Position numbers and translations under genes: made by a program. The notes beneath the pieces are model-generated. The model had not been told where the DNA came from. It saw only the letters and a list, made by a program, of their open reading frames with translations, and did no database searches. 39,913 bases of DNA from Actinomycetota bacterium (lineage in GTDB: Bacteria > Actinomycetota > Thermoleophilia > Miltoncostaeales > Miltoncostaeaceae), in the NCBI GenBank assembly GCA_963169235.1, contig CAUJCX010000008.1, positions 1 through 39,913 of the forward strand, in the 5' to 3' direction. This document shows positions 1-39,913 of the stretch, piece after piece (positions within the stretch are counted from its first letter, which is position 1; each line of letters opens with the position of its first letter).

Positions 1-431
1 TGGTGGCGACCACGCTCATCTCCACGGTCGGCGGGGCCAGCGGTCCGCTGGTCGGCACGGCGTTCCTGCGGGCCGCCCCCACGGGCGGTGACGCCGACCC
101 CCTCGACGCCGACGCGGTCGCGGGCGCCCACGAGGCCGCCCGCGACGGCGTGGTGGCCCGGGGCAAGGCCGAGCTGGGCGACAAGACCATGGTCGATGCG
201 CTCACGCCCGCCGTGGACGCGGCCAAGAAGGCGGCGGCCGACGGGGCCGACGTCGCGGGCGTGCTGGCCGCGGCGGCCGATGCGGCGGAGAAGGGCTCGG
301 CCGACACCGAGCCCCTGCAGGCGCGCAAGGGACGTGCGTCGTACCTGGGCGAGCGCTCCATCGGGCACGTCGACCCCGGTTCCAAGAGCACGGCGTACCT
401 GCTGCGCGCGCTGGCGGACGCCGCGAAGTAG
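1..431 (+). CDS. dhaL: Dihydroxyacetone kinase subunit L (ADP-binding), 3' part
   Basis: C-terminal two thirds of DhaL, the nucleotide-binding subunit of PTS-dependent dihydroxyacetone kinase. DhaL keeps ADP bound; the ADP is re-phosphorylated by DhaM and passes phosphate to dihydroxyacetone on DhaK. Visible family motifs are GGASGPL near the window start, GDKTMVDAL in the middle, and the C-terminal block KGRASYLGERSIGHVDPGS. The N-terminal Mg-binding aspartate loop lies outside the window, so the reading frame enters from the left; the GTG at position 3 is an internal codon. The family is usually about 200-210 residues and about 142 are seen here. The dhaM-type gene starts 2 nt after the stop, so the two are translationally coupled. 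dhaK is expected just upstream, outside the window. Confidence 0.93.
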   Translation, partial: VATTLISTVGGASGPLVGTAFLRAAPTGGDADPLDADAVAGAHEAARDGVVARGKAELGDKTMVDALTPAVDAAKKAAADGADVAGVLAAAADAAEKGSADTEPLQARKGRASYLGERSIGHVDPGSKSTAYLLRALADAAK

Positions 432-433
432 CC

Positions 434-2809
434 GTGCCGGTCGGACTGGTCATCGTGTCGCACAGCGGCGACGTCGCCCGTGGCGTCGCCGCGCTGGCCG
501 CCCAGATGGCGCCGTCGGTGGCGCTGGCCCCCGCAGGTGGCACCGACGACGGTGACATCGGCACGTCGTTCGACCTCATCGCGGCCGCCATCGCCCAGGC
601 CGACACCGGCGACGGCGCCGCGGTGCTGTACGACCTCGGCTCGGCGCTCCTGACCGCTGAGACGGCGATCGAGTTCCTCGATCCCGACGCGGCCGAGCGG
701 GTGCGCATCGTCGACGCGCCGCTGGTGGAGGGCGCCATCGCCGCCGCCGTCGAGGCCGAGGGGGGAGGCGACCTGGACGCCGTGTGCGCCGCCGCGGTGG
801 GGGCGGCGTCCGCATGGTCGGACGCGTCCGCATCTCAGACGCCCGCGCCGGAGGACGACGGCGGCGCCGCCGAGGAGCGCACCGTCGACGTCGTCAACCC
901 GCTGGGGCTGCACGCCCGCCCCGCGGCCGAGGTGGCCCGCGCCGTGCGCGGCATGGACGCCACCGTGCGCCTGACGCGCGAGGGCGACGACGGGTGGGTG
1001 GACATCACGTCGGTGCTGACGGTGGTGGGACGGGCGTTCCGTGGCGGCGATCGCCTGCGCCTGGCGGCGTCCGGGCCCGGCGCGTCGCGGGCGCTCGATG
1101 CGGTGGCCGCGCTGATCGCGGGCGGCTTCGGGGAGGCGGGCGACGACGCTCCCCAGCCCGCGGCGACGGTCGCCACGGCGGGCGGCGATGCGGTGCGCGT
1201 GGTCGACGGCATGGTGACGGCCACGCCCGGGGCGACCGGCCTCGCGCTGGGCCCGGTCCGGCGCCTGGACGCGCTGCCGGACGAGCTTCCGGCCGCCGAG
1301 GGCGCCGACGCCGACGCCGAGGGCGAGAGACTGCAGCGGGCCGTGGACGCCGCGGTCGCCGAGCTGGAGGCGGGCGGCGACTTCGCCGCGGCCCACGCGG
1401 CGCTGGTGAGCGACCCCGCTCTGCGCGCGTCGGCCACGCCCCACCTGGCCGACGGGGCCGCGAGCGCGTGGTGGCGGGCGGTGGGGCAGGCCGCCGCGGC
1501 GCTTGAGGACTCCCCCGACGAATTGATCGCCGCGCGCGCCGTGGACATGCGCGAGGCCGGGGCCGTGGTGCTGCGGCACCTGGGCGTCGCGCTCGACCGC
1601 CTGCCCGCCGCGCTGGACGGCGCCGTGGTGCTGGCCGACGACCTGGGTCCCGCCGAGGTGCCCACGCTGCGCGATCGCGGCGCCGTCGCCGCCGTGCTGG
1701 CCGCGGGGTCCGCGACGGCCCACGCCGTCATCGTGGCGCGCGGGCTCGGCTTCCCCCTGGTGCTGCGAACCGCCGACGCGCTCGCCGACGTGGCCGACGG
1801 GCGCGTGCTGGCCGTCGACGGCGACGCGGGCACGGTGCGGGTGGACCCGCCCGAGGCCGAGGCCGACGCGCTGCGCGCACGCATCGACCGCGACGCGGCC
1901 GAGGCCGAGCGCCTGCGCGCCGAGGCGGCGGCCCCCGTGGTGCTGGCGGGCGGCGTCACCGTGCTGGTGGCCGCCAACGTGGGGTCGGTGGCCGACGCCC
2001 GCGCGGCGGTCGAGAACGGCGCGGACGCCGTCGGCCTTCTGCGCACCGAGCTGCTGGTGCTCGACCGGCCCACGTACCCTGACGAGGACGCACAGGCCGC
2101 CGACCTGGCCGCGATCTTCGACGTGCTGGGCGACCGGCCCGTGACCGTGCGCGTGCTCGACGCGGGGGGCGACAAGCCGGTCGCGACGCTCGACGTGGGG
2201 CCCGAGCACAACGGGTTCCTCGGCGTGCGCGGCCTGCGCTACCTGCTGCAGCACCCCGACCTTCTGCACACCCAGCTGCGGGCCGTGCTGCGCGCCGCCC
2301 ACGGTCATCGGGTGTCCGTGATGGCGCCCATGGTGACGGTGCGCGACGAGGCCCAGGCGTTCCGGGAGGCGGTCGACGCCGCCCGGCGGTCGCTGGAGGC
2401 CGACGGGGTGCCCCACGCCGTGCCCGAGGGCGTGGGGATCATGGTGGAGGTGCCCGCCGCCGCGCTCTACGCCGACCAGTTCGCCGGCGTCGCCGACTTC
2501 TTCTCGGTCGGCTCCAACGACCTCACCGCGTACACCATGGCCGCCGAGCGCACCGAGCCCGGGGTGGCCGAGCTGCTCGACGCCGGCTCGCCCGCCATCG
2601 GCCGCCTGCTCGACCAGCTGTGCGCCGCGGCCGGCGAGGCGGGCATCCACGTGGCCGTGTGCGGCGAGATGGCGGCCGACACGCGCCTGGCGGCGCAGCT
2701 GGTGGCGCGCGGTGTGACAGAACTGTCCATGGCGCCGGCGCGCATCCCCCACGTGAAGGCCTCACTGCGCGAGACGGCACGAACCGAGCCACGGCGTGCA
2801 CTAGACTGA
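434..2809 (+). CDS. dhaM: DhaM-HPr-enzyme I fusion phosphotransferase
   Basis: Multiphosphoryl-transfer protein of 791 residues that supplies phosphate from PEP to dihydroxyacetone kinase. Residues 1-130 are the DhaM EIIA-type domain with phospho-His10 in VSHS. An Ala/Asp/Pro-rich linker follows. Residues 148-235 are HPr with phospho-His160 in GLHARPA. From about 255 to the end is enzyme I: helical HPr-binding part, swivelling domain with His430 (TAHAVIVAR), then a complete PEP-binding barrel with GLLRTE at 535-540, the DAGGDKP loop, the GSNDLTAY motif and the catalytic Cys743 in VCGEMA. E. coli DhaM is shorter (about 470 residues) and ends within the enzyme I N-terminal part, so this chain looks self-sufficient. 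It starts with GTG 2 nt after the dhaL stop. Confidence 0.93.
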   Translation: MPVGLVIVSHSGDVARGVAALAAQMAPSVALAPAGGTDDGDIGTSFDLIAAAIAQADTGDGAAVLYDLGSALLTAETAIEFLDPDAAERVRIVDAPLVEGAIAAAVEAEGGGDLDAVCAAAVGAASAWSDASASQTPAPEDDGGAAEERTVDVVNPLGLHARPAAEVARAVRGMDATVRLTREGDDGWVDITSVLTVVGRAFRGGDRLRLAASGPGASRALDAVAALIAGGFGEAGDDAPQPAATVATAGGDAVRVVDGMVTATPGATGLALGPVRRLDALPDELPAAEGADADAEGERLQRAVDAAVAELEAGGDFAAAHAALVSDPALRASATPHLADGAASAWWRAVGQAAAALEDSPDELIAARAVDMREAGAVVLRHLGVALDRLPAALDGAVVLADDLGPAEVPTLRDRGAVAAVLAAGSATAHAVIVARGLGFPLVLRTADALADVADGRVLAVDGDAGTVRVDPPEAEADALRARIDRDAAEAERLRAEAAAPVVLAGGVTVLVAANVGSVADARAAVENGADAVGLLRTELLVLDRPTYPDEDAQAADLAAIFDVLGDRPVTVRVLDAGGDKPVATLDVGPEHNGFLGVRGLRYLLQHPDLLHTQLRAVLRAAHGHRVSVMAPMVTVRDEAQAFREAVDAARRSLEADGVPHAVPEGVGIMVEVPAAALYADQFAGVADFFSVGSNDLTAYTMAAERTEPGVAELLDAGSPAIGRLLDQLCAAAGEAGIHVAVCGEMAADTRLAAQLVARGVTELSMAPARIPHVKASLRETARTEPRRALD
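2802..2807 (+). promoter_or_regulatory. Possible -10 element of the sigma-factor gene
   Basis: TAGACT overlaps the end of the dhaM gene, 33 nt before the chosen sigma-factor start. It fits TANNNT, but no convincing -35 hexamer is seen 16-18 nt upstream, so this is only a candidate. Confidence 0.25.
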
Positions 2810-2840
2810 CGGGAATGGCAGTGACCTGCGAGGGGTGCGC

Positions 2841-3635
2841 GTGACCTGGGACATGCAGGCGGCCGGTGGTGCCGCGCAGGGTGAAGAAGAACTCCGCATG
2901 CTGTGGAAGCGGTACAAGGCGCACGAGGATCCCGTCGCGCGCGACCGCCTCATCCTCACGTTCGCGCCGCTCGTCAAGTACGTGGCGGGCCGCATGTCGA
3001 GCGCGCTGCCCGCGCACGTCGAGGAGACCGACCTCATCTCGTACGGCCTGCTGGGCCTCATCGGCGCGGTCAAGCGCTTCGAGCCCGACCGCCAGGTGAA
3101 GTTCGAGACGTACGCCGTGGCCCGCATCAAGGGCGCGATCATCGACGAGCTGCGCTCGCTCGACTGGGTACCCCGCTCCGTGCGCGCCCGCGCCCGCCAG
3201 ATCGAGCGCGCGTCCGCCGAGCTCGAGCACCGCCTGCAGCGCGCCCCCACCGACGAGGAGCTGGCCGCCCACCTCGGCATCGAGATGAGCGACTTCCACG
3301 CCGCCATCGCCCAGATCTCCAACTCGTCCATCGTGGCGCTCGACGAGATGTGGAACGTCAACTCGGGCGGCGAGCCGCTGTCGCTCATCGACACCATCAG
3401 CGACAACCGGCTGAGCGACCCGGCCCAGCAGCTCGACATCACCGAGATGCGCGACACACTGGCCGATGCCATCGCCCGCCTGCCCGAGCGCGAGAAGATC
3501 GTGATCGCGCTGTACTACTACGACAACCTCACGCTGCGCGAGATCGGTGAGGTGCTGGGCGTCACCGAGAGCCGCGTCAGCCAGCTGCACACGAAGGCCA
3601 TCCTGCGCCTCAAGGGCCGCCTGCAGGGCGACTGA
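2841..3635 (+). CDS. FliA/WhiG-family RNA polymerase sigma factor
   Basis: Alternative sigma-70-family factor of group 3 (sigma-28 type), 264 residues. Region 2 contains LILTFAPLVKYVAGRM and the -10-melting segment FETYAVARIKGAIIDELRSLDWVPRSVR, which is close to Streptomyces WhiG and to FliA. Region 3 follows, and region 4 has the helix-turn-helix LTLREIGEVLGVTESRVSQLH. Two GTG codons are possible starts, at 2835 and 2841. The second has GAGGGG at a suitable distance and is preferred. WhiG controls sporulation genes and FliA controls flagellar genes. No flagellar or sporulation genes are in this window, so the regulon cannot be told. No anti-sigma factor gene is adjacent. Confidence 0.92.
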   Translation: MTWDMQAAGGAAQGEEELRMLWKRYKAHEDPVARDRLILTFAPLVKYVAGRMSSALPAHVEETDLISYGLLGLIGAVKRFEPDRQVKFETYAVARIKGAIIDELRSLDWVPRSVRARARQIERASAELEHRLQRAPTDEELAAHLGIEMSDFHAAIAQISNSSIVALDEMWNVNSGGEPLSLIDTISDNRLSDPAQQLDITEMRDTLADAIARLPEREKIVIALYYYDNLTLREIGEVLGVTESRVSQLHTKAILRLKGRLQGD

Positions 3636-3849
3636 GCCCGGGCGGGACGGTCGGCCCCCCGCGGGGTCGGAAGGAAAGGCGCGGAGCGGGGCGAAGGGGC
3701 CCCCCGGAAGGGGAGTGTGCCCCGACGTCCGGGGCGTGTCATCCCGCGTGCTCAGCCGGGACGTGTGTCATGTCAAGGCCCGCAAACAGCGCAAATCCTG
3801 GTGGTCGCGCGAGACCTAACCACTTGTTATCCGTCCGAGGCGGCCCCTA
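3636..3849 (+). other. 214-bp intergenic region before the M23 peptidase gene
   Basis: Purine-rich GC stretch with short self-complementary runs (for example ccccgcgggg near 3658-3667) and then a less GC-rich part just before the gene. Some cell-wall hydrolase genes of actinobacteria carry a cyclic-di-AMP (ydaO-type) riboswitch here. I looked for its conserved blocks and did not find them. No promoter is convincing. A GAGG at 3837-3840 could be the ribosome binding site of the next gene. Confidence 0.4.
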
Positions 3850-4875
3850 ATGTCCGCCACGTCCGCTCGTGAGGTCGGCCGCGACGTGCCCCGTCGATAC
3901 CCCGCCGCCCTTCGAGGAACACCGGAACGGGAGATCCCCTCGGCTGCCCCCCGCGCTTCCCGGTCGTACGCTCGCCTTGCCGTCGTCGCGGTCCTGACCG
4001 CGGTCGGCACCGCCTCCCCGGCACTCGCCGGCACCGTGCCGCCTCCCGGCCCGCTGCCGCAGTCGCCGTCCGACTCGGCCGTCGTGCCGGTTCCCGCGGC
4101 CCCGGCCCCCGCTCCGGCCCCGGCTCCCGGCGATGCCGTCGTCCCGGTGCCCGCTCCCGGCAACGCCGCCGCTCCGGCCGACGCGGTGGCCGTGGCGCCC
4201 GCGACGCCCGCCCCGGTGGCGAAACAGGCCTCGCTGCCGCTGCGCAAGGGCGTACGGGGTCCGCTGGTGAAGGACATGCAGCGCGAGCTGCGCCGCCGCG
4301 GTCAGCGCATCGCGGTGGACGGGGCGTACGGCACCGGCACGGTGCGCGCGGTCGCCAACATGCAGCGCCGCTTCCACATGGCGCCCAACGGCCGGGCCAA
4401 CGCCCGCTTCCTGCGCCGGCTCGGGCTGCAGAGCCTGTCGACGGCCGGTACCACCACGGCTCCCGCGGTGGACACCGCGGTGCTGCCGTCCTGGGTGCGC
4501 ATGGAGGCCTGGCCGGCCCCGGGTGACGTGACGTCCCCGTTCGGCATGCGCTGGGGTCGCATGCACGAGGGCATCGACATCGCCAACCGCACGTCGCCGC
4601 CGGTCACCGCCGCGCTGCCGGGCCGCGTCACGTTCGCGGGCTGGGAGTCGGGCTACGGCAACCTGGTGGTGCTCAACCACGGCAACGGCCTCGAGACGGC
4701 GTACGGGCACCTGGCGTCCATCACCGTGAAGCGGGGCGATGTGGCGGCCACCGGGCAGCAGCTGGGCGTCATGGGTTCCACCGGCCGCTCCACCGGAATC
4801 CACCTGCACTTCGAGGTGAGGGTGAACGGCGCGCCGTTCAACCCGCTCGCCGCGCTTCCCGCCCGCACCCCCTAG
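3850..4875 (+). CDS. Secreted M23 metallopeptidase with peptidoglycan-binding domain
   Basis: Predicted extracytoplasmic LytM/M23-family cell-wall endopeptidase, 341 residues. An Arg-rich N-terminus is followed by a hydrophobic segment at about 42-58 ending ASPALAG, a plausible signal peptide. Residues 62-125 are a Pro/Ala/Val-rich linker. Residues 128-193 match a PG_binding_1 fold (KGVRGPLVKDMQREL, VDGAYGTGT). Residues 225-336 are the peptidase: zinc ligands His239 and Asp243 in HEGID, His320 in HLHFE, and catalytic His287 in YGHLAS, so it looks active. The 40-residue stretch before the signal peptide is long, and no better in-frame start was found. Its neighbours are a sigma factor and a Nif3-like gene, so there is no obvious operon. 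Confidence 0.9.
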   Translation: MSATSAREVGRDVPRRYPAALRGTPEREIPSAAPRASRSYARLAVVAVLTAVGTASPALAGTVPPPGPLPQSPSDSAVVPVPAAPAPAPAPAPGDAVVPVPAPGNAAAPADAVAVAPATPAPVAKQASLPLRKGVRGPLVKDMQRELRRRGQRIAVDGAYGTGTVRAVANMQRRFHMAPNGRANARFLRRLGLQSLSTAGTTTAPAVDTAVLPSWVRMEAWPAPGDVTSPFGMRWGRMHEGIDIANRTSPPVTAALPGRVTFAGWESGYGNLVVLNHGNGLETAYGHLASITVKRGDVAATGQQLGVMGSTGRSTGIHLHFEVRVNGAPFNPLAALPARTP

Positions 4876-4893
4876 ACCACCCGGAGGGCGCGC

Positions 4894-5682
4894 GTGCGCG
4901 TCGCCGACATCGTCTCCGCCATCGACCGCCTCGCGCCGTTCGGGCTGGCCGAGGGGTGGGACAACGTGGGGCTGCTGGTGGGCAGCGAGGCCGCTCCGGT
5001 CACGCGCGTGCTCGTCGCACTTGACGCGCGCCTGGCGGTGATCGAGGAGGCCGTCGCGCGCGGCTGCGACATGGTGGTGACCCACCACCCGCTGGTGTTC
5101 CCGTCGATCTCGCGGGTCACGGTGGCCGGCGCCGTGGGCCGCACGATCATGGCCGCGGTGAAGGCGGACGTGGCGGTGGTGGCGGCCCACACCAACCTCG
5201 ACGCCGCGCCCGACGGGCTCAACGACCACCTGGCCACCGCCATCGGCCTGGACCAGTGGCGTCCCCTCCAGCCGCACCCCGAGCTGCCCGAGACGGGCCT
5301 GGGGCGCGTGGGGGAGATGACCCCCGTGACGGTCGCGGCCGTCGCGTCGCGCGTGGCAGGGGCGCTGGGGCTCACCGCCGTGCAGTTCACCGGCGACCCC
5401 GGCCGCCCCGTGCGCGTGGCGGCATGCTGCACCGGGTCGGGCGCCGGCCTCATGGACGTGGCCCGGGCGGCCGGCGCCGACGTGTTCGTCACCGGCGACC
5501 TCAAGTACCACGACGCCGACCGGGCGGACGAGCTGGCGCTCGTGGCCGCCCCGCACGCCATCACCGAGGACTGGGCCCTGCGGCGCTGGTTCCCGTCGCT
5601 TGCGGGCGTGCTGCGCCCCCTCGGCGTCGACTGCCTGTACAGCGACCTGGTGACCGACCCGTGGACACCCGCCTGCCCGTGA
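4894..5682 (+). CDS. Nif3-like dinuclear metal centre protein
   Basis: Member of the NIF3/YbgI/YqfO family, widespread toroidal hexamers with a two-metal site. The biochemical role is still debated (GTP cyclohydrolase-like fold and metal-dependent hydrolase activities have been suggested). Visible motifs are GWDNVGLLVG at about 21-30, the metal-binding THHPLVF (His64, His65), HTNLD (His99, Asp103), and the C-terminal GDLKYHDA block followed by ITEDWALR, where most members have a GHF/YxTE motif. The Glu is kept but the Gly-His is altered to HAI. At 262 residues it is the short form without the inserted PII-like domain. The GTG start has GGAGG about 8 nt upstream. It lies 18 nt after the M23 gene, so the two may be co-transcribed. 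Confidence 0.88.
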   Translation: MRVADIVSAIDRLAPFGLAEGWDNVGLLVGSEAAPVTRVLVALDARLAVIEEAVARGCDMVVTHHPLVFPSISRVTVAGAVGRTIMAAVKADVAVVAAHTNLDAAPDGLNDHLATAIGLDQWRPLQPHPELPETGLGRVGEMTPVTVAAVASRVAGALGLTAVQFTGDPGRPVRVAACCTGSGAGLMDVARAAGADVFVTGDLKYHDADRADELALVAAPHAITEDWALRRWFPSLAGVLRPLGVDCLYSDLVTDPWTPACP

Positions 5683-5708
5683 CGAGGGCGGTGGAGCTCT
5701 GCTATTGT
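5679..5708 (+). promoter_or_regulatory. Probable promoter of tRNA-Gly
   Basis: GTGACG at 5679-5684 and TATTGT at 5703-5708, with an 18-nt spacer, sit 12 nt before the mature tRNA 5' end. The -35 overlaps the stop codon of the Nif3-like gene. Confidence 0.45.
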
Positions 5709-5720
5709 CCCGTCTCCCAC

Positions 5721-5794
5721 GCGGGTGTAGCTCAGTTGGCTAGAGCGTCTGCTTGCCATGCAGAAGGTCGTGGGTTCGAGTCCCATCACCCGCT
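5721..5794 (+). tRNA. tRNA-Gly (GCC)
   Basis: A 74-nt cloverleaf. The acceptor stem GCGGGTG pairs with CACCCGC. The anticodon loop TTGCCAT gives GCC, within a TCTGC/GCAGA stem. The T-arm is GTGGG-TTCGAGT-CCCAT. The discriminator base is T and the CCA end is not fully encoded (CC followed by T). A terminator hairpin follows at once. Confidence 0.97.
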
Positions 5795-5799
5795 CCTCG

Positions 5800-5824
5800 A
5801 AGCCTCCGCGCCGTCGGAGGCTTT
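5800..5824 (+). terminator. Intrinsic terminator after tRNA-Gly
   Basis: GCCTCCG (5802-5808) pairs perfectly with CGGAGGC (5815-5821) around a 6-nt loop, preceded by AA and followed by TTT. This is a classic factor-independent terminator and one of the few here with a T-run. Confidence 0.85.
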
Positions 5825-5883
5825 GTCGTCTGTGGGCCCGGAGGCCGCCTCGCCGGCGCCGACGGGACCACGGCGGTCCACGT

Positions 5884-5955
5884 GGCGACGTGGCGAAATG
5901 GGAACGCAGCGGTCTGCAAAACCGCCATGAGTCGGTTCGACTCCGACCGTCGCCT
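5884..5955 (+). tRNA. tRNA-Cys (GCA)
   Basis: A 72-nt cloverleaf. Acceptor stem GGCGACG/CGTCGCC. Anticodon stem-loop GCGGT-CTGCAAA-ACCGC gives GCA. T-arm GTCGG-TTCGACT-CCGAC. CCA is not encoded. It lies about 60 nt downstream of the tRNA-Gly terminator, so it probably has its own promoter, although none is obvious. Confidence 0.95.
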
Positions 5956-5990
5956 CTCGATCCTCCCGGCCTTCTCAGGCCACGTGCAGG

Positions 5991-6009
5991 ACTCTCCCGG
6001 CGGGAGGGT
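5991..6009. terminator. Hairpin between tRNA-Cys and the Rid-family gene
   Basis: ACTCTCCC (5991-5998) pairs with GGGAGGGT (6002-6009), with one G-T wobble and a 3-nt loop. It lies between converging transcripts and could end both. There is no T-run on either side. Confidence 0.45.
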
Positions 6010-6035
6010 GGACGATCACCGGGGCGCGGACGCCG

Positions 6036-6476
6036 TCACTCGTCCGCCCGCTGCGTCACGTCGCCCGCCTGATGGGCACGCACCTCGTCGGCTCCCAGCA
6101 GCGCGTCGAGCTCGACCTCCATCAGCCAGCGCTCGTCGAGCAGCCCGGCCACCACGACCATCGTGCTGGCGGGCCTGACCTCGCCGAACACCTCGCCGTG
6201 CACCTGGGAGGCGGCGTCCGCGTACGCGGCGTCGACGAGGTACTGGCGGGTGCGGATCACGTCGCCGGCCGAGCCGCCCAGCGCCTCCAGGGCGCCGAGG
6301 GCGATCTGCCAGCAGCGCCGCGCCTGGGCGACCGGATCCGGGTCCACATGGCCGTCGGGCCATATCGGCGCGGTGCCCGAGACGGCCACATGCCGTCCGT
6401 CGCGGACGCCGCGGCTGAATCCGATGCGGGCCTCGAACGGCGACCCGGAGCCGACGAGGTGACGGTCGGAGGGCAT
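6036..6476 (-). CDS. Rid-family (YjgF/YER057c/UK114) protein
   Basis: Small trimeric Rid-fold protein of 146 residues. Rid proteins hydrolyse reactive enamine/imine intermediates of amino-acid metabolism or act as related deaminases. Visible family features are the N-terminal FSRGVRDGRHVAVSGTAP strand-turn, the mid-protein GALEALGG and VIRTRQYLVD, and the C-terminal WLMEVELDAL strand with the conserved Glu. The catalytic Arg of true RidA sits in a PAR motif. Here the motif is PAST (102-105), so 2-aminoacrylate deaminase activity is doubtful and it is better called Rid family than RidA. The ATG at 6476 is preferred over upstream codons because a -10 TACGCT lies exactly 7 nt before it. The gene is divergent from the ABC exporter. 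Confidence 0.85.
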   Translation of the reverse strand: MPSDRHLVGSGSPFEARIGFSRGVRDGRHVAVSGTAPIWPDGHVDPDPVAQARRCWQIALGALEALGGSAGDVIRTRQYLVDAAYADAASQVHGEVFGEVRPASTMVVVAGLLDERWLMEVELDALLGADEVRAHQAGDVTQRADE

Positions 6477-6483
6477 GCAGACG

Positions 6484-6489
6484 AGCGTA
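6484..6489 (-). promoter_or_regulatory. -10 element of a leaderless Rid-family gene
   Basis: TACGCT on the minus strand, followed by 7 nt and then ATG. No Shine-Dalgarno sequence fits between, so the transcript would begin at or next to the start codon. Confidence 0.5.
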
Positions 6490-6553
6490 TTCCATCGCGT
6501 GCGCCCCAGGGCGCACGGGGCGGCGCGGTGTGGGCGCGGCATCTGCGAGACTC

Positions 6554-7516
<963 letters not shown>

Positions 7517-7521
7517 CCGCC

Positions 7522-8658
7522 GTGCGCGTCATCCTGGACATCCTGTGGCACGACGTCCGGGCCCGGATGCGCGACCGGTCGGCCATCATCGTGGGGTTCG
7601 TGGCGCCCGTCGCGCTCATCGCCGTGCTGTCGCTGATCATCTCGGGGCCCGACACGGAGAAGCAGCCGATCGGCGTCGTGGCGGGGGGCTCCCCCACCCT
7701 GCAGCAGGCGTTGCGACGCGGCGCGCTCGACCCCATGGTGCGCGAGGGGGTCATCACGGTGCACGACTACCCCAACGCGGGCGCCGCCCGCAAGGCCGTG
7801 ATCGACGGCGACGTGGACGCCGCCGTGCTGGTGGGCGACGACGGCCTGGACGTCATCCACGGTGACGCACCCGTCGGCAGCGCCATGGCCATCACCGCGG
7901 CCCGCGCCACCGGCGACCTGGTGGACACCGTCGGCCGCGTCATCACGGCCGAACGCATCCTGGGGGCATCGTCCGACGCCGGCGTCGCGGCCGTCGCGGG
8001 GCGGCTGCAGCGGGCTCCGTCCACCGTCGCGCTGGGCGACGTGGGCCAGAAGGTGGCGGGCATCGACGCCAAGACGCAGGTGGCGTCCGGTCTGGCCACG
8101 TTCTTCCTGTTCTTCACGGTCCAGTTCGGCGTGCTGAGCCTGCTCTACGAGCGCCGCACGGGGACCCTGGCGCGCGTGCTGGCCGCGCCCGTCGCTCCGT
8201 GGCAGGTGCTGGCCGCGAAGGTCGGGGTGAGCTTCGTGCTGGGCCTCCTCAGCATGACGGCGCTGATCCTCACCAGCCGCCTGGTGCTGGGTACGCACTG
8301 GGGCAACCCCGTGGGCGTGGCGCTGCTGGTGCTGTGCGGGGTGCTGGCGGCGACGTCCACCGTGGCGCTGGTGGCGGGCGTCGCCCGCACGCCCGAGGCC
8401 GCCGGCTTCGCCCAGTCGATGGTGGCGCTGGTGCTCGGCATCCTCGGCGGCTCGTTCTTCTCGATGGCCCGCGCGGGCGGCGCGTCGGCCGTGTTCACCC
8501 GGCTCACGCCGCACCACTGGTTCGGCGAAGGGCTGGTGCGGCTGACGGGCGGAGCGTCGTGGACGGCCGCGTTGCTGCCGTGCCTGGTGCTGCTGGCGTT
8601 CGCAGCCGTCGTGGGCGTGCCCGGCGCGTTCCTGGCCCGGCGGGCGGTGCGCCCGTGA
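7522..8658 (+). CDS. ABC-2 exporter permease, first subunit
   Basis: Membrane subunit of 378 residues starting at a GTG 6 nt after the ATPase stop. One membrane segment near residues 22-42 is followed by a large extracytoplasmic loop (about 43-190). A cluster of five further hydrophobic segments begins at FFLFFTVQFGVLSLLYERRTGTL, the hallmark ABC-2 region before the ERxxGTL cytoplasmic motif. This is the layout of the YhgE/NodJ-like ABC2_membrane_3 group. Its stop overlaps the start of the next permease by 4 nt (GTGA). It probably forms a heterodimer with that protein, since the two are similar in layout but not closely identical. Confidence 0.88.
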   Translation: MRVILDILWHDVRARMRDRSAIIVGFVAPVALIAVLSLIISGPDTEKQPIGVVAGGSPTLQQALRRGALDPMVREGVITVHDYPNAGAARKAVIDGDVDAAVLVGDDGLDVIHGDAPVGSAMAITAARATGDLVDTVGRVITAERILGASSDAGVAAVAGRLQRAPSTVALGDVGQKVAGIDAKTQVASGLATFFLFFTVQFGVLSLLYERRTGTLARVLAAPVAPWQVLAAKVGVSFVLGLLSMTALILTSRLVLGTHWGNPVGVALLVLCGVLAATSTVALVAGVARTPEAAGFAQSMVALVLGILGGSFFSMARAGGASAVFTRLTPHHWFGEGLVRLTGGASWTAALLPCLVLLAFAAVVGVPGAFLARRAVRP

Positions 8659-9797
8659 ACGTCGTCGTCGCCATCGTGGTCGCCAACCTGCGGCGCCTGC
8701 GCAACGACCGCACCAGCCTGTTCTTCCTGGTGATCGTGCCGCTCCTGATCGTGTACGCGCTGGGTGCGGCCATCGGCGGCGCGACGCAGAGCACGCTGAT
8801 CGGGGTGGTGGACCCGCAGCCCACGTCCGCCACGAAGGAGGTGCGCACCGCGCTGGCCGGCGCCGCCGACGTGCGTCTGGTGCAGGTGTCCGACGCCGGG
8901 GCGCTGCGCGACGCCCTGGCCCGGCGCGAGCTCGACGGCGGCTACGTGGTGACCCGCCGCGACGGCATCACGACGTTCGGGTGGATGGCCAGCGCCACGT
9001 CGCCCGAGGGCTTCCACGTGGCGCAGGTGATGGCCGCCGCCGTCACGCGGGAGGGGTTGCGCCAGCGCGCCGTCGAGGTGGTGGCCACCGGGCGCGGCAC
9101 CGACCGGGTCTCGGCGGCGGCCGCCCTCGAACGGGCCAACGCCGAGGTGACGCGCACCCGCGTGCGCGTCACCGCGCTCCAAGGGGCGGGCGACGAGCCG
9201 AAGTCGGTCACCGCCGTGCTGGCCGGAGGCCAGCTGACCCTGTTCATCTTCCTGGCGTCCCTGTTCGGCGCCTCCAACGTGCTGCAGGCGCGCCAGTTCG
9301 GCGTGACGCGGCGCATGCGGGCGGGACCCGTCACCGACGGCCTGATCATCACGGGCGAGGCCGTCTCCCGATTCATCACGGCGGCGCTGCAGGCCCTCAT
9401 CATCGTGGGCGGCACCGTCGCGCTGTTCCACGTGGACTGGGGCTCACCCGCGGCGGTCGCCGCGCTCAGCGCGGGCATGGCGCTGGTGGGCACCGGCGCC
9501 GCGATGCTGCTGGGCGTGGTGGCACGCACCGAGCAGCAGATCGGCGGCGTCGCGATGGGCGTCGGCCTGGTGATGGCGGCGCTGGGCGGATCGATGCAGC
9601 CGCTGCACTACTTCCCGGACGCCATCCGCCCGTTCGCGTTCATCACCCCGCACGCCTGGATGAACGACGCGCTGTGGGACGTGCAGGTGAACGGGGCGGG
9701 CCTCGGCGCCGTGTGGGGCAACGTGGTCGTGCTGGGGGCCGCGGGGACCGTGCTGCTCGCCGTCGCCGTCCTGGCGATGCGGCGGCGCATGGGCTGA
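8655..9797 (+). CDS. ABC-2 exporter permease, second subunit
   Basis: Second membrane subunit, 380 residues, with a GTG start overlapping the previous stop. An N-terminal membrane segment (TSLFFLVIVPLLIVYALGAAIGG) is followed by an extracytoplasmic domain of about 190 residues and then five hydrophobic segments from LTLFIFLASLFGASNVLQARQFGVTRRM to the C-terminal VVVLGAAGTVLLAVAVLAMRRR. The conserved late motif YFPDAIRPFAFITPHAWMNDAL fits ABC-2 permeases (the first subunit has LTPHHWFGEGL in the same place). With the two genes before it, this completes an ATPase plus two-permease exporter. The next gene is convergent and ends only 14 nt away. Confidence 0.88.
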   Translation: MNVVVAIVVANLRRLRNDRTSLFFLVIVPLLIVYALGAAIGGATQSTLIGVVDPQPTSATKEVRTALAGAADVRLVQVSDAGALRDALARRELDGGYVVTRRDGITTFGWMASATSPEGFHVAQVMAAAVTREGLRQRAVEVVATGRGTDRVSAAAALERANAEVTRTRVRVTALQGAGDEPKSVTAVLAGGQLTLFIFLASLFGASNVLQARQFGVTRRMRAGPVTDGLIITGEAVSRFITAALQALIIVGGTVALFHVDWGSPAAVAALSAGMALVGTGAAMLLGVVARTEQQIGGVAMGVGLVMAALGGSMQPLHYFPDAIRPFAFITPHAWMNDALWDVQVNGAGLGAVWGNVVVLGAAGTVLLAVAVLAMRRRMG

Positions 9798-9811
9798 CCG
9801 CGCCCGGGAGG

Positions 9812-11023
9812 TCAGCAGATGGGCGAGCCGTCGGGCGGGCCCAGCTCGCTCTTGTGCAGGTAGTACGCGGGCACGTAGCGCCCGGTGTCGAGACGCGCCC
9901 ACCACACGTTCCCCTCCACCCGCTCGCCGCGGACGAAGCACTCGATGGTGACGTACGCGCCCTCCTTCGGCCCCTCGTTGCGGTCGACGTCGTCCCACGA
10001 CGGTGAGAAGCGGTAGTTGACGCTGCCGGTGGAGCGGGCGATGTAGTCGGTCACCGGGCCGCGGACGGGAGCCGGTGGCGCGGCGGGGGGAGCGGGGGTG
10101 GTGCGCGCAGGCGGACGCTGGGTGGACGTCGCCCGCGGGCGGGACGCGGGCAGGTACGAGTCGGGCACCGGTCGTCCCGGCTGCACGTCGCGCGCGTCGC
10201 GCAACGCATTGCGCAGGCCGTCGAGGTGGGCGATGCCGGCGGGGACGACGCCGTCGCGCACGCCGGGCGGCCGGCCCGCGTCCGAGTAGAACGTGCGGTA
10301 ACGCTCCAGCACCGCCTCGCCCTGCGTACGCGCCGCGTCCAGCTGCCGCAGGCCGTCGACGGGGCGTCCGCTGGTGGTGCGCACCAGCGTGGCCAGGTAC
10401 GCGCGGTGCGCGCGCACGGCGTCCATCAGCCCGTTGTGCGCATGCACCAGCGGGGCCGGGGGCGTCAGGTTGGCCAGGTCGGCGTTCAGCACGTTCAGGA
10501 GCCCCAGCTGCGAGCGGGCGGCCCGGCGCACGCGGGCGACGTCGCCCACCACCGACGCGGCCGCCAGCGGCCCGGACAGCTTGCTGGCCGACAGGTTGAG
10601 CCGGCGCGTGATGCGCCGCACCGACTCGGCGTAGCTGACGGGGCGGGGCGGCGTCACCGCCACGGTGCGCGTGGCGGTCACCTTGGCCCCGGGCGCGACG
10701 GACGCCGCCCGTGGCCGCTCGTCGTCGCCGCACGCGCGCGTCATGAGGAACATCAGCAACGCCAGGACGAAGGCCGTGATGATCCACCCCGGGCTGCGGC
10801 CCATCGTGGGCTGGGTATCGTTCATCACCCCGACCCGGTGGTGCACGCCCCGGAACCCGCGGCTGCGCTGGGCGCGCTCGGCCTCCTCGCGGTGGAACTG
10901 CTGCAGGCGTTCCTGCGACTCGCGGCGGCGCTCCTCGGCGTACTCCTCCGGCGACAACCGGTTCTCGAGGTTGTGTCCGAGCGGGGGGACGTCGCGAGGT
11001 GCGCTGTGGTCGGAATGCGTCAT
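9812..11023 (-). CDS. Membrane-anchored protein with C-terminal SH3-like domain, function unknown
   Basis: A 403-residue protein that I cannot assign to a named family. A soluble, charged N-terminus with a Glu/Arg-rich helix (residues 24-55, possible coiled coil) precedes a single membrane segment at about 79-97. The rest would lie outside the membrane: a helical region of about 130-270, a Pro/Ala/Thr/Arg-rich linker, and a C-terminal segment (DYIARSTGSVNYRFSP, then VWWARLDTGRYVPAYYLHKSEL) resembling bacterial SH3 domains, which often bind cell wall. The ATG at 11023 is chosen because the N-terminus upstream of it looks non-coding. Methionine 67 just before the membrane segment is an alternative start. 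It is divergent from lysS. A cell-envelope role is an inference only. Confidence 0.75.
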   Translation of the reverse strand: MTHSDHSAPRDVPPLGHNLENRLSPEEYAEERRRESQERLQQFHREEAERAQRSRGFRGVHHRVGVMNDTQPTMGRSPGWIITAFVLALLMFLMTRACGDDERPRAASVAPGAKVTATRTVAVTPPRPVSYAESVRRITRRLNLSASKLSGPLAAASVVGDVARVRRAARSQLGLLNVLNADLANLTPPAPLVHAHNGLMDAVRAHRAYLATLVRTTSGRPVDGLRQLDAARTQGEAVLERYRTFYSDAGRPPGVRDGVVPAGIAHLDGLRNALRDARDVQPGRPVPDSYLPASRPRATSTQRPPARTTPAPPAAPPAPVRGPVTDYIARSTGSVNYRFSPSWDDVDRNEGPKEGAYVTIECFVRGERVEGNVWWARLDTGRYVPAYYLHKSELGPPDGSPIC

Positions 11024-11199
11024 GGGTCGCGCGTCACGCGGGTCGGGCGGCTGGACGAGCGGTCGTGGGCAGACTACCCCGCCCCCGCCGTGATCGGTTT
11101 TTCCGACTTCGTCACCCGGCGGCGTTCCCCTGCCCCGGCGACGTGCCGCGCACGCCTGGCACACTGGCGACGTCGTCCACCGCGGAGCCGCATCCCCTC

Positions 11200-12912
11200 A
11201 TGACCACCAACGAGCCCGACTGGGTCTCCCGCCTCGCCGACGAGGTCATCGCCGCCGCCCACGCGCGTGATCCCGGCGGGGTCATCGTCTGCGCGTCCGG
11301 CCTGTCCCCGTCCGGTCCCATCCACCTGGGCAACCTGCGCGAGGTGATGGTGCCGCACCTCGTCGCCGACGAGATCCGCTCCCGCGGCGTGGCGTGCGAG
11401 CACATCCTGTCGTGGGACGACTACGATCGCTTCCGCAAGGTCCCGGGCGGCATCGAGGGCCTTGAGGGGTGGGAGCGCCACATCGGCCGCCCGCTCACCA
11501 GCGTGCCGCCGCCCCCGGGCAGCGCGCACGAAAGCTGGGCCGATCACTTCCGCGCGCCCATGCAGGAGGCCATGCGGGTGCTGGGCATCACGGTGCGCGA
11601 GATCTCCCAGACCGAGATGTACACGTCGGGTGCCTACACCGACCGGGTGCTGGTGGCGATGGAGCGGCGCCGCGACATCGACGCGATCCTGGGCCGCTAC
11701 CGCACCAAGGAGGCCCCCGGCGACGAGGACGACGACGCCGACGAGGCGGCGCGCGCGGCGGCGGAGGGGTCCGGCGCCGCGGCCGAGGACGACGGCTCGG
11801 CGGGGGTCGGCTACTACCCGTTCAAGCCGTACTGCGCCGCGTGCGGCACCGACCTCACCACCGTGACGGCGTACGACGACGCCACGACGCGCCTCGACTA
11901 CACGTGCGCGTGCGGCCACGGCAACAGCGTGCTGCTGCGCGACCACCCGCCCGGGAAGCTGGTGTGGAAGGTCGACTGGCCCATGCGCTGGGCGTTCGAG
12001 GGGGTCGACTTCGAGCCCTCCGGCGTCGACCACCAGTCACCGGGGTCGTCGTTCGTGGTGGGCGGCGAGCTGGTGGGGCCGGTGTTCGGCGGCCACCAGC
12101 CCATCGGCCCCATGTACGCGTTCGTGGGCATCAAGGGCATGGCCAAGATGAGCTCGTCCCGCGGCGGCGTCCCCACGCCCGCCGATGCCCTCGACGTGAT
12201 GGAGCCCCCGCTCCTGCGGTGGCTGTACGCGCGCCGCAAGCCCTCCCAGTCGTTCCAGGTGGCGTTCGACGCGGAGATCCAGCGGATGTACGACGAGTGG
12301 GACGCGCTGGGACGGCGCGTCGCCATCGGGCAGGCGCAGTCCGGGGAGGCGGCCGCCCACCGGCGCGCGGCGGCCACCGCCGACGGCCCGCTGCCCGTGA
12401 CGCCGCACCCGCTGCCGTACCGGGCGCTCGCGTCCGTCGTGGACGTCACGGGCGGCGACGAGGATCAGATGCTGCGCATCCTGCGTGGACTCGACCCGGA
12501 CGCTCCACTGGCGTCTCTGGACGACGCCCGCCCGCGGCTCGACCGGGCCCGCGCGTGGGTCGAGCGCTACGTGCCCGAGGACGACCGCACGCACGTCCGC
12601 GAGCAGCCCGACGAAGCGCTCTTGGCATCGCTCGACGACGCGCAGCGCACGGCGCTCACGCTCCTGGCCGACGGCCTCGACGACGACTGGACGCTGGACG
12701 GCCTCACGACGCTGGTGTACGGCGTGCCGAAGCGCATGGCGGGGCTGGACGTGGCCGAGCGGAAGGTGCCGCCCGAGGTGAAGGCCGCGCAGCGCGACCT
12801 GTTCGCGCTGGTGTACCGCCTGGTGGTGGGACGCGACACCGGGCCGCGGCTTCCCACCCTGCTGCTGTGCCTCGATCCCGGCCGCGTGCGGCTGCTGCTG
12901 GGCCGAGGCTGA
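11200..12912 (+). CDS. lysS: Class I lysyl-tRNA synthetase
   Basis: Charges tRNA-Lys, using the class I Rossmann fold rather than the class II fold found in most bacteria. The HIGH-type motif is PIHLGN (residues 40-45) and the KMSKS loop is KMSSS (316-320). A zinc-knuckle pattern is present (Cys212, Cys215, Cys236, Cys238), preceded by an acidic low-complexity insertion at about 170-200. The C-terminal half is helical, as expected for the anticodon-binding domain. At 570 residues it is the length of archaeal-type and actinobacterial LysRS1. The ATG start has no good ribosome binding site nearby. Whether a class II LysRS exists elsewhere in the genome cannot be seen from here. Confidence 0.95.
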   Translation: MTTNEPDWVSRLADEVIAAAHARDPGGVIVCASGLSPSGPIHLGNLREVMVPHLVADEIRSRGVACEHILSWDDYDRFRKVPGGIEGLEGWERHIGRPLTSVPPPPGSAHESWADHFRAPMQEAMRVLGITVREISQTEMYTSGAYTDRVLVAMERRRDIDAILGRYRTKEAPGDEDDDADEAARAAAEGSGAAAEDDGSAGVGYYPFKPYCAACGTDLTTVTAYDDATTRLDYTCACGHGNSVLLRDHPPGKLVWKVDWPMRWAFEGVDFEPSGVDHQSPGSSFVVGGELVGPVFGGHQPIGPMYAFVGIKGMAKMSSSRGGVPTPADALDVMEPPLLRWLYARRKPSQSFQVAFDAEIQRMYDEWDALGRRVAIGQAQSGEAAAHRRAAATADGPLPVTPHPLPYRALASVVDVTGGDEDQMLRILRGLDPDAPLASLDDARPRLDRARAWVERYVPEDDRTHVREQPDEALLASLDDAQRTALTLLADGLDDDWTLDGLTTLVYGVPKRMAGLDVAERKVPPEVKAAQRDLFALVYRLVVGRDTGPRLPTLLLCLDPGRVRLLLGRG

Positions 12913-12956
12913 GGCCCCGGCCCAGAAACCGCACCGACCGCCGCCGCAGCGCGGCC

Positions 12957-14375
12957 TTAGTTCGTAAAGCCCTGGTCGGCGGCCGTCACCGGCTCCAGCA
13001 CCGACGTGGCGACCTGCACCCGCGCCCGCGGGCCGAGGCCCGTGACGCGCACGTCGGCGCGCATCAGGTCGCCGGCCGCGTCACCGGGCACCGCCACGGT
13101 GGACCGCAGGCGCACGGTGGCCCCCGGAGCCAGGCGGGCGATGGTCCACGTGACCCCCGCCCGCGTGACCCGGACGCGGGTGCCCGTGGGACCCGAGGCG
13201 TCGCGCGCCGCGCCGCCGCTCGGCAGCGCCTGGCGCACCACCACGTTGCGCGCCACCCGGCGGGTGGTGTTGCGCACGCTCACGCGGTAGGCGGCGTCGC
13301 GTCCCGGCAGCCCCACCGGCGTGGCGGCGGCCGCCAGCGGCGCGAGCGCGGGCGGCGCGGGGAGCACAGGCGCGGCGGGTGCCGCGGCAGCCTCCGGCGC
13401 GGGGGCGGCATCGCCGGGCGGTGCGGCGATCGGCGACGGCAGGCCCGGCAGCGACAGGTAGCCGCCCCCGCAGTCCTGGAACGTGTGCGTGTCGGAGTCC
13501 TCCAGCGTGGCGGGCACCACCAGGAGCTGGTCCTGCGGGTTCTGGGCCCCCGCGGGCTTCGCCGCCCGCACCGCCCGGGACGTCTGCATGCGCCCGGTCA
13601 CGGTCGCCACGCCGGCCCCGTCCAGCGACAGGCTGGCCTGCGCGGTGCCGGTGGCGTCCAGGGTGACGACGGCCGGTTCCACCGCCGCACCCTCCGACGC
13701 TTCGAGGGCGACCTCGGCGCCGGGCGCGCCCGTGACGGTGACGACGGACGCCACCCCGCGGCAGGTGGGCTGGGGCACGGCGTCGACGTCGAGGGCGTCG
13801 GGAAGGCTTCGACCCTGGGCCTCGGCGCGCAGCTGCGCCACGCGGGCGTTGATGGGGGCGTCGCCGGTGGGGCGCGCGCCCTCGGCCACCTGCCCGGTGA
13901 GCTGCCAGATCGCCACCTGGTACGCCGCGGCCTCCCGCTGCGGGTCGGCGGCGGACGCGATGGCGTCGCGCGAGCGCGCCACCAGCCACCCGGCCTCCCG
14001 GTACCCGGGCGTCGCCAGGGCGGGCGTGTCGGCGGCCGTCTGCAGCTCGACCGGGTAGTCCCGTCCGCTGACCACGTAGTGCGCGGTGTCCACGCAGAAC
14101 CCCTCGGCGACGGCGGGCACGCCCAGCGTCGACGTCGGGGACGTGGTGAACGCGTAGTGGTAACGCGACGGGCGCACGTTGCGCACCGTGCCGTCGGCCA
14201 TCGTGACGGGCACGGCGGTGGGGTAGGCGGGCGAGGCGCCGGTGAGGCGCATGGTGGCGGGCTCGGCGGCGCCGGCGGCGGACGCGGCCGCCGCGCACGC
14301 GGCGAGGGTGATGAACAGACCGGCCGTGGCCGCCCGGCGGGGGCGGGCACGGTGCGGAGCGCGCGACGTGGGCAT
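12957..14375 (-). CDS. Secreted thioester-domain (TQXA-type) surface protein
   Basis: A 472-residue exported protein. The signal peptide (RRAATAGLFITLAACAAAASAAGA) covers about 13-37. Residues 40-200 fit a thioester domain: Cys94 in GFCVD and Gln153 in YQVAIWQLTG are the pair that forms an internal Cys-Gln thioester in Gram-positive adhesins. A beta-rich region (about 205-340) and an Ala/Pro-rich linker follow. Residues 360-455 (YRVSVRNTTRRVARNVVVRQALP) look like a DUF11/CARDB-type immunoglobulin-like domain. There is no LPXTG motif and no C-terminal membrane segment, so anchoring is unexplained. The start ATG has AAGGGAT 8-9 nt upstream. It is downstream of, and on the same strand as, the iron transport operon, with a 148-nt gap. 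Confidence 0.82.
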   Translation of the reverse strand: MPTSRAPHRARPRRAATAGLFITLAACAAAASAAGAAEPATMRLTGASPAYPTAVPVTMADGTVRNVRPSRYHYAFTTSPTSTLGVPAVAEGFCVDTAHYVVSGRDYPVELQTAADTPALATPGYREAGWLVARSRDAIASAADPQREAAAYQVAIWQLTGQVAEGARPTGDAPINARVAQLRAEAQGRSLPDALDVDAVPQPTCRGVASVVTVTGAPGAEVALEASEGAAVEPAVVTLDATGTAQASLSLDGAGVATVTGRMQTSRAVRAAKPAGAQNPQDQLLVVPATLEDSDTHTFQDCGGGYLSLPGLPSPIAAPPGDAAPAPEAAAAPAAPVLPAPPALAPLAAAATPVGLPGRDAAYRVSVRNTTRRVARNVVVRQALPSGGAARDASGPTGTRVRVTRAGVTWTIARLAPGATVRLRSTVAVPGDAAGDLMRADVRVTGLGPRARVQVATSVLEPVTAADQGFTN

Positions 14376-14505
14376 CGTCGGCAATCCCTTCGTGGACAGC
14401 GTGGGCACTTGTTCTTTCCACGATCGGCCGCCGCCCGCGCGCGGCGCTCCGTCGCCGTGCGCGAGATGGTGGGCGGGGCGCGTAGCGCATGCGCCACCGG
14501 CGCTC

Positions 14506-14524
14506 ACGCCCCCCGCGGGGGCGT
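14506..14524. terminator. GC hairpin at the end of the iron transport operon
   Basis: ACGCCCC (14506-14512) pairs with GGGGCGT (14518-14524), overlapping the permease stop codon on the minus strand. There is no T-run. It may slow or stop transcription before the thioester-protein gene. Confidence 0.35.
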
Positions 14525-16131
14525 CAGCCGCCGGGAGGCGACGACGGATGCCGCGCGAGCACGTGCTCGCGGACCGCCAGCCAGATGAACGGCAGCGACA
14601 GCACCATCAGCGTCACGGCGGCGACGGCGGCCGCTCCGTACGCCCCCACGGTGGTCTTGCGCCACACCTCGGTCGCCAGCGTGCGCGCGCCGGTGGGCAG
14701 CAGCAGCGCCGTGGCGGGCAGCTCCTTCACCACCGACAAGAACACCAGCACGGCCGACGCCGCCAGCCCGGGGCGCATCTGGGGCAGCGTCACCGCGCCG
14801 AACACCCGCAGGGGCGAGCGGCCCAGCACGCGCGCGGCCTCCTCGGTGCGGGGGCTCACGGTGGACAGCGCCGTGCCCACCCCCGACAGCGCCTCGGCAA
14901 AGAAGCGGATGACGTAGGCCGCCACCAGCAGCGGGAACGTCTGGTAGAGCCAGGGCAGATAGCGCGCCCCGATGAACACCAGCGCCAGGCCGACGACGAT
15001 GCCGGGGAGCGCGTTGGCGCCGTATCCGGCCCGTTCGAGGAGCATCGTCCACCGCCGCGGGTGACGCTGGGCCAGGTACGTCACGGGCACGGCGGCGACG
15101 GTCGCGATGACGGCCGCCACGGCGGCCAGCGCCAGCGACGTGACCCCGGCGCGCCACGGCACGCTGTCGAGCGTGCCGTGGCCGGCCGCGCGCGCGATCC
15201 AGTACGTCATCACCGCGAGCGGCGTCACCACGAACAGACACGTCAGTGCGGCGAGCCAGGCCACCGCCAGAGGCGTGAAGCGGCCCAGCGGGATCGGCGT
15301 GGGCGTCCGGCGGGCTCCGGGTCCCACCTGGACGGCGTCGGCACCGCGTGAACGGGTCTCGGCGACCAGGAGCAGCACGGCCAGCGCGACGAGCACCAGG
15401 CCCAGCACGGCCGCGGGAGTGCGGTCGAACCCCGCCTCGTACCGCGTGAAGATGGCGCGCGTGATGGTGGTGTAACGCATCAGCGCCACGGCCCCGAAGT
15501 CGGACACGGCGTACAGGGCGGCCAGCAGCGCCCCCGCCGCCAGCGCGCGACGCAGCTGCGGCAGCGACGCCGCGACGAACGCCCCCAGGGGGCCGCGCCC
15601 CAGCACGCGGGCGGCCTCCTCCTGCGCCGGGTCGATGCGCCGCAGGGCCGCGGCGGTCAGCAGGTACACGTACGGGGCGGTCGACGCCACCACCGCCAGC
15701 GTGGCTCCCCAGTACCCCTCCAGGCGGGGGACGGGGCCGATGCCCAGGGGCGCGAGCACGCGCGAGGCCAGCCCACTTGTGCCGGTCGCCCCGGCGAGCG
15801 CCAGGGCCGCCACGAAGCTGGGCATCGCCAGCGGCAGCACGGCCATGACGGCCCAGAACCTGCGCCACGGCAGCTCGGTGCGTGCCACCAGCCACGCCGT
15901 GGACGCGCCCACCAGTACCGACCCGGCGGCCACGCCGACCAGCAGCGTCAGCGTGCGCCACATGGTCTCCCACGTGGTGCGCGCGCCCATCACGCCCCAT
16001 GCCTCGCCCACGCCCGCCCGGTACGCGAGGTACGCCGGCGGCACGGCCAGGAACGCCACGGGGACGAGCGCCGCCAGCACCAGGGCCGGCGACGGGCGAC
16101 CGGGGCGGCCGCGCCGCCCCCGGCCGCGCAT
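14524..16131 (-). CDS. Iron(III)-type ABC importer permease (FbpB/SfuB-like, fused two-domain)
   Basis: Inner-membrane permease of 535 residues with two tandem BPD_transp_1 halves, the usual form for ferric-iron (FbpB/SfuB) and related thiamine/phosphonate importers. About 12 hydrophobic segments are visible. Each half has an EAA-type loop: EEAARVLGRGPLGAFVAASLPQLRRAL in the first and EEAARVLGRSPLRVFGAVTLPQMRPGL in the second. The ATG at 16131 is preferred over the GTG one codon earlier because AAGG, overlapping the previous stop, is well placed. It is the last gene of a minus-strand operon whose order is ATPase, binding protein, permease, with 5-50 nt gaps. Confidence 0.92.
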   Translation of the reverse strand: MRGRGRRGRPGRPSPALVLAALVPVAFLAVPPAYLAYRAGVGEAWGVMGARTTWETMWRTLTLLVGVAAGSVLVGASTAWLVARTELPWRRFWAVMAVLPLAMPSFVAALALAGATGTSGLASRVLAPLGIGPVPRLEGYWGATLAVVASTAPYVYLLTAAALRRIDPAQEEAARVLGRGPLGAFVAASLPQLRRALAAGALLAALYAVSDFGAVALMRYTTITRAIFTRYEAGFDRTPAAVLGLVLVALAVLLLVAETRSRGADAVQVGPGARRTPTPIPLGRFTPLAVAWLAALTCLFVVTPLAVMTYWIARAAGHGTLDSVPWRAGVTSLALAAVAAVIATVAAVPVTYLAQRHPRRWTMLLERAGYGANALPGIVVGLALVFIGARYLPWLYQTFPLLVAAYVIRFFAEALSGVGTALSTVSPRTEEAARVLGRSPLRVFGAVTLPQMRPGLAASAVLVFLSVVKELPATALLLPTGARTLATEVWRKTTVGAYGAAAVAAVTLMVLSLPFIWLAVREHVLARHPSSPPGG

Positions 16132-16138
16132 CACGACC

Positions 16139-17194
16139 TTACGAGGTAAGGCCGACCTCGGTGATCATCTCCAGCGTCGCCTTCTCCTCCGACCCCAGCT
16201 TGCTGAGCGGCTGCGACTCGCCTACCAGGGTGTCGAGCGGGGGGAGGCCCTTCGCGGGCTGCACGCCCGGCACCAGCGGGTACTCGTTCTCCTCCGCCTC
16301 GGTCGCGTAGAACCTCTGGCCGTCCTGCGACAGCAGGAAGTCGACCAGCTTCGTGGCGCCGTCCGTGTTCTTGGCCGTGCTCAGCACGCCCGCGCCCGCC
16401 ACGTTCACCAGCGACCCGGGGTCACCGGCGGCCAGGAACTTGTTCTCCACGGCGGCGTCGGGGCGCTCCTTCTTCACCAGGGCGAGGTAGTAGTGGTTGA
16501 CGAGGCCCAGGTCCACCTCGCCGTCGGCGATGGCCTCGACGATGGGGCGGTTGCCCTCGAACGTCTTCACGCCGTTGGCCTTCAGGTCGGCCAGGAACTT
16601 CTTGGCGCGGTCGTCACCCACCTTCAGCCGCAGCGCGGTGACGAAGGCCTGGAACGACGCGTTGGTGGGGGCGATGCCCAGGCGCGCGGCGTACTTGGGC
16701 TGCGAGTACGCCAGCACGTCGTCGGGCAGCTCGTCCGCGCGGTACGCCTTGGTGCCGAACGCGACCACGCGCACGCGGCCGGACGTGCCCACCCAGCGGC
16801 CGTCGGGGTCGCGGAACGAGGCCTTCACGCGGTTGAGCGTCGCGTCGGGCAGGGGGGAGAGGCGATCGGAGACCGATCCCAGGGCGCCCGCGTCCTGGCT
16901 GAAGAACACGTCGGCCGGGGAGCCGTCGCCTTCCTCGGCGATCTGGGCGGCCATCTCGGCGCTCTTGCCGTAGCGGACCTCCACCTGGATGCCCGTGGCA
17001 TCGGTGAACTTGGTGAACAGGGGCGCGACGATCTCCTCCTCGCGGCCCGAGTAGACCACCAGCTTGGCGTCGCCGGAGGCCGAATCGGAGTCCCCGCAGC
17101 CCGCCGCCGCGAGGGCGGCCACCACGGCGAGGCCGCCGGCAGCGGCGCCACGGGACGTGAGACGACCTCCGGCCGCTCGGATGCGATCCATCAT
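16139..17194 (-). CDS. Iron(III)-type ABC importer binding lipoprotein (FbpA-like)
   Basis: Extracellular solute-binding lipoprotein, 351 residues. A signal peptide ends in lipobox LAAAGC with Cys33. The mature protein begins AKLVVYSGREEEIVAPLFTKFTDATGIQV, the typical opening of Fe3+-binding FbpA/FutA proteins. The conserved NHYYLAL motif carries the Tyr-Tyr pair that ligates iron in FbpA. DVFFSQDAGALG and the SQDGQRFY region near the end also fit. Two ATG codons (17194, 17191) are in tandem, with AGAAAGG upstream. A half-site AGGTTAG (minus strand 17208-17202), like half of a DtxR/IdeR iron box, overlaps that ribosome-binding region. The metal specificity is inferred from family and operon. 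Confidence 0.92.
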   Translation of the reverse strand: MMDRIRAAGGRLTSRGAAAGGLAVVAALAAAGCGDSDSASGDAKLVVYSGREEEIVAPLFTKFTDATGIQVEVRYGKSAEMAAQIAEEGDGSPADVFFSQDAGALGSVSDRLSPLPDATLNRVKASFRDPDGRWVGTSGRVRVVAFGTKAYRADELPDDVLAYSQPKYAARLGIAPTNASFQAFVTALRLKVGDDRAKKFLADLKANGVKTFEGNRPIVEAIADGEVDLGLVNHYYLALVKKERPDAAVENKFLAAGDPGSLVNVAGAGVLSTAKNTDGATKLVDFLLSQDGQRFYATEAEENEYPLVPGVQPAKGLPPLDTLVGESQPLSKLGSEEKATLEMITEVGLTS

Positions 17195-17240
17195 GTGGGT
17201 ACTAACCTTTCTTCGTGGGATCCCGTTCGTGGGCCCGGTG

Positions 17241-18251
17241 TCAACGATCCTGCGAACGGGCGAACACCGCGACCGGTGCCCGGTGTGGCTCCACGGCCAC
17301 ACGGGCGCCGATCGCGACGGACTCGGTGGAGGGGCGCTGAGCGCACACCACGGTGCCGTCGGGCAGGCGCACCCGGTACAGCACGTCGTGGCCTCGGAAC
17401 TCGCGCCCGACCACGGTGCACGCGCCGTCGTCGGTGGGGCGCAGCACGATCATCTCGGGACGGATCAACGCCTCCACGGGGCACCCGTGGGCGGCGGGCA
17501 CCGCCAGCGGGAACGCGCCGACGGGCGTGTCCACCCCGGCCCCGTCGACCGTGCCCGGCAGGAAGTTGCCGGGGCCGACGAAGCGGGCCGCCCAGCGATC
17601 GGTGGGCGTCAGGTAGAGGTCCTCGGGGGCGCCGCACTGCACGACGCGTCCGTCCATCATCAGCGCCACGCGGTCGGACAGCGAGAACGCCTCCTCACGG
17701 TCGTGCGTCACCAGCAGCACGGTGGTGCCGGCGGCCCGCAGCAGGCGGACGATGTCGTCGCGGACCGTCTCGCGCATCACGGCATCGACGCTGGACCACG
17801 GCTCGTCCAGCAGCATCACGTGCGGCGACGGGGCCAGCGCCCGGGCCAGCGCGACGCGCTGCTGCTGGCCGCCCGACAACTGGGACGGCAGCCGCGCGTC
17901 GAGGCCCTCCAGACCGACCAGCGCCATCACCTCGGCGACGCGCTGGGCGCGCTGGGCCTTCGCGACGCCGAAGCCGATGTTCGCGGCGACGGTGCGGTGG
18001 GGGAAGAGGGCGTGTTCCTGGAACACCATGCCCACGCGGCGATGCTCGGGTGCCACCCACGTGTCGTCATCGGCGACGGTGCGACCGGCGATGGCGATGG
18101 ATCCCGCGTCGGGCTGGGCGAACCCGCAGATGAGCCGCAGCAGCGTGGTCTTGCCGCATCCGGACGGGCCCAGCAGCGCTACGACCTCGCCGGGAGCAAG
18201 CGCCAGGTCGACTCCTGCGAGCGCAGCGGTGGTACCGAACTGCTTGTGCAC
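17241..18251 (-). CDS. Iron(III)-type ABC importer ATPase (FbpC-like)
   Basis: ATPase of the importer, 336 residues from the first standard start codon. Walker A is GPSGCGKTT, the Q-loop is in VFQEHALFPHRTV, the signature is LSGGQQQRVALARAL, Walker B is VMLLDEPWSSVD, and the H-loop is THDREEA. A TOBE-like C-terminal domain (about 235-330) is typical of FbpC/PotA proteins. The start is odd. The frame is open upstream and encodes AIEIRDV, the expected first beta-strand, but the only standard start (GTG 18251) falls after it. A GAGGA (minus strand 18293-18289) sits before an in-frame ATC at 18284, which may be the real start. First gene of the operon, directly behind the palindrome at 18299. Confidence 0.92.
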   Translation of the reverse strand: MHKQFGTTAALAGVDLALAPGEVVALLGPSGCGKTTLLRLICGFAQPDAGSIAIAGRTVADDDTWVAPEHRRVGMVFQEHALFPHRTVAANIGFGVAKAQRAQRVAEVMALVGLEGLDARLPSQLSGGQQQRVALARALAPSPHVMLLDEPWSSVDAVMRETVRDDIVRLLRAAGTTVLLVTHDREEAFSLSDRVALMMDGRVVQCGAPEDLYLTPTDRWAARFVGPGNFLPGTVDGAGVDTPVGAFPLAVPAAHGCPVEALIRPEMIVLRPTDDGACTVVGREFRGHDVLYRVRLPDGTVVCAQRPSTESVAIGARVAVEPHRAPVAVFARSQDR

Positions 18252-18298
18252 GTCGCGGATCTCGATGGCGGTGCCGGGGCGGATGGCGTCCTCGCGGG

Positions 18299-18312
18299 TT
18301 AGGTGGACCTAA
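18299..18312. promoter_or_regulatory. TTAGGT-GG-ACCTAA palindrome, candidate metalloregulator operator
   Basis: Perfect 6-bp inverted repeat with a 2-bp centre, just upstream of the iron transport operon. The arms equal the outer arms of the DtxR/IdeR consensus (TTAGGT and ACCTAA), but the consensus spacing between them is 7, not 2. A DtxR-family regulator is therefore likely but not certain. It would lie at or just after the transcription start. Confidence 0.6.
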
Positions 18313-18320
18313 GCTCCGTG

Positions 18321-18349
18321 GGAGGCTATCGATCGGTCGCTATTGCGGC
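18321..18349 (-). promoter_or_regulatory. Possible promoter of the iron transport operon
   Basis: On the minus strand, TTGCCG and TAGCCT are separated by 17 nt, and the palindrome begins about 9 nt downstream. Binding of a repressor there would block transcription initiation or clearance. The hexamers are weak matches. Confidence 0.3.
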
Positions 18350-18379
18350 AACCGTGGTTACCGAAACAAGGGACCGCCG

Positions 18380-18853
18380 TCAGGCGCGCGACTCGTCCAG
18401 GGGGAGGGCCCGCTCGAACACGATGCGGTCGTCGCCGGGGCCCATGTAGTCGGGGTGCAGCGTGCCGACGAAGCCCAGGGCCTCGTGGAAGCCGACGGAG
18501 CCCACCCGCCGCGGCTGCGCCAGGGCCCGGATGCGCGTGCAGCCCCGCGCGTGCATCGCCCGGCCGAAATCGCGGTAGAGGCGCGCACCGAGACCGCCTC
18601 CCCGCAGGGCGGGGTCGACGACGTGGAAGTGCACGTACGCAAGGTCGGGTTCGGCGGCGCTGGGCAGGCCCAGGAGCAGGCCCGCCATCGTCTCGTTCCG
18701 GCCGATCCAGACCCCGTACGGCCCGAGCTGGTCGAAGAACAGGCGATGCATCGTGAGGCCCACCGGGTGACCGAACCAGTCGTCGGCGACGCGGCGGGCG
18801 GCGGCGTAGTCGTCGGCCACCAGGGGGCGGGTGGTGAAGTCGGCCGCGGTCAT
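18380..18853 (-). CDS. GNAT-family N-acetyltransferase
   Basis: A 157-residue acetyl-CoA-dependent acyltransferase of the GNAT fold. It begins TTRPLVADDYAAARRVADDWFG (beta1-alpha1). YVHFHVVDPALRGGGLGARLYRDF (about 90-112) is motif A, with the acetyl-CoA pyrophosphate loop RGGGLG. The chain ends VGFHEALGFVGT, the usual motif B. The substrate cannot be told; close family members act on small molecules, antibiotics or protein N-termini. The ATG at 18853 is chosen because the upstream in-frame sequence is Arg/Pro-rich noise. It is on the same strand as the iron operon but ends 67 nt before its operator, so it is probably a separate unit. Confidence 0.85.
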   Translation of the reverse strand: MTAADFTTRPLVADDYAAARRVADDWFGHPVGLTMHRLFFDQLGPYGVWIGRNETMAGLLLGLPSAAEPDLAYVHFHVVDPALRGGGLGARLYRDFGRAMHARGCTRIRALAQPRRVGSVGFHEALGFVGTLHPDYMGPGDDRIVFERALPLDESRA

Positions 18854-18969
18854 CGCACGCAAGTCTTCCAGCCGCGGCGGCCGCGCGCGAGCCCCCGTGT
18901 CGCCACCCGCGGCGGGTGGGCGCAATGTCCTTCGTGCGGTGGGGCGCGGGGCCGCGGCGCGCGCGCCGG

Positions 18970-18998
18970 TTGCCCGCCTGCCGCCCACCTCCTAGCAT
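18970..18998 (+). promoter_or_regulatory. Probable promoter of korAB
   Basis: TTGCCC (18970-18975) and TAGCAT (18993-18998) with an exact 17-nt spacer, in the divergent region between the GNAT gene and korA. The predicted leader is roughly 115 nt. Confidence 0.45.
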
Positions 18999-19121
18999 CC
19001 CGCCTACGGCGGAAGACGCGGCACAGAGCGTGGCACGCCGGCAAGCGGGGGAGTGAGCCTCGCGGCTCCCCGTCGGCGCCCGGGCGCGGCGGCCCCGTGG
19101 CGACCATCCCAAGGGGGGGCT

Positions 19122-20831
19122 TTGGAGCGAAAAAGCGTCGTCATCCGCCTGGCCGGTGAGTCCGGCGAGGGCGTGATCTCGTCGGGCGACATCCTCACGC
19201 AGGCCGCCGCGCGGGGCGGCTACTACACGCAAACATTCCGCACGTACCCCGCCGAGATCAAGGGCGGACCGTGCATGTATCAGGTGCGCATGGGTGCGGA
19301 CCGCATTTACAGCCACGGCCGCCACGTGGACCTGCTGGTGTGTTTCAACCAGGAGGCGTGGGACCTGCACTGGGACTCGCTGGCCCCCGACGGCGTGATC
19401 CTGTACGACGAGACGGCGGTGGAGATCCCCGACGAGTTCCGCGACCGGGCCCGCCCGGTGCGCATGGAGAAGCTGGCCAAGGAGATCGGCGGCTCGTCCC
19501 GCGCCAAGAACATGGTCGCCGTGGGCGCCGTGACCGGGGTGATCGACTTCGACACCACGCCCATCCAGGAGCTGGTGCTGCGCCGCTACGCCCACAAGAC
19601 GGGCGTGGCCGACGCCAACATCGCGGCGCTCAACGCGGGTGCCGACGAGGCCGCCGACCTGAAGGGCTCGCGCGTCATCTCGGCGCCCGTGGAGGTGGAG
19701 GAGGACCGCGTGCTGATGAGCGGCAACCAGGCGATCGCCCTGGGTGCCATCGCGGCCGGCCTGCAGTACTTCGGCGGCTACCCCATCACCCCGGCCTCCG
19801 ACATCCTCGAGTGGCTGTCGGCCAAGCTGCCCGCGACCGGCGGCATCACGGTGCAGTGCGAGGACGAGATCGCGTCGCTGGCCTCGGTGATCGGAGCCTC
19901 GTACGCGGGCGCGAAGGCCGCGACCGCCACGTCCGGTCCCGGCCTGTCGCTGATGAGCGAGCTGCTTGGCTACGCCGGCACCGCGGAGATCCCGTGCGTC
20001 ATCATCGACGCCCAGCGCGGCGGCCCGTCCACGGGCCTGCCCACCAAGACCGAGCAGAGCGACCTGAACCACGCGCTCTACGGCGGGCACGGCGAGGCCC
20101 CCCGCGTGGTGATCGCCCCCACCGGCGTGGAGGACTGCTTCTGGGCCACCGTGGACGCGTTCAACTACGCCGAGAAGTACCAGGTACCGGTGATCCTGCT
20201 GACCGACCAGGGGCTCGCCACCCGCATGGAGGTCATCCACAAGCCCGACACGTCGAAGGTGCGGCACGAGCCGCGCAAGACCCGCAAGGACGCGAACGGC
20301 GAGTACAAGCGCTACGAGCTGACGGCGGACTCGGTGTCGCCCATGGGCATCCCGGGTGAGGAGGACGGTCAGTACGTGGCCACCGGCATCGAGCACGACG
20401 AGATGGGGCACCCGGCGTACACCCCCGAGAACCACGTGGCGATGCAGACCAAGCGCTGGGCCAAGCTGGCTCCGCTGGCCAACGGCGACGCCCGCCACGC
20501 ATCCGTGGGCGACGCGACCCCCGACATCGCGCTGATCGGGTTCGGGTCGACGTTCGGGCCGGTGCAGGAGGCCGTGCTGAAGGCGCAGGCCGAGGGCGTG
20601 TCGGTGGGGGCGTTCTACCCGCGCGTGCTGGGCCCGCTGCCCATCGAGCAACTGAACGCGTTCACGGCGAACGCGACGAAGGTGCTGGTGCCCGAGGTGA
20701 ACTTCACGGGGCAGCTGGCGCGCCTTCTGCGCAGCGAGTGCGACTTCACCCTGCAGAGCCACGCCAAGTGCGACGGGTTGCCGTTCACCGGCGAGGACAT
20801 CTACGAGATGATCACGGAGGCGGCCCGATGA
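19122..20831 (+). CDS. korA: 2-oxoacid:ferredoxin oxidoreductase, fused gamma-alpha subunit (KorA type)
   Basis: Large subunit, 569 residues, of a ferredoxin-dependent 2-oxoacid oxidoreductase, most like 2-oxoglutarate:ferredoxin oxidoreductase. It takes part in making or oxidising succinyl-CoA. Residues 1-185 are the gamma domain (GESGEGVISSGDIL, TFRTYPAEIKGGPCMYQVR). From about 200 comes the alpha pyrimidine-binding domain (GNQAIALGAIAAGLQYFGGYPITPASDILEWL), then domain II near 450-550. The start is TTG at 19122, directly after AAGGGGGGG, which fits the family N-terminus; an earlier GTG at 19053 adds an improbable Pro/Arg-rich stretch. The stop overlaps the korB ATG by 4 nt. Confidence 0.92.
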   Translation: MERKSVVIRLAGESGEGVISSGDILTQAAARGGYYTQTFRTYPAEIKGGPCMYQVRMGADRIYSHGRHVDLLVCFNQEAWDLHWDSLAPDGVILYDETAVEIPDEFRDRARPVRMEKLAKEIGGSSRAKNMVAVGAVTGVIDFDTTPIQELVLRRYAHKTGVADANIAALNAGADEAADLKGSRVISAPVEVEEDRVLMSGNQAIALGAIAAGLQYFGGYPITPASDILEWLSAKLPATGGITVQCEDEIASLASVIGASYAGAKAATATSGPGLSLMSELLGYAGTAEIPCVIIDAQRGGPSTGLPTKTEQSDLNHALYGGHGEAPRVVIAPTGVEDCFWATVDAFNYAEKYQVPVILLTDQGLATRMEVIHKPDTSKVRHEPRKTRKDANGEYKRYELTADSVSPMGIPGEEDGQYVATGIEHDEMGHPAYTPENHVAMQTKRWAKLAPLANGDARHASVGDATPDIALIGFGSTFGPVQEAVLKAQAEGVSVGAFYPRVLGPLPIEQLNAFTANATKVLVPEVNFTGQLARLLRSECDFTLQSHAKCDGLPFTGEDIYEMITEAAR

Positions 20832-21706
20832 GCACCGAGACTCCCAAGCGCAAGGCCAACGACTACAAGTCGGACCTGAAGCCCATCTGGTGCCCCGGCT
20901 GCGGCGACTTCGGCGTGCTGGCGTCCTTGTACCGCGCGTTCGCCGAGCTTGATCTGGATCCCGCCAAGACCGTGGTGGTATCGGGCATCGGCTGCTCGAG
21001 TCGCCTGCCGGGCTTCGTCTCGACGTACGGCGTGCACACGCTGCACGGGCGGGCCCTGCCCGTGGCCATGGGCGTCAAGCTGGCCAACCCCGATCTCACC
21101 GTGATCGCGGTGGGCGGCGACGGCGACGGATTCGCCATCGGCGCGGGGCACTTCCCCCACGCCGCGCGGCGCAACATCGACGTGACGTACCTGGTGATGG
21201 ACAACGAGATCTACGGCCTCACCAAGGGGCAGGTATCGCCCACGTCCCTCACCGAGCAGAAGGCTCCGTCGACGCCGTGGGGCAACCTGGAGACCCCGCT
21301 CAACACGCTGGCGTTCGCCATCGCGTCGGGCGCGGGCTTCGTGGCCCGGGGCGCGTCGTTCAACACGAAGGCGCTCACCGAGCTGATCGTGCAGGCCATC
21401 GAGCACCACGGGTTCAGCTACATCGACGCCCTGTCGCCGTGCGTGATGTTCAACAACACCATGGACCAGTGGAAGGAGCTCGTCACCGACGTCGCTCCCG
21501 ACCACGACGTCAACGACAAGGTGCAGGCGTTCGACCTGGCGCTCAAGGGCGGGTTCAAGCTGGGCATCGTGTACCGCGAGACGCGGGCGACGCTCGACGA
21601 GAAGTACCAGCAGCTCATCGCCCGGACGCCCGACTCCGACATCGATCAGATGCTCGAGGCGTTCAGCGCCCGCAAGGGCGTGGCCATCGGCAAGCCGCTG
21701 GCGTAG
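20828..21706 (+). CDS. korB: 2-oxoacid:ferredoxin oxidoreductase beta subunit (KorB type)
   Basis: Thiamine-diphosphate and [4Fe-4S] subunit, 292 residues. The cluster cysteines are Cys22 and Cys25 in WCPGCGDFG, Cys56 in GIGCSS, and Cys205 in LSPCVMFNN. The ThDP/Mg motif is GGDGDGFAIGAGH followed by MDNEIYGLTKGQ. The short length and the four Cys pattern, with no extra ferredoxin domain, match KorB of aerobic actinobacteria and of archaea. It is translationally coupled to korA (ATGA overlap). The electron acceptor would be a ferredoxin encoded elsewhere. The gene ends at a strong hairpin shared with the convergent GGDEF/HD-GYP gene. Confidence 0.94.
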   Translation: MSTETPKRKANDYKSDLKPIWCPGCGDFGVLASLYRAFAELDLDPAKTVVVSGIGCSSRLPGFVSTYGVHTLHGRALPVAMGVKLANPDLTVIAVGGDGDGFAIGAGHFPHAARRNIDVTYLVMDNEIYGLTKGQVSPTSLTEQKAPSTPWGNLETPLNTLAFAIASGAGFVARGASFNTKALTELIVQAIEHHGFSYIDALSPCVMFNNTMDQWKELVTDVAPDHDVNDKVQAFDLALKGGFKLGIVYRETRATLDEKYQQLIARTPDSDIDQMLEAFSARKGVAIGKPLA

Positions 21707-21712
21707 CGAGGC

Positions 21713-21746
21713 GGGGGTGCGGGGCCACCCTGGGCCTCGCACCCCC
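21713..21746. terminator. Bidirectional hairpin between korB and the GGDEF/HD-GYP gene
   Basis: GGGGGTGCG (21713-21721) pairs with CGCACCCCC (21738-21746), with GGCC/GGCC pairing inside. GTAGCG and CGCTAC at the two stop codons extend the symmetry further out. It serves converging genes and lacks a T-run. Confidence 0.7.
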
Positions 21747-21754
21747 CGAACGCG

Positions 21755-24073
21755 CTACTGGCGCCGCTCGTCCAGGGGCACGTCCAGGTCGGCGGGGCGT
21801 CCGCCGGCCGTGTGGTGGATGCCCGTGGACTGGTCGTGGCCCCGGGTCTCGTTGGCGCCCGCCCGGTACAGGCGCACCAGCGCGGCCACCGCGTCGGCGT
21901 CCAGCTGGCTGCCGGCGACGTCCACGGCGATCTCGAGGGCACGCTCGGGGTCGAGCGCCTTGCGGTACGGGCGGTCGGACGTCATGGCGTCCCACGTGTC
22001 GGCGACGGCCATCAGCCGGGCACCGTCCGGCACGCCACCGCCCGCGAGCCCGTCCGGGTAGCCGCCCCCGTCGATGCGCTCGTGGTGCCCGCGCACCCAG
22101 GCCACCTGCTCCTCGTCCAGGATCTCGGACACGATGCGGGCGCCTAGCGTGGGGTGGGTCTCGATGACCAGGCGCTCGGCGTCGGTGAGCTTGCCGGGCT
22201 TCAAGAGGATGGCGTCGGGCACGCCCACCTTGCCCACGTCGTGCACGAGCGCGGCCTCCTTCAGGCGGTTGGCCCGCTGCGGCGCCCACGCCATCTCGAT
22301 GGCGATGCGGTGGACGAGGGCCGCGACGCGCTCGGAGTGCCGCTGCGTGTTGTCGTCACGCATGTCGACGGCGCGGGCGAGCGCCCGCAGCGCCGACAGC
22401 GATTGCAGGTGACCGAAGCGGTGGCCCTCGTCGTCGCCACCGCTGAGGCCGGGGCGGTAGTGCACCACCGAGTCCTGGCCGGCCGCCTTGGCCTGCCGCA
22501 GCGCGGTCTCGGCCAGGCGCAGGAGCTCTTTCGGGTCGTGCGCGAACCGCATCTCCACCACGCCCGCGGACACGGTCATCTGCGACGCCATGCCGACGGC
22601 GCGCGAACGCACGGCGGCCAGCGCGCGGGTGGCGGCGGCCTCGGGCCCGGACGGCTCGACGCCGGGCATCAGCCAGGCGAACTCGTCGCCGCCGATGCGG
22701 GCCAGGGTGTCGTCTCCGCGCGACAGCTCGCGCAGCCGCTGTCCCAGCGACGACAGGATGCGGTCGCCCTCCTCGTGGCCGTACGCGTCGTTGACGTTCG
22801 AGAACGCGTCGACGTCCAGAAGCACCAGCGACAGGGGGCGCTGCGTCATCTGGGCCTTCGCCACCTCCTCGGCCAGCCGCTCCTGGAACGCGCGGTGGTT
22901 GGGCAGGCTGGTGAGGGCGTCGGTCACCGTCTGGCGCGACAGGCGCTCGCGGGCCACCGCGCTCTGCAGCGCCAGGTCCAGCGTGCCCCCCACCCGCATC
23001 ATCGCGTCGACGGCGCCTGCGGGCACCTGCTGGCCGTCGGTCCACAGGGCCGTGATGTCGTTCCACGTGACCGCGACGCCGGCGGCGGGCACGCACGCCA
23101 CCGCCACGCCGGTGGCCTCGTCGTGGCGTACCACCGCCTCGTGCAGCACGAGTGCCTGGGCGCGGACGACTTCCCGGAACGCCACGGCGGCGGTGGAGAG
23201 CGTCGACACGCTCTCCTCGCCGAGCAGTTCCACGCCGTCGACCGTGTCGCCGCGCACCACCACGGCGTCGGCGTCGATGAGCCGGGCCAGGTGGCCGGCG
23301 CCCACCTCGGCGACGTTGCCGCTCTGAGCCCAGGTCGCGGACGTCGCGATCTCGCCCACGGCGGCCTGTTCTCGCAGCGTCCACTGCATCTCGCTGACCA
23401 CCTGCTGCCGGGCCCGGCCGACGCGCCACCACAGGATGCCACCCGAGAGGCACAGCAGGGCGACGAGCCCCAGCATGGCGTTGCGGGCCTTGACCAGCAG
23501 GTCGTCCACCTCACGGTCGAGGTCGGCGCGGCGCCGGTTGAGGCTTCCCAGCCACTCACCGCTGTAGTAGCTCAGCTGCTGCGAGAACGGGCGCAGTGCC
23601 TGGAATCCGTCGGGGCGGCGCTCTTCCGGGATGGTCAGCAGCGAGCTGCCCCGGGTGAGGGCGCGGTCGAGCGTCTCGACGGTCATGCGGGCGGCGGAGC
23701 GGGCGCCCTCGTCCACCATGCCCGACGTGATGTCCTGCAGGCGCATCATGCCGGCGCGCTGGGAGAGGGCGTGGGAGAGGATGCGCACGCCGGAGTCGGG
23801 GTCTCGGCGCACGCCGACAAGCGCGATCTGGTCCTCGCGCAGCTGATCCATGATGCCGTGCAGCTCGAACACCGCGTCGCCCATGACGTTCTTCTCGTGC
23901 TCGGCGTTGGCCAGCACGTGCAGGAACGTGCCGGTCGCGCCGGCGATCAGCACCGCGGCGATGGCCAGGAACACCACCTGGATGCGGTGCAGGCGGCGCA
24001 GTTTGGCGGCCGCCAGCGCCCCCGATGAGTCGTGGGGCGTCGCGGCGTCGGTGTGGTCAGTGTGCGTCTTCAC
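21755..24073 (-). CDS. Membrane GGDEF and HD-GYP protein (cyclic-di-GMP synthesis and breakdown)
   Basis: A 772-residue signalling protein with both cyclic-di-GMP enzyme types. Membrane segments at about 32-52 and 198-216 enclose an extracytoplasmic sensor region with helices. A GAF-like cytoplasmic region lies at about 235-375. The diguanylate cyclase domain at about 383-540 has GGDEF at 461-465 and an intact inhibitory site (Arg452, Asp455). HD-GYP at 565-740 has His611-Asp612 in LVHDVGK and [14 protein letters not shown] at 663-676. Both active sites look complete. The GTG start has AAGGA 6-7 nt upstream. It sits downstream of purK-purE on the same strand with a 99-nt gap and is probably a separate unit. 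Confidence 0.93.
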
Positions 24074-24172
24074 CCGTGGTCCTTGCGCGCCGGCGGCACG
24101 CGGGCGCCCATCCCCATCGGCCCAGGGCGTGTGAAGTTGAGCGGGCGGTCATGGAGTTGCGCTTCGTGCGGC

Positions 24173-24667
24173 TCAGGTGGGTGTCAGACCGTCCCCGTGG
24201 GACGCGGCGGCGGAGTCCCGCGCCGCGGCGCGCAGGGCGGTGAGGCGCTGCGTGAGGACGGGGTCGGACGTGCCCAGGATGCGGGCGGCCAGCAGCCCCG
24301 CGTTGCGCGCCCCGTCGATGGCCACGGTGGCGACCGGGACGCCCTTCGGCATCTGCACGATGGACAAGAGCGCGTCGAGGCCCGCGAGGGCCGTGACGTT
24401 GACGGGGACGCCGACCACGGGCAGGTCGGTGACGGCCGCGAGCATGCCGGGCAGGTGCGCGGCCCCGCCCGCGCCGGCGATGATGACCCGCAGGCCGCGT
24501 CCCGCCGCCTCGCGCCCGTACGCGATCATCTCCTCGGGCATGCGGTGGGCCGACACCACGCGCACCTCGTGGGCCACGCCCAGCTCGGTGAGCACGTCGC
24601 CGGCCGCCCGCATCACGGGCAGGTCGGACGTGCTGCCCATCACGATGCCCACCAGCGGCGCGCTCAC
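24173..24667 (-). CDS. purE: N5-carboxyaminoimidazole ribonucleotide mutase (PurE)
   Basis: Converts N5-CAIR to 4-carboxyaminoimidazole ribonucleotide in purine synthesis. It has 164 residues, the normal size for class I PurE. Motifs are [13 protein letters not shown] (phosphate-binding, near residue 10), SAHRMPEEM with the catalytic His, and [12 protein letters not shown]. It starts with GTG overlapping the purK stop by 4 nt, so purK and purE are coupled in the order K then E. The C-terminus carries a short Ala/Asp-rich tail. Confidence 0.95.
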
Positions 24668-25803
24668 AGGCCCACCTCGGCGACGGCGGCGCGGGCGGCG
24701 TCGGCGGCGGCGGTGGGGGAGTCGCCCAGCACCGTGACGTGCCCCATCTTGCGGCCCAGGCGCACGTCGGCCTTGCGGTACAGGTGCAGGTGCGCGCCGG
24801 GCACGGCCAGCGCGCCGTCGCGCTGCGGGTCGGCGGGCCCCTCGCGCGTGCCGAGGATGTTCACCATCACCGCCGCCGGGGCGCGCAGCGACACGTCGCC
24901 CAGCGGCAGCCCGAGGATGCCCCGCACGTGGTTCTCGAACTGGGAGGTCTCGCACGCCTCGATGGAATAGTGGCCGCTGTTGTGGGGGCGCGGGGCGAGC
25001 TCGTTCACCAGCACCGTCCCGTCGGGCAGCGCGAACATCTCGACGCCCATCACGCCCAGCGCGTCGGCGGCGCGCGCCGCTCCCACGGCCACCTCTTCGG
25101 CGCGGGCGCGCACGGCCACGTCGACCGCGGCGGGGGCCGTGACCTCGTGGCACACGTGGTTGCGCTGCACCGTCTCGACCACGGGGTACACGCGCTCCTC
25201 GCCGGACGTGCTGCGCGCCACCATCACGGCCAGCTCGCACGTGAACGGCACCAGCGCCTCGGCCAGCACCCCGTCGCCGCGGTCGAGGCGTCCCAGCGCG
25301 TCCCGGGCGGCCGCCTCGTCGTCGCACAGCGCGTTGCCGTACCCGTCGTAGCCCAGCGTGCGGGCCTTCAGCATCAGCGGCCAGCCCAGCTCGCGCCCGG
25401 CCGCGGCCACGTCGCCCGGGGCGGTGATGACCTGGAAGGCGGGGACCGGCAGCCCCGCGTCGCGCAGGAGGGCCTTCTGGGTGGCCTTGTCCTGGATGCG
25501 TCCCACCGCCTGCGACGTCGGCCGCACGGGCGTGCCCGCGGCCTCGACGCCCGCCAGCGCGGCGGCCGCGACGAACTCGTTCTCCAGCGTCACCACCCGG
25601 CACGCCCGTCCCAGCGCCAGCACGTCGTCGGCGTCCTGCCAGCGGCCCGGCACCACGCCGGCGGCCACGTCGGCTGCGGGGTCTCCCGGGTCTCCGAGCA
25701 CGGCGATGCGCAGCCCGAGGGGGGCCGCCGCCGTGCACGTCATGCGGGCTAGCTGGCCCGCGCCGACGATGCCGATGTCGAAGGGCTTCGCGGTGTCGTC
25801 CAT
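24664..25803 (-). CDS. purK: N5-carboxyaminoimidazole ribonucleotide synthase (PurK)
   Basis: ATP-grasp enzyme of 379 residues making N5-CAIR from AIR, ATP and bicarbonate. An N-terminal Rossmann segment ([13 protein letters not shown]) is followed by ATP-grasp blocks [25 protein letters not shown] and [21 protein letters not shown], with the catalytic ETSQFENH stretch. It forms an operon with purE. A TACGTT, within an extended TGG-TACGTT, lies exactly 7 nt before the ATG and there is no ribosome binding site, so the transcript is probably leaderless. It is divergent from tRNA-Val. Confidence 0.95.
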
Positions 25804-25810
25804 CCCGCGA

Positions 25811-25816
25811 AACGTA
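25811..25816 (-). promoter_or_regulatory. -10 element of leaderless purKE
   Basis: TACGTT on the minus strand, preceded by TGG (extended -10 form), 7 nt before the purK ATG. Confidence 0.5.
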
Positions 25817-25849
25817 CCAGCGCCCGCGCTCGCCGCGTCGTCCCGATGC

Positions 25850-25858
25850 TGGTACCAT
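25850..25858 (+). promoter_or_regulatory. Extended -10 element of tRNA-Val
   Basis: TGGTACCAT lies 10 nt before the tRNA 5' end. It mirrors the purK element on the other strand (both contain GCTGGTAC), so two divergent promoters of similar make-up share this 60-nt gap. Confidence 0.45.
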
Positions 25859-25868
25859 GCCCGTCCCC

Positions 25869-25941
25869 GGGCGATTAGCTCAGTTGGGAGAGCACCAGCT
25901 CGACAAGCTGGGGGTCACTGGTTCGAACCCAGTATCGCCCA
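25869..25941 (+). tRNA. tRNA-Val (GAC) with C at position 33
   Basis: A 73-nt cloverleaf. Acceptor GGGCGAT/ATCGCCC, D-arm GCTC/GAGC, anticodon stem CCAGC/GCTGG, and T-arm ACTGG-TTCGAAC-CCAGT. The seven-base loop TCGACAA places GAC at 34-36, giving valine. The base before it (position 33) is C, not the almost invariant T. The rest is a normal tRNA-Val. CCA is not encoded. Confidence 0.9.
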
Positions 25942-25946
25942 TCCTC

Positions 25947-25978
25947 GAAAGCCCTGCATGTGCGGGGCTTTCGTTGTT
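25947..25978 (+). terminator. Intrinsic terminator after tRNA-Val
   Basis: GAAAGCCC (25947-25954) pairs with GGGCTTTC (25965-25972), with further GC pairing in the loop and GTTGTT behind. It lies directly after the tRNA. Confidence 0.8.
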
Positions 25979-26033
25979 CGTGCGGTGCTTTTGGCGAACC
26001 ATGGGACCCGCGCGGACGGGGACTGGGCGACCC

Positions 26034-26302
26034 TCACGAGGGGTACGCACGTCGAGTGTCCCCCCAGGCCTCCACGGCGTCCCAGGCGTCCTGCGGTGCT
26101 TCGGGGAGGCGCCGGTATGCGGCCCGGTCGGCCTCGACGAGGGCGTGACGCACCGCGTCGGCGGCACCGCGTCGCGCGGCGGCCGACACGTGGACGCCAA
26201 CGCGCGCGCCTTCGCGGCAAGCGCGTCGTCGAGCGTGACGGTGGTGCGAGTCGCCCTACGCGGATGCTCGCCGAAGAGTCGGCGCCGCTCTGACGGGACC
26301 AC
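26034..26302 (-). pseudogene. Frameshifted CcdA/VapB-like antitoxin remnant
   Basis: Two halves of one small protein lie in different minus-strand frames. The first half, from about 26246 downwards, reads TRTTVTLDDALAAKARAL, the ribbon-helix-helix opening of CcdA/VapB-type antitoxins. At that point the frame must move by one base (as if one nucleotide were missing near 26195), after which the sequence reads GVHVSAAARRGAADAVRHAL and then DAWDAVEAWGDTRRAYPS before TGA at 26034-26036. The joined product has the expected shape of such an antitoxin: LGxHVS, a helix, and an acidic tail. No toxin gene is adjacent on either side. It is either a decayed orphan, a programmed frameshift or a sequencing error. 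The N-terminal start is not clear. Confidence 0.6.
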
Positions 26303-26603
26303 TGCGGCCGCGCGCGACGAGGAGGATGCCGAGGCGGCGCTGAGGGCGAACGCCGGCAGAGAACGCAGGATGACTCCGGCGGGGCGGAGGCGGGCGGAGA
26401 GCGTGGAGGAGACCGCGTCCTACCGCATTCGATTCCAGCCGGCACGGTGAGCCCGGCACGTGAACCCCGCTCACCACTTTTTTCGCCCGGTGTCTCTCCT
26501 TCTGAGAATGCCCATGGGAGAAGGGGTGGAGCGACGGGAGCGCCACGGCAACTCACCGCGTTCCGAACCTCAGAAATGCGCGGGCCACACCGATGACACT
26601 GAT
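26303..26603. other. 301-bp region without a convincing gene
   Basis: Open frames here have no recognisable domain and odd composition. A modest inverted repeat, CCTTCT (26498-26503) with AGAAGG (26519-26524) around CCCATGGG, lies in what is probably the leader of the next gene. If that gene starts at an earlier codon (26460, 26508 or 26514), part of this region is coding. Confidence 0.4.
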
Positions 26604-27665
26604 GTGTCCGCGTATCGCCGCAGCTGGCTGTGTCCCACCGAGGGTGACTTCGCCCGGACGATGGAGACGTACGCCGCCACCCACCGCGCCCGCATCGGCA
26701 TCGTCGGCGGCGCCGTCGTGCTGGTGGCCGCGTTCGCGCCCCGCATCGGCTGGTGGCCGTTCGTGCTCTCCCTCGTCATCGGCGTCCAGCTGCTCATCCT
26801 CGACCGGCGCATGCCCCGTGCGCGACGTCCCGAGTGGTGGCTGGCCGCGAGTTACACGCTCGCCTGCGCGTCGATCGCCGTCGGCGTGGCGATGACCGGC
26901 GGGGCCGAGAGCCCGATGCTGCCGATGTTCGGCATCCCCATGCTGCTCCTGGCCAACCGCTTCCGCCGCCACGTGACGATGGTCGGCCTGGCGGGCGCAC
27001 TCGCGATGATGCTGATCGCTGCGAGCGTGGCGCATTCCGCAGCGCTCGTGCGCGATCCCACGATGGCGATCTGCACCGCGGTGCTGATGGTGGGGATCAT
27101 CGTGCTGACGCTGCCGCAGTACGAGGTGGAGCTGGGACTGCGCACCGAGGGCCACGCCGATGCGCTCACCGGCCTTCTCAACCGCTCGTCGCTCGATCAG
27201 GGCTTCACCGACGCGTGCGCGGCCGCCGCGGTCCACGGCCGCCCCGTGAGCCTCGTGCTGTTCGATCTCGATGACTTCAAGTCGGTGAACGACCGCCACG
27301 GCCACGACGCGGGCGATCGGGTGCTGTGCCACGTCGCGGACGTCATCGCGCGCCACGCGCGGGCCGGTGACCAGGTCTACCGGCTGGGGGGCGAGGAGAT
27401 CGGCGTGGTCCTGTCCGGTGCGGGGATCGACGAATCCATGGCGATGGCGCAACGACAGCGTGAGGCGGTGGCCGCCGAGGCGGTGGCCGGGGTGCGCGTC
27501 ACGATGTCGGGCGGGGTGGCGTCGCGACCGGCTGCGGACGCCCGGTGGGGAGACCTCTACCGCGCGGCCGACCAGGCGCTGCTGCGGGCCAAGGCCGACG
27601 GCCGCGACCGCCTGTACGCCGAGGCCGCAGGCCCGGGCGCTCAGGCGCAGGCGGTGGGCGCATGA
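26604..27665 (+). CDS. Membrane diguanylate cyclase with GGEEI motif
   Basis: Predicted diguanylate cyclase with five or six membrane segments in the first 190 residues and a GGDEF domain at the end. Signature elements present are HADALTGLLNRSSLDQGF, LVLFDLDDFKSVNDRHGHDAGDRVL, an inhibitory site RAGD, and the active loop GGEEI, where the usual last residue is Phe. Substitution at that position is uncommon, so activity should not be assumed. It is a clear paralogue of the next gene: both share SWLCP, a similar membrane domain and the same layout. The start is uncertain; GTG 26604 is chosen because it aligns best with the paralogue. ATG at 26508 or 26514 and GTG at 26460 are alternatives. The stop overlaps the next start (ATGA). 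Confidence 0.85.
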   Translation: MSAYRRSWLCPTEGDFARTMETYAATHRARIGIVGGAVVLVAAFAPRIGWWPFVLSLVIGVQLLILDRRMPRARRPEWWLAASYTLACASIAVGVAMTGGAESPMLPMFGIPMLLLANRFRRHVTMVGLAGALAMMLIAASVAHSAALVRDPTMAICTAVLMVGIIVLTLPQYEVELGLRTEGHADALTGLLNRSSLDQGFTDACAAAAVHGRPVSLVLFDLDDFKSVNDRHGHDAGDRVLCHVADVIARHARAGDQVYRLGGEEIGVVLSGAGIDESMAMAQRQREAVAAEAVAGVRVTMSGGVASRPAADARWGDLYRAADQALLRAKADGRDRLYAEAAGPGAQAQAVGA

Positions 27666-28750
27666 GCCGACCGCCCACCCGCGACGGTGAGTTCCGCCCC
27701 TCGTGGCTGTGCCCGTCCGCCGACGACCTGCGCCGCCTCCACGAGGCGTTCGCGCGTGCGGACAACGCCCGGACGGTCGCGGCGCTCGCGACCACGATCG
27801 GGATGCTGGCGTGCGCGCCATGGATCGGCTGGGTGCCCTTCTTCATCGGCGTCGCGTGCTGCGTGCAGGTGGCCACCGTGGGTTCCCGCGCGCTCCGGGC
27901 GGTGCGTCCCGAGGTGGTCCACGCCGCCAGCTTCGCCGCCACCACCGGCGTGCTGGTGGGCGGCGTGGCGGCCTCGGGAGGGGCCCGGAGCCCCGTGCTG
28001 CCGCTGTGCACGCTGCCGATGCTGCTGCTCGCCAGCCGCTTCCGGCCCCGGGTAGCGGTGTTCGGCCTCGCGTGCGGCATGCTGCTGGTGGCCGCCGCGA
28101 CCGTGACGGTCGACCGTGACGGCGTCGTGGCGGCCCCCGAGACGCTGGTGGTCACCCTGCTGCTGATGGCCGCGTCGCTGGCCATCACGATGTCGTTCAC
28201 GCGGGTCGAGCTGCGACTGCGCGACCGGACGCGCCGCGATCCCCTCACAGGCCTCTTGAACCGGCTGGGCCTCGACATCCTGTTCGACCAGACGATGACG
28301 GCCGCCCGCGCCGCGGACGAGCCGGTGAGCCTGATCGTGATGGACCTCGACCACTTCAAGCGCGTCAACGACACGCACGGCCACGACCAGGGCGACCGTG
28401 TGCTGGCGGCCACCGCCGACGTGCTGCTGGACAACCTGCGCGCCGTCGACCTGGTGTTCCGCCTGGGCGGGGAGGAGTTCGCGGTGCTGCTGCCCGGCGT
28501 GGGCCCGGCACCGGCCGCCATGGTGGCCGAGCGCCTGCGCGGCGCCCTGGAGGCGACGCCCGTCGACGGGCACCACGTCACCCTCTCGGCCGGCATCGTC
28601 ACCAGCACCACCCACACCGAGGGCTGGCGCGGCCTCTACCGGCGCGCCGACGCGGCGCTTCTGGCCGCGAAGCGGGGGGGACGCAACCGCTGCACGTCGT
28701 TCGGCGACATCACCCTGCCGATGGGGCGCCACGAGCGGGCTGCCGCGTAG
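27662..28750 (+). CDS. Membrane diguanylate cyclase with GGEEF motif
   Basis: A 362-residue protein with a cytoplasmic N-terminal SWLCP motif, about six membrane segments (residues 38-185), and a GGDEF domain from about 195. Conserved parts are RRDPLTGLLNRLGLDILF, LIVMDLDHFKRVNDTHGHDQGDRVL, inhibitory site RAVD, active loop GGEEF, and the YRRADAALLAAKRGGRNR ending typical of active cyclases. The ATG overlaps the stop of the upstream paralogue, so the pair is translationally coupled and probably arose by tandem duplication. The membrane part may sense a signal; it is not a family I can name. A hairpin follows the stop codon. Confidence 0.92.
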   Translation: MSRPPTRDGEFRPSWLCPSADDLRRLHEAFARADNARTVAALATTIGMLACAPWIGWVPFFIGVACCVQVATVGSRALRAVRPEVVHAASFAATTGVLVGGVAASGGARSPVLPLCTLPMLLLASRFRPRVAVFGLACGMLLVAAATVTVDRDGVVAAPETLVVTLLLMAASLAITMSFTRVELRLRDRTRRDPLTGLLNRLGLDILFDQTMTAARAADEPVSLIVMDLDHFKRVNDTHGHDQGDRVLAATADVLLDNLRAVDLVFRLGGEEFAVLLPGVGPAPAAMVAERLRGALEATPVDGHHVTLSAGIVTSTTHTEGWRGLYRRADAALLAAKRGGRNRCTSFGDITLPMGRHERAAA

Positions 28751-28751
28751 G

Positions 28752-28771
28752 CGCCTGCGCCGCCGCAGGCG
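28752..28771 (+). terminator. Hairpin after the second diguanylate cyclase gene
   Basis: CGCCTGCG (28752-28759) pairs perfectly with CGCAGGCG (28764-28771) over a 4-nt loop, starting one base after the stop codon. There is no T-run. Confidence 0.55.
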
Positions 28772-28838
28772 GGACGGCTGAGTCGGGGAACTTCTGCGGC
28801 CGGGTGCTCACGTGGGCGCCGCGCGGCCGGGGTGCGCA

Positions 28839-28864
28839 CCGGGGGGCGGCGAACCGCCCCCCGG
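28839..28864. terminator. Strong bidirectional hairpin before the cold-shock gene end
   Basis: CCGGGGGGCGG (28839-28849) and CCGCCCCCCGG (28854-28864) form an 11-bp perfect stem with loop CGAA. It lies between the converging GGDEF and cold-shock genes. Confidence 0.7.
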
Positions 28865-28887
28865 ATGCAGCAACGTCGGGTTCTTGC

Positions 28888-29091
28888 CTAGAGCACCGCG
28901 ACGTTGGTCGCCTGCGGGCCCTTGGGGCTCTCGCCCGCCTCGTAGGACACGCGCTGACCCTCGTCGAGGGACCGGTAGCCACTGCTCTGAATCTCAGAGA
29001 AGTGGACGAAGAGGTCCTTTCCGCCCCCATCGGGGGTGATGAAGCCGAAGCCCTTCTCGGCAGAGAACCACTTCACGACGCCTTCCGGCAT
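28888..29091 (-). CDS. Cold-shock protein (CspA family)
   Basis: A 67-residue single cold-shock domain that binds single-stranded nucleic acid. RNP1 is KGFGFI and RNP2 is LFVHFS; the start [34 protein letters not shown] matches actinobacterial CspA. The C-terminus [17 protein letters not shown] is normal. The ATG at 29091 has GAGGAG 8-9 nt upstream. A possible -10 TACCAT (minus strand 29215-29210) would give a leader of about 110 nt, in the range of the long thermosensing leaders of cspA genes, but no -35 is convincing. Confidence 0.95.
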
Positions 29092-29242
29092 GTTCTTACT
29101 CCTCGTTCGCTCGGCGAAGAACCGCAAACCTCGCCACCACAAACGGCTTCCGACGTCGCTGTCCTACGCTCTTCTGTGTGCGCCCCGCGGTGGGACGCAT
29201 CGCTCGTGCATGGTAGTTGCTTTTCGCGCCAAGGGAAGCCCT

Positions 29243-29264
29243 CCGTGTCACGATTGTGACGCGG
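29243..29264. repeat. Inverted repeat in the cspA/glycosidase divergent region
   Basis: GTCAC (29247-29251) and GTGAC (29256-29260), separated by GATT, form the core. The arms extend outward to CCG/CGG with one G-T pair. It is suited to a dimeric regulator or a small hairpin. No known operator is recognised; it is the reverse arrangement of a CRP site. Confidence 0.4.
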
Positions 29265-29351
29265 GTGCCGACCGTGCGGTCGCGGACGCGCCTTCACGGA
29301 ATCCATGCGGAGCTCTCACCGGGTCCTGTCGTGCCCTCCGGACAGGCTGTC

Positions 29352-29357
29352 TAGGCT
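29352..29357 (+). promoter_or_regulatory. -10 element of a leaderless glycosidase gene
   Basis: TAGGCT followed by exactly 7 nt and the ATG at 29365. There is no Shine-Dalgarno sequence. Confidence 0.45.
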
Positions 29358-29364
29358 GCGCAGC

Positions 29365-30495
29365 ATGAGAATTCGACACCACATCATCGCCGCGAGCACG
29401 CTGGCGCTCGCCACGACCGCCGCGGTCGCCCCCAACGCGATGGGGGCCCGCCTGCTTCTGGGCGTCCAGGACGACCGCATGGTCCACCTGGGCGAGAACG
29501 TCGACACGCGCATGGCGCTCGTCGCCGGCACGAAGGCGAAGGTCGTGCGCGTCGACCTGCGCTGGGACCTGGTGGCCGCCACCCGCCCCGCCAACGCCCG
29601 CTCCGACGCCGACCCGGCGTACAACTGGGCCCAGTACGACGCCATCGTCGCCGCCGCGAAGAAGCGGCGCGTGAGCGTCATCTTCACCATCTGGGGCACG
29701 CCCGGGTGGGCCGCCGACCCCGCCGCGCCGGTGCAGGGCAACCTCCCGGCGTTCGGCCGCCGGCCCCAGCGCCCCGCCGACGCGGGCAACTTCGCCGAGG
29801 CCGCCGCCAAGCGCTACTCGCGCCGCGGGGTGCACATGTGGGAGGCCTGGAACGAGCCCAACATCCCCCTGTTCTGGCAGCCGCAGTACCGCAAGGTGAG
29901 GGGCAAGTGGGTCGCCGACTCGCCGCGCGCGTACTCCGCCGTGCTGAAGTCGATGTACCGCGGCATCCATCGCGCCGACCGCAAGGCGCGGGTGGCGGGC
30001 GGCGTCACGGCTCCCGCCGGCGACACCAACCCGCAGACGTGCGGCTACCAGCCCAACTGCCGGGTGGAGCCCCGCGCGTTCATCCGGGCGCTCAACGCCC
30101 GCGGCCTCCGCCCGCCCATGGACGTCGTGTCGCACCACCCGTACCCGCTGCGGGCGCCCAGCAACCACAACTTCGCGGGCGCCAGCTACATCGATCTCTA
30201 CAACCTGTCGTACTACACGCGGACGCTGAACGGCACGTACCTGCGCCGCAAGCCCATCTGGCTCACCGAGTTCGGCGTCGCCACGCGCAAGGTGAAGGAG
30301 TACCGCTTCGCGACCACCGAAGCCCGGCAGGCCGCGTGGCTGCGCGACGCGGTGCGCCGCGTGAAGGCGACCCCCCGGGTGAAGGTGTTCGTGTGGTACC
30401 TGCTGCAGGACCACCCCGACTGGGCGTCCGGCCTGTACCGGCAGAACGGCAAGGCCAAGCCCGCCATGAAGGCGTTCCGGGCCCTGGCCCGCTAG
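29365..30495 (+). CDS. Secreted clan GH-A glycoside hydrolase-like protein
   Basis: A 376-residue exported protein with a signal peptide at about 1-28 (ASTLALATTAAVAPNAMGA). The TIM-barrel signatures of clan GH-A (GH5/GH39/cellulase-like) are present: a general acid/base Glu164 in WEAWNEPN, and a nucleophile candidate Glu302 in PIWLTEFG. SHHPYPLRAP at about 256-265 fits the substrate-contact loop after the barrel strands. The chain ends in a short QNGKAKPAMKAFRALAR stretch typical of these proteins. The exact family and substrate (beta-linked glycan) are not determinable by eye. The ATG at 29365 is chosen for the signal peptide and the -10 spacing; an earlier start at 29305 would add 20 unlikely residues. 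Confidence 0.88.
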   Translation: MRIRHHIIAASTLALATTAAVAPNAMGARLLLGVQDDRMVHLGENVDTRMALVAGTKAKVVRVDLRWDLVAATRPANARSDADPAYNWAQYDAIVAAAKKRRVSVIFTIWGTPGWAADPAAPVQGNLPAFGRRPQRPADAGNFAEAAAKRYSRRGVHMWEAWNEPNIPLFWQPQYRKVRGKWVADSPRAYSAVLKSMYRGIHRADRKARVAGGVTAPAGDTNPQTCGYQPNCRVEPRAFIRALNARGLRPPMDVVSHHPYPLRAPSNHNFAGASYIDLYNLSYYTRTLNGTYLRRKPIWLTEFGVATRKVKEYRFATTEARQAAWLRDAVRRVKATPRVKVFVWYLLQDHPDWASGLYRQNGKAKPAMKAFRALAR

Positions 30496-30507
30496 CCGGG
30501 GCGGTGA

Positions 30508-30537
30508 CCGGCGTGGCGGTGGACGCCGCCGCGCCGG
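30508..30537. terminator. Hairpin between convergent glycosidase and thioredoxin-fold genes
   Basis: CCGGCG (30508-30513) plus GGCGG (30515-30519) pair with CCGCC (30526-30530) plus CGCCGG (30532-30537), with one bulged base on each side. There is no T-run. Confidence 0.5.
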
Positions 30538-30544
30538 CCCGCGG

Positions 30545-31396
30545 TCAGAGCTCCCAGAAGCCGTCGCTGCCGGCGGCGACGTACCGCGCGCCCGCGCCCT
30601 CCAGGGCGCTGCGGGCGGCCTCGCGCGGCATGCCGGTGAGCGCGGCGACCTCCTGCGTGGCCAGCGGGTAGGGAGCCCAGCGCAGCACCTCGGTCACGTC
30701 GGCCGCATCGGGGCGGGGCACGATACCCGGCGCCAGGTTGGCCACCATCACCTCGTAGACGCGCGCCGGCTGGAAGCCGGGGGCCGAGAGCCGGTCGTCG
30801 CCGTGGCTCATCACGTAGCTGGGGCACGTCAGGCGCCACACGCCGTCAGGCGTCTGCGCCAGCCGCTCCGGTAGGGCCAGCGAGGGGGCGTCCGGCGCCC
30901 GTGCGGCCGCCATGTCGTCGGCCAGCTCGTCGGCCGTGCCGGGGTCGTCGGTCCACGCCGTGAGGTCGGCGGGGTCGACGCCCGACCGCTCCGCCGCCTC
31001 CCGCAGCGTCTCGGGCTCGTCCGGAAGCCGCCGCAGGCCCATGACCACGACCCGCAGGTGGCGCAGGAACGCGTCCACCAGCTCCGGCCGCATGCGGCGC
31101 ACGGCCACCACGGCGCGACAGGCCACCACGGTCGCCACGTGGCGGGTGCCGATCTGCGCGTCGATCGGCATGCCGTACGCCTGCGCGATGCCCACGCGTG
31201 AGGTCGCCAGATCGGCCAGCGTGATGCCCCGCGCGGGATAGTCCTCCGTCGTCGACGAGAGGCCCACCATGCGGTGGTGCCACGTCAGCGCGTCGCCATA
31301 GCGCCAGCGCAGCCGCAGGCGCGCCGGCTCGGCCGACCAGTCGTACGGGCACGCCGGATCGCCGAAGGCCTCTACGAAGATGCGGTTGTCGTCCAC
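30545..31396 (-). CDS. DsbA-family thioredoxin-fold protein with CPYD in place of CxxC
   Basis: A 283-residue cytoplasmic protein resembling the Thioredoxin_5/FrnE branch of DsbA-like proteins. It opens FVEAFGDPACPYDWSAEPARLRLRWRYGD, the equivalent of the usual FTDPxCPWCW block, but the second active-site cysteine is Asp19 (Cys16-Pro-Tyr-Asp19). It therefore cannot form the normal disulfide. A helical insertion covers about 60-170. The last 60 residues (VTEVLRWAPYPLATQEVAALTG then DGFWEL) look like a small winged-helix-type module. The GTG start has GAAAGGA 7-8 nt upstream. Its role is unknown; it might be a monothiol or glutathione-type enzyme. It is divergent from the GAF-GGDEF gene. Confidence 0.8.
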   Translation of the reverse strand: MDDNRIFVEAFGDPACPYDWSAEPARLRLRWRYGDALTWHHRMVGLSSTTEDYPARGITLADLATSRVGIAQAYGMPIDAQIGTRHVATVVACRAVVAVRRMRPELVDAFLRHLRVVVMGLRRLPDEPETLREAAERSGVDPADLTAWTDDPGTADELADDMAAARAPDAPSLALPERLAQTPDGVWRLTCPSYVMSHGDDRLSAPGFQPARVYEVMVANLAPGIVPRPDAADVTEVLRWAPYPLATQEVAALTGMPREAARSALEGAGARYVAAGSDGFWEL

Positions 31397-31476
31397 GACG
31401 GTTCCTTTCGCGTCTACGGCCGGGCCCAGTCTCTCAAGTCGCAGCGCCCGCGTCCGATGGCGCAGGTGACGACCGC

Positions 31477-32979
31477 ATGATGCACACCGATCCCACCCAC
31501 ATCTCCGCCGCGCGCCCCGGCGCCGGCACCGCTGGTGCACCGGACGCCGGGTTCACCGTGCTGGCGCAGGGCGTCGCCCCGGCGGTGGAGGGCGTGATCC
31601 GCCACGCGCTGAGCCAGATCGCGGTGAGCGTCACCGGCATCCCCGCCGAGGCGGACGTGGGCACCGCGGTGCGGGACCACGCCCCCGACGTGCTGCTGGT
31701 GCAAGTGCCGGAGCCGGGGGCCGGGCTGCCGGCGTTCCCGCCACCGCTCGGGGACCTCGGGGAGGCGGAGCCCCCGGCCGTCATCGCGGTGGTCACCGGC
31801 CTGAGCGCCTCCCGGCAGGTGCGGGATCTCGCGTGGGAGGGCATCGACGAGGTTCTGGTGGCGCCGTTCGGCGGCGCCGAGGCGTGCGTGCGCATCGGCG
31901 CGGTGCGTGAGGCGCGCGCCACCCGCCGTGAGCTCGCGGCGCTGCGGGACGGCCTGGCCGCGCAGCAGCGCGCCATGCACGATCAGACGCTCGAGCTGGG
32001 TGCGCTGCGGCGGGTCACCATGGCGGTGGCGTCCGGGGTCGTGCTGGGCGAGGTGTTCTCGTGCCTGGCCGGCGAGGTGATGACGCTGTCGGGGTGCCAG
32101 GCGGCGCACGTCGCGTTCCGTGAGGACTCGGGGCAGGTGACCCTGGTGGGCGTCGCCGGTACCCGGCCGTCCATCGTCAACGCCCTGGGTATGCGGGCTG
32201 ACATCGGCGTGAGCGCGACGTCCATGGCGATCCAGGACGGCCGCCCCCAGCGCGTGGACGACCAGGCCGCCGTCGACGACGGCATGTGCGCCGGACGGCT
32301 CGGCTGGGGCGCCACCGCCGCGGTGCCCGTGATGGTCGACGGGGAGGTGTGGGGAGCCATCGGAGTGGTGGCCGACCAACCCGGCAACCTCCGGGGAGGA
32401 CTGCGACGCCTGCTGTCCCGGTTCGCCGACCTCGCGTCGCTGGCCATCGGCAACGCCCACACGTCCGCCGCGACGCGGCAGCTGACGCTGCGTGACCACC
32501 TCACGGGCCTGTACAACCGCCGCGCGTTCGAGGACGCCCTCAAGGCGGCCCTCCTGGCCGGCGACCGCCGCGGCGGCCCCGTCAGCCTGCTGGTGATGGA
32601 CATCGACCACTTCAAGAGCGTCAACGACACGCACGGGCACCCCGTGGGCGACGCCGTGCTCACCGGGGTGGCGAGCCGGCTCAAGGCCTGCGCTCGCGGC
32701 GACGAGCTCCTGGCGCGCGTGGGCGGCGAGGAGTTCGCGCTCCTCCTTCCCGACGCCGACCTCGCGTCGGCCGTGCTGGCCGGTGAGCGGCTGCGCCAGG
32801 CCGTCGCGGCCGAGGACTTCACGCTGGTCGGTCGGGTCACCGTGTCGGTGGGCGTCGCCCAGGCGACCGACTTCGGTGACCCGACCGCGGTCTTCCGGGC
32901 CGCCGACGAGGCGCTGTACCGATCGAAGCGGGAGGGGCGCAACCGCGTCAGCGCCGCGGGCGACAGCCCCTCGGCTTAG
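31477..32979 (+). CDS. Soluble pseudo-receiver, GAF and GGDEF protein
   Basis: A 500-residue protein without membrane segments. Residues 25-140 look like a response-regulator receiver fold, but the phosphorylation-site strand reads DVLLVQV with Gln76 where Asp is expected, so phosphorylation is unlikely. A coiled stretch (145-180) is followed by a GAF domain at about 180-330 ([20 protein letters not shown]). The GGDEF domain runs 335-495: [42 protein letters not shown] and active loop GGEEF (416-420). The inhibitory site is RGDE (407-410) instead of RxxD, so product inhibition may be weak. Two ATG codons in tandem are at the start. Its stop codon overlaps the convergent dppF-type stop. Confidence 0.92.
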
Positions 32980-34169
32980 AGCCCGGTCCCGCCGTCCACG
33001 AGGTCGTCGGGACGCGGCTGCGCGTCGGTCAGACCCTCGGTCTGCGCCACGCCCAGCTCCGGGTCACCCTCCAGCGTGATCTCGGACGCCTGGATCTCCA
33101 TCATCTTCTCGGCGTCGCCCTTCTCGATGGGGTACCAGCACGCCACCTGGTGACCCTCGCCGACGTCGGTCAGCACGGGCCGCTCGGTGCGGCACCGCTC
33201 GGGAACCTCAGCGGGGTCGCCCGACACCAGCCGCGCCTTCGGGCACCTGGGGTGGAACGTGCAGCCGGGCGGTGGCGCGGCGGGGGAGGGCACGTCGCCC
33301 GCCAGCAGCAGGCGCCGCGTGCGCGCACCGCGCTCGCCCGTGGGCGCGGCCGAGATCAGCGCAACGGTGTACGGGTGGCGGGGGTTGTCGTACAGGGCGT
33401 CCCGGTCGGCGTTCTCGACGATGCTGCCCAGGTACATCACCGAGATGCGGTGCGACACGTGGCGCACCACGCCCAGGTCGTGCGAGATGAACATGTACGC
33501 CAGGCCGCGCTCGCGCTGCAGGTCGCCCAGCAGGTTCAGCACCTGGGCCTGGATCGACACGTCGAGGGCCGACACGGGCTCGTCGCAGATGATCAGCTTC
33601 GGCTCCAGCGCCAGCGCGCGGGCGATGCCGATGCGCTGCCGCTGACCGCCGGAGAACTCGTGCGGGTACCGGTTGAAATGCTCGGGGTTGAGGCCCACCT
33701 GCGCCATCAGCTCCTGCACCTTCTTGCGCCGGTCGCCCTCGACGCCGTGCACGCGCAGCGGCGCCGCGATGATCTGGCCCACCGACTGGCGGGGGTTCAG
33801 CGACGCGTACGGGTCCTGGAACACCACCTGCACGGTGCGGCGCAGCGGCACCATCTGGCGCCGCGACAGCGTGGTGATGTCGCGGCCCTCGAACTCGATG
33901 GTGCCCTCGGTGGGCTCCAGCAGACGGGCCACGATGCGGGCCGCGGTCGACTTGCCGCACCCCGACTCGCCCACGACGCCCAGGGTCTTGCCCGCGTAGA
34001 TGTCGAAGTCGACCCCCGCCAGCGCGTGGACGTGGCCGATGGCGCGCTGCAGCACCACGCCGCGGGTGATGGGGAAGCGCTTCACCAGGCCGCGGGCGCG
34101 CACCAGCGGCACGTCGGCGGTGACCGTGGCGCCGGGCGTGGCGTCCGGCGTGGTCGTGGGCTCGGTCAT
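32976..34169 (-). CDS. Peptide/nickel-type ABC importer ATPase 2 (DppF/OppF)
   Basis: Second ATPase of an oligopeptide-type importer, 397 residues. Walker A is GESGCGKST, the Q-loop is in [15 protein letters not shown], the signature is [15 protein letters not shown], Walker B is [12 protein letters not shown], and the H-loop is [20 protein letters not shown]. The C-terminal oligo_HPY domain has the cysteines [10 protein letters not shown] plus a late cysteine, typical of these ATPases. An extra 60-residue tail follows. The start overlaps the dppD-type stop by 4 nt. It is the last gene of the operon. Confidence 0.95.
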
Positions 34170-35200
34170 GCGCCCGCCTCCAGCGCGGCCAGACGCTCCT
34201 CGCGCAGCCGTGTCTTCTCGTCGGGTTCGATGATGCAGGCGTCCAGGTGGCCCGAGCCCCGGTCACGCAACTCGGGCACCGCGGCGGTGCACTCGGGACG
34301 CACGTGCCGGCAACGGGGGCTGAACGCGCATCCCGGCGGCAGCGTGATCAGCGACGGTGGTTGCCCGTCGATGGGGATCAGCCGCTCGACGCGCACGTCG
34401 GGGCGCGGCACCGACTCGAGCAGCCCCCACGTGTAGGGGTGCTGAGCGTCCTGGAACACCTGGTCGCGGGCGCCCAGCTCGGCCGGCCGGCCGGCGTACA
34501 TCACCATCACGTCCTGCGACACGTCCGCGATGGTGGCCAGCGAGTGGCTCACCAGCACCACGCCGATGTTGAACTTCTCCTTCAGCTCATCGATGAGCTC
34601 CAGGATCTGCGCCTGGATGGTGACGTCGAGCGCCGTGGTGGGCTCGTCGGCGATCAACAGCGACGGCTTCAGCACCAGCGCCATCGCGATCATCGCGCGC
34701 TGGCGCATGCCGCCGGAGAACTCGTGCGGGTACTGCCGGGCCCGGGTCTCGGGCGACGGCATGCCGACCTCGGCCAGCGACTCCACCGCCAGCCGCGCGG
34801 CTTCTTTCTTGGAGGCGCCGGTGTGGGTCAGCACCACCTCGGCGATCTGGTCGCCCACGCGGTGCATCGGGTGCAGCGACGTCATGGGGTCCTGGAAGAT
34901 CATCCCGATGCGCTTGCCGCGGATGTCGCGCAGGCGCGCGGCGGACGCGTCGATGATCTCCTCGCCCTCGAACAGCACGCTGCCGGAGATGCGGGCGCTC
35001 GAGCGGTTGATGAGGCCCATCACGGTGAGGAACGTGATGCTCTTGCCCGAGCCCGACTCGCCCACCACGCCCAGCGTCTCGCCCCGGTCGAGCGCGAACG
35101 ACGAGCCGTCGACGGCCTTCACGACTCCGTCCTCGGTGGGGAAGTGCACTCGCAGGTCGCGCACCTCCAGGAGCTTGTGGCCCTCCCGGGGTGAGCTCAC
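34166..35200 (-). CDS. Peptide/nickel-type ABC importer ATPase 1 (DppD/OppD)
   Basis: First ATPase, 344 residues from a GTG that overlaps the permease stop. Motifs are Walker [10 protein letters not shown], the Q-loop region [22 protein letters not shown], signature [15 protein letters not shown], Walker [13 protein letters not shown], and H-loop [20 protein letters not shown]. The oligo_HPY C-terminal domain has [14 protein letters not shown], a cysteine cluster found in this family, where some members bind an iron-sulfur cluster. Longer start codons upstream would overlap the permease gene more deeply and add His/Arg-rich noise. Confidence 0.95.
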
Positions 35201-36162
35201 TGCAGCCTCACGCGGGGATCGATGATGGCCAGGAGCACGTCGGCGATGAGCGTGAGGATGCACACGGCCGCCGCCACCACGACGGTCACCGCCATGGTCA
35301 CCGGGAGATCGTTGTTGTTGGCGGCGATCAACAGCCAGTTACCCAGCCCCTGCATGTTGAACACCGTCTCGGTCACGATGGTGCCGCCCACCAGCGCCCC
35401 CAGGTCGATGGCGAACAGGGCGATGATGGGTGCCAGCGCGGGTCGCAGCTCGTGGTGCATCACCACCTTGCGCGGCGACAGGCCCTTGGCCCACGCCGTG
35501 CGGATGTAGTCCTCGCTGACCACGTCGATCATGTTGGCCCGCACCAGGCGGGCGTAGATGGCCGCGTACAGCAGGGCCAGGATGCACCAGGGCAATATCA
35601 GGTGCGCGAACCATTGCCCGGGATTCTGCGCAAACGGCACATAGCCGGTGCCCGGCAGCCAGCCCAGGTGCTTCCAGAAGATCAGGAGCGACAGGAGGGC
35701 CAGCCAGAACACGGGCGCCGAGATGAAGAACAGGCAGATGCCCATCAGGCCGCGGTCCCAGAACGTCTTGCGCTTGAGGGCCGAGATCACGCCCACGGGC
35801 ACGCCGATGACCATCCACATCAGCGCGCCGCCGACGATGATCGAGCCCGTCACGCGGGAGCGGTCGATCAGCTCGGGAAGCACCGCGTCGCGCGTGTGGA
35901 ACGAGTAGCCGAGCCCCGGCCAGCCGTACTCGTCACCTCCGATGAGGCGGCTGAGGAACAGCCAGTACTGCTGCGGCAGGCTCTTGTCGAGGCCCAGGTT
36001 GACCCGGGCCTGCGCGATGAGCTCCTCCGTCGGCTGCTTGCCCGCGAAGCGCAGGGCCGGATCGCCCGCCGGCAGCACGAAGAAGATCAGGAACGTGAGG
36101 ATCGACGCCAGCAGGACGATGAACACCGTCCACAGCAGTCGTCTGATGATGTAGCGGCCCAT
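35197..36162 (-). CDS. Peptide/nickel-type ABC importer permease 1 (DppB/OppB)
   Basis: Inner-membrane permease of 321 residues with six membrane segments. The start MGRYIIRRLLWTVFIVLLASILTFLIFFVLP is diagnostic for DppB/OppB. The loop SEDYIRTAWAKGLSPRKVVMHHELRPAL is the EAA-type ATPase contact. A segment of about 55 residues after the first membrane helix (residues 40-95) is extracytoplasmic. It is separated from the binding-protein gene upstream by 57 nt that hold a large hairpin. Confidence 0.95.
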   Translation of the reverse strand: MGRYIIRRLLWTVFIVLLASILTFLIFFVLPAGDPALRFAGKQPTEELIAQARVNLGLDKSLPQQYWLFLSRLIGGDEYGWPGLGYSFHTRDAVLPELIDRSRVTGSIIVGGALMWMVIGVPVGVISALKRKTFWDRGLMGICLFFISAPVFWLALLSLLIFWKHLGWLPGTGYVPFAQNPGQWFAHLILPWCILALLYAAIYARLVRANMIDVVSEDYIRTAWAKGLSPRKVVMHHELRPALAPIIALFAIDLGALVGGTIVTETVFNMQGLGNWLLIAANNNDLPVTMAVTVVVAAAVCILTLIADVLLAIIDPRVRLQ

Positions 36163-36180
36163 GGCTTTGCGCGGGTGCGC

Positions 36181-36209
36181 GGTGGGGGACGCGCGTGGCG
36201 CCCCCCACC
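36181..36209. terminator. Intercistronic hairpin between binding protein and permease genes
   Basis: GGTGGGGG (36181-36188) pairs with CCCCCACC (36202-36209). GCGGGT and ACCCGC just outside can prolong the structure. In such operons a hairpin here commonly keeps binding-protein mRNA in excess over permease mRNA. Confidence 0.6.
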
Positions 36210-36219
36210 CGCGGCACTC

Positions 36220-38136
36220 TTACTTCTGCAGTCCGGGGTCCACGGCCACGTGGGCGAGGGACGACTCACCCGAGTCCTGGTCGAAGTCCCACTGCGTCAC
36301 AGCCGGGCCCAGCAGGTTGGTGTGGAGGGCGTTCATGTACGGCACCCACGGCACGACCTCGGTCATGACCTTGGTGTCGAACTCCTTCCAGCAGGCGATG
36401 CGCTCCTCGCCGCCCGTCTTGCGGCACTTGTCCATGTCGGCGTCCACGCTGGGCACGCCGTCCTTGGGCAGGGTGACGCCCAGCTTCTTCGCCTGGTCGG
36501 GCGTGATGCCCACCAGCGAGTAGTTCGTGTTGCCCGTCGGGATGATGTTGCGCCCGTCGAACAGCACGGCGAACGTCGTGGCGTCCGGGTAGTCCTTGCC
36601 CCAGCGCGCGTTGGACGCGAGCGGCACCTGGTTCTTGACGGTCTGCAGCGTCTCGTACGCGGGACCCGTCGGCAGCTCCTTGGCGTCCAGCTGGATGCCG
36701 ATCTTCGCGAAGTTGTCGATCACGATCGGGCCGAGCTTCGCGTACGCGCCGTAGTTGCGGTTCAGGTACAGCACGCCCTTGCACGGACCGGCGTCACACA
36801 TGCCGTCCTTGTCGGTGTCGTACGCCGACTGCTTCATCTCCTCCTGGGCCTTGGCCAGGTCACCGGCCGAGCCCTCGGTGGCGTACGGGTCGATGCTGTT
36901 GTCGCCGTCGAGCAGCACGGGCGGGATGGTGTGGCCCGTGACGTCGCCGTAGAGCTTGCCGCCCCACGCCCGCTGCAGCGCGGTCTTGTCGACGATGAAG
37001 TTGGCCGCCTTGCGCACGTGGATGTCGTCGAACGGCGGCGTGGTGAGGTTCATGGTGAGGTAGTTGGTGCTGTCCTCCGGGTTCGACCGGAAGCGGTCCT
37101 TCAGCGAGTCGTCCGTCGTGTACTTACGGGCGACGTCCGGCGGCACCGACAGGCCCGCGGCCTCCTCGAGCTCACCGGCCTGGATCTTGTCGAACACGTC
37201 CTTCTCGTTGGTGTTGACCGAGATGTCGATGCTGTCCGGCATGGCCGAACGCTGCTCCGGGTCGTCCAGCGAGGCGTCGTAGTTGGGGTTGCGCACGAAC
37301 GTGATGCCGTCGGTGGGGTTGAAGCCCGCGATGGGCTTCTGCGTTGCGCAGCTCGAGATGTTGAGCTTGTCGGCGCCCTTGATCATGTAGGGACCCGTGC
37401 CCAGCACGTAGCGGCCGTACTCGCCGGCCTTCGTGTGGCACTTGCCCACCTCGGGCGGGATCGGCGCGGTGGCCGGCATCGCCAGGCGGAACAGGAAGTC
37501 GGGCGTCGGCTCGGTGAGCGTGAACGTGATGGTGTGGTCGTCCGGCGTCTCGATGCCGGAGATGGTCTTGGCCTTGCCGTCGGCCATCTCTTTGAAGCCC
37601 TTGATGGGCTGCACGTAGTTGGCGTACTGGGCACCCACCGACGGGGTGGCCATGCGCTCGAACGCGTACACGATGTCCTTGGAGGTGACCTCGCGGTTCA
37701 GCGGCGGCGACCACTTCACGCCCTTGCGGATCTTGAACGTCCAGACCGTGTTGTCGTTCTCGCCCTCGGGCAGTTCCTCGGCCAAGTCGGCCATCGGCTC
37801 GGTGCCCGCGGTGCCGCCCACGTGGCGGTAGCCCACAAGACCGCGGTTCAGGAGCATCTGCTGCAGGCCCCAGGCCCAGCCGAGGTACTCGGCCGACGGG
37901 TCGAACCCGCCCGTGAAGCCCAGGTCGGGCGTCGCGATGCGGTACGTACCGCCCTTCTTGGCGTCATCCGACATGAAGCGGGTCTCACTGCCCGAGCCGC
38001 CGCCCTGCGCCGTGGTCGCGGTGTCGCCGCCATTGGTGTCGCTCGACTTGTCGTCGCTGCCACAGGCGGCGACGCCGACTGCACCGACCAGGGCCACGCT
38101 GCCCAGGAGTGCAAGGGTTTTACGTCGCGATGTCAT
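36220..38136 (-). CDS. Peptide/nickel-type ABC importer binding lipoprotein (DppA/OppA)
   Basis: Family 5 solute-binding lipoprotein, 638 residues. The signal peptide ends at Cys25 (VAACGSDD). A Gly/Ser/Thr/Asp linker leads to the mature fold: GGTYRIATPDLGFTGGFDPS, VWTFKIRKGVKWS, SKDIVYAFERMATP and YVLGTGPYMIKG are standard SBP_bac_5 landmarks. An unusual insertion at about residues 438-455 (DTDKDGMCDAGPCKG) resembles a calcium-binding DxDxDG loop stabilised by a Cys pair, right before the VLYLNRNY strand. The ATG has GAGG 5 nt upstream. The substrate is not known; it could be peptides, but the family also binds nickel, sugars and other solutes. Confidence 0.95.
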   Translation of the reverse strand: MTSRRKTLALLGSVALVGAVGVAACGSDDKSSDTNGGDTATTAQGGGSGSETRFMSDDAKKGGTYRIATPDLGFTGGFDPSAEYLGWAWGLQQMLLNRGLVGYRHVGGTAGTEPMADLAEELPEGENDNTVWTFKIRKGVKWSPPLNREVTSKDIVYAFERMATPSVGAQYANYVQPIKGFKEMADGKAKTISGIETPDDHTITFTLTEPTPDFLFRLAMPATAPIPPEVGKCHTKAGEYGRYVLGTGPYMIKGADKLNISSCATQKPIAGFNPTDGITFVRNPNYDASLDDPEQRSAMPDSIDISVNTNEKDVFDKIQAGELEEAAGLSVPPDVARKYTTDDSLKDRFRSNPEDSTNYLTMNLTTPPFDDIHVRKAANFIVDKTALQRAWGGKLYGDVTGHTIPPVLLDGDNSIDPYATEGSAGDLAKAQEEMKQSAYDTDKDGMCDAGPCKGVLYLNRNYGAYAKLGPIVIDNFAKIGIQLDAKELPTGPAYETLQTVKNQVPLASNARWGKDYPDATTFAVLFDGRNIIPTGNTNYSLVGITPDQAKKLGVTLPKDGVPSVDADMDKCRKTGGEERIACWKEFDTKVMTEVVPWVPYMNALHTNLLGPAVTQWDFDQDSGESSLAHVAVDPGLQK

Positions 38137-38157
38137 TGCTACCTCGTGGGTTCGTGA

Positions 38158-39096
38158 TTATCGGTCGCTCTTCGGGTCCAGCGCGTCGCGCAGGCCGTCG
38201 CCGAGCAGGTTGAAGGCAAGCACGGTCAAGAGAAGGATGATTCCGGGGAACAGCATCAGCCACCAGGCCACGTCGTAGATCTGTGACCCGTCGGCGATCA
38301 TGCGCCCCCAGGAGGGTGTGGTGTCGGGTACCCCCAGGCCCAGGAACGACAGGTACGCCTCGAACAGCACCGCCTGAGGGATCATCAGCGAGGCGTACAC
38401 GATGATGGGCGAGATCAGGTTGGGCAGGATCTCGCGGAACATGATGGACGTGGGCCCGGCGCCGATGGCGCGGGCGGCGTCGACGAACTCGCGCTCGCGC
38501 AGCTGCAGCACGACGCCGCGCACGATGCGGAACATCCACGGCCACGTGAAGAACGCGCTGATCAGCACCACCAGCATCAGGCCGGGTTTGATGGCGCCGC
38601 GGGCGCAGCCCTCCTTGGACGCGCCGCACGCGGTCACGATGCCGATGGCGAACAGCAGGATGGGCAGCGACAGGATGATCTCGGCGATGCGCGACAGCAC
38701 GGTGTCGACGATGCCGCCCAGATAGCCCGCCACCAGGCCGAGCGCCACGCCCAGGCCGACGGCGAACAGCGTCGCCAGGAGGCCGACGGCCAGCGACACC
38801 CGGGTGCCGTAGATCATGCGCACCAGCACGTCGCGGCCGGACGCGTCGGCGCCGAACCAGAACTCGCTGTTGGGGCCCAGCGGCAACCCGAAGTCGTCCA
38901 GCATGGTGCGGTTGAACAGCTCGTTGGGCCCGTGCCCGATGAGCGACGCCAGCACCGGGGCGAAGATCGCCACCACCACCAGCAGGATGATGAACAGCAC
39001 GCTGGCCTCGGCCACCCTGTCGCGGCGAATCCGGCGCCAGAAAAGCTGCCAGGGCGTGCGTGCACCGATGGGTGCTTCCGCTGCGGGCTCTTCCAC
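38158..39096 (-). CDS. Peptide/nickel-type ABC importer permease 2 (DppC/OppC)
   Basis: Second permease, 312 residues from GTG 39096, first gene of the operon. It has a cytoplasmic N-terminus, a membrane segment at 32-52 (SVLFIILLVVVAIFAPVLASLIG), the OppC_N pattern FWFGADASGRDVLVRMIYGTRVSL, and five more membrane segments. The EAA loop is REREFVDAARAIGAGPTSIMFREILPNLI. A hydrophilic loop near residues 158-172 carries two cysteines. The start is uncertain: an AGGAGA (minus strand 39129-39124) lies 6 nt before an in-frame GTA at 39117, 7 codons upstream, while GTG 39096 has no ribosome binding site. Its gene order, C before A-B-D-F, is not the usual A-B-C-D-F. Confidence 0.93.
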   Translation of the reverse strand: MEEPAAEAPIGARTPWQLFWRRIRRDRVAEASVLFIILLVVVAIFAPVLASLIGHGPNELFNRTMLDDFGLPLGPNSEFWFGADASGRDVLVRMIYGTRVSLAVGLLATLFAVGLGVALGLVAGYLGGIVDTVLSRIAEIILSLPILLFAIGIVTACGASKEGCARGAIKPGLMLVVLISAFFTWPWMFRIVRGVVLQLREREFVDAARAIGAGPTSIMFREILPNLISPIIVYASLMIPQAVLFEAYLSFLGLGVPDTTPSWGRMIADGSQIYDVAWWLMLFPGIILLLTVLAFNLLGDGLRDALDPKSDR

Positions 39097-39153
39097 GGGA
39101 TCGACGGCGGTGCTTACGGGAGTTCTCCTGACCGGGACTTCGGGTGCGCGGGC

Positions 39154-39182
39154 AGTCTAACCGCACTTTGTGACGTTCGGCA
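39154..39182 (-). promoter_or_regulatory. Probable promoter of the dpp-like operon
   Basis: TAGACT (39159-39154) with TGCCGA (39182-39177) and a 17-nt spacer, upstream of the AGGAGA ribosome binding site on the minus strand. Confidence 0.4.
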
Positions 39183-39314
39183 CGCTCGGGCGCGACAACC
39201 TAGCACCCGTGTGTGAAAGATGGGACGCTGCCGCGAGCGAGCGCGGCGGGCCGCCTCGGCGCGGTGTGCCTGCTGCGGATCGCGTCGGTTCATCCATGCG
39301 AAAGGAACGGCGGG

Positions 39315-39913
39315 ATGGGGGAGTGGAGTGACTGGTACCGGCGCGAGGACCCCACCGGGTGGGTGCTGCCACGCATCCTCCGACGGCGGGCCGAGGACCA
39401 TCCCGAGCGCCCGTACTACCGCTTCGGCGCCGGGGAGTGGATCTCCTACGGCGACATGGCGACCCGCACGTGGCGCGTGGCCAACGCGCTCATCCGGCGG
39501 GGCATCGGCAAGGGGGACGTGGTCTCCACGCTGTTGCCCAACATGGAGCCGCACCTGGAGATCTGGTTCGGGATCCTCACCTCCGGCGCGACGCAGTGCC
39601 CCATCAACACCGCCTACCGCGGCGACTTCCTGTCGTGGGCGATCAACCTGCCGCAGTCGCGGATGCTCATCATCGGCGACGGGTTCCTGGAGGAGCTGGA
39701 CGGCGTGGTGGACGAGCTCCCGAAGCTCGAGCGTGTGGTGGTCGTCCCCACCGGCAACCGGAAGGGGCCGGACCCCCGCAAGCCGTGGGAGACCCTGGAG
39801 TCGTTCCTCGACGGCGCGACCGACGCGGACCCCGGCGTGGACGTCCCGTGGACGGGCGACGCCCGCATCATGTTCACCTCCGGCACCACGGGCCGCAGCA
39901 AGGGCGTCATCAA
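39315..39913 (+). CDS. AMP-dependent acyl-CoA synthetase/ligase, 5' part
   Basis: N-terminal 199 residues of an ANL-superfamily adenylating enzyme; the frame is still open at the window end. It opens MGEWSDWYRREDPTGWVLPRIL and runs through ISYGDMATRTWRVANALIRRGIGKGDVV and LLPNMEPHLEIWFGILTSGATQCPINTAYRG, normal for acyl-CoA ligases. The phosphate-binding A3 motif IMFTSGTTGRSKGVI is reached just before the end. The overall look is that of CaiC-like or medium-chain acyl-CoA ligases, but substrate residues lie outside. AAAGGA lies about 9 nt before the ATG. It is divergent from the dpp-like operon across a 218-nt gap. Confidence 0.92.
   Translation, partial: MGEWSDWYRREDPTGWVLPRILRRRAEDHPERPYYRFGAGEWISYGDMATRTWRVANALIRRGIGKGDVVSTLLPNMEPHLEIWFGILTSGATQCPINTAYRGDFLSWAINLPQSRMLIIGDGFLEELDGVVDELPKLERVVVVPTGNRKGPDPRKPWETLESFLDGATDADPGVDVPWTGDARIMFTSGTTGRSKGVI

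Follow-up and report, generated by a model that had tools for sequence, protein, structure and literature searches.

The thioester domain (TED) is well known, and class II TEDs are defined by a beta-sandwich inserted after helix 3 and before the last hairpin (PMC6194298). Solved TEDs have their bond-forming Gln on a late strand, within a weak PhiQzetaPhiPhi motif of its own, and the Gln and Trp of a helix motif, TQxxPhiW, are both dispensable (PMC4450167); the Cys-Gln spacing is 195, 171 and 204 residues in BaTIE, SaTIE and EfmTIE86, respectively (PMC6194298). The lack of a sortase signal in an unanchored class II TED adhesin has a precedent in TIEpLS20, which is encoded by the Bacillus subtilis plasmid pLS20 and acts between bacteria independently of sortase; its function is abolished by the Cys68Ser substitution, its modelled Cys-Gln spacing is 188 residues, and its anchoring is given as unknown (PMC8092201). 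An LPXTG sorting signal comprises the motif, a membrane helix and a basic cluster (PMC8092201). DUF11 domains, renamed CLIPPER, contain an isopeptide bond, for which structure 9IFR shows the triad Lys-Asp-Asn; some DUF11 domains are described as lacking this triad (PMC12617251).

The genome of a member of the Thermoleophilia encodes a protein of this type at positions 12957..14375 (minus strand) of the window, i.e. the whole stretch of 39,913 nucleotides that was analysed. The gene is real: its open reading frame begins at 14375 with an ATG codon, and the product of 472 amino acids (P0001) is classified through the reading frame, Pfam and a fold search as an exported class II TED protein. A signal peptide is predicted for residues 1-35 (14271..14375, minus strand, as are all features of the protein given below), with the hydropathy maximum at residues 16-37 and an approximate cleavage site near AAGAA, placed by eye. 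An earlier note, made from the letters alone, had pointed to the motifs GFCVD (with Cys94) and YQVAIW (with Gln153 and Trp157) and to a DUF11-like C-terminal domain; both motifs are present in the translation, and Pfam assigns DUF11 (PF01345) with 36.7 bits against a gathering threshold of 24.6 (E 6e-9). An Ala/Pro-rich linker (residues 303-356; 13308..13469), recognized from the sequence, precedes this domain. The Pfam TED model (PF08341) matches residues 93-186 with 13.9 bits, which is below its cut-off of 22 (a paralogue, L001, passes narrowly with 22.1 bits), and the assignment to the TEDs thus rests on fold and residues.

The protein had no NCBIfam match above cut-off, no Rfam match was obtained for positions 12500-18400 at the gathering threshold, no consensus promoters or terminators were found in 12800-14700, and the plasmid records searched gave no match. 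The low lysine content of the protein (1 in 472) was considered as a protection against self-reaction; this idea was dropped because the neighbouring GNAT protein (0) and permease (0.37%) are also poor in lysine.

A sequence-profile search of the PDB picked up the Ig-like insert alone (intimin, invasin), apart from a single weak match to something unrelated; a fold search was needed. The AlphaFold2 model (residues 36-310; four sequences) is of moderate confidence (pLDDT 74.5, pTM 0.65) and presents, in this order, the strand carrying Cys94 (model strand 54-60), three helices, an Ig-like sandwich and a long hairpin, with Gln281 placed just before the last strand of the hairpin. The sandwich (model strands 161-216, residues 196-251; 13623..13790), for which the intimin/invasin Ig matches were obtained, lies between helix 138-151 and hairpin 221-265 of the model, which is the position of the class II insert (PMC6194298). 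Foldseek against the PDB placed class II TEDs in the first four ranks (6fwy_A, 4.0e-9; 6fwy_C, 7.6e-9; 6fwv_B, 5.3e-7; 6fwv_A, 1.3e-6). VIA-align ranked 6fwv_B (BaTIE) first (Z 13.1, rmsd 3.3, 226 aligned), and gave Z 10.9 for 6fwy_C (rmsd 5.0, 233 aligned), Z 10.4 for 6fx6 (rmsd 5.8, 222 aligned) and lower ranks to class I TEDs (Z 8.4-9.9 over 146-158 residues), although several unrelated Ig domains reach Z 10-11 on the sandwich alone. The head of the protein, as modelled, has the class II TED fold. The description as a thioester-domain protein in the earlier note is thus borne out, both by the match of the predicted fold to solved TEDs and by the recovery of 32 homologues.

These homologues were collected with a profile built from eight TED regions. 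Among 399 genomes of the class, the profile gave 34 matches in 14 genomes, 12 of them from the family of the window; two matches from outside this family (L037, L038) were weak, covered the Ig-like sandwich region only and were left out. A search of 296 genomes of the phylum gave matches in three genomes, which again belong to this family. The survey of Thermoleophilia genomes for homologues and their C-termini, as the earlier note had proposed, hence provided 32 members from 12 of the 399 genomes (29 at first; L143, L148 and L149 were added later) with 29 visible C-terminal ends; L093 and L051 (contig ends) and L036 (C-terminus) were omitted from counts that need the missing parts. The genome of the window itself (2.94 Mb, 65 contigs, 96% complete) encodes two paralogues, L001/L050 on contig C35 and L002/L027 on C40, and its host is of the free-living type, as had been presumed. 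One member, L036 (G010:C132), lies in an open frame of 1817 amino acids, in which repeats follow the TED and a long open stretch precedes the apparent signal peptide.

Cys94 (14094..14096) is retained in 31/32 homologues, and its surroundings, FCVD, agree with the TED motif [YFL]C-hydrophobic-hydrophilic, which upholds the earlier designation of Cys94 as the (predicted) thioester Cys. As its partner the earlier note had named Gln153, which lies in Gln153-Trp157 (13905..13919), recognized through the literature motif and the alignment as the TQxxPhiW helix motif. A second candidate is Gln281 (13533..13535). Its spacing of 187 residues from Cys94 matches the class II examples (195, 171 and 204 residues, and 188 in the TIEpLS20 model), and its surroundings, PQDQL, fit the weak PhiQzetaPhiPhi motif only loosely. 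Each of the two Gln residues is conserved in 30/31 of the members that reach the respective column, and the exceptions differ: L046 alone lacks Cys94 (Ala), and it alone lacks Gln281 (Glu), while it retains Gln153 and Trp157; L050, the only exception at Gln153 (Ala), retains both Cys94 and Gln281. The predicted thioester partner of Cys94 is almost certainly Gln281. Because each exception is a single protein, and L046, the one case of co-loss, sits on a longish branch, the loss pattern lends support but does not decide the matter. A bond between Cys94 and Gln153 appears very improbable: its conservation and the solved TEDs, in which the side chain of the helix Gln adjoins the bond (PMC4450167, PMC6194298), would fit such a pair, but the literature places this Gln in the dispensable helix motif (PMC4450167), and the residues in L050 and L046 are lost in the reverse combinations. 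Homologues without Gln153, which the earlier note had named as a refuting observation, are represented by L050; as this protein keeps Cys94 and Gln281, it refutes the choice of Gln153 and not the thioester itself.

The TED fold might also no longer form a thioester and serve as a binding or structural domain only. The sub-threshold Pfam TED score would be in line with this, as would L046, which is intact despite the loss of both bond residues and hence indicates that the fold can persist bond-free. For the window protein we regard it as rather unlikely, given that both Cys94 and Gln281 persist throughout the four aligned members of its clade, which are 41-58% identical to this protein.

Two further cysteines, Cys205 at the start of the sandwich (13761..13763) and Cys302 at the end of the last strand (13470..13472), occur together in 12 of 28 members, are both absent from 16, and are found singly in none; a disulfide between them is likely from this co-occurrence. 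The pattern needs three changes on the tree, of which supported branches force only one, so that independence is limited.

The C-terminal DUF11 (CLIPPER) domain (residues 357-437; 13065..13307) carries A-Q-R in place of the Lys-Asp-Asn isopeptide triad, and a stalk with an intact triad, as expected of sortase-anchored TIE proteins, is thus not found in the window protein. The triad is present in 24/30 homologues; none of the four members of the window clade has it, and they read A-Q-R, A-Q-R, L-Q-R and M-Q-R at the three columns. Two other proteins, L034 and L048, also lack the triad and have retained the C-terminal tail described below, so the losses of triad and tail are not strictly coupled; a tree that joins the window clade with L034/L048 was not rejected (p-AU 0.18). 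L034 and L048 are neighbouring TED genes of one relative (G014:C272), and both keep the PAVTG end. As read from the alignment, the window clade has lost both the triad and the tail and has kept the thioester pair.

No LPXTG motif was seen in the window protein, and the best 19-residue Kyte-Doolittle mean within its last 120 residues is 0.71, compared to 1.74 in the signal peptide; the set of features of a sortase anchor (LPXTG, membrane helix, basic tail) is absent, with no C-terminal hydrophobic segment, in agreement with the earlier note, which had described the protein as having neither sortase signal nor membrane anchor. The relatives are also without a C-terminal membrane helix: 25 of the 29 visible C-termini carry a bare tail, [PA][ADS]V[TA][GAS], directly before the stop codon (exactly PAVTG in 18 of the 25). 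The remaining four ends are those of the window clade, which read EQGF (two), DQGF and, in the window protein, DQGFTN (tail VTAADQGFTN, 12960..12989), i.e. the window protein does not end in P-x-V-T-G. On the tree, the tail changes once, at the window clade (SH-aLRT 99-100; first 26 visible ends). A fifth C-terminus of this kind, reading EQGF, was found at G022:C260, and the conservation of the [DE]QGF end within the clade suggests that it has some role. In a second model, the tail of the window protein has a pLDDT below 50, as expected for a free end.

The window protein might be a tethered adhesin like its paralogues, a covalent adhesin that stays at the surface on its stalk, with [DE]QGF(TN) as a second form of the retention signal that is peculiar to its clade. 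The conservation of this end in the four aligned clade members and at G022:C260, and the conserved tail that paralogues of the same architecture carry at the equivalent place, argue for such a signal. Against it, [DE]QGF did not emerge as a genome-wide tag, with 8 matches in 41 family genomes (four of them orthologue ends, three reading TGG rather than a stop codon, and one, L144, following a four-residue frame), and the stalk triad is lost; on balance we consider a tethered protein unlikely, though by no means negligible.

Another route of attachment would be N-terminal lipidation. The signal peptide contains a lipobox-like LAAC with Cys27 (14295..14297), located in the hydrophobic segment, which we take to fit the textbook lipobox, and cleavage before Cys27 would make the protein a lipoprotein. 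The orthologues L041, L042, L043 and L093 have no Cys at this place, and lipidation would leave the thioester head buried against the membrane, an argument also made for TIEpLS20 (PMC8092201). Lipidation therefore seems improbable; Cys27 could anchor the window protein alone.

The PAVTG tail is not confined to the TED proteins. Of the 11 DUF11 matches in the window's own genome, nine end in -VTG (six PAVTG, and PRVTG, GGVTG and VAVTG); the other two are the window protein and L107, a different, apparently non-secreted protein. A loose pattern (P-x-V-T-G followed by TRR) matched 361/399 class genomes and was too noisy; it was replaced by the strict DNA pattern PAVTG-TGA, which was run over 199 class genomes with a reversed-pattern control. 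In the 42 genomes of the family, the strict pattern gave 37 matches in 14 genomes against one for the control, and in the other 157 class genomes 17 matches against 11, which is background level. When 14 tag loci of the family (one per genome) were inspected by eye, 11 read as secreted domain proteins, one was a contig-end fragment and two seemed non-coding; none of the 16 loci examined in other families (of 17) looked like a secreted domain protein. The tag is not merely the end of the DUF11 domain, as L133 (minus strand, G030) is a tagged Vgb-lyase-type propeller without DUF11. Virginiamycin B lyase-type propellers ending in PAVTG or PRVTG were observed at two loci, L133 and L013. In the literature covered (subscription papers and preprints lay outside its scope), PAVTG was not mentioned as a sorting motif and no such tail was described, and nothing was found that pairs DUF11 with a 'C-terminal sorting signal' or Thermoleophilia with sortase. 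From its distribution, it is plausible that the PAVTG tail is a new sorting signal.

Recognition of PAVTG by a sortase was examined as a candidate explanation and rejected. Sortase (PF04203) is matched in 11/41 family genomes, in 9/12 of the genomes with TED proteins and in 8/14 of the family genomes with the strict tag pattern, and two genomes, G012 (one contig, 99% complete) and G025 (three contigs, 100%), encode tagged TED proteins and have no PF04203 match. A diverged sortase may act on PAVTG. A sortase-like domain was also observed at the C-terminus of long tandem-repeat proteins, an unusual sortase architecture (L004:1495-3372, minus strand, on contig C20 of the window's own genome; L108, L109, L111, L113, L114).

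The TED gene is located directly downstream of, and on the same strand as, an ABC-transporter operon (window 14524-18251: ATPase, binding protein, two-domain permease), which lies between the TED gene and a GNAT gene; on its other side the TED gene adjoins a LysS gene. The earlier note had placed the protein beside an iron importer. The operon does adjoin the gene in the window; the iron specificity is not established, since the nearest NCBIfam models among the matches listed are those for 2-aminoethylphosphonate and related transporters, all below cut-off. The protein might belong to this transporter system and capture a metal or another ligand at the surface, as the gene order would allow. 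Such a role is hardly credible, given the unsettled substrate and given that tblastn with the three transporter proteins found no match in the orthologue neighbourhoods L089, L090 and L091; the L089 orthologue is flanked by the LysS and GNAT genes, and in the relative G001 the TED gene has LysS on one side and the GNAT gene known from the window on the other, with the ABC operon absent.

Our preferred reading, to which we assign a probability of about two in three, is that the window protein is a covalently acting class II TED protein (predicted bond Cys94-Gln281) that is now released or loosely held. It builds on computed elements (fold, residue conservation, loss pattern and tail distribution), from which we infer bond formation, target, tail function and, through the absences noted, release. 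The signal peptide would export the protein, and the head (three helices and a beta-barrel, with the Ig-like sandwich inserted before the last hairpin) would close an internal thioester on folding, joining Cys94, in an early strand, to Gln281, in the last one. This thioester would be spent in a single reaction with an amine, as a rule that of a Lys side chain, which yields an amide bond to the target; candidate targets are amines on neighbouring cells, on the matrix or on sister proteins. In the relatives, the same head would be carried by a DUF11/CLIPPER stalk with a Lys-Asn isopeptide bond and would be held at the surface through PAVTG-COOH, by a route other than LPXTG plus membrane helix. 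In the window clade, with both stalk triad and tail lost, the protein would no longer bear load as a cell-wall tether and would be released or loosely held.

A wider reading is offered tentatively, as it has somewhat less than even odds: a family of the Thermoleophilia would place secreted proteins at the surface by means of a helix-less PAVTG-COOH tag, in some genomes without PF04203, and the window clade would have lost or swapped this tag, turning a tethered adhesin into a released covalent label. If PAVTG is indeed a sorting tag, it would represent a surface-protein signal that needs no membrane helix, and would be relevant to the way in which unanchored TED adhesins (TIEpLS20, for example) stay attached. 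What is new here is the lineage, the assignment of the bonding residue, the naturally occurring variants and a bare tail specific to this lineage. Class II thioester adhesins, which had been described in pathogens and on a conjugative plasmid, are hereby extended to Thermoleophilia of a free-living type, in which they probably serve cell-cell or matrix contact. With L046, L050 and the window clade as natural losses, tests of the bond assignment and of what the stalk bond does become possible.

GlyGly-CTERM and MYXO-CTERM are tripartite, with the motif followed by a membrane helix and then by basic residues. PAVTG resembles these signals and LPXTG in being a short C-terminal motif on otherwise unlike secreted proteins of one lineage; it differs in being the absolute end of the protein, with nothing beyond. 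With DUF11/CLIPPER (PF01345, 9IFR; PMC12617251), the family shares the C-terminal domain, and the triad in 24/30 homologues; the window clade differs in having none of the three triad residues. BaTIE (6FWV), EfmTIE86 (6FWY) and SaTIE (6FX6) are alike in fold, in the sandwich before the last hairpin, and in the early-strand Cys and last-strand Gln at a spacing of 171-204 residues; they are sortase-anchored proteins with CnaB isopeptide stalks, whereas the window protein has a single triad-less DUF11 domain, no sortase signal and a Thermoleophilia host. TIEpLS20, which is reported without a lipobox (PMC8092201), is likewise a class II TED protein without sortase signal and has a near-identical Cys-Gln spacing; it is a protein of 778 amino acids with a CnaB-type stalk, encoded in a conjugation operon, whereas the gene of the window protein adjoins a LysS gene and not conjugation genes.
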